Assembly (NCBI RefSeq): GCF_027483985.1
Contig: NZ_JAIXTJ010000050.1
Location: forward strand, 62,001-126,000
DNA length: 64,000 nucleotides
Reading direction: 5' to 3'
Source: Flavobacterium sp.
Lineage (GTDB): Bacteria > Bacteroidota > Bacteroidia > Flavobacteriales > Flavobacteriaceae
The notes under the pieces are model-generated. The model was not told the origin of the DNA. It did not search any database and was given only the letters and a program-made list of their open reading frames with translations. Below, piece by piece: positions 1-64,000 of this stretch. Every line of letters starts with the position of its first letter. Within the stretch, counting starts at the first letter, position 1. The position numbers and the translations under genes are program-made.

Positions 1-422
1 TCTGTGTTGTATTCAGGTAAATCTGGAAAAACTAATATTGTTATGTCAGATTCCGTATTACAAGCAAAATTTCCATAATTAACGGTTATTGCATCTTGTA
101 TTGCTTTGGGGACAATACTCATTTTCTTAACAGCAACAACTCGACTTCCAGCAGTACAGAGGTTTATATACCAACAAACTAATGATTCCCAAGCAGTTCC
201 GCTTGCAGACAATTCTCCTTGACCTCGTCCACCGCCACCAGTTGACCTAAAGATATCTGATAAATGGTCTCCAAGATTTAAGATTTCATTTTCAGTATAA
301 TTTTTTCCTAAAAGGCTTAGAATTTCTAGTCGCCAAGTTTGCCAACAATTTTGATATGTATTTGTGCTAAAAACATTGTCAACTGCTAATTTTCTTAATT
401 GATCGGGAACAGTATTGTACAT
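1..422 (-). CDS. Partial protein, possible type II restriction endonuclease (N-terminal ~140 aa)
   Basis: This open frame starts at an ATG at 422 and runs off the left edge with no stop, so only about 140 residues are visible. It is absent from the ORF track because it is truncated. The visible part includes a glycine-rich stretch (STGGGGRGQGE), then SASGTAWESLVCWYINL, and later NTESDITILVF. An early Glu/Trp helix followed by an acidic beta strand resembles PD-(D/E)XK restriction endonucleases, and the SGxAWExLVxWYxN pattern recalls type II enzymes, but I cannot name a family with certainty. The frame upstream of the ATG also looks coding for about 23 codons but has no other start codon. A TATATTTG box lies about 50 bp upstream. 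The function call is tentative; that it is a real gene is more secure. Confidence 0.45.
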   Translation of the reverse strand, partial: MYNTVPDQLRKLAVDNVFSTNTYQNCWQTWRLEILSLLGKNYTENEILNLGDHLSDIFRSTGGGGRGQGELSASGTAWESLVCWYINLCTAGSRVVAVKKMSIVPKAIQDAITVNYGNFACNTESDITILVFPDLPEYNT

Positions 423-468
423 ATGAATTAAAGTTATGTGATAAATGTTTGAGTTAAAATAAGAATTC

Positions 469-476
469 CAAATATA
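469..476 (-). promoter_or_regulatory. Putative -7 box (TATATTTG) for the left-edge gene
   Basis: On the minus strand this reads TATATTTG, an exact match to the Bacteroidota -7 consensus TAnnTTTG. It would give a leader of roughly 40 nt before the ATG at 422. No convincing -33 TTTG was found at the usual spacing. Confidence 0.4.
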
Positions 477-699
477 ATCATTAAATGTAAATTACTTTAT
501 TGATGCAAATAAAATTTAAAACTAGTATATTTAATAAATAATTTAATAATTATATTTTTAACTTAACAATGCATTTATCATAAAAAAATATTTGTATATG
601 GAGTTAATGATTAAAAATTATATTTGCATCTCTATGATAGGATTTATTTAGTAATCGGTATAGTTATTTTAGGACGGGTCAGGTACATAGAATAAGTAC

Positions 700-780
700 A
701 GATAAAGCATAGATAAAGCATAGATAAAGCATAGATAAAGCATAGATAAAGCATAGATAAAGCATAGATAAAGCATAGAT
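700..780. repeat. Tandem 11-bp repeat, 7 perfect copies
   Basis: The unit AGATAAAGCAT is repeated seven times without a single mismatch from 700 to 776, followed by a partial AGAT. The period is close to one helical turn. There are no spacers, so it is not a CRISPR array. Perfect identity of all copies suggests recent slippage or expansion. Confidence 0.97.
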
Positions 781-884
781 AGTGTATGAAAACTGCATTT
801 ATAACCTATGAATTTAAAGAACAACTATAGTACCTCTAAATAGCTTCCCAAAAAGGTCCATTTTATTAAGAAAGGCGAGAATCA

Positions 885-933
885 AATCCTCAATCCTCAA
901 TCCTCAATCCTCAATCTTCAATCTTCAATCCTC
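885..933. repeat. Tandem 7-bp repeat, 7 copies (AATCCTC/AATCTTC)
   Basis: Seven consecutive heptamers are present: four AATCCTC, two AATCTTC and one AATCCTC, then the array decays into AACCCCA. Other heptamer arrays of different sequence occur before sucD and acs. Confidence 0.95.
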
Positions 934-1109
934 AACCCCAACTACAATTTCTCAAATTACTCCAATTTCTCTGATCTGTGTTCTAAAAAAAATTAGTGCC
1001 AATCCGCTTTATTTGTATCATTAGCGTTCCATATTATACAATTCATTACAAACAATAAAATCCACAAAGAATTCCGCAAAAATAATAGGAGAAACGAATC
1101 ACTTTTTTA

Positions 1110-1117
1110 TATTTTTG
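1110..1117 (+). promoter_or_regulatory. -7 box TATTTTTG upstream of the E1 dehydrogenase gene
   Basis: TATTTTTG matches TAnnTTTG exactly and sits about 21 bp before the ATG at 1139. Because it overlaps the TTG proposed as start in the ORF track (1115), it argues that the real start is the downstream ATG. Confidence 0.55.
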
Positions 1118-1138
1118 CAAGGCTTAAAAAACAAACCA

Positions 1139-3115
1139 ATGAATTTCGATAGAAAAGATTTATCCAACATACAATTATTAGATTTATATAAAAGACTACT
1201 AAAACCTAGACTGATAGAAGAAAAAATGCTTATTCTGTTACGTCAAGGTAAAGTATCAAAATGGTTTTCGGGTATCGGGCAAGAAGCTATTTCTGTGGGA
1301 ATCACAGCGGCTTTAGACCAAGACGAATACATTTTACCAATGCACCGCAATTTGGGAGTGTTCACTTCGCGTGACATTCCGTTGCACCGTTTGTTCTCAC
1401 AATGGCAAGGTAAAAAAACCGGATTCACCAAAGGTCGCGACAGAAGTTTTCACTTCGGTACGCAAGAATTCCACATCATCGGAATGATTTCGCATCTCGG
1501 ACCGCAAATGGGCGTAGCCGATGGAATCGCTTTAGCAAACAAGTTAAAGAAAAACGGAAAAATTACCGCAGTTTTTACAGGTGAAGGCGCTACTAGTGAA
1601 GGCGATTTTCACGAAGCGCTTAACATAGCATCAGTTTGGGATTTGCCAGTTTTATTCGTAATCGAAAACAATGGCTACGGTCTTTCAACGCCAACCAACG
1701 AACAATACCGTTGCGAAAACCTTGCCGATAAAGGTGTAGGTTACGGAATGGAAAGCCACATAATTGATGGTAATAACATCTTGGAAGTTTACACTAAAAT
1801 TGCTGAGTTAAAAGCTTCGCTAGCGGTAAATCCTAGACCAGTTTTATTAGAATTCAAAACGTTTAGAATGCGCGGGCACGAAGAGGCGAGTGGTACAAAA
1901 TACGTTCCACAAGAATTAATGGACATGTGGGCAATCAAAGATCCAATTGCTAACTACAAAAACTATTTGGTTGATGTTGGTGTTCTATCAGAAGAATTAG
2001 ACTCCGAATTCAAAGCGGTTATCAAAGCAGAAATCGACGAACATTGGGCAATCACACAAGCAGAACCTGAAGTAGTTGCGGACTTAACCGAAGAATTAAA
2101 TGATATGTTTGAACCGTATCAATTTGAGGAAGTTAACCCAAGTTCAGAAATGGAAAACATTCGTGTGGTTGATGCAATAACGCAAGCTTTAAAACAGTCA
2201 ATGGAACGCCACAGTAATTTAGTGATTATGGGTCAAGACATCGCTGAATATGGTGGAGCTTTCAAAATTACAGAAGGTTTTGTAGAGGCCTTTGGAAAAG
2301 ATAGAGTAAGAAATACACCAATTTGCGAAAGTGCTGTAGTTTCAGCAGCCAACGGATTGTCAATCAACGGATATAAAGCCATCGTCGAAATGCAGTTTGC
2401 CGATTTCGTATCGACAGGTTTTAATCCAATAGTGAATTTATTAGCTAAACAACACTACCGTTGGGGTGAAAAATCCGATGTTGTAGTGCGAATGCCTTGT
2501 GGTGGTGGCACACAAGCCGGACCATTTCACTCACAAACAAACGAAGCGTGGTTTACCAAAACACCAGGTTTAAAAGTGGTTTATCCGGCATTTCCTTATG
2601 ATGTAAAAGGGTTGTTGAACACCGCAATTAATGATCCAAACCCAGTGATGTTTTTCGAACACAAACAATTGTACCGTTCGGTGTATCAAGATGTTCCTAA
2701 AGAATATTACACCATTCCATTCGGAAAAGCTGCGTTGGTGAAAGAAGGCACAGAGGTAACGATTATTTCTTTTGGAGCAGGAGTGCATTGGGCATTAGAT
2801 ACCTTATCTAAAAATCCGCAAATTAAAGCCGATTTAATTGATTTAAGAACTTTACAACCGCTAGATACTGAAACAATTTTTGCCTCAGTAAAGAAAACAG
2901 GAAAAGTAATTATTCTGCAAGAAGACACCTTGTTTGGCGGAATCTCAAGCGATATTTCGGCGTTAATTATGGAAAATTGTTTTGAATATTTAGATGCTCC
3001 AGTAAAACGTATAGGAAGTATTGAAAGCGCAATCCCTTTTGTAAAAGCTTTAGAAGATCAATATTTGCCAAAAACTAGATTTGAAGAAGGATTATTAGAA
3101 TTATTGAAATATTAA
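1139..3115 (+). CDS. Fused 2-oxoacid dehydrogenase E1 alpha/beta subunit (branched-chain or pyruvate type)
   Basis: A thiamine-diphosphate-dependent E1 decarboxylase in which alpha and beta subunits are one 658-residue chain, as in many Bacteroidota. The alpha half (about 1-330) has the ThDP signature GEGATSEG ending in ENN near residues 147-174. The beta half starts near residue 340 with [15 protein letters not shown] and contains [11 protein letters not shown]. It would decarboxylate a 2-oxoacid and pass the acyl group to a lipoyl E2, which is not in this window. The family is often annotated as branched-chain 2-oxoacid dehydrogenase; substrate cannot be settled from sequence alone. I moved the start from TTG 1115 to ATG 1139, because the TTG lies in the -7 box and the family begins at MNFDRKDL. 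A 74-residue gene follows 4 bp downstream. Confidence 0.93.
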
Positions 3116-3119
3116 TAAA

Positions 3120-3344
3120 ATGAAACCTTTAACCGAAAAGTTGTTGTTAGAAGACGCAACGGTGCACAAAGTACAGTTCGACAAAGAATGGTTTTACAAC
3201 CTCGACGATATGAAGTTTTACTTAAACGAAGACTTATCGGAAGTGGAATACATTCATTTGCCGATGTTGGTTTTCGGTGAAGAAGAAATTGTAAAGTGTT
3301 GCACGCTAGAGGATATACTTCGCGGTCGAAAAGAAAAAGAATAG
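3120..3344 (+). CDS. Small hypothetical protein, 74 aa
   Basis: An acidic 74-residue protein that starts 4 bp after the E1 stop and so is probably co-transcribed with it. It has no signal peptide or membrane segment. The stretch VQFDKEWFYNLDDMKFYL vaguely resembles the start of Bro-N/antirepressor-type domains, but it is far too short to assign. Its stop abuts the stop of the convergent SRPBCC gene with no spacing. Function unknown. Confidence 0.7.
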   Translation: MKPLTEKLLLEDATVHKVQFDKEWFYNLDDMKFYLNEDLSEVEYIHLPMLVFGEEEIVKCCTLEDILRGRKEKE

Positions 3345-3764
3345 CTAGTGGTTTTCTACTAGCTTTTTGAAATTATTCAAAATAGCCTGCCAACCATCTT
3401 TTTGCAACTCCACTGAATTCATCGTTTCGGCTTCGAAGGTTTCTACTACTTCAACAGTATCTCCAATAGCAATAAAATCGATGCTTACTTCACGGTTGTC
3501 GTCTAAAACATATTTAATAGCTTTGTTTTGGATGACTTCAAGGTAAGTGCCTTCAAAATCAAAACTAACACTACCGTCTTTAGCAGCCATAGTATAAGAG
3601 AAACGTCCGCGTGGAGTTAAAGTATTAGTGGCTTTAACAGTATGCCAATCCTCAGAAGCGTTGTTCCATAGCATAATTTTTTCTGGTGTGGTCCAATAAT
3701 TCCACACTTTATCTAAAGTACTTTTAATGGTACATTCTACTGTGATTTTTGTTTTAATTTCCAT
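3345..3764 (-). CDS. SRPBCC / AHSA1-like domain protein
   Basis: A 139-residue cytoplasmic protein of the START/Bet v1-like superfamily, in the group related to the C-terminal domain of the Hsp90 activator Aha1. Features seen are an initial strand ending in TVECTIKSTLDKVWNYWTTP, a central glycine turn around RGRFSY, and a C-terminal helix containing GWQAILNNFKKLVE. These proteins form a hydrophobic cavity for a small ligand, but substrates are seldom known. It is a lone convergent gene touching the preceding small ORF. Family call is good, function unknown. Confidence 0.85.
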   Translation of the reverse strand: MEIKTKITVECTIKSTLDKVWNYWTTPEKIMLWNNASEDWHTVKATNTLTPRGRFSYTMAAKDGSVSFDFEGTYLEVIQNKAIKYVLDDNREVSIDFIAIGDTVEVVETFEAETMNSVELQKDGWQAILNNFKKLVENH

Positions 3765-3866
3765 TTGCTAGATATAAAATTAACTATTGTTTAAGCAAAT
3801 TTAAAAAAATTAACAAAACAATTGACATCTCCACAGAAAATAGTTTTTTGTTTTTAACATTTGCCT

Positions 3867-3874
3867 TATATTTG
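3867..3874 (+). promoter_or_regulatory. -7 box TATATTTG upstream of the HD-domain gene
   Basis: An exact TAnnTTTG match with a TTTG at 3847-3850 about 16 bp upstream as a -33 candidate. It lies inside the ORF-track version of the gene, which supports the GTG at 3896 as the true start. Confidence 0.5.
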
Positions 3875-3895
3875 TGTAAAATAAACAAGCACTTA

Positions 3896-5131
3896 GTGAA
3901 TCCAACCAATAAACTTAAAATATTTAACGATCCTATTTACGGATTTATTACCATACCAAATACCTTAATTTACGATTTAATTCAACATCCGTACTTTCAA
4001 AGGTTACGACGCATTTCTCAAATGGGTATGTCTTATTTGGTTTATCCAGGAGCACATCACACCCGATTTCATCACGCTTTAGGTTGTATGCACGTGATGC
4101 AAAAAGCGATTCAAACACTTCAATTCAAAGGTGTTTCTATTTCAAAAGAAGAAGAAAATGCTTTGTTAATCGCCATTTTATTACATGATATTGGTCACGG
4201 TCCGTTTTCTCACGCAATGGAACATAGTATCGTAGAAGATGTGCACCACGAAGAGATTTCATTGCTGTTTATGAATGAGTTAAATGAAGAATTTGACGGA
4301 AAATTAGCGCTTGCCATTCAAATATTTAAAGGAGAATACCATAGAAAATTTATGTACCAATTGATTTCAAGTCAACTAGATATGGATCGAATGGATTACC
4401 TTAGAAGAGATAGTTTTTATAGCGGTGTAGCCGAAGGAAACATCAACAGCGAACGTTTGATTCAAATGATGGACGTGCAAGATGATTTTCTAGTAATCGA
4501 AGAAAAAGGAATTTACTCCGTAGAAAAATTTTTAGTTGCACGACGTTTGATGTATTGGCAAGCATATCTTCACAAAACCAGTGTCGTAGCAGAAATCATT
4601 TTAATGAAGATTCTAAAAAGAGCCAAAGAATTAACTCAAAAAGGAATTCACCTAGAATGCAGCAAACCCTTGTTGTTTTTTATGGAGCATAAGATTTCAT
4701 TAGAACTATTTGACAAACAAACCATAAAAACCTTTGCTTTACTTGACGATCACGACGTAATGGGTGCTATCAAAGCGTGGCAATTTAATGATGATTTTGT
4801 ATTGAGTTCGCTTTGCAAAATGATCATCAATAGAGATTTATTAAAGATTAAAATGTCGGACGAGAAACCAGAAAAAGAAGGTTTAATAGATTTAAAGAAG
4901 AAATTCATAGCATTGCATCCCATTTCTGATAAAGAAGCAGATTATTTTATTTTCAAAGGAAAATTAAAAAATCAAGCCTACAGTAAACTGAGCGAACCGA
5001 TTAGAATACTCAAAAAAGACCGAACTATTGAAGATGTTGTAGAAGCATCCGATCAATTGCATTTGAAAGCTTTGTCCAAACCAGTGACTAAATATTTTAT
5101 ATGTTTTCCAAAAGTACTATTAGATACCTAG
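3896..5131 (+). CDS. HD-domain phosphohydrolase (dGTPase/SAMHD1-like)
   Basis: About 411 residues with the metal-dependent HD fold: FHHALGCMHV, the core LLHDIGHGPFSH, and the later aspartate in LDMDRMDYLRRDS. This arrangement matches dNTP triphosphohydrolase-like proteins such as the YdhJ/SAMHD1 group, which hydrolyse nucleotides. I chose GTG 3896 (protein starting MNPTNKLKIFND) rather than 3848, because a perfect -7 box lies between the two and the upstream codons encode an unlikely hydrophobic lead. It precedes the lipid A genes, an order I recall from other flavobacteria. The exact substrate is unknown. Confidence 0.88.
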   Translation: MNPTNKLKIFNDPIYGFITIPNTLIYDLIQHPYFQRLRRISQMGMSYLVYPGAHHTRFHHALGCMHVMQKAIQTLQFKGVSISKEEENALLIAILLHDIGHGPFSHAMEHSIVEDVHHEEISLLFMNELNEEFDGKLALAIQIFKGEYHRKFMYQLISSQLDMDRMDYLRRDSFYSGVAEGNINSERLIQMMDVQDDFLVIEEKGIYSVEKFLVARRLMYWQAYLHKTSVVAEIILMKILKRAKELTQKGIHLECSKPLLFFMEHKISLELFDKQTIKTFALLDDHDVMGAIKAWQFNDDFVLSSLCKMIINRDLLKIKMSDEKPEKEGLIDLKKKFIALHPISDKEADYFIFKGKLKNQAYSKLSEPIRILKKDRTIEDVVEASDQLHLKALSKPVTKYFICFPKVLLDT

Positions 5132-5149
5132 TATTTCATTAAATTTTAA

Positions 5150-5157
5150 TATTTTTG
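5150..5157 (+). promoter_or_regulatory. -7 box TATTTTTG upstream of a 30-codon ORF and lpxD
   Basis: Exact TAnnTTTG match. The ATG of a 30-codon ORF begins only 6 bp after the box, so a transcript starting here would be leaderless or nearly so. Confidence 0.45.
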
Positions 5158-5162
5158 CGCCA

Positions 5163-5255
5163 ATGAAACGAGCCTTTAAATTTGTTAATTCTATTTTTGA
5201 GTATATTTGCGAGTTCCATTTTATTCCAATGGAAAATATTTTTTTATATAAATGA
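5163..5255 (+). CDS. Possible leader micro-ORF, 30 aa, overlapping the lpxD start
   Basis: A 30-codon frame starting MKRAFKFVNS and ending in FLYK. Its TGA stop overlaps the lpxD ATG as ATGA, an arrangement that often signals translational coupling. It is preceded immediately by a TATTTTTG box, and a second -7 box lies within it. It is too short to judge by composition and may be chance. It is listed because of the exact stop/start overlap. Confidence 0.25.
   Translation: MKRAFKFVNSIFEYICEFHFIPMENIFLYK
5202..5209 (+). promoter_or_regulatory. -7 box TATATTTG for lpxD
   Basis: Exact TAnnTTTG match with TTTG at 5181-5184, exactly 17 bp upstream, as -33 element. The lpxD ATG lies about 42 bp downstream. 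This is the better placed of the two boxes for lpxD. Confidence 0.55.
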
Positions 5256-6271
5256 AATTTACAGCTGAACAAATTGCGGGTATTTTAGAAGGTGAAGTAG
5301 TAGGAAATCCTAATGCTGAAGTTTTTAAATTGTCAAAAATAGAAGAAGGATCTACAGGTTCACTTACTTTTTTGTCCAATCCCAAATATCAGAACTTTAT
5401 ATATTCTACTCAAGCTTCGGTTACCATTGTAAACAAATCTTTTGAGCCAGAACAAGCAATTTCTACTACGTTAATCAAAGTAGAAGATGCTTACCAATCC
5501 TTTTCTAAATTACTAGAATATTACAATCAAGTCAAATTGATGAAATCAGGTATCGAACAACCATCAGTAATCTCTGAAGGTGTTGAATACGGAAGGGATT
5601 TATATTTAGGTAGTTTTTGTTACGTTGGTAAAAATGTAAAAATTGGAAATAACGTAAAAATTTATCCCAACACATTCATCGGTGACAATGTAATTATTGG
5701 TGATAATTGTGTGTTTTTTGCTGGAGTCAGAGTTTATTCTGAAACTGAAATAGGATCAAATTGTGTACTTCATTCTGGAACAATAATTGGTTCAGATGGT
5801 TTTGGATTTGCGCCGCTCGAAGATGGAACTTATAGCAAAATTCCTCAAATTGGAAATGTGATATTAGAAGACAATGTTGAAGTGGGTTCTTGTACTACAA
5901 TAGATAGAGCAACAATGGGTTCAACAATCATCAGAAAAGGAGTGAAGTTGGACAATCAAATCCAAATAGCCCACAATGTTGAAATTGGTGAAAATACCGT
6001 AATTGCATCGCAAACAGGTGTAGCAGGTTCAACCAAAATTGGCAAAAATTGCATGATTGGCGGACAAGTAGGAATTGTGGGTCACATTACAATAGGAAAT
6101 GGCGTTAGAATTCAAGCGCAATCCGGAATAGGTAAAAGCATTGGCGATGGCGAAGTGGTTCAAGGAACGCCAGCCTTTAATTATGGAGATTTTAGTAAGT
6201 CCTACGTACATTTTAGAAATTTACCTAAAATTGTTGCTGATTTACACGATTTAAAAAAGAAAATACAATAA
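5252..6271 (+). CDS. lpxD: UDP-3-O-(3-hydroxyacyl)glucosamine N-acyltransferase
   Basis: Adds the second 3-hydroxyacyl chain, from acyl-ACP, to UDP-3-O-acylglucosamine in the third step of lipid A synthesis, in the cytoplasm. The 339 residues match the usual LpxD length: an N-terminal uridine-binding domain of about 100 residues, then a left-handed beta helix of hexapeptide repeats (for example IGNNVKIYPNTFIGDNVIIG). The catalytic histidine lies in QIAHNVEIG. It is first in a tight run with lpxC/fabZ (23 bp) and lpxA. A second, shorter LpxD-like gene lies at 9132. Confidence 0.95.
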   Translation: MKFTAEQIAGILEGEVVGNPNAEVFKLSKIEEGSTGSLTFLSNPKYQNFIYSTQASVTIVNKSFEPEQAISTTLIKVEDAYQSFSKLLEYYNQVKLMKSGIEQPSVISEGVEYGRDLYLGSFCYVGKNVKIGNNVKIYPNTFIGDNVIIGDNCVFFAGVRVYSETEIGSNCVLHSGTIIGSDGFGFAPLEDGTYSKIPQIGNVILEDNVEVGSCTTIDRATMGSTIIRKGVKLDNQIQIAHNVEIGENTVIASQTGVAGSTKIGKNCMIGGQVGIVGHITIGNGVRIQAQSGIGKSIGDGEVVQGTPAFNYGDFSKSYVHFRNLPKIVADLHDLKKKIQ

Positions 6272-6294
6272 CAAACAAAACTAGATTGAATATT

Positions 6295-7683
6295 ATGGTT
6301 AAGCAAAAAACCATCAAAAGTGAAATTTCACTTACAGGTGTTGGATTACATACAGGAAAAGAAGTCAAGATGACTTTTAAACCTGCACCAATAAACAACG
6401 GTTTTACATTCGTAAGAGTTGATTTAGAAGGAAGTCCGATCATTGAAGCGGATGCAAATTATGTGGTAAATACCCAAAGAGGAACTAATTTAGAAAAACT
6501 TGGTGTCAAAATTCAAACATCAGAGCACGTTTTAGCGGCCTTTGTTGGTTGTGATGTAGATAATGCAATCATAGAATTGAATGAATCTGAACCACCAATT
6601 ATGGACGGTTCATCTAAATATTTCGTAGAAGCAATTGAAAAAGTAGGTGTTGAAGAACAAGAAGCTGAACGTAAATATTATGTAGTTAAAGAAGTAATTT
6701 CCTTTACAGATGAAGCTACAGGTAGCGAAATTTTAGTAATGCCTTCTGAAGATTATCAAGTTACCGCAATGGTTGATTTTGGTACAAAAGTATTAGGCAC
6801 ACAAAATGCTACTCTTAAAAATTTATCCGATTTTAAAACTGAAATTGCTAATTGTAGAACGTTTAGTTTTCTTCACGAACTAGAAAGCTTACTAGATAAC
6901 GGGTTAATAAAAGGAGGTGATTTAAATAACGCCATTGTCTATGTTGATAAAGAAATATCTCCAAACACAATGGAAAATCTAAAGAAAGCCTTCGGAAAAG
7001 AAACTATTGCGGTTAAAGAAAACGGTATCTTAGATAACCTAACATTGCATTATCCTAATGAAGCGGCTCGTCATAAATTACTTGATGTCATCGGAGATTT
7101 AGCCCTTGTTGGAATCCGAATTAAAGGAAAGGTAATCGCCAATAAACCTGGTCATTTTGTAAATACGCAGTTTGCTAAAAAATTATCTAAAATCATTAAA
7201 ATCGAACAAAAGAATTATGTTCCAACTTATGATTTAAACCTACCTCCATTAATGGATATTCATCAAATTATGAATATTCTTCCACATCGTCCACCTTTTT
7301 TATTGATTGATAGAATCATTGAAATGTCAGAAACACACGTGGTTGGTATGAAAAATGTAACGATGAACGAAAATTTCTTTGTCGGACATTTTCCAGATGC
7401 ACCAGTAATGCCAGGCGTTTTAATTGTGGAAGCAATGGCGCAATCAGGTGGAATCTTAGTACTAAGTACGGTTCCAGATCCTGAAAATTATTTGACTTAT
7501 TTTATGAAAATTGATAATGTTAAGTTCAAATACAAAGTGCTTCCTGGTGATACCTTAATATTCAAATGTGATTTAATTTCTCCTATCAGAAGAGGAATTT
7601 GTCACATGCAAGCCAACGCTTATGCTAACGGAAGATTAGTTGCTGAAGCAGAATTAATGGCTCAAATAGCTAAAAAACAATAA
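6295..7683 (+). CDS. lpxC/fabZ: Bifunctional UDP-3-O-acyl-N-acetylglucosamine deacetylase / 3-hydroxyacyl-ACP dehydratase
   Basis: A Bacteroidota-type fusion of LpxC, the committed zinc deacetylase of lipid A synthesis, with FabZ, the dehydratase of fatty acid elongation. In the LpxC part (about 1-300) the zinc ligands are seen in SEHVLAAFVG and HKLLDVIGD, and the catalytic histidine in KPGHFVNTQ. In the FabZ part (about 315-462) HRPPFLLIDRI and GHFPDAPVMPG carry the catalytic His and the later Glu. Joining two enzymes that compete for 3-hydroxyacyl-ACP could balance lipid A and membrane lipid synthesis; this is inference. The ORF track begins at TTG 6286; I prefer ATG 6295 (MVKQKTIKSE). Confidence 0.96.
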   Translation: MVKQKTIKSEISLTGVGLHTGKEVKMTFKPAPINNGFTFVRVDLEGSPIIEADANYVVNTQRGTNLEKLGVKIQTSEHVLAAFVGCDVDNAIIELNESEPPIMDGSSKYFVEAIEKVGVEEQEAERKYYVVKEVISFTDEATGSEILVMPSEDYQVTAMVDFGTKVLGTQNATLKNLSDFKTEIANCRTFSFLHELESLLDNGLIKGGDLNNAIVYVDKEISPNTMENLKKAFGKETIAVKENGILDNLTLHYPNEAARHKLLDVIGDLALVGIRIKGKVIANKPGHFVNTQFAKKLSKIIKIEQKNYVPTYDLNLPPLMDIHQIMNILPHRPPFLLIDRIIEMSETHVVGMKNVTMNENFFVGHFPDAPVMPGVLIVEAMAQSGGILVLSTVPDPENYLTYFMKIDNVKFKYKVLPGDTLIFKCDLISPIRRGICHMQANAYANGRLVAEAELMAQIAKKQ

Positions 7684-7686
7684 CTT

Positions 7687-8472
7687 ATGAATCAACCACT
7701 AGCATACGTACATCCAGGAGCAAAAATTGCAAGAAACGTCGTAATTGATCCTTTTACGACCATTCATAACAATGTTGAAATTGGAGAAGGAACTTGGATT
7801 GGTTCTAATGTTACCATTATGGAAGGCGCAAGAATTGGTAAAAATTGTAATATTTTTCCAGGCGCAGTAATCTCAGCAGTTCCACAAGATTTGAAATTTG
7901 GAGGTGAAGAATCACTTGCGATAATTGGTGATAACACTACAGTAAGAGAATGTGTTACAATAAATAGAGGTACAGTAGCATCAGGTCAAACAAGAATTGG
8001 AAAAAACTGTTTGATTATGGCAACAGCTCACATTGCGCACGATTGTCACATTGGAGATAACGCAATTATTGTAAACGGAGTTGCATTGGCAGGTCACGTT
8101 ATTGTTGGAAATTATGCTATCATTGGTGGTTTAGCTGCCATTCATCAATTCATTCACATTGGTGATCACGCAATGATTTCAGGAGGTTCGTTAGTTAGAA
8201 AAGACGTGCCACCTTTTACTAAAGCAGCAAAAGAACCGCTATCTTATGTCGGAATTAATTCTGTAGGTTTAAGAAGAAGAGGTTTTACTTCTGAAAAAAT
8301 TAGAGAAATTCAAGATATTTACAGAATCTTATATCAAAAAAATTATAATACCTCTCAAGCGGTTGGTATTATAGAAGCGGAAATGGCCGCATCTCCTGAA
8401 CGAGATGAAATATTAGATTTCATCAGAAACTCTTCACGAGGAATCATGAAAGGTTATTCAGGCTCATATTAA
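7687..8472 (+). CDS. lpxA: UDP-N-acetylglucosamine O-acyltransferase
   Basis: Catalyses the first step of lipid A synthesis, moving a 3-hydroxyacyl group from ACP to the 3-OH of UDP-GlcNAc. The 261 residues match the family length. A beta helix of hexapeptide repeats fills the first 190 residues, with the catalytic histidine in AHIAHDCHIG, followed by a helical C-terminal domain beginning at the RRRGFTSEKI segment. It starts 3 bp after lpxC/fabZ, so it is clearly co-transcribed. Confidence 0.96.
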   Translation: MNQPLAYVHPGAKIARNVVIDPFTTIHNNVEIGEGTWIGSNVTIMEGARIGKNCNIFPGAVISAVPQDLKFGGEESLAIIGDNTTVRECVTINRGTVASGQTRIGKNCLIMATAHIAHDCHIGDNAIIVNGVALAGHVIVGNYAIIGGLAAIHQFIHIGDHAMISGGSLVRKDVPPFTKAAKEPLSYVGINSVGLRRRGFTSEKIREIQDIYRILYQKNYNTSQAVGIIEAEMAASPERDEILDFIRNSSRGIMKGYSGSY

Positions 8473-8504
8473 AAAATAAAAATTAAAAATTAAAAATAAT
8501 AAAA

Positions 8505-9071
8505 ATGGCATCTACATCAGATATTAGAAACGGATTATGCATTAAGTACAACCACGATATTTATAAAATTATCGAATTTCTTCACGTTAAACCAGGAAAA
8601 GGTCCAGCTTTCGTTAGAACCAAACTTAAGAGTTTGACTAATGGTAAAGTTCTTGACAATACCTTTTCTGCAGGTCACAAAATTGATGAAGTTCGTGTTG
8701 AAACACATGAATACCAATTTTTATATGCTGAAGGTGATTTGTTCAACTTTATGCACGTTGAAACTTATGAGCAAATTCAATTAAATAAAGCTATTCTTGA
8801 TGCACCAGATTTATTAAAAGAAGGAGCAATAGTTAAATTAATTATCAATGCTGAAACAGAGTTGCCTCTTTCTGTAGATATGCCAGCTTCTGTAGTACTT
8901 GAAGTTACTTACGCAGAACCAGGTGTTAAAGGAAATACGGCTACAAATGCTACAAAACCAGCTAAAGTTGAAACTGGAGCATCGGTAAACGTTCCGTTAT
9001 TCATTAATGAAGGTGATAAAATTAAAATTGATACAGCGTCAGGTTCTTATATGGAACGTGTAAAAGAATAA
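8505..9071 (+). CDS. efp: Translation elongation factor P
   Basis: EF-P binds ribosomes stalled at polyproline stretches and promotes peptide bond formation. The 188 residues cover the KOW-like domain I and two OB domains. The tip loop reads KPGKGPAFVRTKLKSL, with lysine at the position that is modified in the EpmA-type group and not the arginine that is rhamnosylated in EarP-type proteins. No modification enzyme is encoded nearby. Its place inside a lipid A gene run, 32 bp after lpxA, is an order I recall from related flavobacteria. Confidence 0.95.
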   Translation: MASTSDIRNGLCIKYNHDIYKIIEFLHVKPGKGPAFVRTKLKSLTNGKVLDNTFSAGHKIDEVRVETHEYQFLYAEGDLFNFMHVETYEQIQLNKAILDAPDLLKEGAIVKLIINAETELPLSVDMPASVVLEVTYAEPGVKGNTATNATKPAKVETGASVNVPLFINEGDKIKIDTASGSYMERVKE

Positions 9072-9131
9072 TTTTAGCTGCTTTTAAGTTCAAATTAAAC
9101 CTAAATTACTGACTACTGAATAATAAAATAA

Positions 9132-10061
9132 ATGAAGTTTTCAAAAATATACTCGCTTAAAGAAATTGCAGAAATCATCGGTTGCCACTATGTTGGTGCT
9201 GATGATTTCCCTGTTTATGGTATGAATGAAATCCACGTGGTTACAAATGGCGATATTGTTTTTGTTGATCATCCAAAATATTATGATAAAGCATTGCAAT
9301 CAGCGGCTACAATTGTTTTAATCAATAAACAAGTAGAATGTCCTGAAGGTAAAGCATTGCTAATTTCTGATGATCCTTTCAGAGATTTTAATAAATTAAC
9401 CAATCATTTTAGGCCTTTTACTGCAGCTGGTGTTTCAATATCAAATTCAGCGATAATAGGCGAAGGAACTGTAATTCAACCTAATTGTTTTATCGGACAC
9501 AATGTTGAAATTGGAAAAAATTGTATCATCCACGCTAATGTTTCCATAAATGATAATTGCGTAATTGGTGATAATGTGATTATTCAAGCAGGAACTATTC
9601 TTGGAGCCGATGCTTTTTATTACAAAAAACGTCCTGAAGGTTTTGATCAACTGCTATCAGGTGGAAGAGTGGTGATTGAAAATAATGTTGGAATTGGAGC
9701 ACTTTGTACTATTGATAAAGGTGTTACAGGAGATACAACCATTGGTGAAGGAACTAAAATCGATAACCAAGTACACGTTGGTCACGATACTGTAATTGGA
9801 AAAAAATGTTTAATTGCAGCACAAACCGGAATAGCAGGTTGTGTAATTATTGAAGATGAAGTTACACTTTGGGGTCAAGTTGGAACAACTAGCGGAATCA
9901 CTATTGGTGCAAAAGCAGTAGTTTTAGGTCAAACCGGTGTGACAAAATCAATTGAAGGTGGGAAATCTTATTTTGGAACCCCAATAGAAGAGTCACGTGA
10001 AAAATTAAAACAATTAGCCAACATAAAACGAATACCTGAAATAATAAAAAGTCTTAAGTAA
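9132..10061 (+). CDS. LpxD-like UDP-3-O-acylglucosamine N-acyltransferase paralogue
   Basis: A 309-residue second LpxD homologue with a short N-terminal domain and a hexapeptide beta helix ([20 protein letters not shown]). The expected catalytic histidine is kept in HVGHDTVIG. It is 30 residues shorter than the LpxD at 5252. The function may be a second acyltransferase with different chain-length preference or acylation of another UDP-sugar; the sequence does not decide. Its TAA overlaps the next ATG as TAATG, indicating coupling to the NTF2-like gene. Partial heptamer repeats (AATTACT, GACTACT) lie just upstream at 9104-9117. Confidence 0.87.
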
Positions 10062-10423
10062 TGACAGCAAAAGAATTAGTTCTTGATTTTTATAAAAATG
10101 ATTTACTTCTACGTCGATCAGAAGTAGAGCCATTTCTTCACGACGATTTAATCATCGAGTGGAACAGTAGTAAAGGTTTTGTTCAAATGAAGAAGCAAGA
10201 TGTATTGAATCTTACCGATGAATTGAGCAAGTCTTATGTTCGTTCTAAAATGAGAATTACGCATATTATTGCCGAAAAAAATAAGGTTTCAATTCGTTAT
10301 TCCCATTTTGTAAAAACAATTGAAAACCCACGTGAAGAGATGCTTCTAGCACATTTTTTTGTCATTTGGGAAATCCAAGACGATAAATTATTTCGAGGTT
10401 ATCAAATGAGTCAATTCTCATAA
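10061..10423 (+). CDS. NTF2-like / SnoaL-like protein
   Basis: A 120-residue cytoplasmic protein with the cone-shaped NTF2/SnoaL fold suggested by the N-terminal helix (AKELVLDFYKNDLLL), the EWNSSKG strand and the final FFVIWEIQDDKLFRGYQ strand. Members act as small enzymes or ligand binders; no function can be fixed here. It overlaps the preceding LpxD-like gene by one base (TAATG). Confidence 0.82.
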   Translation: MTAKELVLDFYKNDLLLRRSEVEPFLHDDLIIEWNSSKGFVQMKKQDVLNLTDELSKSYVRSKMRITHIIAEKNKVSIRYSHFVKTIENPREEMLLAHFFVIWEIQDDKLFRGYQMSQFS

Positions 10424-10460
10424 AATCATATATAGAAAATTTGCAAATAAATAGAAAAAA

Positions 10461-10491
10461 ACTAATTACTAATCACTAATTACTAATTACT
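10461..10491. repeat. Heptamer repeat (AATTACT/AATCACT) before the sucD promoter
   Basis: Four tandem heptamers of the form AAT(T/C)ACT end 6 bp before the sucD -7 box. The same heptamer, in the same orientation relative to the gene, occurs upstream of acs (54346-54373) and degenerately before the gene at 9132. Confidence 0.85.
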
Positions 10492-10497
10492 ATTTTA

Positions 10498-10505
10498 TAC
10501 TTTTG
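10498..10505 (+). promoter_or_regulatory. -7 box TACTTTTG for sucD
   Basis: Exact TAnnTTTG match 36 bp before the sucD ATG, directly following the heptamer array that would occupy the -33 region. Confidence 0.55.
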
Positions 10506-10541
10506 CAACTCAAACATTAAAACTAAATAAAAAAACATAAT

Positions 10542-11414
10542 ATGAGCGTTTTAGTTAACAAGAATTCAAAAATAATAGTTCAAGGATTTACAGGTAGCGA
10601 AGGTACATTTCACGCTTCACAAATGATTGAATACGGAACCAATGTTGTTGGTGGTGTTACACCAGGAAAAGGTGGTTCAACGCATTTAGATCGTCCAGTT
10701 TTTAATACAGTTAAAGACGCGGTTGACCAAGCAGGTGCTGATACTACAATCATTTTTGTTCCACCAGCTTTTGCTGCTGATGCTATTATGGAAGCTGCAG
10801 ATGCAGGAATTAAAGTTATTATTTGTATCACCGAAGGAATTCCTGTAGCTGATATGATTAAAGCATATGCTTATATTCAAGATAGAGATTGTAGATTAAT
10901 CGGACCAAACTGTCCAGGTGTAATTACACCAGAAGAAGCTAAAGTTGGTATCATGCCAGGTTTTGTTTTCAAAAAAGGTACGGTTGGAATCGTTTCTAAA
11001 TCAGGTACATTAACTTATGAAGCTGCTGATCAAGTTGTAAAACAAGGATTAGGAATTACTACAGCTATCGGAATTGGTGGAGATCCAATTATTGGAACTA
11101 CAACTAAAGAAGCTGTTGAATTATTAATGAATGACCCAGAAACGCATTGTATCGTTATGATTGGTGAAATTGGTGGACAACTTGAAGCTGATGCTGCTAA
11201 ATGGATCAAAGCTGATGGAAACCGCAAACCAGTTGTTGGATTTATCGCAGGTGAAACGGCTCCAAAAGGAAGAACAATGGGTCACGCTGGTGCAATTGTT
11301 GGTGGTGCTGATGATACAGCTGAAGCTAAAAAACGTATCATGAGAGAAAACGGAATTCACGTAGTTGATTCTCCTGCTGAAATTGGTAAAAAAGTAAAAG
11401 AAGTTTTAGGATAA
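10542..11414 (+). CDS. sucD: Succinate-CoA ligase, ADP-forming, alpha subunit
   Basis: The alpha subunit of succinyl-CoA synthetase, which makes succinate and ATP or GTP from succinyl-CoA in the TCA cycle together with SucC. The 290 residues are the usual length. A Rossmann CoA-binding domain starts with [13 protein letters not shown], and the phosphohistidine loop is seen in GHAGAIVGG. sucC is not adjacent, which is normal in flavobacteria. It has its own promoter and ends in a strong bidirectional terminator. Confidence 0.96.
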
Positions 11415-11436
11415 TATTCTAAAAACCATAATTATA

Positions 11437-11470
11437 AAAAAAAGAGCTTTCAATTGAAAGCTCTTTTTTT
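11437..11470. terminator. Bidirectional rho-independent terminator
   Basis: A perfect inverted repeat (AAAGAGCTTTCAATTGAAAG core) with A and T runs on both sides. It serves sucD on the plus strand and the di-heme peroxidase operon on the minus strand. Confidence 0.93.
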
Positions 11471-11477
11471 ATGAGAT

Positions 11478-12659
11478 TTAATTTAAAAATGGATTTGACC
11501 ATTTACTATCAACATAAACATTTGTTCCAGAAAGTGTTCTTAAGAAAGCTATGACTGCATTAACTTCAGGAGCCGTTAAATTTAATTGTTGACCAAAACC
11601 ATTTGGACGTAATCTTGGATCTAAATTTGTATTTCCTGGAGCTAAGTTTATTGTTCCATAATGTCCAACAGCAGCTTGTAAAGTTGTAATAACTCCTGTG
11701 TGCATCATTGGACCATTTGTGGTTCCATCTGTTTTAACTAAATCTCGTAATGATGGCGCACGGGTATTAGTAATATCAATTCCAACACCACTTATAGTTC
11801 CAATTATTCCATTATTTCTTGAATTTGGATCGATATCAAATTCAGGTGCAGCATGACAACCAGCGCATCCTAAACCTCCGCCAGTCCTACTTCCAGTTGC
11901 ATTAAAAACTGGAGGCGATAAAAATAAATTTTTTCCCTGATTTTCTTGTGCAGTAAAATTGGTAAAAGGTTGTCCTTCATTTGCAGCAGTTGCTCTTCCA
12001 ATGTCGTATTTGGAATCAAATGATTGTATACTTTTGATAAATTGAGCTAAAGCTATTTGTATTTTGTTTTCAGTAATTTCCTCTGAACCATAAACAAATT
12101 TAAACAATTCTTTATAGTAACCAATGGCTGATAATTTTGTGATTAATCCTGAAAATGCTTCGTCTCCATTAGTACCACTATAACCCATTTCACCGTGGTC
12201 TTTTATAGGCATTGTGGTTTGTGTTTCTAAATTGATAGCTCTTTCATCCCAAAAGAATTTTGCTTCATTTGCAAAACGATTATTGATTAATCGCATTGAG
12301 TGTCTTCCTGTGGTTCCATTTACACCTTGACTTGCAACGGCAACATCACTAAAAGCATTTGCTTGTTGGTGACAACTTGCACATGAAATAGTATTATTTG
12401 AAGAAAGCTTTTTATCATAAAATAAAACTCTTCCTAAAGTCGCACCTTTATTCGTTATCAAATTGGAACCCACATTACTTTTTGTAATATAGGCAGGAAC
12501 AGTTTGATTAGCATAATTTGCTAAGTTAGATAAATTGATATTATTGCCAAATGCGGTTGTAACATTTGGAAAACTTTCAATAGCTTGATAGTCATCCTCC
12601 GATTTATTACAAGAAATAAAAAGTAAACCTAGACAGGTAATTAGGATTGTTTTTTTCAT
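11478..12659 (-). CDS. Di-heme cytochrome c peroxidase / MauG-like lipoprotein
   Basis: A 393-residue exported lipoprotein (lipobox LLFISC) of the bacterial cytochrome c peroxidase/MauG family. Two CxxCH heme sites are visible, CASCHQ and CAGCHA. Family members reduce peroxide or oxidise protein side chains in the periplasm. It is the last gene of the ECF-controlled run and starts 17 bp after the YHYH-domain gene, suggesting that the two work together. Its partner or substrate is unknown. It is less like MbnH than the di-heme protein at 14084. Confidence 0.9.
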   Translation of the reverse strand: MKKTILITCLGLLFISCNKSEDDYQAIESFPNVTTAFGNNINLSNLANYANQTVPAYITKSNVGSNLITNKGATLGRVLFYDKKLSSNNTISCASCHQQANAFSDVAVASQGVNGTTGRHSMRLINNRFANEAKFFWDERAINLETQTTMPIKDHGEMGYSGTNGDEAFSGLITKLSAIGYYKELFKFVYGSEEITENKIQIALAQFIKSIQSFDSKYDIGRATAANEGQPFTNFTAQENQGKNLFLSPPVFNATGSRTGGGLGCAGCHAAPEFDIDPNSRNNGIIGTISGVGIDITNTRAPSLRDLVKTDGTTNGPMMHTGVITTLQAAVGHYGTINLAPGNTNLDPRLRPNGFGQQLNLTAPEVNAVIAFLRTLSGTNVYVDSKWSNPFLN

Positions 12660-12676
12660 TTAAATGTTTGGTTTGG

Positions 12677-14023
12677 TTATTTTTTTATGATGACTTTAAA
12701 ACTTTTACTTGAATTGGCTGATGAAACTTTTACAAAATAAATACCATCATAAATCGTATCTGTTTCGATAATACTCAAGGTACTACCTTGAACAATTTTT
12801 GATGTTTTAACAATTTTCCCAAGTTCATCAATTAATGTTACAGTTAAATCGTTTTCAACTAAATCAGTTTGAATAGCAATAAATTCCGACGCTGGATTTG
12901 GATACAATGTTATTTTTGTTTTATTGATATCAAATGTATTATTAGCTAAAACAAAAGTCGTTGTTCCTGCTGGCACTGATGTAACTGTTGTCACCACTAC
13001 ATTTCCATAAAATGTCGGTCCAACTGCATAAGGATAGGCAGAATTGTGATTAGCATCAACAGTTGTAAAATAACAATAAATTCCTAAAGGATACTCAGGT
13101 GTTATACAAAATCTTCCGTTGTGAGAATCTAAATAAGTGGGATCATTTGGATGTGCAATATATTCATAATCTTCTCTGAAATAGCCATTAAAAAAAGTTT
13201 GAGTTCCTACCACTTGGTTAATAGCAGGTCCATTTGTTCTAGTAGTATTAGTTCTTAATTGGTAACTAGATTTCATTCGTGTAATTGCCCCAGTACCATT
13301 GGTGTTTGTATAAGCATACGCACCATAAATAGGAAAACCATCATAAGCAAACCCTAATAATGGTGAATGTTCTGAAGGATTTATGGCATATAAACCATCG
13401 GAAGGATACAAATTACATATGGTAGAAGTTACTACTAAATCTAAATTAAAAGCACTAGGATTTTGATGGTGATGATAATTACCCATTGCTGGATGCGCTT
13501 TAGAACAATCAAAACCGGCTCTTTCCGCTGGTATAGCGTCTCTATTCCAAGCTTGTGTTGTCATTGGTCCACCAGGACAAGCAGGATTTCCTGGTCCACC
13601 ACAAAGTGCCCCAGTGGTATTGTTCCAAGCCACACCATCGCGATAATCATAAAGAGCTACACCATTTATAAAAACACCAATATTTCCGCCTGTTGTTGCC
13701 GTTGGAGTTCCAGTATTTTGTGTTGGAATTAAAGGAATTCTGAAAATTTTATTTTGAGCAGTAGCTAATGATGGATTCCCATCTTGAAAAGGACCAGTAA
13801 TATAAGCTGGAATTCCCGTAGCCGAAACATAAGAATAAGTAGCATTATATTTAACCGATTGAACATTAGCTTGAACTGCATCAATTATCGGAGTTGAATT
13901 TCCTGCTAAATAGTGGCGACCAATTATTCCAGTAGTATTTTGCATCCATTTAGTTATTGCTGGATTGGTTTGTGCAGTGGATAAAATACTAGCAAAAATT
14001 AGTAGTGTAAAAATTCTTTTCAT
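12677..14023 (-). CDS. YHYH-domain secreted protein with T9SS sorting domain
   Basis: A 448-residue exported protein. After a signal peptide (LLIFASILSTAQT) comes a YHYH domain, with GNYHHHQNP and the hallmark GFAYDGFPIYGAY. The last 80 residues form a type A type IX secretion sorting domain (ITLYPNPASEF to SFKVIIKK), so it should cross the outer membrane and be attached or released. YHYH proteins are histidine-rich and often lie near MbnP and MauG-like genes; their role is unknown, though metal binding is plausible. A 60-bp gap separates it from the upstream MbnH-like gene, with no clear promoter, so it is probably in the same operon. Confidence 0.88.
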   Translation of the reverse strand: MKRIFTLLIFASILSTAQTNPAITKWMQNTTGIIGRHYLAGNSTPIIDAVQANVQSVKYNATYSYVSATGIPAYITGPFQDGNPSLATAQNKIFRIPLIPTQNTGTPTATTGGNIGVFINGVALYDYRDGVAWNNTTGALCGGPGNPACPGGPMTTQAWNRDAIPAERAGFDCSKAHPAMGNYHHHQNPSAFNLDLVVTSTICNLYPSDGLYAINPSEHSPLLGFAYDGFPIYGAYAYTNTNGTGAITRMKSSYQLRTNTTRTNGPAINQVVGTQTFFNGYFREDYEYIAHPNDPTYLDSHNGRFCITPEYPLGIYCYFTTVDANHNSAYPYAVGPTFYGNVVVTTVTSVPAGTTTFVLANNTFDINKTKITLYPNPASEFIAIQTDLVENDLTVTLIDELGKIVKTSKIVQGSTLSIIETDTIYDGIYFVKVSSANSSKSFKVIIKK

Positions 14024-14083
14024 TGGTAGGATGGTTATAGTTGATTATTAGACGAATTAAATGTAAATCTCTTGCGATAGGTT

Positions 14084-15109
14084 TTAATTATTTTTTGGAA
14101 AACCATATTTAGGATGGAATAAAAATTCTTTATCGGTTAATGTTTTCAGAAAAGCCAGAAGCTCAGTACGTTGATGATCAGTAAGATTTAAAGGTTTTTT
14201 TAGTTGCTTGGATAAAGTTTTACTTTGTTGAATTCCAGTGTTATAATGTTTTAAAACTTCGTTTAATTTTTTAAATCTACCATCATGCATATAAGGAAAA
14301 GTGAATTCAATATTTCGTAAAGTCGGAACTTTAAATCGTAACGAATCCGTTGGGTTTTGCGTGATTTTCATTCTACCAAAATCATTTAGAGTAGTATCAA
14401 TTGGTAATCCGTTATTTTCAAATTGGTCACTTGTAAATAAAGGTTCTTTGTGACACGAAGCACAATTTTGTTTGAATAATTCATATCCTTTTTGTTCCAT
14501 TTCAGTGAATTTGTCTTCCTTGCGAAGTACTTTGTCATATTTTGAATTTGATGTTGTAAGAGAAACTACAAATTGAGCTAATGCTTTTAAGGTCAATTGT
14601 CCCGTTATTTTTTTTGACCCAAAGGCTTGTTTAAATAATTTAGGATACTGTTGTGAAAACTGTAGTTTTTTTACAACATTTTCCACTGTTTCATTCATTT
14701 CCATCGCACTTGTAATCGGATTCAAAGGCTGCACTTCAAGATTATTTACGCCACCATCATATTGAAAATGCTTTGACCAAGCCAAATTTTGGAGCGTAAG
14801 CGCATTTCGCATTCCAATTTTACCATCTATTCCGTGACTTAAATCGTGATCTACGTGAGCAAAACCTGTTTGTTGCAAATGACAACTAGCACACGAAATA
14901 GTACTATCTTTAGATAAAATAGGATCATAAAATAGTTTTCTTCCCAATTCAAAACCTTCTTCCGATAACGGATTGTTTTTGAAATTATAAATAGGTTTAG
15001 GGAAATTCTCGGGAACATCAAAATAAATAGGAGTGAAGTCTAATTTGGAAAATCCCAAAATAGAAAATAGTATTATCGTCAAACCTAAAATTGCACTATT
15101 TTTTCTCAT
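14084..15109 (-). CDS. MbnH-like di-heme cytochrome c peroxidase family protein
   Basis: A 341-residue periplasmic di-heme protein with an N-terminal signal segment and heme motifs CASCHL and CASCHK. The stretch FAHVDHDLSHGIDGKIGMRN is typical of the MbnH branch of the MauG family. MbnH enzymes oxidise a tryptophan in their partner MbnP to kynurenine. The MbnP-like gene is directly upstream and overlaps by 4 bp (ATGA), strong evidence that the pair functions together. No methanobactin biosynthesis genes are present, so the pair acts in another, probably copper-linked, role. Confidence 0.87.
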   Translation of the reverse strand: MRKNSAILGLTIILFSILGFSKLDFTPIYFDVPENFPKPIYNFKNNPLSEEGFELGRKLFYDPILSKDSTISCASCHLQQTGFAHVDHDLSHGIDGKIGMRNALTLQNLAWSKHFQYDGGVNNLEVQPLNPITSAMEMNETVENVVKKLQFSQQYPKLFKQAFGSKKITGQLTLKALAQFVVSLTTSNSKYDKVLRKEDKFTEMEQKGYELFKQNCASCHKEPLFTSDQFENNGLPIDTTLNDFGRMKITQNPTDSLRFKVPTLRNIEFTFPYMHDGRFKKLNEVLKHYNTGIQQSKTLSKQLKKPLNLTDHQRTELLAFLKTLTDKEFLFHPKYGFPKNN

Positions 15110-15816
15110 TCAATAGAATACATTTCTGCGGAATTATCTGCAATTTTCATAGCTTTTTCACAAGGTATCATTATAGAATTATTTTTACTTAAATCTATAG
15201 TATTAAATAGTTTAAATAAGTTTACCTTAAGTAAAATTTTATCACCAATATTATTATTATTATTATTATCATTACAATCTAGAACAACTTTTCTCAAAGC
15301 ATAATAAGGTTTTAAATAGCCTCCAATATGAAACTGAAAAGCATTTTTTCGTGTTTTACAGCTCTTGCTTGTGCCTTCGATTTTCATATTAATATAACCA
15401 CTTTGCCAAGCCCAATACATTCCGTTTGTAACATCTAAATCGTCAGATAATGCTCCCGAAACACTAGTTGTGCTGTCTAATCCAACATTGAAAATTACTT
15501 TTGAAATTTTATTTGTATTTCTAGGAATTAAAAATTGTAAGGATTTTTTATTTTCGATATCTATTAAGTGATAACTGTTTTTTTCATTATAAAATGAACC
15601 ATTGTTGTACTCAATTTTTAAATCTGATATGTAAAATTTAACCAAGTCCAATTTTAGCGTATCCTTGTTTGAAATATAATCTTTATTTAATTCTAGGTTT
15701 TCTGAATTCCAACATAAGTCTACTTGAAAGGAAATATAATCCTTTTCATTTTGAGCTTGATTCTTAGAAAAGAATAACAAACAAAAGGCAATTAGAAGAT
15801 AATGATTTCTATTCAT
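15106..15816 (-). CDS. MbnP-family protein
   Basis: A 236-residue secreted protein with a signal peptide ending near KNQAQN. Family features seen are an early strand, YISDLKIEY, GLDSTTSVSGALS, and the conserved tryptophan-rich MYWAWQSGYINMKIEG, followed by AFQFHIGGY. In characterised pairs one tryptophan of MbnP is oxidised by MbnH and the protein binds copper. A run of asparagines (DNNNNNN) near residue 190 is encoded by a simple AAT repeat and may vary in length. The start overlaps the end of the upstream Spy-like gene by 8 bp. Confidence 0.86.
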   Translation of the reverse strand: MNRNHYLLIAFCLLFFSKNQAQNEKDYISFQVDLCWNSENLELNKDYISNKDTLKLDLVKFYISDLKIEYNNGSFYNEKNSYHLIDIENKKSLQFLIPRNTNKISKVIFNVGLDSTTSVSGALSDDLDVTNGMYWAWQSGYINMKIEGTSKSCKTRKNAFQFHIGGYLKPYYALRKVVLDCNDNNNNNNIGDKILLKVNLFKLFNTIDLSKNNSIMIPCEKAMKIADNSAEMYSIE

Positions 15817-16279
15817 TTCGTGGCTTTCGCTTAGGTGAAAATAATTTACTCAATTCTTTCGTTAAGTTAGCGTAATCATCTAATTGCTCTTTTTTACAAA
15901 GAGATTTTATATCTAAAAAATGATTGAAATGGGTAGTTTCAATTTGTTTTTGAGCTGCAGCTAACTGATTGATTAATTGGTCTTTTTTAACTACATCAAT
16001 CACTTCAGAATTTAATAGTTGATACAATTCATTTTTAGTTGTTCTAATAGTTTGGTCTAATTCACGAATTGCATTCTGATGCATTTTGATGGTCACATCA
16101 TAAGCAGCAATTTGATCAGTATCAAAATGTAATTGTTCTATAACAATTTCCCTAGGCATCCTTCTTTCTCTAGGTCTTTCTTTATCTTTATTTACAAATA
16201 AAAAACCAAGAATTCCAAAATTTAATAAGAGTAAGGCAAGTACAGCGAAGCTTAAAAGTTTTGTCTTATTCATAATCAT
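15809..16279 (-). CDS. Spy/CpxP-like periplasmic protein (heavy-metal sensor type)
   Basis: A 156-residue protein with one N-terminal membrane segment (FAVLALLLLNFGILGFLFV), then a basic segment (RPRERRMPRE) and long helices with the pattern HQNAIRELDQTIRTTKNELY. This resembles periplasmic Spy/CpxP and CnrX-like metal-resistance sensors that dampen a sigma factor or kinase. It lies between the anti-sigma gene and the MbnP gene and overlaps both, so a role in sensing for the ECF switch is plausible. The ATG two codons downstream (MNKTK) is an alternative start. Confidence 0.75.
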   Translation of the reverse strand: MIMNKTKLLSFAVLALLLLNFGILGFLFVNKDKERPRERRMPREIVIEQLHFDTDQIAAYDVTIKMHQNAIRELDQTIRTTKNELYQLLNSEVIDVVKKDQLINQLAAAQKQIETTHFNHFLDIKSLCKKEQLDDYANLTKELSKLFSPKRKPRNE

Positions 16280-16545
16280 TTGTATAATTGATTATTTTTA
16301 TTTATCACTAATTCTAAACTAGCTATTTCTGAATGATTTGATTTTGCGAAATAATTCAATAAAACTAAGTTCAACGAAAGTAAAATCACAATTGAAGCAG
16401 CTACTAGCCAAATTGTTTGTATTGAAACTTTGTCTTTACGAGCAATTTTTCGTTCAATTCTAGAAAATAAATCGTTGTTGGGAATCACTTTTGTAATTCC
16501 ATCAACACTATTAAAAACGTTATTTATAAAATCTTCCTTATTCAT
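16276..16545 (-). CDS. Putative anti-sigma factor, 89 aa
   Basis: A short protein with a cytoplasmic N-terminal half (EDFINNVFNSVDG, FSRIERKIARK), one membrane segment (TIWLVAASIVILLSLNLVLL) and a short periplasmic tail. It directly follows the ECF sigma factor gene and overlaps the Spy-like gene by 4 bp. Position and topology fit a minimal anti-sigma factor, but there is no clear zinc-binding HxxxCxxC motif, so the assignment is contextual. Confidence 0.65.
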   Translation of the reverse strand: MNKEDFINNVFNSVDGITKVIPNNDLFSRIERKIARKDKVSIQTIWLVAASIVILLSLNLVLLNYFAKSNHSEIASLELVINKNNQLYK

Positions 16546-16603
16546 TGCGGTGAATTTTCAAAAATGTTTTGGTCTATTCTTATACATTAGACGCTACTTA
16601 TTT

Positions 16604-17149
16604 TTATTTCTTGCGGTATTCTTCAAATTTATTTTCTAATTGTTCTTGCAACGCTTTCTTTGCTCTAAAAACTAAAGATTCAACTGCTGAAATACTAATG
16701 TTCATTACTTCAGAAATTTCAGGATTACTTAAACCGTCTAATTTTGAAAGAATAAAAGCTGTTTTTTGATTTTCAGAAAGGGAGTTAATTGCGTTAAATA
16801 AAATAGCGGCATTTTCTTTATTTTGCAACACTATTCCTGGATGTTCAAAGGTTGAAAGGTTTTTAATTTCAAGTTGATTATTCGATTTTTTACCGAAAAT
16901 AAAAAAGCGCTTTGAACTATTTTTATGTTTTATAAAATCTAAACTTTTATTAATTGCAATTCGGTAAATCCAGGTTTTTAGAGACGATTTTTCATTAAAT
17001 GTCGCTATCGAATTGTGAACTTGGATAAAGACATCCTGTGTGATTTCTTCTGCATCTTCACTATTTTGCAAATAATGCAGCGCTACATTAAAAACCAACA
17101 CTTTGTATTGATTATAAATGTGTTGAAAATGCTCTTGGTCAGAAATCAT
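16604..17149 (-). CDS. ECF-family RNA polymerase sigma factor
   Basis: A 181-residue sigma-70 family factor with only regions 2 and 4. Region 2 includes YLQNSEDAEEITQDVFIQV and LKTWIYRIAINKSLDFIK; region 4 includes LSENQKTAFILSKLDG and a helix-turn-helix ending SAVESLVFRAKKAL. It leads the minus-strand operon of anti-sigma, Spy-like, MbnP, MbnH, YHYH and di-heme genes, which it most likely controls. No standard TAnnTTTG box was found upstream, consistent with autoregulation from an alternative promoter. Confidence 0.93.
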   Translation of the reverse strand: MISDQEHFQHIYNQYKVLVFNVALHYLQNSEDAEEITQDVFIQVHNSIATFNEKSSLKTWIYRIAINKSLDFIKHKNSSKRFFIFGKKSNNQLEIKNLSTFEHPGIVLQNKENAAILFNAINSLSENQKTAFILSKLDGLSNPEISEVMNISISAVESLVFRAKKALQEQLENKFEEYRKK

Positions 17150-17234
17150 AAAATAAGGTTGGTCATTGTAGGACTTATAATCTTAAAAAAGGTTTAAATG
17201 TACTCTTATTTTTTAATGAATATCAAAATAGTGC

Positions 17235-17242
17235 TATATTTG
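17235..17242 (+). promoter_or_regulatory. -7 box TATATTTG for fabG
   Basis: Exact TAnnTTTG match 36 bp before the fabG ATG. It lies inside the longer ORF-track frame, which argues for the downstream start. Confidence 0.5.
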
Positions 17243-17278
17243 GCTTTTAAAATTAGAAACAAACTAACAAAGAATATT

Positions 17279-18025
17279 ATGAAATTACTTGAAGGAAAAG
17301 TAGCTATTATTACCGGTGCAAGTCGTGGAATTGGTAGCGGAATTGCAAAAGTATTTGCTCAACACGGAGCTAATGTGGCTTTTACCTACAGTTCATCGGC
17401 AGAATCTGCTTTAGCTTTAGAAAATGAATTAGGCGCTTTAGGTATTAAAGCAAAAGGATATAAGTCAAATGCTGCCGACTTTAGCGAAGCTCAAAAATTA
17501 GTTGATGATGTAATGGCTGACTTCGGAAATGTTGACGTTTTAATCAACAATGCCGGAATCACGAAGGATAATTTATTAATGCGAATGAGTGAAGAAGATT
17601 TTGATAAAGTAATTGAAATCAACTTGAAATCAGTTTTCAATATGACCAAAGCGGTGCAAAAAATTATGTTGAAAAACCGCAAAGGTTCCATCGTTAATAT
17701 GAGTAGTGTAGTAGGAGTGAAAGGTAATGCCGGACAAGCGAACTATGCGGCTTCAAAAGCAGGAATGATTGGTTTTACAAAGTCAATCGCACTAGAATTA
17801 GGTTCAAGAAATATTCGTTGCAACGCAATTGCGCCAGGATTTATTGAAACCGAAATGACTGCCAAATTAAACGAAGATGTAGTGCAAGGTTGGAGAGATT
17901 CTATTCCGTTAAAACGTGGTGGAACACCAGAAGACGTAGCTAATGCTTGTCTCTTCTTTGCATCAGATATGAGTGCTTATGTTTCAGGACAAGTGCTTAA
18001 TGTTTGTGGTGGAATGCTAACTTAA
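17279..18025 (+). CDS. fabG: 3-oxoacyl-ACP reductase
   Basis: NADPH-dependent reductase of fatty acid elongation. The 248 residues fit FabG once the start is moved from 17198 to ATG 17279 (MKLLEGKVAIITGASRG). The cofactor motif TGASRGIG, the structural NNAG, and the catalytic Ser-Tyr-Lys in MSSVVG and NYAASKAG are all present. The 27 extra codons in the ORF track contain a -7 promoter box and are not conserved family sequence. Confidence 0.93.
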   Translation: MKLLEGKVAIITGASRGIGSGIAKVFAQHGANVAFTYSSSAESALALENELGALGIKAKGYKSNAADFSEAQKLVDDVMADFGNVDVLINNAGITKDNLLMRMSEEDFDKVIEINLKSVFNMTKAVQKIMLKNRKGSIVNMSSVVGVKGNAGQANYAASKAGMIGFTKSIALELGSRNIRCNAIAPGFIETEMTAKLNEDVVQGWRDSIPLKRGGTPEDVANACLFFASDMSAYVSGQVLNVCGGMLT

Positions 18026-18038
18026 GATTTTATTTAAG

Positions 18039-18071
18039 GTGTAAAAGTTTGGGTGTTTAAAAGTTTAAAAG
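18039..18071 (+). repeat. Left arm of 33-bp inverted repeat flanking the four-helix-bundle gene
   Basis: This arm is complementary at 30 of 33 positions to 18488-18520. The inner 17 bases GTTTAAAAGTTTAAAAG are a perfect match to the right arm's CTTTTAAACTTTTAAAC. The arms frame the gene at 18095-18463. Confidence 0.85.
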
Positions 18072-18094
18072 AGTTTGAAATAAAATATATCCAA

Positions 18095-18463
18095 ATGAGA
18101 ATATTTAGTTTTGAAAAGTTGATTGCTTGGCAAAAAGGACGAGAATTAGCTATTTTGATTTATAAAACAACAAAATTATTCCCTAAAGATGAAACTTTTG
18201 GTTTGACAAGTCAAATGAGACGATGTTCCATATCTATTGCTTCTAATTTAGCCGAAGGTTCTGGTAGAAGTTCAATGAAAGACAAAGCTAGATTTTCTGA
18301 AATTGCTTATAGTTCATCTTTAGAGTTATTGAATCAAATCATATTAAGTTTTGATTTCGAATATGTTGATGAAATCCAATATATTCAAATAAGGGAAAAA
18401 ATTACAGAAGTAAATATGCTTATTGATGGTTTACATAAATCTCAAATTGCTAATATAAAATAG
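18095..18463 (+). CDS. Four-helix-bundle protein (S23 / 23S rRNA IVP family)
   Basis: A 122-residue cytoplasmic protein with the family pattern LIAWQKGRELAILIY, FPKDETFGLTSQMRR and ISIASNLAEGSGR, predicted to form a four-helix bundle. Founding members are encoded inside intervening sequences of 23S rRNA genes in Leptospira and Coxiella; stand-alone copies are scattered in Bacteroidota. The function is unknown and RNA or DNA binding has been suggested. I chose ATG 18095 because the longer GTG start at 18053 lies in the flanking inverted repeat. The gene sits alone between fabG and a VWA-like gene, framed by 33-bp inverted repeats. Confidence 0.9.
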   Translation: MRIFSFEKLIAWQKGRELAILIYKTTKLFPKDETFGLTSQMRRCSISIASNLAEGSGRSSMKDKARFSEIAYSSSLELLNQIILSFDFEYVDEIQYIQIREKITEVNMLIDGLHKSQIANIK

Positions 18464-18487
18464 TTTAAAACTACTAGTAGACAATAC

Positions 18488-18520
18488 CTTTTAAACTTTT
18501 AAACACATAAACTTTTAAAC
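18488..18520 (+). repeat. Right arm of 33-bp inverted repeat flanking the four-helix-bundle gene
   Basis: Complement of the left arm at 18039-18071 with 3 mismatches. It consists of CTTTTAAAC-type units, and a related stretch is found at 60848-60882 without any nearby gene of this family, so the arms could also be a local copy of a dispersed simple repeat. Confidence 0.85.
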
Positions 18521-18526
18521 TATCAA

Positions 18527-20554
18527 ATGAACAGATCCACTTTATTATTAATAATCTTGTCAGTTTTAGTAGCTGGTGGTTTGTCTTATTTTCAATATTT
18601 TTATAAAGCTAAGAGTACTTCAAAAATAACGAAGCTCTTAGCTTTTTTACGTTTTATAACGGTTTTTGGACTTTTACTGTTGTTGATAAATCCAATTATT
18701 AGTCGAAGTACTTTTGAAACTATTAAAACGCCTCTACCAATAGTTGTTGATAATTCTAGTTCGATTACCGATCTGAAAGCCAATGTTGTAGCTAAGGAAG
18801 TTTATGAAAAATTAGTTTCAAACGCTAAATTAAAAGATAAATTTGATATTCAATCTTACGGTTTTGATGCTGATTTTCAACCAACAGAGAATTTTGATTT
18901 TAAAGGAAAACAAACCAATATTGATGAAGTTGCAAAAAACTTAAAGAGTATCAATAAAAACTTGAATTATCCAACGGTTTTAATTTCTGACGGAAATCAA
19001 ACTTCGGGTTCGGATTATGTTTTTAGTTTTGATGCAAATAATAAAGTTTATCCGTTAGCTGTTGGTGACACAACGACTTATTTAGATTTGAAAATCAATC
19101 AAATTAATGTAAATAAGTATGCTTTTCACAAAAATAAATTTCCAGTAGAGATTTTTCTTCAATATGCTGGAACCAAATCGGTCAATGCTAATTTTGCTAT
19201 TTCGCAAGGCAATAATGTTTTGAGCAAACAAAGTATTTCGTTTTCTCCTTCTAAAAAATCGGTGGTTTTGAATGTATTATTACCAGCTGATAAAACAGGT
19301 TTACAAATCTTTAATGCAACGTTAACCTCGTCAGAAGCTGAAAAAAACACTTATAATAATGCCAAGAAATTTGCAGTAGAGATTATCGATCAAAAGACTG
19401 AAGTTGCCATAATTTCAGCTATTAATCATCCTGATGTTGGTGCATTAAAACGCGGAATAGAAACTAATGCACAACGTAAAGTTACGATACTTAAACCCAA
19501 TCAAACCAATGATTTAAGTAAGTATAATGTTTTGGTTATTTATCAACCCAATACTACATTCAAACAAGTATTTGACTCCAATAAAAATCTTAAAATTAAT
19601 ACCTGGATTATTACAGGCTTGAATACAGATTTTAGTTTTTTAAACCAACAACAAGATATTATAGATTTTAAAATGTCGTCTCAAAAAGAAGACTATTTAG
19701 CCAATTTCGATTCCAATTTTAATCTTTTTGCTATTGACAATTTAGGTTTTGAAAGTTTTCCGCCATTAGAAAATCCATTCGGAACGATTACTTCTAAAAA
19801 CAACAATACAACATTGCTATCGTCAAGAATAAGAAATGTTGAAACGAACCAACCTATGTTAACATTTTCAGATAATCAAGGAAAACGAAATGCCTTTTTA
19901 TGTGGAGAAAACATCTGGAAATGGCGTGCGCATAGTTTTGTAGACAAAAAAACATTTGAAGAGTTTGATGTTTTTCTTGATAAAACAATTCAGTTTTTGG
20001 CTTCAAATGATTCTAAAAAATCACTAATTGTTAATCACGAACGTTTTTATAACTCTGGCGATGCTCTCGAAATTACAGCACAGTATTTCAATAAAAATTA
20101 TGAATTTGACGATAAAGCACGTTTGACGATTAGTGTTACAAACAATAAAACGAAGCAAGTTAAACGTTATGATTTATTAAAAACCAATAATAGTTTTAAG
20201 GTAAATCTTGATGGTTTGCCAGCCGGACAATATTCGTTTAAAGTTAAAGAGTTAAACTCAAATGCCAGTTACTCTAGCAACTTCGAAGTTTTAGATTTTG
20301 ATATTGAAAAGCAATTTGTAAATCCTGATATGGTTAAATTAAAACAACTAGCTTCTCAAACTAAAGGTGCCGTCTTTGTTCCAAATCAAATAGATGCTTT
20401 AATTAAAACACTTTTAGACAACGAAGATTATAAGGCTATTCAAAAAGATATTGTAAAAAAAACACCTTTTATTGATTGGGTTTGGTTACTAGTTTTAATT
20501 GCTCTGTCTTTAGCATCAGAATGGTTTATTAGAAAATATAACGGATTACTGTAA
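18527..20554 (+). CDS. VWA-like membrane protein
   Basis: A 675-residue membrane protein with two N-terminal membrane helices (LLLIILSVLVAGGLSYFQYF and a second near residues 35-58), a large extracytoplasmic region and one C-terminal helix (WVWLLVLIALSLASEWFI). The segment PIVVDNSSSI carries a DxSxS metal site typical of von Willebrand A domains, followed by LISDGNQTSG. The layout resembles Bat-type aerotolerance and related proteins with VWA and glutamine-amidotransferase-like domains. Role unknown. The 3' end is followed by an orphan promoter and terminator. Confidence 0.8.
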   Translation: MNRSTLLLIILSVLVAGGLSYFQYFYKAKSTSKITKLLAFLRFITVFGLLLLLINPIISRSTFETIKTPLPIVVDNSSSITDLKANVVAKEVYEKLVSNAKLKDKFDIQSYGFDADFQPTENFDFKGKQTNIDEVAKNLKSINKNLNYPTVLISDGNQTSGSDYVFSFDANNKVYPLAVGDTTTYLDLKINQINVNKYAFHKNKFPVEIFLQYAGTKSVNANFAISQGNNVLSKQSISFSPSKKSVVLNVLLPADKTGLQIFNATLTSSEAEKNTYNNAKKFAVEIIDQKTEVAIISAINHPDVGALKRGIETNAQRKVTILKPNQTNDLSKYNVLVIYQPNTTFKQVFDSNKNLKINTWIITGLNTDFSFLNQQQDIIDFKMSSQKEDYLANFDSNFNLFAIDNLGFESFPPLENPFGTITSKNNNTTLLSSRIRNVETNQPMLTFSDNQGKRNAFLCGENIWKWRAHSFVDKKTFEEFDVFLDKTIQFLASNDSKKSLIVNHERFYNSGDALEITAQYFNKNYEFDDKARLTISVTNNKTKQVKRYDLLKTNNSFKVNLDGLPAGQYSFKVKELNSNASYSSNFEVLDFDIEKQFVNPDMVKLKQLASQTKGAVFVPNQIDALIKTLLDNEDYKAIQKDIVKKTPFIDWVWLLVLIALSLASEWFIRKYNGLL

Positions 20555-20558
20555 AAAC

Positions 20559-20572
20559 ACGTAGAACTACGT
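20559..20572. promoter_or_regulatory. Palindrome ACGTAGAACTACGT, candidate operator
   Basis: Six-base arms ACGTAG and CTACGT around AA, 24 bp upstream of a perfect -7 box at 20597. The spacing suits an activator site. No regulator can be named. Confidence 0.4.
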
Positions 20573-20596
20573 ATAGGCCAAAAAAAAATAGTAACT

Positions 20597-20604
20597 TAAA
20601 TTTG
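20597..20604 (+). promoter_or_regulatory. Orphan -7 box TAAATTTG
   Basis: Exact TAnnTTTG match on the plus strand with no downstream plus-strand gene before the terminator hairpin at 20632-20675. It may drive a short non-coding transcript of about 65 nt. Confidence 0.45.
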
Positions 20605-20631
20605 TACCAGTTAAGTTAGACTTTAACCCTT

Positions 20632-20675
20632 AAAAACTCCACAATCAATTTTATTATTGTTTTAGTGGAGTTTTT
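20632..20675. terminator. Bidirectional terminator hairpin
   Basis: Arms AAAAACTCCAC and GTGGAGTTTTT surround a loop with a further ACAAT/ATTGT pairing. T runs occur on both strands. It can end the plus-strand orphan unit or VWA gene and the minus-strand LTA-synthase-like gene, whose stop it overlaps by 2 bp. Confidence 0.85.
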
Positions 20676-22752
20676 ATTTTTCATCCTTTTTATGTTTTAA
20701 AATATAACTTGTGGTTTGATAATAGGAAACAGCTTCATTTTTCAATTCGACATTTTCTTTTTTCATAAGGGTTTGATTAAAATAAATTGGATATTTGTCT
20801 GGTACCAATTCTAATTTATACTGCTTTACCTTTTGTTTTGGTGATAAAATAGTTAAAACATCGTTTTTAATATAACCTAAATCTTCGTATGTAGCAATAA
20901 ATGCTCTAGGTTTATAGTCTGTTTTTAAAACATCTTGACCAAAAAATTTACTTTTATAACTGAAGTTTAAAAGTCCAAATAATGTAGGCATTAAATCAAT
21001 TTGTGAACATAAATCGGTATAATTTCCAGCGTCAATAAATCCAGGTGAATAAATAAAACCTGGTATTCTATATTTGTCAAGTGGTAATTCAGTCTTTCCT
21101 GAACTTGAAGCGCAATGGTCAGCAACAATAACAAAAACAGTGTTTTTAAACCAAGATTGTGTAGAAGCCATTTTGAAAAATTGACGCAAAGCATAATCGG
21201 TGTATTTCACGCCGCCTTCACGAGATTTAGAATGCGAATCAATATCTATTTTTCCATCAGGATAAGTAAATGGTCTGTGATTGCTAACAGTCATCCAATG
21301 ATTAAAAAAAGGTTTACCAGTTTTGGCTTCTTTATTCATTACATTTATTGCAATTTTAGCCATATCTTCATCGCAAATTCCCCAAACATTAGAGAAAGTA
21401 ATATCATCAGGTTTTACTGTTTTTTTGTCAACGATTTCATAGCCATTGCCAGCGTAAAAACTTTCCATATTATCAAAATAGGAATCACCACCGTAAAGAA
21501 ATTTTACAGCATATCCTTTTTCTTTAAAAACAGATCCTGTTGTGAATTTATGAGCATTGTCTTTTCGTTTAATAACACTTTCACCAGCTGTTGGAGGTAA
21601 ACACAATGTTACTGCTTCTAAACCACGCACAGTTCGATTTCCAACGGCATATAAATTTTTAAAATTTAAACTTTTAGAGGACAAACTATCAAGAAATGGA
21701 GTTATGTTTTTGTCACTTCCATAAGAATTCATAAAATCGGCACTCAAACTCTCAATTGTAATTAAAACCACATTCTTATGAATTTCTTGATTGGAATTTT
21801 TTACAACGCGTGCAGAGAAATCTGCTGCAAAATCAGGAATTTGCTTTTGAAGAATAGCTACAGCTTCAGCATTTGGAAGGGTTTTATAAAATTTGTTATA
21901 CTCTAATTCACTGTTCATAAAAGCCAAGTAAAATTTATAAATACCATTAGCTTGTAATTCATTGGAAAACATATTGGTAGAGTTTTCTTTCTTTGCTAAA
22001 AAAGGAAGGACAAAAAGTGAAGTACTAAATAAAATGGTGTAGATTAGAATACTTTTTATTTTTTCATTGAACGTTGGAAGATCTTTCAAAAATGGTTTTG
22101 TGCGTTTCACAACAAAGTAAGTTATGGCTAATGTAATCACACCAACTCCAGTAAATAAAGGAATAATTGGGTAGGATTCCATTATGTTTTTTATTACTTC
22201 ATTCGTATAAACGAGATAATCAACGGCAATAAAATTATATCGAACTCCAAATTTGTTCCAGAAAAAATATTCACTTATCGCGTTTTGAACAATAACCAAA
22301 ACAAAAATAAAAATGGTTGTAGCAAATAAACCTAATCTGATTTTATTTCGATGCTTTGGCAGAAAAAGAAGCAACCCAAACAAAATTGTTTTTAAAGAAA
22401 CAAAAGCAATTCCGATTTCAGGTAATGAACCTCCATATTCGTGGAGAATTGATTTTCCTGATAATAAATAGAGTAATAGAAGAATATGAATAGCAAATAA
22501 ACCTATGCCATAAGGTTTTTTATATTTTTCGTTAGACAAAAAAACTAAGTACAATAAAAGTAACGAACTGCCCAATATGTAGATAAAAACATCTGAAAAT
22601 AAACCCAATACAATTATTTTTAAAACTTCTACAATTTCAAAACTTGATTGCGTTATCGGATGAAAAAAAAGTACAATTCTAGTGATAAAACTAATTGCCA
22701 AGTAAATGATTCCTAACTGTAAAATAGGTGAGTGCCTGTTTAATAATTTCAT
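20674..22752 (-). CDS. LTA synthase / alkaline phosphatase superfamily membrane sulfatase
   Basis: About 692 residues: five N-terminal membrane helices, then a large extracytoplasmic sulfatase-fold domain. The domain shows NVVLITIESLSADF (metal-binding acidic residue), the nucleophile threonine in GNRTVRGLEAV, WMTVSNHRPF and the metal site VIVADHCASS. Family members transfer phosphoglycerol or phosphoethanolamine or hydrolyse phospholipid heads; in Gram-negatives the substrate is usually unknown. I start at ATG 22752, not 22770, because a perfect -7 box lies at 22768-22775. Confidence 0.88.
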   Translation of the reverse strand: MKLLNRHSPILQLGIIYLAISFITRIVLFFHPITQSSFEIVEVLKIIVLGLFSDVFIYILGSSLLLLYLVFLSNEKYKKPYGIGLFAIHILLLLYLLSGKSILHEYGGSLPEIGIAFVSLKTILFGLLLFLPKHRNKIRLGLFATTIFIFVLVIVQNAISEYFFWNKFGVRYNFIAVDYLVYTNEVIKNIMESYPIIPLFTGVGVITLAITYFVVKRTKPFLKDLPTFNEKIKSILIYTILFSTSLFVLPFLAKKENSTNMFSNELQANGIYKFYLAFMNSELEYNKFYKTLPNAEAVAILQKQIPDFAADFSARVVKNSNQEIHKNVVLITIESLSADFMNSYGSDKNITPFLDSLSSKSLNFKNLYAVGNRTVRGLEAVTLCLPPTAGESVIKRKDNAHKFTTGSVFKEKGYAVKFLYGGDSYFDNMESFYAGNGYEIVDKKTVKPDDITFSNVWGICDEDMAKIAINVMNKEAKTGKPFFNHWMTVSNHRPFTYPDGKIDIDSHSKSREGGVKYTDYALRQFFKMASTQSWFKNTVFVIVADHCASSSGKTELPLDKYRIPGFIYSPGFIDAGNYTDLCSQIDLMPTLFGLLNFSYKSKFFGQDVLKTDYKPRAFIATYEDLGYIKNDVLTILSPKQKVKQYKLELVPDKYPIYFNQTLMKKENVELKNEAVSYYQTTSYILKHKKDEK

Positions 22753-22767
22753 TATGATAAATTTGAA

Positions 22768-22775
22768 CAAATATA
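22768..22775 (-). promoter_or_regulatory. -7 box TATATTTG for the LTA-synthase-like gene
   Basis: Minus-strand exact TAnnTTTG match about 15 bp before the ATG at 22752. Confidence 0.5.
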
Positions 22776-22818
22776 TTTTCTTAAATTCCTAATTTGTTTA
22801 AGGTACACTTAGCATTGT

Positions 22819-22852
22819 CTTAAGGTTGACTTAAGATTAAAATTGGCTTAAG
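22819..22852. promoter_or_regulatory. Candidate response-regulator operator: three CTTAAG sites
   Basis: CTTAAG occurs at 22819, 22830 and 22847. The first two are exactly 11 bp apart, the spacing typical for OmpR-family dimers bound head to tail. The sites lie 38-71 bp upstream of the -7 box at 22890 of the operon that encodes an OmpR-type regulator. A matching TAAG-N7-TAAG pair precedes the RND pump gene. Confidence 0.55.
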
Positions 22853-22889
22853 AATCTAAAATCTGCGACCAACCAATTAATAATATGGA

Positions 22890-22897
22890 TAATTTTG
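22890..22897 (+). promoter_or_regulatory. -7 box TAATTTTG for the thioredoxin-ApbE-DUF3570 operon
   Basis: Exact TAnnTTTG match downstream of the CTTAAG sites. It implies a leader of more than 100 nt before the first gene. Confidence 0.5.
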
Positions 22898-23021
22898 CGT
22901 TGTAATGAAGACTGATTTTTTATTGTGCTTCGATAATAGTACCATAATAGACTTCAATTAAATTTATTTCAAATTAAAAGTTGTACCTTACCTTATTATG
23001 ATTCTTAAAAAAATAATTAAT

Positions 23022-23456
23022 ATGAAAATAGTTCTAGTGATTTTTGTAATGATGCTAAGTTTTGGTACTTATGCTCAAGACTGGAAAACAAATATGGAAG
23101 AAGCCAAGGCAACTGCCGGTAAAGAAAATAAAAACATTCTTCTAGTTTTTTCAGGTTCTGATTGGTGTGCGCCTTGCATTAAATTAGATAAAGTAGTTTG
23201 GAAATCAGAGGTTTTTAAACAATATGCTGAAAAGAAATTTGTATTATTAAGAGCTGATTTCCCTAATAAAAAAGCAAATCAATTACCAAAAGAAGTTGCT
23301 GAAGGAAACAAAAAGTTGTCTGAAAAATATAATAAAGATGGTAATTTTCCATTAGTAGTTTTATTGGATAAATCTGGAAAAGTTATTGCAATGACTGGTT
23401 TCAAAAATATATCTGCCGAGGAATATGTCAAATTGTTAGATTCTTTGAATAAATAA
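23022..23456 (+). CDS. Exported thioredoxin-family protein
   Basis: A 144-residue periplasmic thioredoxin-fold protein with a signal peptide (MKIVLVIFVMMLSFGTYAQ) and the redox motif SDWCAPCIKLDK. The fold resembles the DUF255/thioredoxin-7 type that begins with KAKATAGKENKNILL-like sequence. It would reduce or exchange disulfides outside the cytoplasm. The ORF-track start 22998 adds eight residues before the signal peptide and cannot be excluded. Its stop overlaps the ApbE start (TAATG), so the two are translated together. Confidence 0.87.
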   Translation: MKIVLVIFVMMLSFGTYAQDWKTNMEEAKATAGKENKNILLVFSGSDWCAPCIKLDKVVWKSEVFKQYAEKKFVLLRADFPNKKANQLPKEVAEGNKKLSEKYNKDGNFPLVVLLDKSGKVIAMTGFKNISAEEYVKLLDSLNK

Positions 23457-24445
23457 TGAAGCGCTATCTACTTTTCGGATTGGTTTTGATGACTCTAAAT
23501 TCTTTTGGACAAATTGTTTACAAGAAAAAGTTGTCAATGTTAGGAAGTCCTTTCGAGATTACGGTTATTGCTAAAGACTCCGCGCAAGGAATTGTTTTCG
23601 CAGATAAAGCTATTGCAGAAGTAAAACGTATTGAAAATTTAATTTCAGATTGGATTCCAACTACGCAAATTTCTCAAGTCAATAAAAATGCAGGTATCAA
23701 ACCAATTAAAGTAGATGATGAAGTTTTTAGTTTGGTAGAACGAGCGATAAAAATATCAAAACTAACCAACGGTGCTTTTGACATATCCTATGCTTCAATG
23801 GATAAAATTTGGAAATTTGATGGAAGTATGAAAGAAATGCCAACTCCAGAAGCTATCAAAAAATCGGTTGAAAAAATTGGATACCAAAAGATTATTCTTA
23901 ATGATGCAAACAAAACTATTTTTCTGCAAGAAGAAGGAATGAAATTAGGCTTAGGCGGAATTGGACAAGGCTATATTGCCGACAAAATAAAAGCATTATT
24001 ACAAAAAGACGGATGCGAATCGGGAATTGTAAATGTATCTGGTGATATCAATACTTGGGGTAAAAATATAGATGGCAAGCCTTGGAACATCGGAATTATT
24101 AATCCGATGAATAAAAATAAAGTTTTTGCGACTTTTCCTTTGATTGATTCTGCTGTAGAAACATCAGGAAGTTATGAGAAATTTGTGCAATTCAATGGTA
24201 TTAGGTATTCACATATAATTGATCCTCGCACAGGTTATCCGGCAACGGGAATCGTAAGTGTGTCAGTATTTGCTAAACAAACCGAAATTGCCGATGCGCT
24301 AGCAACAGGAATTTTTGTTTTAGGAATTGATGTTGGATTGGATTTGGTCAATCAATTAAAAGGCATTCAATGTATAATAGTTGATGACAAAGGAAAAATT
24401 CATTCTTCTAAAGGAATAGATTTAAAAAAATATAATCTTAATTAA
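23456..24445 (+). CDS. apbE: FAD:protein FMN transferase
   Basis: A 329-residue exported ApbE that attaches FMN covalently to threonine or serine of a target protein using FAD. It has an N-terminal signal segment (LLFGLVLMTLNSFGQ), the FAD site LGLGGIGQGYIADKI, SGDINTWG and the metal site SHIIDPRTGYPA followed by ADALATGIFVLG. No FMN-bind domain or obvious flavinylation motif was found in neighbouring proteins, so its target is either elsewhere or unusual. It is part of a four-gene run with thioredoxin, DUF4266 and DUF3570 genes. Confidence 0.93.
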   Translation: MKRYLLFGLVLMTLNSFGQIVYKKKLSMLGSPFEITVIAKDSAQGIVFADKAIAEVKRIENLISDWIPTTQISQVNKNAGIKPIKVDDEVFSLVERAIKISKLTNGAFDISYASMDKIWKFDGSMKEMPTPEAIKKSVEKIGYQKIILNDANKTIFLQEEGMKLGLGGIGQGYIADKIKALLQKDGCESGIVNVSGDINTWGKNIDGKPWNIGIINPMNKNKVFATFPLIDSAVETSGSYEKFVQFNGIRYSHIIDPRTGYPATGIVSVSVFAKQTEIADALATGIFVLGIDVGLDLVNQLKGIQCIIVDDKGKIHSSKGIDLKKYNLN

Positions 24446-24452
24446 AAGTATA

Positions 24453-24665
24453 ATGTTAAAGAAAATAGCTATCGTGGTTTTTTCAATTGTTGTATTGCAA
24501 TCTTGTAATACGGTAAAACAATATGAAAAAGCCAAAGTAAACAGTACCGAAATGAAACTTACAGCCAAATCAACTGAGCGCTATGAAACCGCATTTCAGG
24601 TTTATAGAGAAGCTGCTGCTGGTGCAAATGGAGGAAAATCTGGTGGAGGTTGTGGTTGTAATTAA
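24453..24665 (+). CDS. DUF4266 lipoprotein, 70 aa
   Basis: A small lipoprotein with the signal IVVLQSC (lipidated cysteine near residue 18) and a mature part rich in Lys and Glu ending in GGKSGGGCGCN. This tail of glycine with a CGC motif is characteristic of DUF4266. The two terminal cysteines could bind metal or exchange disulfides with the neighbouring thioredoxin; that is inference. It lies between apbE and the DUF3570 gene, an arrangement recalled from other Bacteroidota and Proteobacteria. Function unknown. Confidence 0.85.
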   Translation: MLKKIAIVVFSIVVLQSCNTVKQYEKAKVNSTEMKLTAKSTERYETAFQVYREAAAGANGGKSGGGCGCN

Positions 24666-24680
24666 ATCTGATAAAAAGTC

Positions 24681-26006
24681 ATGCAAAATAAAATAGTTTT
24701 AGTTTTTATATTTTTTACAACTTTTGTTTTTTCACAAGAACAAAAAGTGGTTAAAGATACCACAGTAGCTTTTAAAAAGCGTGTTCTTGAAGCTACAGAA
24801 GTAGACTTTTTGTTAAGTTATTACAAACAAGATGGCATTCATTCGTCAGTTTCTGGCGGAATTGGTTCTGAAAATCTTACTGATGTTGCTTCTAATATTA
24901 TTGTAGCCATACCAATGAATGATGATGATGTACTTACAATTGATGCAGGAATTTCTGCCTATACATCAGCGTCTTCAAGTAATATTAATCCTTTTGATTC
25001 TAAAAATCCTACGCCTTGGCAGAGTTCTTCTGGCGCTTCTGAGCAAGATGCTTTGGTCTCTTTGGTAGCAAATTATAGCCACAGCAGTGATGATAGAAAT
25101 TTTATTTGGAATGCAGATGTTTCTTTTTCAAACGAATATGATTACACATCAGTTGGTTTTGGAGGAGGAATTTCAAAGTTATTCAATGATAAAAATTCGG
25201 AAGTTTCAGTTAAAGTAAATGCGTACTTAGACCAATGGCGACCAATTTATCCTGCTGAATTAAGAAGCGGAAATTATGCTAGTTTTAGTCCGTTATTTAA
25301 TCCAAATTTTGTGGCTTGGGATAGTACTGCTCGAAATTCATATTCTGCTTCATTTAGTTTCTCTCAAGTATTGACCAAGAAAACACAATTTTCACTTTTC
25401 TTTGATTTAGTACAACAAGATGGAAAACTATCAACACCTTATCACCGAGTTTATTTTGCCGACAAACCTGATTATTATTTTGGTAATCCAAGTTTTATTC
25501 CAAATTACGAAAATAGTTCCAATGCTGGAGTTTATAGATTGGCTGATGCTATTGAAAAATTACCAAGTTCGCGTTTTAAACTGCCAATTGGTTTAAGATG
25601 GAATTATTACATCAATGAAACATTTGTTGTTAGAACCTATTACAGATATTATACTGATAATTGGGATATTACTGCACACACAGCATCTATCGAAGTGCCG
25701 ATTAAATTAACAGATAAATTCACGGTTTCACCGATGTATCGCTATTATACGCAAACGCACTCAAAGTATTTTGCACCTTTTGAAAAGCATTTGTCTACTG
25801 AAGAATTTTATACTTCTGATTATGATTTATCCTCCTTTAATGCCAATCAATATGGTTTAGGTTTATCTTATACTGACATTTTTACAAGCGCCAAAATTTG
25901 GAAGTTCGGTTTAAAAAATATCGATTTTAGATTTAATCATTATGATAGGAATGACGGTTTAAAATCAAATATTGCAAGTTTAGGTTTTAAATTTATTATG
26001 CAATAA
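24681..26006 (+). CDS. DUF3570 outer-membrane beta-barrel protein
   Basis: A 441-residue protein with a signal peptide ending near TFVFSQEQ and alternating amphipathic strands to the terminal LGFKFIMQ, as in outer-membrane barrels. The DUF3570 hallmarks are the early region YKQDGIHSSVSGGIGSE and the central YRYYTDNWDITAHT. It always seems to occur with DUF4266, thioredoxin and ApbE genes. A porin-like or electron-transfer scaffold role has been considered, but nothing is established. The response-regulator gene follows 4 bp later. Confidence 0.87.
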   Translation: MQNKIVLVFIFFTTFVFSQEQKVVKDTTVAFKKRVLEATEVDFLLSYYKQDGIHSSVSGGIGSENLTDVASNIIVAIPMNDDDVLTIDAGISAYTSASSSNINPFDSKNPTPWQSSSGASEQDALVSLVANYSHSSDDRNFIWNADVSFSNEYDYTSVGFGGGISKLFNDKNSEVSVKVNAYLDQWRPIYPAELRSGNYASFSPLFNPNFVAWDSTARNSYSASFSFSQVLTKKTQFSLFFDLVQQDGKLSTPYHRVYFADKPDYYFGNPSFIPNYENSSNAGVYRLADAIEKLPSSRFKLPIGLRWNYYINETFVVRTYYRYYTDNWDITAHTASIEVPIKLTDKFTVSPMYRYYTQTHSKYFAPFEKHLSTEEFYTSDYDLSSFNANQYGLGLSYTDIFTSAKIWKFGLKNIDFRFNHYDRNDGLKSNIASLGFKFIMQ

Positions 26007-26010
26007 TCGA

Positions 26011-26673
26011 ATGAAAATATTAATAGTTGAAGACGAAAAAGGAATTTCTGATTTTTTACAACAAGGATTAGAAGAAGAAGGTTATGAAATAACAGTAGCT
26101 TCTGATGGTAAATTAGGATTAGAATTAGCAATTTCAAATAAACCAGATTTGATTCTTCTAGATTGGATGTTGCCAAAACTGCCAGGAATAGAGGTATGCA
26201 AAGAATTCAGAAAAACGGACGCTAAAACACCAATTCTATTTTTAACAGCCAAAGATACCATACAAGAAACAATCGAAGGTTTAAAATCGGGCGCTAATGA
26301 TTACATAAAAAAACCTTTTAGTTTTGAAGAATTGTTAGAACGTATAAAAATTCATTTTAGAACTATCGATGATGAAAAACAATTAACTTTAGCCAATATT
26401 AAAGTTGATTTAAGCAAATATCAGGTTTTTGTTGACGATAAAGAGGTTTCTTTAACCCAACGTGAGTTCGAACTTTTAGTTTATTTAATAAAAAATAAAG
26501 GTAACGTTTGTACAAGAATTCAAATCATAGAAGATGTTTGGGACATTCATTTTGAATATGATACTGGAGTTATTGATGTTTTTATGAATGCCATTCGAAA
26601 AAAACTTAATCTAAGTAAAGAAAACGATTGTATCAAAACAATTCGTGGAGTAGGTTATATTGCCAATGATTAA
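26011..26673 (+). CDS. OmpR-family response regulator
   Basis: A 220-residue two-component regulator. The receiver holds acidic residues in IVEDEKG, the phosphoacceptor Asp in LILLDWMLPKLPG, and the lysine in YIKKPFSFEE. The C-terminal half is a winged helix (LTQREFELLVYLIKNKG to TIRGVGYIAND). It resembles CusR/CopR-type regulators beside metal pumps. Together with the kinase 9 bp downstream it likely activates the thioredoxin-ApbE and RND units through TAAG-N7-TAAG repeats. Confidence 0.92.
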   Translation: MKILIVEDEKGISDFLQQGLEEEGYEITVASDGKLGLELAISNKPDLILLDWMLPKLPGIEVCKEFRKTDAKTPILFLTAKDTIQETIEGLKSGANDYIKKPFSFEELLERIKIHFRTIDDEKQLTLANIKVDLSKYQVFVDDKEVSLTQREFELLVYLIKNKGNVCTRIQIIEDVWDIHFEYDTGVIDVFMNAIRKKLNLSKENDCIKTIRGVGYIAND

Positions 26674-26682
26674 CACCAATTT

Positions 26683-28062
26683 ATGTTTACCTTTTCATTT
26701 AAAAATCGAATAGCTTTTAATTATATAATTAGTACCGCGTTATTAATTGCGTTTGTATTTATTGTGATTTATCAGGTGATTTACTACAGCGTTGATATTC
26801 ACATCAATGATGACATCAAAGATGAAGTTAAAAAACATCTCAATGAAATTGAAATCGATCGAAATGAAACCTACTTAATTCAAGTAGATCAATGGCGCGC
26901 TCGTGAACACAATACGGTAGATGTGAATCCTGTATTTGTGCAGTTTCACGATATTAATAATGAATTGATTGACAAATCTCCTAATCTAAAAGGAATTTTG
27001 TTAAAGTTAAGTGGTGCAGAAAAAGATAACGTACTACTTGATACCTATTTAAATAACAAACCGATAAGACAAATACAAGTTCCGCTTGTTGATGATAATA
27101 AAATTATTGGTCACGTCATTGTAGCGATGTCACTTGATGATGCCACAATGATTTTATCCAATTTAAAAAACATTCTTCTTATTGCTTTTCCAGTAATTCT
27201 AGTGGTTTTGTTTTTAATTGCACGATTAATTGCCGGAAGAAGTATCAAACCAGTAACTTCTATTATCGAAACTTCTAGCAAAATAACGAGAGATAATTTA
27301 ACTTCTAGAATTCAATTACCTTCCAACAAAGACGAACTCTATACGCTTTCCGAAACCATCAATAATCTTTTGGATAGAATCGAGAATGCAATCGAACGCG
27401 AAAAGCAATTTACATCGGATGCTTCCCACGAACTACGAACTCCTTTAGCTGTAATCAAAGGCACAATGGAAGTTTTAATCAGAAAACCTAGAGAACAAAA
27501 AGAATATCAAGATAAAATTAATTTTTGCATAAGCGAAGTAGATAGAGTCAATAATCTAGTAGATCAATTGCTTTTATTAGCTCGTTTTGAAAATCAAAAA
27601 CAAAATTTTAAAAGCGAACAAGTTTATCTTAATTCGACTATTTTAGATACTATTGCTAGATTTTCTGATAAAATAAAAGAAAAAAATATTATTATAAAAT
27701 CTACTTTTAATGAGGATTATTACTGTAAATCAGATACTTATTTAATTGCCATAATCATTAGTAATATCGTTTCAAATGCTATAAAGTATAGTAATCAAAA
27801 TGGTGAAATTAAATTTGAATTATCGAAAGAAGCAGAGGCAACATTTTTATCGATTTCAGATAATGGAATTGGTATTGCTAGCGAAGATTTGGGGAAAATC
27901 TTCAATTCGTTTTATCGCTCCGATGTTTCCAATCATCCAGAAATTAAAGGAACAGGATTAGGATTGTCAATCGTAAAACGTCTTTGCGACCTATTATCTA
28001 TAGAATTATCCATAGAAAGTGTAAAATCGCAAGGAACTTCAATCAAATTAAGAATTTCCTAA
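26683..28062 (+). CDS. Sensor histidine kinase (CusS/CzcS-like)
   Basis: A 459-residue membrane kinase with helices near residues 10-33 and 160-185 bounding a periplasmic sensor of about 125 residues, then HAMP, HisKA (FTSDASHELRTPLAVIKG) and ATPase domains (NIVSNAIKYS, DNGIGI, GTGLGLSIVK). The sensor has few His or Cys residues, so the ligand is not obvious. Pairing with the adjacent OmpR-type regulator is clear from position. Confidence 0.92.
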   Translation: MFTFSFKNRIAFNYIISTALLIAFVFIVIYQVIYYSVDIHINDDIKDEVKKHLNEIEIDRNETYLIQVDQWRAREHNTVDVNPVFVQFHDINNELIDKSPNLKGILLKLSGAEKDNVLLDTYLNNKPIRQIQVPLVDDNKIIGHVIVAMSLDDATMILSNLKNILLIAFPVILVVLFLIARLIAGRSIKPVTSIIETSSKITRDNLTSRIQLPSNKDELYTLSETINNLLDRIENAIEREKQFTSDASHELRTPLAVIKGTMEVLIRKPREQKEYQDKINFCISEVDRVNNLVDQLLLLARFENQKQNFKSEQVYLNSTILDTIARFSDKIKEKNIIIKSTFNEDYYCKSDTYLIAIIISNIVSNAIKYSNQNGEIKFELSKEAEATFLSISDNGIGIASEDLGKIFNSFYRSDVSNHPEIKGTGLGLSIVKRLCDLLSIELSIESVKSQGTSIKLRIS

Positions 28063-28069
28063 TGGGATA

Positions 28070-28085
28070 TTAAGAATATTCTAAG
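28070..28085. promoter_or_regulatory. Candidate operator TTAAG-N6-CTAAG before the RND pump
   Basis: TAAG at 28071 and 28082 are 11 bp apart, matching the CTTAAG pair at 22819/22830. The site ends 21 bp before the -7 box at 28107, where an OmpR-type activator would contact polymerase. Confidence 0.5.
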
Positions 28086-28106
28086 TTTATTTTTTCTAGA
28101 CTTATT

Positions 28107-28114
28107 TATCTTTG
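28107..28114 (+). promoter_or_regulatory. -7 box TATCTTTG for the RND pump operon
   Basis: Exact TAnnTTTG match 20 bp before the pump ATG and downstream of the TAAG repeat pair. Confidence 0.5.
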
Positions 28115-28134
28115 TAGAAAGTAAATAAAATAAA

Positions 28135-31100
28135 ATGCTTGAAAAAATAATTGCTTTTAGTTTAAAAAACAAACTGATAATTTTACTTCTTATCGCTGGA
28201 ATTTTTGGATTTGGAATTTATTCGGTGTTCCAAATTTCAATTGGTGCTGTGCCTGATGTTACTAATAATCAGGTTCAAGTTATCACAACTTCTAGAAATC
28301 TTTCCACTCAAGATATTGAGCAATTCATCACTTATCCGGTTGAGATTGAAATGGCAAACTTGCCTGGAGTAAAAGAAATTCGCTCTATCTCTAAATTCGG
28401 ACTTTCGGTCGTTACCATCGTTTTTGAAGATGATATGGGTTCGTATCTTCCAAGACAATTAATTGCCGAAAAAATTAAAACAGCTTCCGAAAAAATCCCG
28501 CAAGGCTTTGGTACACCTGAAATGGGACCAATTACAACTGGTCTGGGCGAAATTTATCAATACATTTTAGATGTAAAACCCGAATATAAAAATCATTATT
28601 CTGTAACCGATTTAAGAACCATTCAAGATTGGGTTGTAAAACGTCAGTTATCTGGAATTAAAGGTGTTGTAGAAATAAATACTTGGGGTGGATATTTAAA
28701 ACAATATGAAGTTGCCATAAATTCTTCCAAACTTAAAGCGATGAATATTTCAACTATTGATGTCTTCAACGCTTTAGAAAACAACAATAGTATTGCAGGT
28801 GGCGCATATATCGAAAAGGTAAATCAAAGTTATTTTATTCGTGGCGAAGGTAAAGTAAAGTCACTAGAAGATATTGAGAATATTGTTGTTAAAAGCGATA
28901 ACGGAATTCCAATTTATGTAAAAGATGTTGCTCAAATTGGTTTTGGAAGTGCTAATCGTTTTGGTGCTATTACTGGAAATGGTCAAGGCGAAAAAGTACT
29001 CGGACAAGTAATGATGCTTAAAGGCGGAAACTCCAAACAAGTAATTGAAGATGTTAAAACAAGAGTGGACGAAATTGAAAAAACGTTACCAAAAGGTGTT
29101 TACATCAATCCGTTCTTAGAACGTAGTGAATTGGTTGGAAAAACTACGTTTACCGTTGCAGAGAATCTTATTTTAGGTTGTTTGATCGTAATATTTGTAG
29201 TAGTTCTTTTGTTAGGAAATTGGCGTTCAGGATTGGTAGTTGCTTCAGTAATTCCGTTATGTTTATTATTTGCAATTTCCTTTATGAATATTTTCGGAAT
29301 CGATGCCAATCTAATGAGTTTAGGCGCAATAGATTTCGGAATTATAATTGATGGAGCCGTAATTATTGTTGAATTTATTGCTTTTCAAATTGCTTATAAA
29401 TCGAAACATTTGATAAACTTATCTAAAGAAGACAGACAAATTCAAATTGATGAAATCACTTATAAAAGCGCATCAAAAATGATGAATTCAGCTGTTTTCG
29501 GACAATTGATTATTTTAATTGTTTTCATCCCAATTCTATCACTAACTGGCGTTGAAGGCAAAATGTTTAAACCAATGGCATTAACTTTTAGTTTTGCTTT
29601 AGCTGGCGCAATGTTATTATGTTTTACTTATGTTCCTGTAGTTTCATCGCTATTTTTAAAACCTAAAGAAGAAAATTCAAATTCTTTTTCATTAAGATTA
29701 ATGGCTAAAATGAATTCGTGGTATTTGCCCGTAATTACTTGGGCTTTAAGTAATAGTAAAAAAGTAATTTATGGTGCGATTTCTTTGTTAGTTTTTGCAA
29801 TCGTACTTTTTACAACAATGGGTGGCGAATTTATACCAACTTTAGACGAAGGTGATTTTGTAATCCAACCCGTTTTAAAAACAGGAACGTCTTTGACAAA
29901 AACCATCGAAACCACTACAAAAATTGAAAAAATCATTTTAAAAAATTTTCCAGAAGTTACTCAAGTGGTCAGTAGAATTGGTGCTGCCGAAGTTCCAACT
30001 GATCCAATGAGTATGGAAGAATCGGATATTATTGTAAAATTAAAACCAAAAGGCGAATGGGTTTCTGCTGATAATAAGGATGAATTGGCTGATAAAATTA
30101 AATTCGAAATCGAGAAACAAATTCCAAATATGGAAATCGAATTCACGCAACCCATTGAAATGCGCTTCAACGAATTAATTTCTGGAACTAGGAGTGATGT
30201 GGCCATCAAATTATTTGGAGAAGATTTAGATATTTTAGCAAAAAAAGCAGATCAAATTAAATATGCCATTGCCGATGTCGAAGGCGCATCTGATATCATC
30301 ATCGAAAAAACAGAAGGCTTACCTCAAATGAGTGTGGTTTATAATCGATCTAAAATTGCACGCTATGGTTTAAATATTTCCGATTTAAACGAAATGATTG
30401 CTCTCGGTTTTGCAGGAAAAACGGTTGGAACTGTTTTTGAAGGTGAAAAACGTTTTGATGTGGTCATTCGTTTGGATAAAAACAATCGTCAGGATATTGA
30501 TAATTTGAAAAATCTATATGTTCCAACTCCAAATGGAGACCAAATTCCGTTACAAGAATTGGCTCAAATTGAGTATACCGAAGGTCCAGCCAAAATTTCA
30601 AGAGACAATACTCATAGAAGAATTGTTGTAGGAATCAACGTTAGAAACCGCGATTTGCAAAGTGTTGTAAACGATGTTCAGAAAATCGTAACCGAAAAAA
30701 TAAAACTTCCTGAAGGTTACTATGTAACTTATGGAGGTCAATTTGAAAACCTTCAAAGTGCTAAAGCAAGATTATTAATTGCGGTTCCAATTGCTTTATT
30801 TTTAATTTTCATTCTGTTATATTTTGCCTTTGGATCGGTAAAAGAAGCCTTGATGGTTTATTCGGCAATTCCACTTTCGGCTGTTGGCGGAATATTGTTT
30901 CTTTGGATTCGTGATTTGCCTTTTAGTATTTCGGCAGGCGTTGGATTTATTGCACTCTTCGGAATAGCAGTCCTCAACGGAATTGTACTTATTGAACATT
31001 TTAAAGAACTAAAACACCAAGGAATCAACGACATAAACGAACTTATTTTGAAAGGCACAACCGACAGATTACGACCAGTTTTGTTAACTGCATCCGCAGC

Positions 31101-32469
31101 AGCTTTAGGATTTTTACCTATGGCTATTTCGTCATCTGCTGGTGCAGAAGTGCAACGTCCGTTGGCAACAGTAGTAATTGGTGGATTGTTTACAGCAACT
31201 ATATTGACTATGATTGTGCTTCCAATTTTATATAAACTTTTAGATAAAAAAGAAGGTAAAAAAGCCAAGTTTAAAATCCATACTAGTACAACAATCATTC
31301 TGCTTTTACTGAGTTCTTCATTAGTATTTTCTCAAAATAACAATCCTGAATTGGACAGTTTGATTAGTAAAGCACATCTAAATAATAAATCAATTAAAGC
31401 CGCGCAATTTCAAATTGATAAATCAAAAGCTACTATTAAAACGGCTTATTCATTTGATAAAACTAATATTTATTACAGTTATGATCAGAATAATTTGGCT
31501 TTGAATAACGAACCTTTAAAAGTGTTTGGAATACAACAACGATTTGCTTTTCCGACAGTTTATGGCGCGCAAAAAAAGCTTTATAATGCTGAATATGAAA
31601 GTGAAAAATCAAATTTTGAAATTAAAAAGAATAAATTAACATCCGAAGTAACCCAAGTTTACAACCACATTGTTTATTATCAAAATCAAGAAAAATTATA
31701 TAAATATTTAGATAGTTTGTATCAAAATTTCTCGAAAGCAAGCGACAGACGTTTTGAGTTAGGCGAAACAAATTACCTTGAAAAAATTACGGCTCAAAGT
31801 AAGTTTCGACAAATCAGAACAAGATTAGCACAAATACAAAAAGATAAACTTGCGCAATACGATGTGCTTCAAGGATTAGTGCAATGTGATGAAAAAGTAA
31901 TGATAAAAAATGATAAATTACTTCCATTAAATGACTTGACTGAAAGTTCAAATAAAGAAGTATATAATGCTTATTTCGATAATGTTACAAAAATTTATCA
32001 ATCAAATATAAAACTTCAAAAGCAACAGTATTTGCCAGACATAAATCTAGAATATTTTCAAGGAAAAAATAACGGATTGTCGCAATCGTTATATGGTTTT
32101 CAGGTTGGTGTATCGGTTCCGATTTTGTTTGGTGGAATAAAAGCCAAAAATAATGTTGCCAAATTAGAAATAGAAAGTTGGGAACAACAAAAGCAAAGTC
32201 AGCATTTAAAAATCGAACACTATATTACTCAAAAGAAAAGCGAATTGCTAAAACACGAAGAAGGTATAAAATACTATAAAGAATATGGTGAGAAATTGGC
32301 AAAAGAGATTTTAAAAGTGGCTGAAATGAGTTACAAACACGGAGAAATAGATTTTTTTCAGTACATTACCTCTTTAGAAAATGCTACCACAATTCAAGTA
32401 GATTATCTTGAAAATGTATTACTTTACAACAAAACCCAAATCGACTTGGAGTACCTAAATTTTAATTAA
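28135..32469 (+). CDS. CzcA-type heavy-metal RND efflux pump fused to a TolC-like outer-membrane factor
   Basis: A 1444-residue fusion. Residues 1 to about 1045 are an inner-membrane RND pump with 12 helices. The helix-4 signature DFGIIIDGAVIIVE fits the divalent-cation (Co/Zn/Cd/Ni) HME class and not the Cu/Ag CusA class. The usual VEN is VEF here. Residues about 1068-1444 are a TolC/CusC-type outer-membrane factor with long helices and VSVPILFGGIKAKN. The junction has a basic stretch, a hydrophobic segment (TTIILLLLSSSLVFSQ) and a plausible signal-peptidase site near residue 1066. The adaptor gene follows 2 bp later. Fusions of this kind are known in Bacteroidota. Confidence 0.93.
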   Translation: MLEKIIAFSLKNKLIILLLIAGIFGFGIYSVFQISIGAVPDVTNNQVQVITTSRNLSTQDIEQFITYPVEIEMANLPGVKEIRSISKFGLSVVTIVFEDDMGSYLPRQLIAEKIKTASEKIPQGFGTPEMGPITTGLGEIYQYILDVKPEYKNHYSVTDLRTIQDWVVKRQLSGIKGVVEINTWGGYLKQYEVAINSSKLKAMNISTIDVFNALENNNSIAGGAYIEKVNQSYFIRGEGKVKSLEDIENIVVKSDNGIPIYVKDVAQIGFGSANRFGAITGNGQGEKVLGQVMMLKGGNSKQVIEDVKTRVDEIEKTLPKGVYINPFLERSELVGKTTFTVAENLILGCLIVIFVVVLLLGNWRSGLVVASVIPLCLLFAISFMNIFGIDANLMSLGAIDFGIIIDGAVIIVEFIAFQIAYKSKHLINLSKEDRQIQIDEITYKSASKMMNSAVFGQLIILIVFIPILSLTGVEGKMFKPMALTFSFALAGAMLLCFTYVPVVSSLFLKPKEENSNSFSLRLMAKMNSWYLPVITWALSNSKKVIYGAISLLVFAIVLFTTMGGEFIPTLDEGDFVIQPVLKTGTSLTKTIETTTKIEKIILKNFPEVTQVVSRIGAAEVPTDPMSMEESDIIVKLKPKGEWVSADNKDELADKIKFEIEKQIPNMEIEFTQPIEMRFNELISGTRSDVAIKLFGEDLDILAKKADQIKYAIADVEGASDIIIEKTEGLPQMSVVYNRSKIARYGLNISDLNEMIALGFAGKTVGTVFEGEKRFDVVIRLDKNNRQDIDNLKNLYVPTPNGDQIPLQELAQIEYTEGPAKISRDNTHRRIVVGINVRNRDLQSVVNDVQKIVTEKIKLPEGYYVTYGGQFENLQSAKARLLIAVPIALFLIFILLYFAFGSVKEALMVYSAIPLSAVGGILFLWIRDLPFSISAGVGFIALFGIAVLNGIVLIEHFKELKHQGINDINELILKGTTDRLRPVLLTASAAALGFLPMAISSSAGAEVQRPLATVVIGGLFTATILTMIVLPILYKLLDKKEGKKAKFKIHTSTTIILLLLSSSLVFSQNNNPELDSLISKAHLNNKSIKAAQFQIDKSKATIKTAYSFDKTNIYYSYDQNNLALNNEPLKVFGIQQRFAFPTVYGAQKKLYNAEYESEKSNFEIKKNKLTSEVTQVYNHIVYYQNQEKLYKYLDSLYQNFSKASDRRFELGETNYLEKITAQSKFRQIRTRLAQIQKDKLAQYDVLQGLVQCDEKVMIKNDKLLPLNDLTESSNKEVYNAYFDNVTKIYQSNIKLQKQQYLPDINLEYFQGKNNGLSQSLYGFQVGVSVPILFGGIKAKNNVAKLEIESWEQQKQSQHLKIEHYITQKKSELLKHEEGIKYYKEYGEKLAKEILKVAEMSYKHGEIDFFQYITSLENATTIQVDYLENVLLYNKTQIDLEYLNFN

Positions 32470-32471
32470 TT

Positions 32472-33590
32472 ATGAAAAAAATAGTATATATAATTGCAGC
32501 AACCTTTCTACTAATTTCGTGTAAAGATGTCAAAGTCGAAACGCCAATAGAAGAAAAAAGTGGTTTGACAATTGTTTCAAGAAATCAATTTAAAACAATG
32601 GCTATGGAAGTCGGAACTCCTACAGAACAAGATTTTGATGTAGCAGTAAAAACCTCGGGTCGCATAGATGTTCCACCACAAAACAGAGCTAAAATAACTT
32701 CATTTATTGGTGGTTACGTAAAATCTACCAATCTTTTAGTTGGAAATAAAGTAGTAAAAGGTCAGGCACTTTTAACGATGGAAAATACCGAATTCCTTGA
32801 TATTCAAAAAGATTATTTAGAAGTTGCGGAACAAATCACTTATTTGAAATCAGAATTTGAAAGACAAAAAACATTATATGAGGAGAAAATCACATCTCAA
32901 AAAAATTACCTTAAAGCAGAAAGCGATTACCGAAGAGCCAAAGGAATGTACCAAAGTTTAAGAGCAAAATTAGTGTTGTTAAACATCAATCCAAGAAATG
33001 TTGAAAACGGAAAATTGACATCGGTTGTAACAATTTTTTCACCAATTTCAGGCGATATTGTTATTATGAATGCCAATGTGGGAATGTATATTGCAGCTTC
33101 GGATGTGATTTTAGAAATTGTTGATACGAGTCATCTTCATTTAGAATTGGCAGTATTTGAAAAAGACATTTTAAAAATAAAAGTAGATCAAATAATCAAA
33201 TTTACTGTTCCAGAAGCAAGCAAAGAGGTTTTCGATGCCGAAGTACATTTAGTCGGAAAATCAATCGAAGGAAATGACAGAACGATAAATGTTCACGGAC
33301 ATTTAGATGATGCCATCAAGCAAAAATTATTAACAGGTATGTTCGTTGAAGCTCAGATTATTACTGATTCCAAAAAAGGATTAGCCATTCCGAAGGAAGC
33401 TTTAATCACTGAAAATCAAAAATATTTCGTATTTTTATTGGATAAGGAAGATGCAAAAGAATTTTCATTTAAAAAAATAGCTGTTGAAAAAGGCGCATCT
33501 TCAAATGATTTTGTTGAGATTATTGAAAATGAACAAATTAATAAAAGTTCTAAGCTCCTTTTGAAAGGTGTTTTTGATATTACAAATTAA
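32472..33590 (+). CDS. RND efflux periplasmic adaptor (CusB/CzcB-like lipoprotein)
   Basis: A 372-residue membrane-fusion protein that bridges pump and outer-membrane factor. It has a lipobox (LLISCKDVK), a first barrel strand region (SGRIDVPPQNRA), a lipoyl half-motif (GGYVKSTNLLVGNKVVKGQ), a helical hairpin about residues 105-175, the second lipoyl half (FSPISGDIVIMNANVGMYI), and a C-terminal beta barrel. No histidine- or methionine-rich metal-binding end is present. It is translated with the pump. Confidence 0.92.
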   Translation: MKKIVYIIAATFLLISCKDVKVETPIEEKSGLTIVSRNQFKTMAMEVGTPTEQDFDVAVKTSGRIDVPPQNRAKITSFIGGYVKSTNLLVGNKVVKGQALLTMENTEFLDIQKDYLEVAEQITYLKSEFERQKTLYEEKITSQKNYLKAESDYRRAKGMYQSLRAKLVLLNINPRNVENGKLTSVVTIFSPISGDIVIMNANVGMYIAASDVILEIVDTSHLHLELAVFEKDILKIKVDQIIKFTVPEASKEVFDAEVHLVGKSIEGNDRTINVHGHLDDAIKQKLLTGMFVEAQIITDSKKGLAIPKEALITENQKYFVFLLDKEDAKEFSFKKIAVEKGASSNDFVEIIENEQINKSSKLLLKGVFDITN

Positions 33591-33680
33591 AAATTTTCAA
33601 AAGCTTTATAAATAGCTTTGAGTTTAGCACAAAAAATAGCATTTTTACCTTTTATTATTTAACAATCAAACTTAAAAATT

Positions 33681-34181
33681 ATGAATGACGCACATTTGCA
33701 TATGGTCGTAAACCACTTTCCAATTATCGGGATAATACTTGGATTCGGAATATTAATTGCTGGAATATTTTTAAAAAATAATTCTGTTAAAAATACTGCT
33801 TATTGTTTGTTTATTGTTGGAGCTATTTTTGCCTTTGCCAGTATGTATACCGGAGAAGGCGCAGAGGAAATGGTCGAAGAAATGCCATCTGTTGGACATA
33901 AAATAATTCACGAACACGAAGAAATGGCTGAGAAATTGGCAGTTGTACTTTACATTTTAGGATTGGTTTCAATTTTAGGATTATATACGACGATTAAAAA
34001 TCATTCTAAAGCTAAATTAGTTTATTTTTTAGCAGTTCTAATTGCAATTGTTGGAATATATCTAGGTAAAGAAACCGGAACAACTGGCGGTGAAGTTCGT
34101 CATACAGAAATTAGAGCCGATTCGGGAACAACTACAGAAGCGACTCAAAGTGGAGGAGAAGCTCACGATGATGAAGATTAA
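33681..34181 (+). CDS. Small polytopic membrane protein, 166 aa (DUF2231-like)
   Basis: Four predicted membrane helices with histidines near the first (DAHLHMVVNHFPIIGI) and in the central loop (HKIIHEHEEM), then an acidic tail ending HDDED. The HxxVxHFP start resembles DUF2231-type membrane proteins. It lies 90 bp after the adaptor and before a strong terminator, so it is probably the last gene of the metal-efflux operon. A metal-related role is inferred from position only. Confidence 0.78.
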   Translation: MNDAHLHMVVNHFPIIGIILGFGILIAGIFLKNNSVKNTAYCLFIVGAIFAFASMYTGEGAEEMVEEMPSVGHKIIHEHEEMAEKLAVVLYILGLVSILGLYTTIKNHSKAKLVYFLAVLIAIVGIYLGKETGTTGGEVRHTEIRADSGTTTEATQSGGEAHDDED

Positions 34182-34198
34182 GTAATCAATTACAATAT

Positions 34199-34235
34199 AA
34201 AAACCGCTTTATTTCATTTAATAAAGCGGTTTTTT
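34199..34235 (+). terminator. Rho-independent terminator of the efflux operon
   Basis: A long stem pairing AAACCGCTTTATT with AATAAAGCGGTTT around a 6-nt loop, followed by T residues. Confidence 0.93.
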
Positions 34236-34262
34236 ATTTAGTTTTGAATTAAATATAAAATT

Positions 34263-34829
34263 ATGAAAAAAATTCTCTTTATCGATCGCGACGGAACTAT
34301 AGTTAATGAAGCAAAAGCACCTGATTATGTTTTAGATACGTTTGAAGAACTTGAATTTTATCCTGAAGTTTTTCGCTATTTAGGAAAAATAGTTCGAAAA
34401 TTGGATTTTGAAATTGTAATGGTAACCAATCAAGATGGATTGGGAACGAAAGCTTTACCAACCGATATCTTTTGGAAAATTCATAACAAAATTTTGAAAG
34501 CTTTTGAAAATGAAGGAATTGTGTTTAGCAAAGTTTTTATTGATGATTCTTATCCCGAAGATAAAAAGCCAACCCGAAAACCAGGAATTGGAATGGTCAC
34601 AGAATACATTAACAACCCAAAATATGATTTGACCAATTCTTATATGATTGGTGATCGATTAACCGATATAGAATTTGCTAAAAATCTAGGAGCAAAAGGA
34701 ATTTTCATTAATAATGATGAAGGCTTAGGTGCTACAGAAATCCATTCAAAATTAGAAGATTTGCAAAAACATATTGCACTTCAAACTACTAGTTGGAAAG
34801 AAATTTATGAGTTTTTAAAGGAAAATTAA
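34263..34829 (+). CDS. HAD phosphatase related to the HisB N-terminal domain
   Basis: A 188-residue HAD hydrolase with motifs FIDRDGTIV, MVTNQDGLGT, the lysine in TRKPGIG and MIGDRLTDIEFAKN. These strongly resemble the histidinol-phosphatase domain of HisB. The cysteine and histidine residues that form the structural zinc loop in HisB-N and GmhB are missing: the corresponding stretch is FIDDSYPEDKKPTRKP. No other his genes are nearby. It may be a histidinol-phosphatase of a zinc-free lineage or a sugar phosphatase. It ends overlapping the convergent gene by 4 bp. Confidence 0.82.
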   Translation: MKKILFIDRDGTIVNEAKAPDYVLDTFEELEFYPEVFRYLGKIVRKLDFEIVMVTNQDGLGTKALPTDIFWKIHNKILKAFENEGIVFSKVFIDDSYPEDKKPTRKPGIGMVTEYINNPKYDLTNSYMIGDRLTDIEFAKNLGAKGIFINNDEGLGATEIHSKLEDLQKHIALQTTSWKEIYEFLKEN

Positions 34830-35311
34830 AAAGCATTATTCAATTGTTTGTTAATATTAAAACTTAAACCAATTCGGTGGTTAGCTAATCCCGAAATAGT
34901 AGCATTGTTTAAATTAATTCCATATCCATAAGTCAAACAAAAACTTCCTCCAAGACTTATTCCTAGTTCGGGTAAAATTCTAAATTCCGATTTACTATTT
35001 TGAAAATAATTAACAGCCGATAATCTAATAGTAAAGTAGGTCATTGAAATGTCATAACCAACTTTGGGTGCTATGATGAATTCGTTGTTGTTTTTAAAAT
35101 TTGATTCCATTCCAATGCGCCAACCAACAATTCCGACAGTCCAATTTTCAGTGGAGACTTTTCCAATAGTTAAGTTTAATTCGTTATACATATTTCCCTG
35201 GCAAATAATTCCGGGAGCAAATGCTACGTCAAATTTTCTCTTGGATTGTATTTCTTGCGAAAAGGAGTAAAGAGTGCACAAAAATAGTAATGATAAAAAT
35301 TGTATTTTCAT
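34826..35311 (-). CDS. Exported hypothetical protein, probable beta-barrel
   Basis: About 161 residues with a signal peptide (LSLLFLCTLYSFSQ) followed by alternating strands rich in Tyr, Gly and Asn, such as GISLGGSFCLTYGYGI and the terminal HRIGLSFNINKQ. This looks like a small outer-membrane barrel, but no family is recognised. I use ATG 35311 because the longer frame from 35344 runs into the preceding gene and precedes the signal peptide. Confidence 0.7.
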   Translation of the reverse strand: MKIQFLSLLFLCTLYSFSQEIQSKRKFDVAFAPGIICQGNMYNELNLTIGKVSTENWTVGIVGWRIGMESNFKNNNEFIIAPKVGYDISMTYFTIRLSAVNYFQNSKSEFRILPELGISLGGSFCLTYGYGINLNNATISGLANHRIGLSFNINKQLNNAF

Positions 35312-35324
35312 TAAATAATCTTGT

Positions 35325-35726
35325 TTACACAGTTTCATTTTCAAACAAAAGCACTTGACTTTTCAAGCGTTCAATCAGCATAGTCATCATTCGTTTGTTT
35401 AAATTAGATGAATTTTGAACATATTGTGAATATTCTTCAACAGTAAACAAGCCAATGACCATTCCTTTTAGAGCATTTCTAAATTTTATATCTCGTTGAA
35501 TTGTGTTCTCGATGTAAGCTAATTTTTTCTCTGTTGATAAAGTATAGTAAACACCTTTTTGCTTGACAGCATAATTTTTAAAAACTTCTAAGAATAAGTT
35601 GTTTTGAAATTTTAAAATAGGTCGAAGCGTTTTGTTTTGAAAAGATTCTTCTGCCGATGATTGTTCAGAAACATTACCAATTGCAGTACCACGAAGTTCT
35701 AATAAAGAAGTTTCTCTTGTTTCCAT
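35325..35726 (-). CDS. Hypothetical protein, 133 aa
   Basis: A soluble, mostly helical protein without signal peptide or membrane segment. The middle (FKNYAVKQKGVYYTLSTEKKLAYIENTIQRD) and the C-terminal half (KRMMTMLIERLKSQVLLFE) look like helical hairpins. I recognise no domain. It is read toward the small barrel gene 13 bp downstream, so the two may be co-transcribed. Function unknown. Confidence 0.68.
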   Translation of the reverse strand: METRETSLLELRGTAIGNVSEQSSAEESFQNKTLRPILKFQNNLFLEVFKNYAVKQKGVYYTLSTEKKLAYIENTIQRDIKFRNALKGMVIGLFTVEEYSQYVQNSSNLNKRMMTMLIERLKSQVLLFENETV

Positions 35727-35743
35727 TTTTTATTTAAAGTTAC

Positions 35744-35773
35744 AAAAAAACCTCTGTCGCGAAACAGAGGTTT
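35744..35773 (-). terminator. Rho-independent terminator of ompA
   Basis: On the minus strand AAACCTCTGT pairs with ACAGAGGTTT around a 6-nt loop and is followed by seven T residues. It ends the OmpA-family gene. Confidence 0.92.
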
Positions 35774-35802
35774 AATTTTATTTATTAAGAATCAAATGTT
35801 AA

Positions 35803-37119
35803 TTATTCTTTGATTCTGAATGTTACTCTTCTTACTAGTTTTCTTGCTCCTTCAGAATCAACATCTACTGATGTATCTTCACCTGAACTAACAACGTTTA
35901 ATCTTGAAGCATCAATTCCAGCTTTAACTAAAATAGCTTTAACAGCTTCAGCACGTCCTTTAGATAATGTGTTGTTACGTTCGCTAGAACCAACTTCGTC
36001 AGCGTGCCCAACAATATCAACATTAGCTGATGGGTTGTTTTTCAAATAAGTTCTGATGAAATCAATTCCTTCAGTTGAAACGTTAGTTGGATTAACTTTG
36101 TTAGTATCGAAATAAGTAGTAATGTATCCTTCGTTTACTAAACGTTTGATCATATCAGCATTTGATTTTTCTGAAGATTCTTTAGACGATTTATCTACAT
36201 AACGCTCTAATTCATCTGGAACACCATTTCTGTTAATGTCTACCATTTTACCTCTTGTATCAACAGCAACACCTGCTACAGAGTTGTTTTCTTGATCTAA
36301 ATAATCGGCAACACCATCTTTATCAGTATCGTTCATTAAAGTTTCTACGTCACCAACTCTTTTGTTAAGTGCTTCGATTTCATCAAGTTTTTTGTCTTTA
36401 ATGATAGCATAATCTCCATGAATATCATTGCTTCCGAAAGAGTAAGTCAATCCTAATGAAGTCGTAATTAATTGACCATTTAAGTTGTTTTCAATATCAG
36501 AATAGGTTCCATCCCAATTGAAATGTTGTCTGTAGTTGTTTTGTACAGTAACGTCAAGTAAAACAGACATTTTTTTAGTAATTCTAAATTCTGGTGTAAC
36601 TCCAATTAATAAACCACCATTATATTCGGTTTGATTAAAATTGTGATCATTTTCAATAATATTTGGAGTTTTAGATGTCATTGCATCAATTTTGATACCA
36701 CCGTGAAGTAAAATTGCTAATCTTCCCATTGGTTCTTGAATGTTGAACAAACGATTAGCGTTTACAACTCCTTGAAACGAAAGTCCAATTTGCTGCATTT
36801 TGAAAGGCAAACTACCGTTATTTTTGATGTTTTTGATTTCTTCATAATGTAAACCTCCTTTAATTCCAAATACTGGACTGAACATGTATCTTGCACCTAA
36901 TGCAAAACCATTTGCTTGAGGTTTTCCTAAAAATGTTCCTGGATCACTTGAGAAATATCCAGTAGAATATGGTCTTACACCTTTTGCTTGTCCAACAGTT
37001 GCTTCAATTGTCCATTTGTTATATTCCGAAACGGCTTTATCTTTCTTAGCGTCAGCATCTTGAGCTAAAGCTGACAATGATGATGCCAACAATACAGACA
37101 ATAATGTAATTTTTTTCAT
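35803..37119 (-). CDS. OmpA-family outer-membrane protein
   Basis: A 438-residue major outer-membrane protein. A signal peptide (LLASSLSALAQ) is followed by an eight-stranded barrel of about 220 residues, a calcium-binding type 3 repeat region (DTDKDGVADYLDQENN and DINRNGVPDELE), and a C-terminal peptidoglycan-binding OmpA domain (VDIVGHADEVGSSERN, LSKGRAEAVK). It anchors the outer membrane to the wall. It has its own promoter and terminator. Confidence 0.95.
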   Translation of the reverse strand: MKKITLLSVLLASSLSALAQDADAKKDKAVSEYNKWTIEATVGQAKGVRPYSTGYFSSDPGTFLGKPQANGFALGARYMFSPVFGIKGGLHYEEIKNIKNNGSLPFKMQQIGLSFQGVVNANRLFNIQEPMGRLAILLHGGIKIDAMTSKTPNIIENDHNFNQTEYNGGLLIGVTPEFRITKKMSVLLDVTVQNNYRQHFNWDGTYSDIENNLNGQLITTSLGLTYSFGSNDIHGDYAIIKDKKLDEIEALNKRVGDVETLMNDTDKDGVADYLDQENNSVAGVAVDTRGKMVDINRNGVPDELERYVDKSSKESSEKSNADMIKRLVNEGYITTYFDTNKVNPTNVSTEGIDFIRTYLKNNPSANVDIVGHADEVGSSERNNTLSKGRAEAVKAILVKAGIDASRLNVVSSGEDTSVDVDSEGARKLVRRVTFRIKE

Positions 37120-37155
37120 ATTATATAAATAGGTTATAAAATTCTAATTAATTTG

Positions 37156-37163
37156 CAAATATA
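37156..37163 (-). promoter_or_regulatory. -7 box TATATTTG for ompA
   Basis: Minus-strand exact TAnnTTTG match about 37 bp before the ATG at 37119. Confidence 0.55.
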
Positions 37164-37284
37164 TAGATTTACTGCTAACTAACAACTTTTTTTTGTATTT
37201 ATAAAGAAAAGGCAACTTTAAATTTTACTGATAATTAATAAGTTAAAAAAAGAATATATTTTTCTTAACCCAATTTCAAATCAG

Positions 37285-37292
37285 TAAATTTG
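37285..37292 (+). promoter_or_regulatory. -7 box TAAATTTG for the thioesterase gene
   Basis: Exact TAnnTTTG match 20 bp before the ATG at 37312. Confidence 0.5.
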
Positions 37293-37311
37293 CTTTTTTA
37301 AAAAATATTAT

Positions 37312-37701
37312 ATGAGATTTCATACACGAAAATGGGTAAAACCCGAGGATTTAAATCCGAATAGTACTTTATTTGGTGGTCGATTATTGGCTTGGATTGA
37401 CGAGGAAATTGCTTTATATTCCATCATACAATTAGAAAGTCCAAGGATTGTAACCAAACATATGTCAGAAATAAATTTTAGAAGTTCGGCAAAACAAGGT
37501 GATATTATCGAAATTGGAATTGATGTAGTAAAGTTTGGAACTACTTCATTAACATTAATGTGTGAAGTAAGAAACATGATGACTAAAGAAACCATTATTA
37601 CTATCGACAAAATTACAATGGTAAGTGTTGGTTTGGATGGAAAACCTCAAGCACACGGCAAAACCAAAATTGAATATGTCGAAGATCGATTGAAAAAATA
37701 A
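37312..37701 (+). CDS. Acyl-CoA thioesterase (hotdog fold)
   Basis: A 129-residue YciA/BACH-type hotdog protein that hydrolyses acyl-CoA esters in the cytoplasm. Family features are the opening MRFHTRKWVKPEDLNPN, GGRLLAWIDEEIALY with the catalytic Asp/Glu region, and the strand FRSSAKQGDIIEIGIDVV. It stands alone and is convergent with the MscS gene, with the stops adjacent. Confidence 0.9.
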   Translation: MRFHTRKWVKPEDLNPNSTLFGGRLLAWIDEEIALYSIIQLESPRIVTKHMSEINFRSSAKQGDIIEIGIDVVKFGTTSLTLMCEVRNMMTKETIITIDKITMVSVGLDGKPQAHGKTKIEYVEDRLKK

Positions 37702-38961
37702 TTATTCTTCTAAACTCATTCTATCGGTAGGCATTTCATAAATCTCTAAATCAAAATAAGCTACAGATGCAATAATGTGGTCAAAAATATCAGCCATAAT
37801 ATATTCGTATTGTTCAAACCGTTGGTCTTTTGAAAAGACATAAATTTCAAGTGGCATTCCGTGTGGTGTGGGTTGCAACTGGCGACAAAGCAAAATCATA
37901 TTTTTGTTTATTCCCGGATAAAGCTCTAAATATTGTGTAATATATTTTCGGAACAACCCAAAATTGGTCATGTTTCTGCCATTGATAGATAACGATTTGT
38001 CCACATTGTAGGTTTTATTAAATTTATTAATTTCGTCTTGCCTAACATCAATATAATGTGATACCAACTGAATGCGTTTCATTTTTTGTAAGTCGTCGTC
38101 ATTTAAAAAACGAATACTTTTTGCTTTGATAAGGATGTGTCTTTTAATACGTCTTCCGTCAGAATTCAACATTCCGCGCCAGTTTCTAAAAGAATCAGAT
38201 ATTAAACTGTAAGTAGGAATTGTTGTAGTCGTATTATCAAAATTTCGAACTTTGACCGTTGCAAGGTTTATTTCAATCACATCGCCATCAGCACCAAATT
38301 TATCGAAGGTAACCCAATCACCAATTCGTACCATATCGTTTAACGAAACTTGCACGCTTGCAACAAATCCTAAAATGGTATCTCTAAAAATCAATATGAT
38401 TACGGCCGAAATAGCTCCCAAAGCTCCAAGAAGTGTATTGCTATTGATGTCAAATATTTTTGAAATAATTACACCAACACCAATAATCCAAAGCACAATC
38501 ATAATTACTTGAATGTAACTATCTATGGGTTTATCACTATATTTTGGCTGTTCTTTTAAATAATCTCTTATGGCTTTTAAAACACTTCGAACAATCCATA
38601 ACGATAATAAAATGATATAGATTCCAACTAATTTTCCGAAAACAGTTTCCCAATACACATATGCATCAAGGATAACTGGAACCGATTTGTAGATGAAAAG
38701 AAGTGGTATTAAATGAGCAATATATTTGGCAGTTTGGTTGGAGACTAATAAATCATCAAAATTAGTTTTGGTTTTTTTAGCAACAATAGCCATTGCAGTT
38801 ACAAGAACCAATCTAAAAATAACATAGATTAGATAGGCTAATGCACACAAAATAGCAATGTTTAAAACTAAACTTAAATAGGATGCGAGCGTATCTCCAA
38901 AACCCATTTTATTGAGTATCGGATATAACCAACCAAATATTTTCTCAAGAGTATTATGCAT
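37702..38961 (-). CDS. Mechanosensitive ion channel of the MscS family
   Basis: A 419-residue membrane channel. Five N-terminal helices are followed by the MscS pore helix and beta domain (LGALGAISAVIILIFRDTIL, VRIGDWVTFDKFGADGDV) and a C-terminal cytoplasmic domain that continues to about residue 410. It would open under membrane tension to release osmolytes. Its start overlaps the end of the DUF3817 gene by 8 bp, so the two are coupled. Confidence 0.92.
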   Translation of the reverse strand: MHNTLEKIFGWLYPILNKMGFGDTLASYLSLVLNIAILCALAYLIYVIFRLVLVTAMAIVAKKTKTNFDDLLVSNQTAKYIAHLIPLLFIYKSVPVILDAYVYWETVFGKLVGIYIILLSLWIVRSVLKAIRDYLKEQPKYSDKPIDSYIQVIMIVLWIIGVGVIISKIFDINSNTLLGALGAISAVIILIFRDTILGFVASVQVSLNDMVRIGDWVTFDKFGADGDVIEINLATVKVRNFDNTTTTIPTYSLISDSFRNWRGMLNSDGRRIKRHILIKAKSIRFLNDDDLQKMKRIQLVSHYIDVRQDEINKFNKTYNVDKSLSINGRNMTNFGLFRKYITQYLELYPGINKNMILLCRQLQPTPHGMPLEIYVFSKDQRFEQYEYIMADIFDHIIASVAYFDLEIYEMPTDRMSLEE

Positions 38962-39238
38962 TTTTTACATATTTTTTCTCAATGTAAAACGTACCAAAAG
39001 GCAAAAGTGAGGCTAATTGAACTACAGCTAAATCTTTGAAAGACCATTTTTGACTTTTCATTATTAGGAAAGCTAAAATCACATATCCTATGAATAAAAC
39101 TCCGTGCGCCATACCAATTGGATACAGTAATTTTTTATACAAATCTATATTATTTGGTTTGATAAATAACATATTTGTAAATAATACTAAATAGGAGATT
39201 CCCTCTGCAATTGCTGTAAATTTGAAAATTTTAGTCAT
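38954..39238 (-). CDS. DUF3817 membrane protein
   Basis: A 94-residue protein with three membrane helices and the family hallmarks AIAEGISYLVLF, YPIGMAHGVLFIGYV and LLPFGTFYIEKKY. Function unknown. It is translated just ahead of the MscS-type channel. Confidence 0.85.
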   Translation of the reverse strand: MTKIFKFTAIAEGISYLVLFTNMLFIKPNNIDLYKKLLYPIGMAHGVLFIGYVILAFLIMKSQKWSFKDLAVVQLASLLPFGTFYIEKKYVKNA

Positions 39239-39299
39239 AAATTAGTGTTTTGGTCTACAAAATTAAGCATATCATTAGTTAAAAACCTAGAATCTCACT

Positions 39300-39307
39300 T
39301 ACTTTTG
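39300..39307 (+). promoter_or_regulatory. -7 box TACTTTTG for the DUF6155 gene
   Basis: Exact TAnnTTTG match 20 bp before the ATG at 39327. Confidence 0.5.
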
Positions 39308-39326
39308 CAATAATTTAGCAATTACT

Positions 39327-39842
39327 ATGAGCAAACGCGATTTAAAAAAATATTTATCCGAATTAAGTAAAGAACAATTAGAGGAACAATTGGTGGAACT
39401 TTACGATAAATTTAAAGAAGTTAAAGTCTACTATAATTTTGTTTTTAATCCTAACGAACGAAATTTAGTAAAAGATGCTAAACTTAAAATTGCAAATGAA
39501 TATTTCCCGATAAGAGGAAAAAGACCTAAAATGCGCCGATCTACAGCTCAAAAATTTATTAAACATTTTATTACGCTAGGCGTTGATTCGTTTATAATTG
39601 TTGATGTAATGCTATATAACATTGAAATTGCCCAAACTTTATCGAGCGAACGACAAATTAATTCGGAAGCGTTCTATAAAAGTATGCTAACTTCTTATGA
39701 GCAAGCCATTAGTTTTATGATTGAAAAGGGAATACTAGAAGAATTTAGAAGTAGAGTAGTGGCTATCAAAGAAGAAAGCATTACTCAAAATTGGATGAAT
39801 AAATATGAATTCAATGCTATTGTTGAACGATTTGATTATTAA
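39327..39842 (+). CDS. DUF6155-family protein
   Basis: A 171-residue soluble helical protein opening with MSKRDLKKYLSELSKEQLE, then YYNFVFNPNE and RRSTAQKFIKHFITLGVD, which I recall as DUF6155 in flavobacteria. No enzymatic motif is visible. It has its own promoter and is followed 75 bp later by the helicase gene, which has another promoter. Function unknown. Confidence 0.75.
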   Translation: MSKRDLKKYLSELSKEQLEEQLVELYDKFKEVKVYYNFVFNPNERNLVKDAKLKIANEYFPIRGKRPKMRRSTAQKFIKHFITLGVDSFIIVDVMLYNIEIAQTLSSERQINSEAFYKSMLTSYEQAISFMIEKGILEEFRSRVVAIKEESITQNWMNKYEFNAIVERFDY

Positions 39843-39889
39843 ATTTGAGTTATTTTTAAAATGATAGTTGAGATACTCTTTTTTAGACG

Positions 39890-39897
39890 TATTTTTG
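39890..39897 (+). promoter_or_regulatory. -7 box TATTTTTG for the helicase gene
   Basis: Exact TAnnTTTG match with TTG at 39868-39870, 19 bp upstream. Confidence 0.55.
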
Positions 39898-39916
39898 CAA
39901 AATTGTAAAAAATGCT

Positions 39917-41452
39917 ATGTCAAAAAAAGATTTAATCGCCGAAATTCAAGATAAAAAGGAACTTTATGGTTACCAGAAAGGCGATATTGACAAGATATTT
40001 GAACGATTAGATAATGCACCATACAATTATCATTTACTTTACCAATTGCCAACAGGTGGCGGAAAAACAGTAATTTTCTCCGAAATTACAAGACGTTATT
40101 TAGAACAATACAACAAAAAAGTGGTGGTTTTAACCCATCGGATTGAGCTTTGTAAACAAACTTCAAAAATGCTTAAGAATTTTGATGTCAAAAACAAAGT
40201 GATTAATAGCGCGATAAAAGAACTTCCAGATCAAGACGAATATTCGTGTTTTGTTGCGATGATTGAAACGTTAAAAAACCGTCTCAATGATGAAAAATTA
40301 GAAATACAAGATATTGGTTTAGTGATAATTGACGAAGCTCACTTTAACTCATTTAGGAAGTTGTTTAGCGCATTCGATAATGCTTTTATTTTGGGAGTTA
40401 CAGCAACACCATTGAGTTCAAATATAAAATTACCAATGTATGAAAACTACAGTGAATTAATCGTTGGTGATACTATTCAAAATCTTATAGATAAAGGGTT
40501 TTTAGCACAAGCAACAACTTATAGTTATGATGTTGGATTGACTTCGTTAAAAGTCGGAATTAATGGCGATTATACTGTAAAATCTTCTGATGATTTGTAT
40601 AGTAATATGGTAATGCAAGAAAAATTATTGCACGCTTATACGGAGAAATCACTCGGAAAAAAAACATTGATTTTTAATAACGGAATTAATACTTCGCTGC
40701 ACGTTTATGAAAGTTTTAGACACGCCGGTTTTAACATTCGTCATCTAGATAATACAACTTCAACAGAAGATCGTAAAGAAATCTTGCAATGGTTCAAGAA
40801 AACACCCGATGCTATTTTAACTTCAGTGGGAATTTTAACCACAGGATTTGATGAACCAACTGTTGAAACCATTATTTTGAATCGTGCTACTAAATCCTTG
40901 ACCTTGTATTTTCAAATGATTGGTCGTGGTTCAAGAAAATTACCTAACAAAGACAATTTTACGGTTATTGATTTAGGAAACAATGCTTTACGCTTTGGTT
41001 TATGGAACAATCCGATTGACTGGCAGCATATTTTTAAATCTCCAGAATATTATCTAGAAAGTCTTCGTGATGATGCTGATATTGAAAGTAATTTCAAATA
41101 TGTGATGCCTGATGAATTGCGTAAGAAATTTTCAAAAACTGATAATATTTCAATGAATATTCAAGAGGAATTCAAATTCACGGTTAAAAATAATTTGAAG
41201 GCTAAAACTATTATCGAAAAATCATTGGAGCAACACGCACAAATGTGTGTTGATAACACGGATGAATTAATTGATGCCCGAAAATTATCTAAAGAACTCA
41301 ATGATGATATTGAATATCGAATTAAACAATATTGTATTTGTTTAGGAAACGTTACCAAAAACTACAGAAGTTGGTTGATCGAAGATTATAATTTAAAACT
41401 CACAATTGCTATTGGTAAATTTTATCGTATAAAAATTATGAATGAGTTATAA
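39917..41452 (+). CDS. Superfamily 2 DEAD/DEAH helicase (XPB/RadD-like)
   Basis: A 511-residue ATP-dependent helicase with both RecA-like domains. Motif I is LPTGGGKTVIFSE, motif II is IIDEAHFNSF, motif III is GVTATPLS, and motif VI is QMIGRGSRKLP. After about residue 400 comes a helical C-terminal part without a recognised domain. The group includes RadD and restriction-type helicases, but no restriction or methylase gene is adjacent. A role in DNA repair is likely but unproven. Confidence 0.9.
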   Translation: MSKKDLIAEIQDKKELYGYQKGDIDKIFERLDNAPYNYHLLYQLPTGGGKTVIFSEITRRYLEQYNKKVVVLTHRIELCKQTSKMLKNFDVKNKVINSAIKELPDQDEYSCFVAMIETLKNRLNDEKLEIQDIGLVIIDEAHFNSFRKLFSAFDNAFILGVTATPLSSNIKLPMYENYSELIVGDTIQNLIDKGFLAQATTYSYDVGLTSLKVGINGDYTVKSSDDLYSNMVMQEKLLHAYTEKSLGKKTLIFNNGINTSLHVYESFRHAGFNIRHLDNTTSTEDRKEILQWFKKTPDAILTSVGILTTGFDEPTVETIILNRATKSLTLYFQMIGRGSRKLPNKDNFTVIDLGNNALRFGLWNNPIDWQHIFKSPEYYLESLRDDADIESNFKYVMPDELRKKFSKTDNISMNIQEEFKFTVKNNLKAKTIIEKSLEQHAQMCVDNTDELIDARKLSKELNDDIEYRIKQYCICLGNVTKNYRSWLIEDYNLKLTIAIGKFYRIKIMNEL

Positions 41453-41482
41453 ATCAGTATTGTAGCTATTTTATATAATTTA

Positions 41483-41490
41483 TATATTTG
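41483..41490 (+). promoter_or_regulatory. Orphan -7 box TATATTTG
   Basis: Exact TAnnTTTG match on the plus strand just after the helicase gene. No plus-strand ORF follows before the convergent gene at 41544. Confidence 0.3.
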
Positions 41491-41543
41491 CACTATAATT
41501 TATATTATGTAAAATAGGATTTTTAAAAGAACCAAGTATTTGA

Positions 41544-42173
41544 TTACGAAATCCTTTTATTCTTCCATTTGGCAATTCCAATAAAAGCGATTGCTACTCC
41601 TCCAAAAAACAAAGTCAGCAAGATAATATTTATAAATACTTTGTCAATTCCTAAACTTGTAACATTCACAAATGGATACGGATAATAATTTGAAAATGAT
41701 CCGCGAATCATTATCACAACCAAATATACAATTGGATAAATCAACCAATTAATAAAATTTTTCCAAAGAATTGATTTAGTATTGCTTTTGAAATACCAAT
41801 ATAAAATATAATAAATTGGAATTATGGTATGCAACATTTCATCAACAATACGCTGAACGCCTTGTGGTTGCCATAAAAACCTTAAAATTAAATTGTAAAC
41901 AAATCCAACAACAAATATATAAACCGCTATTGCTGATTGATTTATCGGATTTAAAAAGAAAGAAAATTTTCTTTTAGGTTTTATTAAAACTGCAGTGAAC
42001 ACAATTGCGACTAGTATATTTGTCAAAATGGTAAAAAAAGTAAAAAATCGAATTGTTGTTTCAGTGATAGATGTTACTCGATTATCAATCATAACTATAA
42101 ATTGAGTTATAATGGTAATCCAACACAGAATTGAAAAAAGAAGTTCAATTTTAGCTGATTTATTTTCTTTCAT
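41544..42173 (-). CDS. Pr6Pr-family membrane protein
   Basis: A 209-residue protein with six predicted membrane helices. Features include FFTILTNILVAIVF, QPQGVQRIVDEMLHTIIPI and YPIVYLVVIMIRGSF ending in YPYPFVN, which match the Pr6Pr/FAR-17a-like group of integral membrane proteins. Eukaryotic relatives are lipid hydrolases or androgen-induced proteins; bacterial function is unknown. It is a single minus-strand gene. Confidence 0.82.
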   Translation of the reverse strand: MKENKSAKIELLFSILCWITIITQFIVMIDNRVTSITETTIRFFTFFTILTNILVAIVFTAVLIKPKRKFSFFLNPINQSAIAVYIFVVGFVYNLILRFLWQPQGVQRIVDEMLHTIIPIYYILYWYFKSNTKSILWKNFINWLIYPIVYLVVIMIRGSFSNYYPYPFVNVTSLGIDKVFINIILLTLFFGGVAIAFIGIAKWKNKRIS

Positions 42174-42264
42174 CGCAAAACAATTTTAACGTAAATATAA
42201 TTAAAAATTGTTTTTGTGGTGATAAATTGACAGAGATTTGTTCTTGTCCAATCTTAATCTTTAT

Positions 42265-42272
42265 TACTTTTG
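42265..42272 (+). promoter_or_regulatory. -7 box TACTTTTG for the CBS/DUF294 gene
   Basis: Exact TAnnTTTG match 45 bp before ATG 42317. It lies inside the ORF-track version of the gene, supporting the downstream start. Confidence 0.5.
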
Positions 42273-42316
42273 TGGTGTCGCGGATTTTTTATATTTTTAT
42301 AAAATTAACATTCATT

Positions 42317-44230
42317 ATGAGCAATGCCATTTCACAGCGTGTAGCTGATTTTTTAAAGGAATATGAACCATTTAATTATTTGTCTTTTGATGATTTAATT
42401 AAAATTGCGAACACTATTCGTGTCATAAATCTCGAAAAACACAAAAGTTTATTTCAAATAAATGATGTGTTGCACGACACTTTTTATGTGGTAGCTTCGG
42501 GAGTTATTCATCTTACCGTAATTTCTGATGCTGAAGAAACGCTTTTGAATAAATGTTATGCTGGCGATATTTTTGGTTTACGTCCCTTTTTTGCCAAAAA
42601 TAATTATCAAATGACAGCCAAAGCTCGCGAAGAAAGTATTGTATATGCAATTCCAATTGCTACCTTCAAACCTTTTGTGGCTCAAAACTCTAATGTTTTA
42701 GATTTTTTACTAGAAAGTTTCGCCGCAAATACTAAAGGTAATTTAGACAATCAAAACAATGGTTTGATTTCTGACAATGTTAGTTTTTCTGAAAATCAGT
42801 CGGATATGTTGTATTTCCAATCCTTGGCTTACAACAAAACGCCTCTGAAAATCACTAGTAACACAATGATTAAAGATGCAGCGCAATTAGTGACTGAAAA
42901 TATGTTAGACAGTGTCTTGATTACTGAAAATAGTTTTCCGGTTGGAATTGTAACCGACAAAGATTTTCGTTCTAAAGTTGCTACAGGTCGTGTTGCTTTT
43001 TCTAACTCTATTGATAAAATAATGGCTTCACCGGTTGTTACAGTTACTGAAAATATTTCGGTGGCTGAGGCACAATTGGTTATGTTAAAATATGGTGTTA
43101 CTCATTTGTGCGTAACCCACGATGGTACAGATAAATCTGATATTAAAGGAATTATTTCTGAACACGATTTGGTTGTTGCTCAAGCCAATAATCCAGGCGT
43201 TTTGCTTAAAGAAATTAAACGTTCTCAAACGGCCAAAGAACTTAAATTAGTTAGAGATAAATTAGCTGATATCATTCAATCATCGCTTAACAAAAATATT
43301 CCGCTTACACATATTAATAGTATTGCAGGTGAAATTACTCTAGCTATTGTTAAACGCGCTGTGGAACAATCTATTTTAGATTTGGGCTCACCTCCTGCTC
43401 GATTTGCGTGGTTAAGCATTGGTAGTCAAGGTCGTAAAGAGCAACTTCTTTTGACAGATCAAGATAGTATTTTAATTTTTGAAGATGTTTCAGCTGACAA
43501 ATACCGTGATGTAAAAGATTATTTCTTAAAACTGGCTAAGAAAACTACTGCAACCCTCGAAAAAGTAGGTTTTATTCCTTGTCCTCAAGGTCATATGGGT
43601 AGCAATATGCTTTGGTGTAAATCACTGACTGACTGGAGTAAACAATATAATAATTGGATGAATACTCCAGGTGAAAATTCTAATGAAATTAGCAGTGTGT
43701 TCTTCGATTATGAAATTGCTTTTGGCGAACAAAAAATTGAAGATGCTATAACTGATGTGATATTTAAAGATGCCAAAAACAAAGTATTATTTTATGATTA
43801 TCTTGGAAACGATGCTTTGAAGAAACCAGCGCCTTTAAACTTTTTTAAGAAATTCAATCTCGAAGAAGATGGCGAATTTAAAGGTAAATTTGATATAAAA
43901 ACCCGTGCTTTAATGCCACTTATTGATGGTGCAAGATTGCTTGTAATGAGTAATAACATTCGCGGTATAAACAGTACTTATTTAAGATACAAACAATTAG
44001 CAATGATTGATCCTAAATTTTCAGAAATTTATTTGAATTGTGCAGATGCTTTTTTGGTTTTATCTAAATTTAGAGTTTTAGAAGGATTGAAAAATGATAG
44101 TTCAGGTCAATACATCAATTTGGAGGAATTAAATAAAGTTGATAGAGAGAAATTAAAAAATGCTCTTGCGCCTATGCGTGAGCTTGAAGAATTGATAAAA
44201 GATAAATTTCAACTTACACAATTTTCATAA
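42317..44230 (+). CDS. cNMP-binding, CBS and DUF294 nucleotidyltransferase protein
   Basis: A 637-residue cytoplasmic signalling protein. In order: a cyclic-nucleotide-binding domain (about 10-130, with GDIFGLRPFF), two CBS domains (about 170-300, ending GIISEHDLVVAQ), a DUF294 nucleotidyltransferase (LSIGSQGRKEQLLLTDQDS, a GS-x-GR-E...D-x-D site) and a C-terminal substrate-binding domain. Its relatives look like uridylyltransferases that respond to nucleotides. The ORF-track start at 42227 adds 30 residues spanning the promoter; I use ATG 42317. An exonuclease-like gene follows 3 bp later. Confidence 0.9.
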   Translation: MSNAISQRVADFLKEYEPFNYLSFDDLIKIANTIRVINLEKHKSLFQINDVLHDTFYVVASGVIHLTVISDAEETLLNKCYAGDIFGLRPFFAKNNYQMTAKAREESIVYAIPIATFKPFVAQNSNVLDFLLESFAANTKGNLDNQNNGLISDNVSFSENQSDMLYFQSLAYNKTPLKITSNTMIKDAAQLVTENMLDSVLITENSFPVGIVTDKDFRSKVATGRVAFSNSIDKIMASPVVTVTENISVAEAQLVMLKYGVTHLCVTHDGTDKSDIKGIISEHDLVVAQANNPGVLLKEIKRSQTAKELKLVRDKLADIIQSSLNKNIPLTHINSIAGEITLAIVKRAVEQSILDLGSPPARFAWLSIGSQGRKEQLLLTDQDSILIFEDVSADKYRDVKDYFLKLAKKTTATLEKVGFIPCPQGHMGSNMLWCKSLTDWSKQYNNWMNTPGENSNEISSVFFDYEIAFGEQKIEDAITDVIFKDAKNKVLFYDYLGNDALKKPAPLNFFKKFNLEEDGEFKGKFDIKTRALMPLIDGARLLVMSNNIRGINSTYLRYKQLAMIDPKFSEIYLNCADAFLVLSKFRVLEGLKNDSSGQYINLEELNKVDREKLKNALAPMRELEELIKDKFQLTQFS

Positions 44231-44233
44231 TTT

Positions 44234-44827
44234 ATGCTTGATTGGTTAAAAAATATAAACAAAGAACATCCTGAATTCTGGAAAAAGTATTTATCTAAAT
44301 TTGATAAAAAACCTTCAAGATATATTGCGCTATCGGTTGACACTACTGGATTAAATCCTAAAAAAGATGTGATTTTGTCTTTGGGTTCTATCGGTATAGA
44401 AAAAGACACGATTCATATTGGTGATGTTTTTGAAGTAACGATTCCGCAATACAAATTTTTGCACGATAATAATTTATCTAATGATTTTTTATTAGAGTCA
44501 GAACAACCAAAATTATCTGAAGTTCAGGCTATTGAAAAATTGATAGATTTTATAGGAAATGCTACGTTAGTCGGACATCGAATCAATTTTGATGTCGAAA
44601 TGATTAATGAGGCTTTAGAAAAATTATCTTGTGGCAGATTGAAAAATGAAGCTTTAGATATTGAAGTGATGTATAAAAAGCTACACGACATTAATGACAA
44701 AAACTTTTCTTTGGATGAATTAAGTCATATTTTTAAAATTTCGAAAACCGAAAGAATATCAACCACAGATGATGCTTACACGATAGCGTTATTGTTTTTG
44801 AAATTAAAATCAAGATTAGGATTGTAA
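44234..44827 (+). CDS. DnaQ-like 3'-5' exonuclease-fold protein with altered catalytic motifs
   Basis: A 197-residue RNase T/DnaQ-fold protein. Motif I, normally DTETTGL, reads SVDTTGL, so the first Asp is Ser and the Glu is Asp. Motif II is intact (GHRINFDVEM). Motif III, normally HxAxxDA, reads ISTTDDAYT, without the histidine. The fold call is safe, but enzyme activity is doubtful. It is coupled to the CBS/DUF294 gene, an arrangement recalled from other Bacteroidota. Its 3' end overlaps the convergent phosphopantetheinyl transferase gene by 12 bp. Confidence 0.85.
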   Translation: MLDWLKNINKEHPEFWKKYLSKFDKKPSRYIALSVDTTGLNPKKDVILSLGSIGIEKDTIHIGDVFEVTIPQYKFLHDNNLSNDFLLESEQPKLSEVQAIEKLIDFIGNATLVGHRINFDVEMINEALEKLSCGRLKNEALDIEVMYKKLHDINDKNFSLDELSHIFKISKTERISTTDDAYTIALLFLKLKSRLGL

Positions 44828-45301
44828 AAAATAACTTTTTTCGAAAGCTCCGTGGTGACTTTTGGTAGCAGCATAAAATTTTGAATTTAACTTGAAATAT
44901 GGAATTTCGTTGATTTTTACAAGTTTTTTAGCATCGGTGATTTCTATAATTTTACTAAATTTTTCCTTGCTAAGTACCGCTATTGAATGAATAAATTCTT
45001 GCGATGTTTCTGTAGTTGTAAAAAATGCATCGTTTTGATATACTACAATCCCATTGTCATTATCAGTATTTAAACATTCAATTTTTTTTGGATAATAACC
45101 GCGTTTACCATTTTGTTGAAGTATGATTTTATAAACGGCCTCTTTCCTACTCCATAAATTCCAAACCATCTCATTCGGATTTGAACTTTTTGAAATGAAT
45201 TCTTGTTCTAAATCAGTAAAGATTTTAGAAAGATAACCTTTTCTTTTCCAATTACTTTGAGTTGATGCTAATCCTAAATCAACTACATCGTTGCCTATCA
45301 T
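44816..45301 (-). CDS. 4'-phosphopantetheinyl transferase
   Basis: A 161-residue enzyme that would load the phosphopantetheine arm of CoA onto the neighbouring acyl carrier protein. The magnesium-binding MIGNDVVDLGLA and the core WSRKEAVYKIILQQNG are seen. It is nearer to the AcpS/Sfp single-domain type than to two-domain Sfp. It is the last gene of the type III PKS operon and overlaps the acyl carrier protein gene by one base. Confidence 0.9.
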   Translation of the reverse strand: MIGNDVVDLGLASTQSNWKRKGYLSKIFTDLEQEFISKSSNPNEMVWNLWSRKEAVYKIILQQNGKRGYYPKKIECLNTDNDNGIVVYQNDAFFTTTETSQEFIHSIAVLSKEKFSKIIEITDAKKLVKINEIPYFKLNSKFYAATKSHHGAFEKSYFLQS

Positions 45302-45735
45302 TATTGTGCCAATTTAGCTTCAATTATGTCTAAAGCCGATTGAACATCAACCATTTTTTCCATCGAAACAGTATCAATTTCGATTTTATAATAATCTTCA
45401 ATATCTAAAATTACGTCTACCAAATTGGCAGAATTGATTTGTAAATCTTTTATAAAATCAGTTGATTCTGAGAGGTTTTCAAAAGCTTCTTGATTATTTA
45501 TATAAGGTTTTACAATGGTTTTTAATTGCTCAATTACTTCTGATTTATTCATTTTTTGTGGGATTTCAATTTGTGTTTTGAAAGTGTTTTTTATAAATTG
45601 TTTTTCATAGTGCCGGTTGCGTCTAGTCTTCTTTTCATTCGCACGTTTAGCATTTCTTTTATCATTGATGATTTCATTCAATCGGTTTAAGTCATCAACT
45701 TCTTTGATATCGTTAAGTGAATTACGTTTTGGCAT
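45301..45735 (-). CDS. Acyl carrier protein with a basic N-terminal extension
   Basis: The C-terminal 83 residues from MNKSEVIEQL are a normal acyl carrier protein, with the phosphopantetheine serine in DLQINSANLVD. The frame is open for a further 61 codons upstream, encoding a very basic segment (RNAKRANEKKTRRNRHYEK). The protein may start at 45735 as a fusion or at 45552 as a standard ACP. The extension has coding character, so I keep the long form. It sits between the ketosynthase and the transferase that should activate it. Confidence 0.82.
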   Translation of the reverse strand: MPKRNSLNDIKEVDDLNRLNEIINDKRNAKRANEKKTRRNRHYEKQFIKNTFKTQIEIPQKMNKSEVIEQLKTIVKPYINNQEAFENLSESTDFIKDLQINSANLVDVILDIEDYYKIEIDTVSMEKMVDVQSALDIIEAKLAQ

Positions 45736-45791
45736 AATAAAAATACTAAATTTTAATTTGAAATCCTAATTTAAGAATACTGTTAGTACCG

Positions 45792-45816
45792 CTAAATTTA
45801 ACAATTGTTAATTTAG
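45792..45816. repeat. Inverted repeat between ketosynthase and ACP genes
   Basis: CTAAATTTAAC and GTTAATTTAG face each other around AATT with one bulged base. There is no T run on the minus strand, so it is more likely a regulatory or processing site than a terminator. It lies in the only long gap (91 bp) of the operon. Confidence 0.5.
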
Positions 45817-45826
45817 TGCAAAAAAT

Positions 45827-47095
45827 CTATTTGTATTTTCTAAAAATAACACATCCATTAACATCACCAAAACCAAAACTAGCTTTGACAACACAATTTA
45901 TTTCACGTTCAATTAATTGCATTGGAATTTTAGTTTCAGAAATTAAGGCAGTTATATCTGGATTCAAATCTTCACAATTACTATTCGGAAAAACAAATCC
46001 GTGATAAATTTGCAATACTGATGCTACACTTTCTACACTTCCAGCACCAGAAAGGCAATGACCAACTGTAGATTTCAGTGAATTTATATACGGAAAATCA
46101 GTTCCTTTTCTACCTAGCGCTTCGGACCAATTTTTAATTTCTACGCTGTCTTTTGATGTGGCTGTCAAATGTCCGTTAATAACATCAATATCCTTTGTAG
46201 TAATCCCTGAATTAGTAATGGCATCTACAATACATCTTTGAACCGCAACCGAGTTTGGTGCTGTCATAGTTCCTTCACCACGTTGTCCGCCAGAATTTAC
46301 AGTTCCTCCAAGAATTTCGGCATAAATTTTAGCACCACGATTTAAAGCCGTTTCTAAATCTTCAATAATTAAAGCTCCTGCTCCACTTCCTGGCACAAAT
46401 CCCGAAGCAGTTGCACTCATTGGTCTAGAACCTTTTTCTGGTGTTTGATTGTGTTTATAAGTACAAACCTTCATAGCATCAAATCCACCCCAAATGTATG
46501 GTCCTGAATCACTTGTACTTCCAGCGATAATTCGTTTGGCTTGACCCGATTTTATGCGTTCGTAAGCCATCAAAATACTTTCTGTTCCTGTGGTACAAGC
46601 TGACGAATTGGTAGTTACTTGATTTCCTAATCCTAATTTCCCACCGATGTAAGCACTTACGCCCGAATTCATTGTTTGAGCTACAGCTGTACTTCCTAAT
46701 CTTCGGGTTTGAAAATCGTCTATTTTGTAAATACTTTCTCTAAATTTATCGATTCCTGAAGTTCCAGTTCCGAAAATGGTTCCCGAATCCCAATCTGGAT
46801 TTTCATTATTTTCAATAGTTAATCCTGCATCTTTCCAAGCGTCGATTGCTGCAATTACGCCATATAATATTCCAGAGGAATTAAAATTTCGTAATTCTAA
46901 TTCGGTAAAATAATTAAGAGCCATTTCGGTGCTAATCTCAGGTTTTCCCGATATCTGACACGAAAATTGAAGGCGTTCTAATTCGGCATCGTGTTTAATT
47001 CCAGAGATTCCGTTTTTGATGGCGTTTGTAAATGCATCAAGTCCTACTCCATTTGGTGCGACAATTCCCAAACCTGTTATTACAACTCTTTTCAT
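45827..47095 (-). CDS. Beta-ketoacyl-ACP synthase (KAS II-like)
   Basis: A 422-residue condensing enzyme with the full Cys-His-His set: NSSACTTGTES, GHLTATSKDSVE and KSTVGHCLSGAGSVE. It would elongate an acyl-ACP to supply the starter or side chain for the type III PKS. It starts 6 bp after the dehydratase gene. It differs from housekeeping FabF at the second active-site motif (GHLTATS in place of HGTST), which suggests a specialised role. Confidence 0.9.
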   Translation of the reverse strand: MKRVVITGLGIVAPNGVGLDAFTNAIKNGISGIKHDAELERLQFSCQISGKPEISTEMALNYFTELELRNFNSSGILYGVIAAIDAWKDAGLTIENNENPDWDSGTIFGTGTSGIDKFRESIYKIDDFQTRRLGSTAVAQTMNSGVSAYIGGKLGLGNQVTTNSSACTTGTESILMAYERIKSGQAKRIIAGSTSDSGPYIWGGFDAMKVCTYKHNQTPEKGSRPMSATASGFVPGSGAGALIIEDLETALNRGAKIYAEILGGTVNSGGQRGEGTMTAPNSVAVQRCIVDAITNSGITTKDIDVINGHLTATSKDSVEIKNWSEALGRKGTDFPYINSLKSTVGHCLSGAGSVESVASVLQIYHGFVFPNSNCEDLNPDITALISETKIPMQLIEREINCVVKASFGFGDVNGCVIFRKYK

Positions 47096-47101
47096 TTGAT
47101 T

Positions 47102-47533
47102 TTAGATTTGAATGATACCCGCGATTGTTCCTCTACAAACTTCAATTCCATCATTATTTATCATTCGAACTTTACATTTTAATTTTCCGAATCGGAAATA
47201 TATTTTTTCAGAAATCACCTTTATTTTCTCTGAAGGAAATACAGGTTTCAAAAATTCAATTTCAGAAGAAGTTAATGCTATTTTAGTTTCAAAATTGAAA
47301 TCAGTATTCAAAAGATAAATTCCTAAACACACAACGCCAATTTGAGCCATAGTTTCTGTCAAAATGACACCTGGCGTGACCGGATTATTTTTAAAATGAC
47401 CTTTGTAAAAATCTGAATTAGAATCAAATGTATACGTTCCTTCTACTCCATTTTCTGATATTGAAGTGATTTCATCAACAAACAAAAAAGGTTTTGAATA
47501 AGGTAGTTTTGATATGATTTCTTCGTTTGTCAT
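47102..47533 (-). CDS. FabZ-like 3-hydroxyacyl-ACP dehydratase
   Basis: A 143-residue hotdog-fold protein with LPYSKPFLFVDEITSI and the catalytic GHFKNNPVTPGVILTETMAQ. Length and motifs match FabZ-type dehydratases. Housekeeping FabZ is fused to LpxC at 6295, so this copy is probably dedicated to the polyketide/lipid operon. No ketoreductase or enoyl reductase is in the operon, so those steps would use the primary fatty acid enzymes such as FabG. Confidence 0.9.
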   Translation of the reverse strand: MTNEEIISKLPYSKPFLFVDEITSISENGVEGTYTFDSNSDFYKGHFKNNPVTPGVILTETMAQIGVVCLGIYLLNTDFNFETKIALTSSEIEFLKPVFPSEKIKVISEKIYFRFGKLKCKVRMINNDGIEVCRGTIAGIIQI

Positions 47534-47563
47534 TTTTTTAACCTATGAATTAGTAATGGTATT

Positions 47564-48616
47564 TTAAAACTCAATTAATATTCGTTGCGCAGTAAAACCT
47601 GGTCCGAAACTTAAAAGCAAACCTTTCTCTCCAGCTTTAGGTTTTTTATCTATAAATCGTTCTAAAACATATAAAACGGTTGCACTCGACATATTTCCAT
47701 ACAATCTTAAAACTTCTTTGGTATCGTCAATATTTTTGCCAGATTCAGAGAATAATTCTTCAACGGTTTGTACGATTTTTTTTCCGCCAGGATGAAATAT
47801 TAAATGATCGATATCATTGATAGTCAAGTTGTTTTTTTCTAAAAAAGGATGAATAAACAGCGGAAAATGTTCGGCAATCGTTTCAGGAACTTCAATATCA
47901 AGTACCATTTTTAATCCTGAATTAGTCATTTCAAAACCCATCATATGTTCGTTATCATAAAAATGATACATCGATTCATCAAGGATTTTCGGACCTTTAT
48001 CCTTCTCATCTGATGAAAGTAAAACACAAGCTGAACCATCACCAAATATGGCTGAACTCACAATATTTGCCATCGAAAAATCATCCAATTGAAAAGTTGC
48101 TGTTGGACTTTCGACCGCAATTACTGCTGCCTTTTTATTCGGATTTGCTTCTAGGAATTTTTTGGCATAAATCATTCCAGATATTCCGGCAACGCATCCC
48201 ATTTCAGTCACAGGTAATCTTACAATATCTTGTCTTAATCCGAGTTTATTAATCAAATAAGCATCAAGCGATGGAATCATAATCCCAGTGCAACTAACTG
48301 TAATGATGTAATCTAAATTGGTTGGTTTCCAATTGGCTTTTTCAAGTGCTTTTGTGAGGACTTTTTCGCCTAATTTTATTACTTCTCTAACGTATATTTG
48401 ATTTCGTTCTTCAAAAGATGTTTTAGTAAAAACCTCAATCGGATCCATTATTGAATAGCGTTTATCGACATTGGCACCTTCAAAAATCTTTTTCACTTTT
48501 TTGATAAAACGTTCCTCTTGTCCTATTAACCAAGCATCTAGAAAAGGCATTATTTCAGCAGTTTCTCTAGAAAATTCTGGAAGTTGTTTGGCTACAGTTA
48601 CTATTTTTACACTCAT
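47564..48616 (-). CDS. Type III polyketide synthase
   Basis: A 350-residue chalcone-synthase-fold enzyme. The catalytic triad is complete: Cys in VTEMGCVAGISGMIYAK, His in LIFHPGGKKI and Asn in LYGNMSSATVLYVLE. It would extend an acyl starter with malonyl-CoA and cyclise it to a resorcinol or pyrone. The methyltransferase and FAD oxidoreductase genes directly upstream recall the SrsABC set of Streptomyces griseus that makes methylated alkylresorcinols and quinones. The product here is not known. Confidence 0.93.
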   Translation of the reverse strand: MSVKIVTVAKQLPEFSRETAEIMPFLDAWLIGQEERFIKKVKKIFEGANVDKRYSIMDPIEVFTKTSFEERNQIYVREVIKLGEKVLTKALEKANWKPTNLDYIITVSCTGIMIPSLDAYLINKLGLRQDIVRLPVTEMGCVAGISGMIYAKKFLEANPNKKAAVIAVESPTATFQLDDFSMANIVSSAIFGDGSACVLLSSDEKDKGPKILDESMYHFYDNEHMMGFEMTNSGLKMVLDIEVPETIAEHFPLFIHPFLEKNNLTINDIDHLIFHPGGKKIVQTVEELFSESGKNIDDTKEVLRLYGNMSSATVLYVLERFIDKKPKAGEKGLLLSFGPGFTAQRILIEF

Positions 48617-48623
48617 TATTATT

Positions 48624-49340
48624 TTATCTACTTTTCTTAATTATCCATTGGTATCTAAAAGCCCATTTCCATTGCAAACTGTAATTTTTCAAATTTAATT
48701 CTTTTGAAAATTCTTCTAATTCTTGTTTTTTAAATCCGCGTAATATCGAAACTAATCCATCGTCACGTGACATCGAATTTAATTTGAAAACAAAACAAAC
48801 CGCTTGAAATAATCTATAAGCGATCTTACTTCGATGCAAATCATTGATTACAATTCCAATAGAAGAATTATCATAAAACTGTTTTACTAATTTTATAATT
48901 TCTTCATTTTTAAAATGATGTAAAGTTAAAGTGCACAATACAATATCGTATTTTACTTCATCAAATTGTTTACTAAATATATCAATAATTTCATAAGAAA
49001 TATTTGGATAATGATTGGATAGATTTTTAGCGTGATTTATTGTAAATGCATTGGCATCAATTCCGATTAATTTAAAATTATAACCATTGGCATCGCCATA
49101 TTCTGCAATGTAGCGCAACATATCTCCATTGCCACATCCAATATCAGCTATAGTAATTTCGGTATTTTTATCTTTATTTTTTAGAAGTGTTTTAACTCCT
49201 TGTAAAGTTAATTGGTTTCCGCCCAAAAGTTGGTTTATTTTGGCAATTTTATCCAAAGCATCTTGCAAAACTTCGCCTTCTAGTTCGAAGTCGTCCATTA
49301 TTTCAGATTCGTTGGTTCTATATTTGGTATTTATTGTCAT
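48624..49340 (-). CDS. SAM-dependent methyltransferase
   Basis: A 238-residue class I methyltransferase with the SAM motif IADIGCGNGDMLRYIAEYG, the following acidic IGIDANAF, and VLCTLTLHHFKNEEI. It lies between the FAD oxidoreductase (stop and start adjacent) and the type III PKS (7 bp), so it probably methylates the polyketide product, like SrsB. The acceptor is inferred. Confidence 0.9.
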   Translation of the reverse strand: MTINTKYRTNESEIMDDFELEGEVLQDALDKIAKINQLLGGNQLTLQGVKTLLKNKDKNTEITIADIGCGNGDMLRYIAEYGDANGYNFKLIGIDANAFTINHAKNLSNHYPNISYEIIDIFSKQFDEVKYDIVLCTLTLHHFKNEEIIKLVKQFYDNSSIGIVINDLHRSKIAYRLFQAVCFVFKLNSMSRDDGLVSILRGFKKQELEEFSKELNLKNYSLQWKWAFRYQWIIKKSR

Positions 49341-50453
49341 TTAAATTGGTTTACCGTGTGTTTTTTTAATTATAACTGAAAGTAATGAAGGAAACAGCAT
49401 TAGAATTTTCATTACAAACTGTGCTAAATTTTCTTGTTGAAGCAATTTTCCTAAAAGTCTTCCTAATTTTAATCTGCTTTTGAAATTAGTATTCCATTTG
49501 TGGGTATAATTTGCTTCCATTTGTGTTCTGGAAATTTTGTTTTTTAAATAATCTGTGACTTCTTCAGAAGCTAGTTTTGCGCTGTGAATTGCCATTGCCA
49601 TTCCGTTTCCGCATAACGGATGTATCAAACCAGCCGTATCACCAATCATCAAAATATGATTTTCAACACTTTGTTTTTCTTCAAATGAAATCTGACTAAT
49701 CGTTAGTGGTTTCTCAAATTTTAATATGGCAGTATCAAATATTTTCTTCAAATTTGGATTTTCACTAACCACTTTTTCTTGATATTCTTCAATGTTTTTG
49801 TGTTTTTTAAAAGATTTATAATCCGATAAATAACAGATGTTCACTAAACTATTTTGAATTTTTGAAACACCGCAATAACCACCTTTAAAATGATGTAATC
49901 CAACTAAATCATCGGGAAAATCCATTTGATAATGTGCTTTTACACCAAGCCATTCCGATTTGTTATTTATAAATTTACGTTTAAATTTTAAATCTAGATT
50001 AGAACGTTTGCCAAAAGCACCGAGAACAATTTTAGATTCATAGCTGTTTTCATTGGTAGAAATTTCAAAATGATCATCCTTAAATACTACATCGTTTACT
50101 GTATCTTTAATTACTTTACAACCCATTTTAAGAGCTTCATTAAAAAGGTAAGCATCTAAACAATAGCGACTTATTCCGAAACCGCCTAAAGGTAAAATTG
50201 TTTCTATTTTTTTACCTGAAACTAAAGAAAATGAAAGCTTATCAATTTTTTTTGGTTGAAGTGATTCAATATTTAAGTGCAATGATTTTAAATAATCAAG
50301 TACTTCATTAGAAATATATTCGCCACAAACCTTGTGTTTTGGATAAGTGTTTTTTTCAATAATAAGTACAGAAAAACCGTTTTTAGCAAGATGAATTCCA
50401 GAAATTAATCCGGCCAAACCTCCACCAATTATAGTTATTTCTGAATTTATCAT
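49341..50453 (-). CDS. FAD-dependent oxidoreductase (geranylgeranyl reductase/hydroxylase type)
   Basis: About 370 residues with the N-terminal FAD motif IIGGGLAGLISGIHLAKNG, KHKVCGEYISNE, and the second FAD motif MIGDTAGLIHPLCGNGMAMA. This is the flavoprotein monooxygenase/reductase family to which SrsC-like hydroxylases belong. It is the first gene of the operon. I prefer ATG 50453 (MINSEITIIGGG) over the ORF-track start at 50477. The intergenic region to the divergent SGNH hydrolase gene is about 100 bp. Confidence 0.88.
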   Translation of the reverse strand: MINSEITIIGGGLAGLISGIHLAKNGFSVLIIEKNTYPKHKVCGEYISNEVLDYLKSLHLNIESLQPKKIDKLSFSLVSGKKIETILPLGGFGISRYCLDAYLFNEALKMGCKVIKDTVNDVVFKDDHFEISTNENSYESKIVLGAFGKRSNLDLKFKRKFINNKSEWLGVKAHYQMDFPDDLVGLHHFKGGYCGVSKIQNSLVNICYLSDYKSFKKHKNIEEYQEKVVSENPNLKKIFDTAILKFEKPLTISQISFEEKQSVENHILMIGDTAGLIHPLCGNGMAMAIHSAKLASEEVTDYLKNKISRTQMEANYTHKWNTNFKSRLKLGRLLGKLLQQENLAQFVMKILMLFPSLLSVIIKKTHGKPI

Positions 50454-50512
50454 ATTCAGTAAAATTAGGGATTTCATTTAATTAAATGTTACATAAATAA
50501 AGTAATTTATTA

Positions 50513-50520
50513 TAAATTTG
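50513..50520 (+). promoter_or_regulatory. -7 box TAAATTTG for the SGNH hydrolase gene
   Basis: Exact TAnnTTTG match 36 bp before the ATG at 50557. No equally good box was found for the divergent polyketide operon. Confidence 0.5.
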
Positions 50521-50556
50521 AAAAATAATAGTACATTGTTTCCTTAAATAAGGAAT

Positions 50557-51231
50557 ATGAAATATTACTTTGCATTGTTATTATTAGTAACACAATTTAC
50601 ACTTTATAGTCAACAAGATATGGTTAAAGATTGGGCAAACATAAAAAAATATAGTACTGAAAATGAAAGCATTATGGCTCCGAAAAATACTTCGGCAAAT
50701 GTTGTTTTTATGGGCGATTCGATAACCGAGTTTTGGAAAGTTAATGATCATAACTTTTTTAGTTCCAATAATTTTATCAATCGAGGAATTAGCGGACAAA
50801 CTACACCTCAAATGTTGCTGCGTTTTAGACAAGATGTTCTTAATTTAAAACCATCTACTGTTGTTATTCTTGCAGGAATCAATGATATAGCTGAAAATAC
50901 TGGACCAATCACATTAGAACAAATTATGGACAATATTAGTTCGATGGTAGCATTGGCAAAAGCAAATAAAATTAAAGTAATTCTTTGTTCCGTGCTTCCG
51001 GCAAATAAGTTTAATTGGAATCCAAAATTGCAACCAGCCGACAAAGTAATTGAGTTAAATCAAATGATTGCAGCGTATGCTGATAAAAATAAAATCACTT
51101 ATGTAGATTATTACAAAGCAATGGTTGATGAAAATAAAGGTTTACAAAAACAATTTGGCGAAGATGGTGTCCATCCAAATTTAGATGGATATAAAGTGAT
51201 GGAAGATTTATTATTAAAATCAATTTTATAA
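50557..51231 (+). CDS. Exported SGNH/GDSL hydrolase
   Basis: A 224-residue secreted esterase or lysophospholipase-like enzyme. A signal peptide (YFALLLLVTQFTLYSQQ) precedes the nucleophile block VFMGDSITEFW, the glycine and asparagine blocks (NRGISGQTT, AGINDIAENTG), and the catalytic Asp-His in EDGVHPNLDGY. Substrates may be acylated sugars or lipids. It is followed 8 bp later by a membrane protein gene, so the two are co-transcribed. Confidence 0.9.
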   Translation: MKYYFALLLLVTQFTLYSQQDMVKDWANIKKYSTENESIMAPKNTSANVVFMGDSITEFWKVNDHNFFSSNNFINRGISGQTTPQMLLRFRQDVLNLKPSTVVILAGINDIAENTGPITLEQIMDNISSMVALAKANKIKVILCSVLPANKFNWNPKLQPADKVIELNQMIAAYADKNKITYVDYYKAMVDENKGLQKQFGEDGVHPNLDGYKVMEDLLLKSIL

Positions 51232-51239
51232 TTAAGATT

Positions 51240-52376
51240 ATGACTAAAGAAGAAATTTTAGAACGAGTTGTTGAACGTGTAAAAGACAACGAATATGATT
51301 ATGAAATTGAAACTTTTTTAAAGCGTAAAGAAGTCAATCCAGAAGATTTTAAATCGATTATTGAAAACGCACGTGCACTAGTTCTTGAAGAACGATTGAA
51401 AGTGATGCCTAAAAAAAATCTTACAGTTTTTATTGTATTAGTTGTTTTGGTTCTTGCTACATTTTACTTGTTTGCTTTTTATTTACCAACTCAAAATGTT
51501 TCTCGAAACAAAACTATACTGTCTATAATTGGAACAGCATTTTTTTGTTTTTTTAGTTTTCTTTCACTTGTCTATTTCAATACTTGGAAACCAGAATTTT
51601 TAAAAATTAGAGATAAGCCAAAAATTGACTTTACGTTTATGGCTTTGATGTTTGTTCCGGCTGTTATAGTGTATTTTATTTTTTCAGAATGTATTTCCTC
51701 TGGTGCTGATAAAATTTTGAAAGCTACTCAAATTGATGCGGTTGGAACAGTAATTGATGGTGGCGTGACCGAAGTTAAACGAGTATTGCGTTCTGGTGGA
51801 GCATCTTTTGCATCCATCACAGTAGAATTTGAAACCAAAGAAGGTACTAAAGTAAGAGCCACCGAAGATATTTCGAGTTATCGTTTTAAAGATTTTTATT
51901 TAGGACAACAATTGAATATTGTTTATTCAAGTGAAGATCCATCTAATATTGATTTATTGATTGACGACAAAAGCATCAAGGAATTAAAAGGTACGCAACA
52001 GCGATCATTACAACCTCAAGATCTAATTCGTTTTATGAGCGTTAAAAAAGAAAATATTAAAGCTGAATTGGACGCTATTTCTTATGGTTGGGAACAAAAA
52101 GAAGAGGCTTGGATTAATGAAAAAAGCAATTATGCTTTAATGGCTAACGATAATGAAGTCAAACTAATTACGGCTTGGGGAATCACCCAAATGTTTCCAG
52201 AAGAACTTGAAAAAATGGGATTTAAAAAAATAGCAACATCTAAAGACAAAAAAGAAAACAAAATGGAAATTCTTTTTGGAGATAAATTATATGAAAATGA
52301 CACTTATTATTTTCAAATAAAAACCCTTGTTTCTGGCGGTCAACAAATGAGTGCGGTTTTAGTTAACAAGAAATAA
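51240..52376 (+). CDS. Membrane protein with DUF3592-like domain
   Basis: A 378-residue protein with a soluble N-terminus of about 58 residues, three membrane helices (near 60-80, 95-112 and 132-152) and a C-terminal soluble half. Residues about 170-240 resemble DUF3592 (a VGTVIDGG start, a central strand SITVEFETKEGT and YLGQQLNIVYSSEDPSN). The last 100 residues have no recognised domain. Function unknown. It ends at a strong bidirectional terminator. Confidence 0.78.
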   Translation: MTKEEILERVVERVKDNEYDYEIETFLKRKEVNPEDFKSIIENARALVLEERLKVMPKKNLTVFIVLVVLVLATFYLFAFYLPTQNVSRNKTILSIIGTAFFCFFSFLSLVYFNTWKPEFLKIRDKPKIDFTFMALMFVPAVIVYFIFSECISSGADKILKATQIDAVGTVIDGGVTEVKRVLRSGGASFASITVEFETKEGTKVRATEDISSYRFKDFYLGQQLNIVYSSEDPSNIDLLIDDKSIKELKGTQQRSLQPQDLIRFMSVKKENIKAELDAISYGWEQKEEAWINEKSNYALMANDNEVKLITAWGITQMFPEELEKMGFKKIATSKDKKENKMEILFGDKLYENDTYYFQIKTLVSGGQQMSAVLVNKK

Positions 52377-52410
52377 AAAAAAGACTGCTTTGATTTCTAA
52401 GCAGTCTTTT
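52377..52410. terminator. Bidirectional terminator between the DUF3592-like gene and acs
   Basis: AAAAGACTGCTT pairs with AAGCAGTCTTTT around an 8-nt loop, with A and T runs on both sides. Confidence 0.93.
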
Positions 52411-52430
52411 CAAAAAATAACCAAAATAAA

Positions 52431-54338
52431 CTATAATTTTCCTTCTTTAATTTCTTCAACAATTTCAGGATTTAATAAAGTTGTTATGTCGCCAAAGTTT
52501 GAGAAATCACCTTCGGCTATTTTTCTTAAAATTCTACGCATAATTTTTCCTGAACGAGTTTTTGGTAAACCGTTAACGAATTGTATTTTATCTAATTTCG
52601 CAATTGGACCGATTTGGTCTGAAATTAATTGATTGATTTCTTTCGCAAGATTTTCTTGGTTTCGAGATTCTCCTACTTCTTTCAAAATCACATAACCATA
52701 AAGCGCATTTCCTTTAATATCGTGAGGGAAACCTACGATAGCACTTTCTGCCACTGCTGGATGTTCGTTAATCGCATCTTCAATTGGTGCTGTTCCTAAA
52801 TTGTGTCCTGAAACAATGATTACGTCATCTACTCTACCAGTGATTCGGTAGTAACCAACTTCATCTCTTAATGCTCCATCACCCGTAAAATATTTACCTG
52901 GAAAAGCAGTAAAATAGGTTTCTTTATAACGTTGATGGTCACCCCAAATTGTTCGAGCCATTGATGGCCACGGAAATTTGATGCACAAACTTCCTGTGAC
53001 TTGATTGCCTTCAATTTCATTGCGTAATTCGTCCATTAAAACCGGTTGAATTCCTGGTAATGGTAACGATGCATAAGTTGGTTTTGTTGGCGTAACAAAC
53101 GGAATTGGTGAAATCATAATACTTCCAGTTTCGGTTTGCCACCAAGTATCTACTAACGGACAACGCTTTCCTCCTACGTGTGCATTATACCAATGCCAAG
53201 CTTCTTCATTAATAGGCTCACCAACCGAACCAATAACTTTTAAAGATTTTAATGGGAAACGTTGTACGAAATCTAAACTTTCTTTTGCTAAAGCACGAAT
53301 GGCAGTTGGAGCCGTATAAAATTGATTAACTTGATGTTTTTCAATAATTTCCCAAAAACGTGAGAAATCTGGATAAGACGGAACACCTTCAAAAATGACT
53401 GTTGTTGCTCCATTTAAAAGTGGTCCGTATAAAATATAAGAATGGCCCGTAATCCAACCAATATCGGCTGTACACCAATACACATCATTTTCTTGGTAGT
53501 TAAAAACATTTTTAAATGAGTAGGCCGTTTGAACCATATAACCCGCAGTACTATGCACCATTCCTTTGGGTTTTCCTGTTGAACCTGAAGTATACAGGAT
53601 AAATAACGGATCTTCAGCATCCATAATTTCAGCGACATTGTTAGGAATTGCGTTATCTAAAAGTGGTTGCAACCAAATGTCGCGACCGTCTTTCATATTT
53701 ACTTCGGTATTGGTTCTTTTAACAACCAAAACTTTTTCTACACACGGCGATTTATCTAAAGCTTCATCTACAATTCCTTTTAAATCGATGGCTTTATTTC
53801 CTCTATAACTTCCATCAGAAGTGATAACTACCTTACAATCAGAATCATTAATACGAGCTGAAACAGCCGATGCAGAAAAACCTGCAAATACTACTGAGTG
53901 AATTGCACCAATTCGGGCACAAGCTAAAACAGCTACAGCCAATTCTGGAATCATTGGAAGATAAATGCAAACTCTATCGCCTTTTTTTATGCCTTGTTCG
54001 CGCAAAACATTGGCCATTTTAGCAACTCTTGCATACAATTCATTATAAGTAATATGTTGTGATTCCTCATTTGGATCATTAGGTTCAAAGATGATGGCAG
54101 TTTTTTCTCCACGTTTAGCTAAATGTCTGTCAATACAGTTTTTAGTAATGTTTACTTTAGCGTCCAAAAACCATTTGAATTTGGCTTCTTGCATATCAAA
54201 TTCCATTACTTTATCCCATTTTTGGTACCAAGTAAAGTGTTCGTCAGCTATTCTGTCCCAAAATTTTCTTGGTTCACGAACCGACTTTTTATACATTTTA
54301 AAATAATGCTCTAAATTGTCTATTGTATAGTAACTCAT
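52431..54338 (-). CDS. acs: Acetyl-CoA synthetase (acetate-CoA ligase, AMP-forming)
   Basis: A 635-residue enzyme making acetyl-CoA from acetate, ATP and CoA via acetyl-AMP. The P-loop YTSGSTGKPKGMVHS, the hinge region GDGALRDEVGYYRITGRVDD and the catalytic, normally acetylated lysine in LPKTRSGKIMRRILR are all present. The length is standard. Upstream lie heptamer repeats and an exact 14-bp motif shared with prpE. It sits in an acetate/propionate gene region with an SLC5-type kinase that in other bacteria (CrbS) controls acs. Confidence 0.95.
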   Translation of the reverse strand: MSYYTIDNLEHYFKMYKKSVREPRKFWDRIADEHFTWYQKWDKVMEFDMQEAKFKWFLDAKVNITKNCIDRHLAKRGEKTAIIFEPNDPNEESQHITYNELYARVAKMANVLREQGIKKGDRVCIYLPMIPELAVAVLACARIGAIHSVVFAGFSASAVSARINDSDCKVVITSDGSYRGNKAIDLKGIVDEALDKSPCVEKVLVVKRTNTEVNMKDGRDIWLQPLLDNAIPNNVAEIMDAEDPLFILYTSGSTGKPKGMVHSTAGYMVQTAYSFKNVFNYQENDVYWCTADIGWITGHSYILYGPLLNGATTVIFEGVPSYPDFSRFWEIIEKHQVNQFYTAPTAIRALAKESLDFVQRFPLKSLKVIGSVGEPINEEAWHWYNAHVGGKRCPLVDTWWQTETGSIMISPIPFVTPTKPTYASLPLPGIQPVLMDELRNEIEGNQVTGSLCIKFPWPSMARTIWGDHQRYKETYFTAFPGKYFTGDGALRDEVGYYRITGRVDDVIIVSGHNLGTAPIEDAINEHPAVAESAIVGFPHDIKGNALYGYVILKEVGESRNQENLAKEINQLISDQIGPIAKLDKIQFVNGLPKTRSGKIMRRILRKIAEGDFSNFGDITTLLNPEIVEEIKEGKL

Positions 54339-54345
54339 TTTCTTC

Positions 54346-54373
54346 AGTAATTAGTAATTAATGACTAGTAATT
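54346..54373. repeat. Heptamer repeat (AGTAATT) upstream of acs
   Basis: Three AGTAATT units and one diverged unit. Read on the acs strand they are AATTACT, the same unit and orientation as the array before sucD at 10461-10491. Confidence 0.8.
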
Positions 54374-54422
54374 AGTCGTTTATTTCTGTAAATATAAATA
54401 ATCTATAAATGTAAAAAAGATA

Positions 54423-54436
54423 TTTCTTGCTAAATT
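54423..54436. promoter_or_regulatory. 14-bp motif ATTTCTTGCTAAAT shared with prpE
   Basis: Located about 85 bp upstream of the acs start. The identical 14-mer lies about 70 bp upstream of prpE (56507-56520). A candidate activator site common to both genes. Confidence 0.5.
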
Positions 54437-54540
54437 AGTATAGATAGTGCCTAGTTTAATATAAAAAGTGAATAATCACAAGTATATAAAGATGACTAAG
54501 CAGTTTAGAGTGCCAACATCTTTTATTTATTTTATTCAAG

Positions 54541-56436
54541 TTATTTATAAAAACCGATTTTTGCTTTTGTAAATTCTTCTCTAATTTCTTCGATGATGGC
54601 TTCATCATCAATGGTTGACGGAATTTGAAAATTCTCACCATCGGCAATACTTCTTATTAATTTTCTCAAGATTTTTCCAGAGCGTGTTTTCGGTAAACGT
54701 TGCACAATAGCCACATCACGTAATGAAGCAACCGCTCCAATTTGTTGACGAACGAGTTGCACTACTTCATATTGTAACTGAAAATGTTCTATATCTTCGC
54801 CCGATTTGGTCACAACTAACGCCAGTGGAATTTGCCCTTTTAGCTCATCATTTATACCTACAACTGCGCATTCTGCAATGGAATGATGAGATGATACAAT
54901 TTCCTCCATTTCAGCGGTTGAAAGTCGATGTCCTGCAACATTGATTACGTCATCTACTCTACCAGTTATAAAAATATAATTATCTTCATCTTTAAATCCG
55001 CCATCGCCGGAAAAATAGTAGCCCGGAAATTTATTCAAATAACCCGATTTGAATCGCTCGTTATCTTTCCATAAATCTAACATAGTTCCTGGAGGCAACG
55101 GCAGTTTAATTACTACATAACCTTCTTGATTTGGACCTAATTCTTGTCCGTTTTCTCCAAAAATTCTGATATCATATCCTGCTACTGCTTTGCCAGCCGA
55201 GCCTGGTTTGATAGGTAAATATTCAACACTCATCATATTACAAATCATTGGCCAACCCGATTCTGTCTGCCACCAATGATCAATTGCTGGTATTGGAATA
55301 TTTTTTTGATACCATTCTAATGTTGCAATATCACAACGTTCACCAGCTAAAAATTGTGTTCGTAAACTAGATAAATCATATTGTTTAATAAACTCGCCAT
55401 TTGGATCTTCTTTTTTAATGGCACGAATTGCAGTTGGCGCAGTAAACATAACGCTAACTTTATGCTCAGCGATTACTCTCCAAAATGTACTTGCGTCTGG
55501 AGTTCGAATTGGTTTTCCTTCAAAAATCACTGTTGTATTGCGATTTAATAATGGTCCATAAACTATAAAACTATGTCCAACAACCCAACCAACATCAGAC
55601 GCCGCCCAAAAAACTTCATTTTGTTTGGCACCATAAATGTATTGCATTGAAAATTTAAGTGCTGTCAAACAACCTCCGGTATCTCTGACAATTCCTTTAG
55701 GTTTTCCTGTAGTTCCAGAGGTGTATAAAACATATAAAGGATGCGATGCATTAACAGGTAAGCAAGCTACTTCTTCTGAACCATAAACAATTGCGTCATA
55801 ATCGACGTCGTATTTTTTGAATGGAATTCTAGCGCCTAATTTTCGATTAAAAACGATTACTTTTTTAGGTTTGTGAGAGGCTAATGCAATAGCTTCATCA
55901 ACTAACGGTTTGTAGGCAATTAAGCGATCAATTTCGATTCCTGAGGATGCTGTTAGTATTAATCTTGGTTTGCAATCGTCAATTCTTATGGCTAATTCGT
56001 GTGGTGCAAATCCACCAAAAACTACCGAATGTGTAACTCCTATTCTCGCACAAGCTAGCATTGCAAAGGCAGCTTGTGGAATCATTGGCATATAAATCAC
56101 AGCCATATCACCTTTTTTCAATCCTAAAGAAATCATTCCACCAGCTAGTTTAGCTACTTCAGATTTTACTTCGTTGTAAGTGTATTTTTTTACAGTTTGG
56201 GTAACTGGTGAATCATAAATTATTGCGATTTGTTCACCAAAACCATCATCAATATGTTTGTCTAATGCTAAATAACAGGCGTTAAGTTCACCATCTGCGA
56301 ACCATAATGGATAATCATTTTCATCTTTTGACAAAATAACGGAAGGTTTTTTGTACCAATCTATTTGATCAGCTTGTTCGTTCCAAAAAGATTCAGGAGA
56401 TTGAATACTTTGGTCGTAAATATCTTTGTAATTCAT
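54541..56436 (-). CDS. prpE: Propionyl-CoA synthetase-like acyl-CoA synthetase
   Basis: A 631-residue AMP-forming synthetase of the PrpE/ACSS3 type. The substrate-loop signature YTSGTTGKPKGIVRDTGG, with RDTGG after the P-loop, distinguishes it from Acs, and it carries the catalytic lysine in LPKTRSGKILRKLIR. It should activate propionate and perhaps other short acids. It is transcribed toward acs with a 200-bp gap that contains acs regulatory sites, so each gene probably has its own promoter. Confidence 0.92.
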   Translation of the reverse strand: MNYKDIYDQSIQSPESFWNEQADQIDWYKKPSVILSKDENDYPLWFADGELNACYLALDKHIDDGFGEQIAIIYDSPVTQTVKKYTYNEVKSEVAKLAGGMISLGLKKGDMAVIYMPMIPQAAFAMLACARIGVTHSVVFGGFAPHELAIRIDDCKPRLILTASSGIEIDRLIAYKPLVDEAIALASHKPKKVIVFNRKLGARIPFKKYDVDYDAIVYGSEEVACLPVNASHPLYVLYTSGTTGKPKGIVRDTGGCLTALKFSMQYIYGAKQNEVFWAASDVGWVVGHSFIVYGPLLNRNTTVIFEGKPIRTPDASTFWRVIAEHKVSVMFTAPTAIRAIKKEDPNGEFIKQYDLSSLRTQFLAGERCDIATLEWYQKNIPIPAIDHWWQTESGWPMICNMMSVEYLPIKPGSAGKAVAGYDIRIFGENGQELGPNQEGYVVIKLPLPPGTMLDLWKDNERFKSGYLNKFPGYYFSGDGGFKDEDNYIFITGRVDDVINVAGHRLSTAEMEEIVSSHHSIAECAVVGINDELKGQIPLALVVTKSGEDIEHFQLQYEVVQLVRQQIGAVASLRDVAIVQRLPKTRSGKILRKLIRSIADGENFQIPSTIDDEAIIEEIREEFTKAKIGFYK

Positions 56437-56506
56437 TGGTATTGTTTGGTTTGTATAGGTTTAAATAGCAAAGTAAAAGTAGCTAATTAAACTATATAGC
56501 AACAAA

Positions 56507-56520
56507 ATTTCTTGCTAAAT
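56507..56520. promoter_or_regulatory. 14-bp motif ATTTCTTGCTAAAT shared with acs
   Basis: Identical to 54423-54436 and at a similar distance upstream of the start. A degenerate -7 box (TACTTTTA on the minus strand) lies between the motif and the prpE ATG. Confidence 0.5.
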
Positions 56521-56567
56521 AGATATATACGATATCGATTGCGTAAATCTTTTACCGTTCTATAAGT

Positions 56568-57437
56568 TTAGCACTTTATTTCTAACTTATATCCTATTCC
56601 GTGAATGTTCACAATAGCAATAGACGAATCTTGTTCTAGTTTTTTTCTGAGTTTAGAAATGAACATATCCAAACTTCTTGTAACAATTACGCCTTCATTT
56701 TCCCAGATTTCTTTTTGTAAAGTGGTTCTGTCAATAACTTCGTTGGGCGAAGAAGAAAGAATGTATAATAATTTAGATTCTTTAGGAGTTAACGATAGTA
56801 GTTTATCATCCAATTGAAGAAGATTTTGCTTAAAGTAAAATTCATATTGTCCAATTATTATTACTGATTCATCGTTTTTAACCTCTACGTCAGTTGTAGT
56901 TTTTCTACTTTTAAATATTATCCAGCAACCAATCAAAACAATTAATAGTGTCGGGACAAAAAGAAGGTATTTTGTACTAGAAACATCATTTTTAGGAACA
57001 AATGTGATAGTTATTTTGTAATAATCCAAGGGCATTTTTCTTCCAATACAGGTAATTACATTTTTATTGGATTCAGAATCCATATGAAAACCATAAACAA
57101 TCGCATCATTTGAATTTTTTTGAACTGCGACTGAATATTCTTTGGGAAAAGTACTTTTTGAAAGATTATTTTGAACAATATAGATTAAAGAATCTGGACT
57201 AAAAGCAAACTTATTTTCAAATCGAATTTGAAATTTATTAGTTGAAATACTTTTTATTGGTTCAACTTTGGAAGTTTTATCATTAGAACTTAGCAATACA
57301 TCGTGGCCAATTTTTCTGAGAAGAATTTCATTTTTTAGTTGACTATTTGTCGATGTTGATATGTAGAAGTATGTAATCGGAATTGTTACCATCGCTAATG
57401 CAAGTAGTAATACTACGTAAAAATGCTTTTGTTTCAT
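56568..57437 (-). CDS. Membrane-anchored winged-helix transcription regulator
   Basis: A 289-residue protein with an N-terminal membrane helix (VVLLLALAMVTIPITYFY), an extracytoplasmic domain of about 130 residues, a second helix (LLFVPTLLIVLIGCWIIF), and a cytoplasmic OmpR-type winged-helix domain (about 195-287: LTPKESKLLYILSSSPNEV, IVNIHGIGYKLEIKC). It has no receiver domain. It resembles ToxR-like one-component regulators but with the domain order reversed. It lies between prpE and a stand-alone receiver. A minus-strand TACTTTTG box at 57442-57449 is very close to the ATG, so either the transcript is leaderless or the start is further in. Confidence 0.85.
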   Translation of the reverse strand: MKQKHFYVVLLLALAMVTIPITYFYISTSTNSQLKNEILLRKIGHDVLLSSNDKTSKVEPIKSISTNKFQIRFENKFAFSPDSLIYIVQNNLSKSTFPKEYSVAVQKNSNDAIVYGFHMDSESNKNVITCIGRKMPLDYYKITITFVPKNDVSSTKYLLFVPTLLIVLIGCWIIFKSRKTTTDVEVKNDESVIIIGQYEFYFKQNLLQLDDKLLSLTPKESKLLYILSSSPNEVIDRTTLQKEIWENEGVIVTRSLDMFISKLRKKLEQDSSIAIVNIHGIGYKLEIKC

Positions 57438-57530
57438 AAACCAAAAGTATTTAGTTTTTAGTTTAATAGAAATGTATTTAGGAAAGATTTACATTTTTTT
57501 ACAAAAAATACACATTTAAAACCTAAAAAA

Positions 57531-57893
57531 TTAGGAAAGCAATTCCATAACTTGGTCGACTACTTTCTTTATTGAAAACGGTTTTGTTAAATAAGCGTCT
57601 GCACCAAGTGCCATACCTTTTTCGATATCACTTTCTTTATTTTTTGCTGAAAGGAAAATCACTTTGGTATGTTTTAAATTATCGTCTTTGCGAATTTGTT
57701 CAAGCGTTGCATAACCATCTACCATTGGCATCATCACGTCGAGTATAATCATATCAGGAAAGTTGGTTTTTAGAATATCCAAAGCTTCTTGACCATCACG
57801 TGCAATAAATACTTCAAAATTATTTTTTTTGAAAGTATACTCCAATGCCATAACTATGTTGGGTTCGTCATCGACAATTAAAATCTTTTTCAT
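57531..57893 (-). CDS. Single-domain response regulator (receiver only)
   Basis: A 120-residue CheY-like receiver with acidic residues in LIVDDEPNI, phosphoacceptor Asp in MIILDVMMPMVDGYA, and lysine in YLTKPFSIKK. No output domain is present. Its start is 3 bp after the stop of the SLC5-type kinase gene, so the two form a pair. CrbR in Vibrio, the partner of the related CrbS, carries a DNA-binding domain, which is missing here. Confidence 0.93.
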   Translation of the reverse strand: MKKILIVDDEPNIVMALEYTFKKNNFEVFIARDGQEALDILKTNFPDMIILDVMMPMVDGYATLEQIRKDDNLKHTKVIFLSAKNKESDIEKGMALGADAYLTKPFSIKKVVDQVMELLS

Positions 57894-57896
57894 AGC

Positions 57897-60590
57897 TTAA
57901 ATTTCTAAATTCTTATTTTTCGGTAGAGTAAAGACAATGCAAGCACCTTTTAAACTTGATTGTGCCCAAATTTCACCTTTGTGATGTTCTATAATTTGTT
58001 TGCAGATAGCTAATCCTAATCCGCTACCAACTGGTTTTTTTATGTTTTGATTAACTGACTGATAGAATTTATCAAATATAGCATCAAAATCATTTGGATT
58101 AATTCCTTTACCATTATCTTGTACGAAAGTATGAATAAAATTATCTTTTTCAATAATTTGAATAGTGATTAATCCTTCATTTTCTGGACAAAATTTGATA
58201 GCATTTGATAATAAATTAGTTACCACTTGCACAATTCTATCTTCATCATAAAAGGCATTGACTTTATCTTTACTTTCAATGTGAATCGTAATGTTTTTAT
58301 TTCTAATAAGTTGTTGCAATGGCTCAATTGATTTTTCAACAGTTTGAACCAAATTATTTTTTGTAGAATGAATGGTTTGTTTTCCGGTTTCAAATTTTTC
58401 TAAATCTAAAATTTTGTCTATCAAACGATTTAATCTATCGGATTCTGAAATGATATTTTGAAGAAATTGTTTTTTTAATTCATCGGGAATTTCATCATCA
58501 TCGTGTAAAATTTCACTCGCTGCTCGTATTGCGGTAATCGGTGTTCTAAGTTCGTGTGTAACGGTATCTAAAAATTCGTCTTTTTGTTTGTCTTTTAAAA
58601 TTAATGACTCATTGGCATTTTGCAATTTTGCTGTGATTACCTTTAACTCATTTGAAGTTTCGGTCAGTTTTTTATTGATTATTATATTTTCTTTCGATTC
58701 TTCTAAAATTTTTAAGACTTCGGGTAATGTGATTTTTTCTTCTTTTACAACGCTTGAAATCAAAATTCTAGCAGAAGCTGTTCCGATGTGTCCTGTCAAT
58801 AGATTTTCAGAAAATTTAATTAATCGTGCGTCGGCGAGTTCTATTTTTTTATCCACATTATATTTTACATTAAAAATATTCATTGCTCGTTTGGTTCGTT
58901 CTTCGCCAAGAAAACGTATCAAAACTTTTTCAATATCATTACGATAAGCAGTTCCTTTCCAAATAAAAGCATCTTCGTGATTGGTAATGTATTTATTGAT
59001 ATCAACAAACATTTCGGCATAATTTCGTTCGCGATAATTTCCTTTGAAACTAACAGAAACTGCAAAATAAGTCACCGAATTAAACAACAAGCTCCAAAAT
59101 AATGCATGTGGAACTGGTTGCAAATAATCTAATCCGAAAAGTTGAAAAGGCTTTAGCAAACTAATTCCGTAAAGACCTTCAGAAATAAAAGTACTATCGC
59201 TATTAGTAATTCCTATAGAATATGGAATAAGTAAGGTATAGATACAAATTGCAAATCCTACTAAAATGCTATAAACTGCACCAAGTCGCGAACCTCTTCT
59301 CCAAAATAAGGCTCCAAAAAAAGCTGGTGCCAATTGCGAAATGATAACAAAAGCAACCAATCCGATGGAAACTAAGTTGTAATCGAGTCCGAAGAATCTA
59401 TAAATCAAATAAGACAAAATAATAAGTGAAAATATGCCAATTTTCCTGCTGTTTAAAATACTTTTATTACTAACGGCGTCTTCACTTTTAAGTTTACCTA
59501 ATAGATTGTAAGGAATTAATATGTTGTTAGTTATCATAGTCGATAATCCGATTGAAGAAACAATAATCATTGAAATTGCCGCGGAAAATCCACCTAGAAA
59601 AACCATTACTGTCAAGGTTTTTTCGTCAAATAATTGTGGTATTAATAAAGAATAGGTATCTGAATTTACATTTTTTCCATCATACAAAATATTTCCGCCC
59701 CAAGCGATTGGGTAGACAAAAATATTGAATAATAAAAGGTATAAAGGAAACAGCCAAACTGCAGTATTGATATGGTTTTCGCGATTATTTTCAATTACTG
59801 AAACCTGAAATTGCCTTGGTAAAAGAAAAATAGCAAACATTGAAAGTACGCAAAGTAAAAACCAATTAATAGCTTGAGGTAATCCTCCAATAGTATTTCG
59901 TTCTTTAAAATGTTCTAATAAACTTGCTTTTTGATAAATATCGTCAAAACCATCGAAGACAAAAAAGGTTACATAAACGCCGATTATTACAAAGAAAACA
60001 AGTTTTAAAACACTTTCCATAGCAACAGCAGTTACAATTCCTTTTCTTTTTTCAGAAGCATCTAAATATCGAGTTCCGTAATAAGAGGCAAAAAGCGCTA
60101 AGGCGATGGCTACAAAAGTTGTTGTATCATCAAAAATATAAGATCGAATTTTAGTTTTTGTAACTACGTGAAAAGTTTCAGCGATAGCTTTAAGTTGTAA
60201 AGCGATGTAAGGAATAATTCCAGTGAGGCAAATTACGGTTACAATTGCGCCAAGAAAACGGCTATTTCCGTATCGAAGTGAAATAAAATCAGCAATACTA
60301 GATATTTTGTTGACACGTGAAATTCGGATAATCTTTCTCAGAATTAAAATCCACGATGGCGCAATAATAATTGGTCCGAGATAAATTGGTAAATAACTCA
60401 AACCGCTATCAGCTGCTACTCCAATACTGCCATAATAAGTCCAAGCCGTGCAATAAACAGCCAACGACAAAGTGTATACATACGGATTATTTGTCCATTT
60501 GCTATTTCCTTTTTTTTCAGCCCAATGAGCAATATAAAAAAGAACTGCTAAATAGCCTAAGAGTATTAGTAAAAGTCCTGCACTATTCAT
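57897..60590 (-). CDS. SLC5 sodium/solute symporter fused to a histidine kinase (CbrA/CrbS-like)
   Basis: An 897-residue fusion. Residues 1 to about 490 form a 13-helix sodium/solute symporter domain, followed by a linker of about 150 residues, a coiled coil, a HisKA domain (DTVTHELRTPITAIRAASE, near residue 678) and an ATPase domain (NLLSNAIKFCPEN, DNGKGINP, GSGLGLAICKQI). In other bacteria such sensors (CbrA, CrbS) couple nutrient uptake to control of acs and carbon-use genes. The location next to acs and prpE supports an acetate-response role here. Confidence 0.92.
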   Translation of the reverse strand: MNSAGLLLILLGYLAVLFYIAHWAEKKGNSKWTNNPYVYTLSLAVYCTAWTYYGSIGVAADSGLSYLPIYLGPIIIAPSWILILRKIIRISRVNKISSIADFISLRYGNSRFLGAIVTVICLTGIIPYIALQLKAIAETFHVVTKTKIRSYIFDDTTTFVAIALALFASYYGTRYLDASEKRKGIVTAVAMESVLKLVFFVIIGVYVTFFVFDGFDDIYQKASLLEHFKERNTIGGLPQAINWFLLCVLSMFAIFLLPRQFQVSVIENNRENHINTAVWLFPLYLLLFNIFVYPIAWGGNILYDGKNVNSDTYSLLIPQLFDEKTLTVMVFLGGFSAAISMIIVSSIGLSTMITNNILIPYNLLGKLKSEDAVSNKSILNSRKIGIFSLIILSYLIYRFFGLDYNLVSIGLVAFVIISQLAPAFFGALFWRRGSRLGAVYSILVGFAICIYTLLIPYSIGITNSDSTFISEGLYGISLLKPFQLFGLDYLQPVPHALFWSLLFNSVTYFAVSVSFKGNYRERNYAEMFVDINKYITNHEDAFIWKGTAYRNDIEKVLIRFLGEERTKRAMNIFNVKYNVDKKIELADARLIKFSENLLTGHIGTASARILISSVVKEEKITLPEVLKILEESKENIIINKKLTETSNELKVITAKLQNANESLILKDKQKDEFLDTVTHELRTPITAIRAASEILHDDDEIPDELKKQFLQNIISESDRLNRLIDKILDLEKFETGKQTIHSTKNNLVQTVEKSIEPLQQLIRNKNITIHIESKDKVNAFYDEDRIVQVVTNLLSNAIKFCPENEGLITIQIIEKDNFIHTFVQDNGKGINPNDFDAIFDKFYQSVNQNIKKPVGSGLGLAICKQIIEHHKGEIWAQSSLKGACIVFTLPKNKNLEI

Positions 60591-60789
60591 TATATCTCTT
60601 TACTATTATTAGTGAAACTAAAATTGAAAACAACCAAATTGAAAAAAAATAGACATAGATCACAGGAAAGCCTAGAAAATTTTGAGAAGAATCAAAAAGT
60701 AAAGCAATAGGAAGATTTAATCCAATTAATAAAAGGATTGAAACAATAACCAATTTTTGTTGATGTCTTTTTTTCATTGTATTTGCCAC
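60583..60789 (-). CDS. Small membrane protein upstream of the SLC5 kinase
   Basis: A 68-residue protein with two membrane helices (LVIVSILLLIGLNLPIALLF and YVYFFSIWLFSILVSLIIV) whose end overlaps the kinase start by 8 bp. Small two-helix partners are usual next to SLC5-type transporters, so it may assemble with the transporter domain. MKKRHQQ, four codons in, is an alternative start. Confidence 0.8.
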   Translation of the reverse strand: MANTMKKRHQQKLVIVSILLLIGLNLPIALLFDSSQNFLGFPVIYVYFFSIWLFSILVSLIIVKRYNE

Positions 60790-60847
60790 AAAGGCACCAA
60801 GTCACAAAGTTTTTATATGTAAATGAATATCTTACGAAAATACACAA

Positions 60848-60882
60848 ACTTTTAAACTTTTTAAACTTTTAATCTCATAAAC
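60848..60882. repeat. CTTTTAAAC-type repeat without a gene
   Basis: Contains AACTTTTAAACTTTTTAAAC followed by ATAAACTT, strongly resembling the right arm of the inverted repeat at 18488-18520. No four-helix-bundle gene is nearby. Confidence 0.7.
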
Positions 60883-60891
60883 TTCGTAAAA

Positions 60892-60929
60892 TGCTCAAAA
60901 GCCCTTAAGTTAATAAGAGCTTTTTGAGA
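60892..60929 (-). terminator. Imperfect terminator hairpin after the DUF6814 gene
   Basis: On the minus strand, CTCAAAAAGCTCTTA pairs with a near-complement ending in GGGCTTTTGAG. It ends the porin-MHS-DUF6814 operon. Confidence 0.65.
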
Positions 60930-60945
60930 CTAACCAAATTATTAT

Positions 60946-61161
60946 TTATTCATCGTATTCATTAGTGATTGCATAATAACCAAATATGGATAAACCAGTT
61001 ACAATCATTGGTAATAAAATAAAGAATATAATAATTCCAAATACCAAATCATCTTGTTTTCCCGAGGTTAATTTTCCTCCAAAAATCTCAATTGAATAGT
61101 ATGCTACTGCAATGGCAAGTGCTATCCAAACTATTCCTAAATATTTTTTTATTGCGTTCAT
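60946..61161 (-). CDS. DUF6814-family small membrane protein
   Basis: A 71-residue protein with two membrane helices (YLGIVWIALAIAVAYYSI and VFGIIIFFILLPMIVTGLSI) and the typical start MNAIKKYLGIVW. It lies 11 bp after the MHS-family transporter gene; I recall this pairing from other Bacteroidota. It may be an accessory subunit. Function unknown. Confidence 0.8.
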   Translation of the reverse strand: MNAIKKYLGIVWIALAIAVAYYSIEIFGGKLTSGKQDDLVFGIIIFFILLPMIVTGLSIFGYYAITNEYDE

Positions 61162-61172
61162 AGTACTATTTT

Positions 61173-62711
61173 TTAGTCGTGAAGAGTATTAATTTTTCGG
61201 TCAATATAGATCATTCCAATTACGAAACAAACTGCGGCAATACCAATTGGATACCATAATCCTTCGAGATAGAATTCGACATCACCAGCTTCTTTAGATT
61301 GTGATACAAAATAGGTTGAAATAGCCGGTAGTAATCCACCAAAAATTCCATTTCCAACGTGATATGGCAATGACATTGAAGTATATCTAATTTTTACTGG
61401 GAACATTTCTACAAGAAATGCGGCAATCGGACCGTAAACCATCGTTACAAAAATCACTTGAATAAAAACCATAAAAATTAAAAACCATCGGTCGCTGTTG
61501 TTAATCATTTTGGTAACTTTAGTTTCAATTTTGTCTTTTCCTTTATCATCTACCATCACTTTTCCAGCATCAAAATGAATGGTTTTGATTTCTTCTACAG
61601 TCGTTCCGTCAGTATAAGCTTTGGTTGTTGTATAAATCGAATCCATTTTTGTAGCATCAACTTCTTTTATCGATGGCACTACTTTAGTTTGAGCAACGAT
61701 TTCAGATTTCTTTGTTAAATCAGTTGTATTATACATTGCTCTGTATATCGGTCGGTATAATAGTATTGCTAAAAGCATACCAGCCATCATAATTGATTTT
61801 CTTCCCACTTTATCGCTCAACCATCCAAAAACCACGAAAAACGGCGTTCCTAAAATCAAAGCAATTCCTAAAAGCATATCAACTTGAGAAGAATCTATAC
61901 TTTGAACCGTTTTTAAAAAGTTCATAGCATAAAATTGGCCTGTGTACCAAACCACACCTTGTCCCATTGTTGCTCCAAATAAAGCTAAAAGAACAAATTT
62001 TAAATTGTATTTATTTCCGAAACTTTCTTTTAAAGGGTTTGTTGAAGTTTTACCTTCAGCTTTGGTTTTTGCAAATGCTGGCGATTCGTGCATGTTTTTA
62101 CGAATCAAATACGAAACAAAAACCATTAAGATTGATACCCAAAATGGTACTCTCCAACCCCATTCATCAAATGCTTCTTTTGATAAAGATGCTTTCGTAA
62201 TTAAAATAACCATTAAAGAAATAAATAATCCAACTGTTGCAGTGGTTTGAATCCAAGACGTCCAATAGCCTTTTTCTCCAGCCGGAGCGTGTTCTGCTAC
62301 ATAAGTTGCTGCTCCACCATATTCTCCTCCAAGGGCTAAACCTTGCAGCAAACGTAGAATTAAAACTAATATCGGTGCAGCAAAGCCTATAGTTTCATAA
62401 CTTGGGATACATCCAATTACAAAAGTGGCTCCACCCATTAACATCAAGGTTACCATAAAAGTATATTTTCTTCCAATTAAGTCACCTAATCTACCGAAGA
62501 AAAGTGCACCAAATGGTCTAACTACAAATCCCGCCGCGAAAGTTGCAAGTGTCGATAAGAATGCCGCTGTAGGATTATCAGTCGGAAAGAACTTAGTTGA
62601 TAAAACTACGGCTAAACTACCAAAAATGTAGAAGTCATACCATTCAATCATTGTTCCCATTGAGGAAGCGGAAATAACTTTCCAAATTCCTGTTGTCTTT
62701 TTGTCGCTCAT
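61173..62711 (-). CDS. MHS-family MFS transporter (organic acid/H+ symporter)
   Basis: A 512-residue major facilitator of the metabolite:H+ symporter family. The opening SSMGTMIEWYDFYIFGSLA, GRLGDLIGRKYTF, RLLQGLALGGEYGGAA and the later WLSDKVGRKSIMM are classic for relatives such as KgtP and ProP. Between helices 9 and 10, about residues 325-405, there is an 80-residue hydrophilic insert on the predicted periplasmic side. Next to acs and prpE it could import acetate, propionate or another carboxylate; the substrate is inferred. It is flanked by an outer-membrane porin gene and a DUF6814 gene in one operon. Confidence 0.9.
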   Translation of the reverse strand: MSDKKTTGIWKVISASSMGTMIEWYDFYIFGSLAVVLSTKFFPTDNPTAAFLSTLATFAAGFVVRPFGALFFGRLGDLIGRKYTFMVTLMLMGGATFVIGCIPSYETIGFAAPILVLILRLLQGLALGGEYGGAATYVAEHAPAGEKGYWTSWIQTTATVGLFISLMVILITKASLSKEAFDEWGWRVPFWVSILMVFVSYLIRKNMHESPAFAKTKAEGKTSTNPLKESFGNKYNLKFVLLALFGATMGQGVVWYTGQFYAMNFLKTVQSIDSSQVDMLLGIALILGTPFFVVFGWLSDKVGRKSIMMAGMLLAILLYRPIYRAMYNTTDLTKKSEIVAQTKVVPSIKEVDATKMDSIYTTTKAYTDGTTVEEIKTIHFDAGKVMVDDKGKDKIETKVTKMINNSDRWFLIFMVFIQVIFVTMVYGPIAAFLVEMFPVKIRYTSMSLPYHVGNGIFGGLLPAISTYFVSQSKEAGDVEFYLEGLWYPIGIAAVCFVIGMIYIDRKINTLHD

Positions 62712-62737
62712 ATTTTATAAATTTTTAATTGGTTTGG

Positions 62738-64000
62738 TTATAAGTAAATTTGTAATTGTAATAAAAATTCTCCTTTGTAAGATTCAATATTATCTTTTGC
62801 AATATAAATTGGTCTGTTAGAATATTGAGCTGTTATTTTAGCATGATGTCCATCTAAAAATAAGTTAGTTCCGAAATCAAATTGATTACTAGCTTTATCT
62901 AAGGCATCAAAATTTTTGTAAGTATAAGCCGCAAATGGTTGTACTCTTACTTTCGGTTTTTCTGCTTTATTTGGTAATAAAAATCCTGCTTGTGTGTACC
63001 AAATATTACCAGTTCCGATCATTGGTTGAAGATTTCCTGCACCAGCTAAAGCTTTGTTTCCAGTAAAACCAGTATCGGCAACACCTTCGTTCATAATTCC
63101 AATATTTCTTAAATAATTTGGACCAAAATCATAATCGTAAAATACACTATAAGCAGTGATGGCCATTTTTTTCTTTTTATCACCAACAGGCATATCCACA
63201 AAAATATCTCCAGCAAAAAGATTAATTGGATGCTTTTCTGAAATTCCATTGACTGATGTTTTGGTTGCGCTTGGTGTAGTATAAAATCCTACTCCAATGT
63301 TTAACATTTTCTTCGTACCAAGATAAGAGCCAACTTTAAAAGGTAAAAAGTTAGATTCTTTGTCAAAAATTTGATATTCAACATATCCAGCTTTCGACCA
63401 TTTTGAATTATTATTGTTGTCTACTGCAACAGCATTTTCTGGTAATGTTGCATTAACTACTGCTTGGTTAGTCGCAAAAGGCTTGTTTATACTGAAACGG
63501 TATTCAAATTTATTGTATTTTCCTTTTGCAAAAACTCCTATTTGTCTTGCAAACTGATCAGAATTTTCAATTAATGCCCAGTTAAAAATTGGTGCATCGA
63601 TGGTCATGTAGTTCAATGTAGACGACATCGTCATTCTAGATAATCCCATATAGTAATGAAGTCCTGCACCCATTGATAAACTAAATGGTTTAGATTCTTT
63701 TGGTAAAACAACAGCATATTCATTCCAAGCATCATGAAAGAATATTCCTGGTTTTTTTCCGGCTCCATATCCACCAGTTCCAGCAGAACCAGAAGCACCA
63801 CCATTAATAAAAGTTTGATTGTTTATACCAATGTGCGTTACAATCATGTAACGAGGTGATATTTGAGCATAAGCCAAAAGACGAAGTCGTCTTAATCCAA
63901 TATCTTCTTGATTTGTAATTCCTTCTTCACCAATCATTGTTCCAGGATTCATTTGAGAGGAACGCAACCAAATTTGATTCCACGCAATAAAACGCATGTA
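62738..64000 (-). CDS. Outer-membrane porin-like beta-barrel protein, 5' end missing
   Basis: At least 420 residues, open to the right edge; the ATG at 63997 in the ORF track is internal, because the frame continues with a tyrosine codon. The signal peptide is therefore outside the window. Alternating strands such as NKFEYRFSINKPF, KAGYVEYQIFDKE and the terminal GEFLLQLQIYL match a phosphate-selective-porin-like barrel. It precedes the MHS transporter by 26 bp, suggesting that porin and transporter bring in the same substrate. Confidence 0.85.
   Translation of the reverse strand, partial: YMRFIAWNQIWLRSSQMNPGTMIGEEGITNQEDIGLRRLRLLAYAQISPRYMIVTHIGINNQTFINGGASGSAGTGGYGAGKKPGIFFHDAWNEYAVVLPKESKPFSLSMGAGLHYYMGLSRMTMSSTLNYMTIDAPIFNWALIENSDQFARQIGVFAKGKYNKFEYRFSINKPFATNQAVVNATLPENAVAVDNNNNSKWSKAGYVEYQIFDKESNFLPFKVGSYLGTKKMLNIGVGFYTTPSATKTSVNGISEKHPINLFAGDIFVDMPVGDKKKKMAITAYSVFYDYDFGPNYLRNIGIMNEGVADTGFTGNKALAGAGNLQPMIGTGNIWYTQAGFLLPNKAEKPKVRVQPFAAYTYKNFDALDKASNQFDFGTNLFLDGHHAKITAQYSNRPIYIAKDNIESYKGEFLLQLQIYL

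Follow-up and report, generated by a model that had tools for sequence, protein, structure and literature searches.

A four-helix-bundle gene in the loop of a long intergenic palindrome of Flavobacterium, a candidate IVS-like gene cassette

The window analyzed here, a stretch of 64,000 nucleotides (G000:C25:62001-126000) from a host genome of 3.36 Mb, contains a small gene that is enclosed by two complementary arms and located between fabG and a gene encoding a protein of 675 amino acids. The features of this locus, together with a separate array of the same repeat unit, are as follows:

17279..18025, plus strand: fabG, the upstream host gene (TIGR01830, E 2.2e-100)
18039..18071, plus strand: 5' arm, AAAAGTTT units of period 8 forming an inverted array that begins 13 nt past the fabG stop codon
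18095..18463, plus strand: cargo gene in the loop, encoding a four-helix-bundle (4HB) protein of 122 aa from the S23/23S_rRNA_IVP family (PF05635, TIGR02436)
18488..18520, plus strand: 3' arm, made of period-8 CTTTTAAA units and ending 6 nt ahead of the downstream ATG
18527..20554, plus strand: 675-aa gene, the downstream host gene, with orthologues in 116/150 relatives
60846..60874, plus strand: lone array of the arm repeat unit, unpaired and with no 4HB gene attached

The two arms comprise 33 nt each, are complementary at 30/33 positions (91%) and lie 416 nt apart, giving a unit of 482 bp. Their inverted local alignment reaches a score of 25.5, compared to 7.5 +/- 1.3 for shuffled sequences and 9.0 for the direct orientation, and RNA folding of positions 18024-18530 predicts a structure of -112.6 kcal/mol (z = -5.2 against shuffles), with the arms paired together in the minimum free energy fold. 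The enclosed reading frame is intact and matches PF05635 (E 1.3e-33) as well as TIGR02436 (E 2e-30). Alignment, fold and profile searches agree in this respect with the original prediction, which had described an S23/IVP-like gene bracketed by complementary arms. The protein family is best known from the intervening sequences (IVSs) of 23S rRNA, and to our knowledge no function has been established for S23 proteins. Solved relatives of the window protein in the PDB are 2gsc (E 3.4e-17) and 2rld; relatives of this protein form pentamers. Profile searches against Pfam and NCBIfam identified the cargo gene as PF05635 and returned no transposase match for it. An Rfam search of the window produced no match, and the 4HB site, reaching from fabG to the 675-aa gene, lies outside 23S rRNA. 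Although the 675-aa protein is conserved across the genus, it has no match in Pfam or NCBIfam, so that the term 'VWA-like', previously applied to its gene, serves as a provisional label.

The repeat units of the arms also occur elsewhere in the genome, as had been rightly cautioned for the CTTTTAAAC units. The 17-mer CTTTTAAACTTTTAAAC is found 47 times (with no more than 1 mismatch), compared to 2 occurrences of a reversed control, mostly in single arrays immediately upstream of start codons, and the CTTTTAAA unit of the 3' arm also sits immediately 5' of many other start codons. Given these 47 near-matches, the idea that the units are exclusive to the 4HB gene was rejected; the frequency of single arrays without a partner arm rather indicates that arrays have an existence independent of the cassette. 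A terminal repeat of one fixed sequence was rejected as well, because the arms vary from site to site. In general, 4HB arms are built from repeated units of about 7-8 nt, in which some positions vary around a constant core; arm sequences differ both between the sites of one genome and between species at one site. Their periodicity is reflected in a lag-7 self-match of 0.46 for 4HB flanks, versus 0.34 for co-directional and 0.33 for convergent gaps, and of 0.42 versus 0.26 for control pieces outside the Bacteroidota. The host genome contains 11 PF05635 genes, most of which are flanked, as judged by eye, by inverted arrays of differing short repeats.

The association of 4HB genes with inverted arms is widespread. 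Within the genus, such arms (z above 4) are present at 87% of 60 stand-alone 4HB genes, with 18% in direct orientation, whereas the values for 558 other genes in the same stretches are 5% and 5%. This sample comprised 61 regions, namely the window and 60 stretches, each 12-17 kb in length, that surround 4HB genes. The control genes were drawn from these regions as well, using simple longest-ORF gene calls. When orthologous sites are collapsed, arms are found at 21/25 4HB sites versus 18/237 co-directional control genes (p=1e-16). The same holds for the wider Bacteroidia, with arms at 86% of 22 4HB loci. A scan of named genomes, which covers the core of the family because it used a conserved peptide pattern, and in which many records are metagenome bins with possibly wrong taxon labels, revealed arms at 70% of 4HB loci in the Bacteroidota (n=43; controls 12%) and 71% in other phyla (n=21; controls 16%), including Planctomycetes, Verrucomicrobia, SAR324, candidate phyla and one Clostridia genome. 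Depending on the sample, 13-30% of 4HB genes are without detectable arms. The original prediction of an IVS-like plan outside rRNA holds far beyond the window locus, and a lack of inverted repeats in most homologues, named there as evidence against it, contrasts with the large majority of armed genes observed. The other counter-indication, that the repeat units might be equally frequent around unrelated genes, was borne out in part: the units do occur there, but their paired inverted arrangement is specific, being seen at only 5-8% of other genes. As a separate observation, one 4HB gene of a KSB1 genome has two Acido-Lenti-1 RNAs (L391:3480-3525 and 4053-4098) nearby.

In view of these controls, it is scarcely conceivable that the arms are ordinary noise from simple repeats, or intrinsic terminators that happen to flank a small gene. 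The A+T-rich, low-complexity nature of the intergenic sequence and the presence of hairpins in 47-71% of convergent gaps would be in line with such an origin. However, the pairing between the arms spans the gene and is not seen in direct orientation, the hairpins of convergent gaps lack the 7-nt period, and the armed 4HB pattern is also present in G+C-richer genomes. It is also very improbable that the unit is a decayed 23S rRNA IVS now displaced to a position between genes. While this scenario would account for a protein family and plan that match those of rRNA IVSs, it is at odds with the 11 copies in the host genome and the presence of copies in 59/61 genus genomes, and no rRNA was found at the 20 non-Bacteroidota 4HB loci scanned. 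Moreover, the 4HB orthologues at one particular site (A13) show a dN/dS of about 0.15 (for pairs with dS below 1.5), a value that is rough because dS is high but that indicates purifying selection. With an intact reading frame in the window and a conserved one at this second site, the proposal that the unit could be a remnant finds no support.

The 4HB gene is co-directional with both neighbors in 58/63 cases, compared to an expectation of 53%, and the arms are skewed in composition, with G 0.20/C 0.10 in the 5' arm and C 0.19/G 0.08 in the 3' arm. Ordinary gaps are far less skewed at the matching ends (0.14/0.14 at the 5' and 0.10/0.14 at the 3' end). At one orthologous site compared across 13 species, the units shift in both arms together, for instance from CTAAG to CARAG cores, and each arm pairs better with its own partner (17.2) than with that of another species (12.5; permutation p=0.0005, uncorrected for species relatedness). 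This paired change may equally result from selection or from copying between the arms. Mismatches in the stems comprise 66 G.U versus 62 A.C pairs, as opposed to 27 versus 50 when arms are swapped, which slightly favors RNA over DNA pairing, albeit not decisively.

The search for empty sites between fabG and the 675-aa gene in relatives, recommended at the outset, was successful both there and at other sites. Among about 70 genus members, only the host genome and G032 have a 4HB gene in the fabG gap. In other species, this gap is either short and clean (for instance, 19 bp in G040) or taken up by palindromes that are made of other repeats and lack a gene; a few species have other inserts there. 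Depending on the threshold, 21-44% of the testable fabG gaps were scored as palindromic (21% under the strict setting), and the two halves of empty gaps pair better with each other than with swapped halves (11.1 v 7.5; 0/20000 permutations as good). At the A13 site, the 4HB gene is present in 19/29 cases, and palindromes, of which 6 are strong and 3 weak, occur in 9/10 of the remaining ones. At the hemB site, 5 representatives have a 4HB gene, 9 are palindromic and 9 have neither, and most of the RND sites lacking the gene show a palindrome by eye. In some species, the hemB gap (L298, L302, L305) also harbors dispersed TCCGTAGGAGCGACATATTTATAG-like repeats, which in L298 and L302 adjoin a reading frame resembling a REP-associated transposase. 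In several genomes, long palindromes of the GTCATTTCGACGAAGGAGAAATC kind occupy other gaps (L112, L114, L126, L130, L139) and constitute a distinct dispersed element with a MITE-like look.

The gene-less palindromes of 7-nt character that many species have at these sites (A13, RND, fabG), and the fact that their halves change together without any gene between them, speak for the main competing explanation. It holds that the palindromes are fast-evolving intercistronic hairpins of the host that serve mRNA processing, stability or translation, similar to ERIC, NEMIS and YPAL, with the 4HB genes being tolerated loop inserts that are neither excised nor self-moving. A precedent exists in the intercistronic stem-loops of the ERIC/NEMIS type, for which RNase III processing has been proposed (PMC2229807). 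However, palindromes occur in only 2-23% of ordinary co-directional gaps, whereas about 80% of 4HB genes lie inside one, and we regard this explanation as rather unlikely.

A second type of cargo bears on the same question. The small set of control genes that possess inverted arms includes a GxxExxY gene (TIGR04256/PF13366, PD-(D/E)XK-like). Of 23 members of this family in the genus, 78% have inverted arms (17% direct) and 91% are co-directional, and the arms show a weak period of 9-10 rather than 7. The two cargo types meet at the same places, whose genes were named by sequence resemblance: the thiG-thiH gap holds a 4HB gene in one Flavobacteriaceae genome and a GxxExxY gene in three genus genomes, and the gap between a MiaB-like gene and a sigma-54-type regulator contains GxxExxY in G059 and 4HB in one Hymenobacter genome. 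In the host genome, the gap ahead of this regulator gene (L029) contains a cargo-free array that includes a partial palindrome. Unrelated to 4HB, GxxExxY is packaged alike and found at shared sites. That a second cargo is packaged in this way with a different repeat period suggests that the arms belong to the cargo, contrary to the notion of host hairpins. GxxExxY genes with this packaging and period are located at L141:12357-12728 and L424-L452 (G000:C25:57590-57925 in the host genome), and many copies are decayed, with internal stops. Near a GxxExxY gene, between two minus-strand genes, G000:C25:54827-55017 (L019, L021) holds several hundred bases in which AAGTTTAAAG-type units are mixed with CAACTGAC-type repeats. 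A Y1_Tnp (IS200-like) gene of the host genome (L101:3582-4130) was also noted to have strong inverted flanks (z 19).

The 4HB clade of the window is not confined to one site. It occupies the fabG gap in the host genome and G032; in G028 and G026, it lies in the RND adaptor-pump gap. Identities to the window protein are 80% (G032), 79% (G028) and 64% (G026), compared to 60% for the downstream protein in G032. The RND gap of the host genome itself is an empty palindrome built from the same family of repeats. The presence of one clade at two sites in different species implies that the gene moves or is repeatedly gained and lost, and transposition fits this change of site just as well as loss plus gain. 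At the sequence level, no hallmarks of transposition (target duplication, fixed ends) were found; a comparison of occupied and empty fabG gaps by eye revealed no clear target duplication, with flanks too diverged to define the exact target site. Site exchange within one clade, dispersed gene-less palindromes of the same period and arms that vary by cargo (period 7-8 for 4HB, 9-10 for GxxExxY) would also be compatible with a DNA-level partnership of the REP/RAYT type, in which the palindromic repeats would be recognized at the DNA level by the 4HB protein, or by a partner enzyme, with the empty palindromes as its non-autonomous derivatives. We consider this improbable. We know of no catalytic site in the 4HB family, both the G/C asymmetry of the arms and the fixed sense of the gene speak for transcription, and the arm sequences, unlike REPs, vary among the sites of one genome.

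Our preferred interpretation, to which we assign about an even chance, views the 482-bp unit as a stem-loop gene cassette that resembles an IVS and is situated between genes of polycistronic mRNAs. In this model, two genes that are probably co-transcribed are separated by a long palindrome occupying their whole gap, with the 4HB gene in sense in its loop, and pairing of the arms in the mRNA would produce a stem of some 33 bp. The most likely fate of this stem, judging from the Coxiella IVS, would be cleavage by RNase III or a different nuclease that sets the cassette RNA apart, which may spare the flanking cistrons harm from the insertion, as in the case of 23S rRNA IVSs. The protein may recognize the palindrome, and the cassettes would move, or come and go repeatedly, among a limited set of intergenic sites; in other species, the same sites carry the palindrome without the gene. 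The recurrence of hairpin packaging across many phyla points to an overlooked, probably mobile kind of gene cassette. More tentatively, and with somewhat less confidence than an even balance would warrant, it is tempting to speculate about a new bacteria-wide class, in which unrelated small proteins (4HB S23, GxxExxY) are carried in palindrome loops, with a cargo-specific repeat period, intergenic slots shared across species and gene-less palindromes that are left behind or used. If the stand-alone copies, with several per genome in most Bacteroidia, are indeed the main form, S23 function and IVS mobility would become open to ordinary genetics, and a good part of the fast-changing short-period intergenic repeats in these genomes would be accounted for.

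Literature searches on GxxExxY, on intergenic palindromes of Flavobacterium and on inverted repeats around stand-alone S23 genes, covering few subscription journals, revealed no description of this arrangement. It shares features with several known systems. The Avd/bAvd proteins of diversity-generating retroelements have a related four-helix-bundle fold (PMC10053308). However, the window protein scores below the cut-offs of both Avd models (bAvd, 22.2 bits versus 40; NF033474, 25.1 versus 80), and its gene is adjoined by fabG and the 675-aa gene, with no reverse transcriptase or template/variable repeats noted. The heptamer direct repeats TAACTGA, located upstream of start codons and also known from some Bacteroidetes (MacGregor 2015, PMC4679880), are likewise 7-nt tandem units in forward orientation in gaps next to start codons, but they are direct repeats of one sequence with almost no inverted sets, and a 4HB gene is not mentioned (PMC4679880). 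ERIC, NEMIS and YPAL resemble the 4HB palindromes in their position in transcribed intergenic gaps and their proposed role in RNase III processing or mRNA stability. Unlike these conserved sequence families, the 4HB palindromes swap sequence, keep pairing and can hold a gene; lacking a conserved sequence with fixed terminal repeats, the 4HB cassettes are not a MITE family. REP/RAYT systems (REPINs) also feature a small gene between inverted palindromic repeats and dispersed gene-less copies. However, RAYT is a Y1 transposase with family-fixed REPs, whereas 4HB arms vary by site; as no transposase is encoded, the 4HB cassette is not a REP/RAYT element.

The closest parallel is provided by 23S rRNA IVSs. 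That of Coxiella comprises 428 nt, with a 28-bp stem that is cut by RNase III and an S23 ORF in the loop, and the mobility of rRNA intervening sequences is still a hypothesis only (PMC4990558). The window unit has in common with the IVSs of Coxiella and Leptospira the protein family in the loop, the complementary ends, the stem of about 28-33 bp and the length of 428-482 nt. It differs from them in lying between protein-coding genes, in having arms that are short-period arrays varying by site and in being a predicted rather than a known substrate of RNase III. Since it is not located inside 23S rRNA, it falls outside the class of rRNA IVSs, although the IVS analogy drawn in the original prediction was largely right. 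If a class of hairpin cassettes as outlined above exists, the rRNA IVS would be a special case that landed in an rRNA helix.
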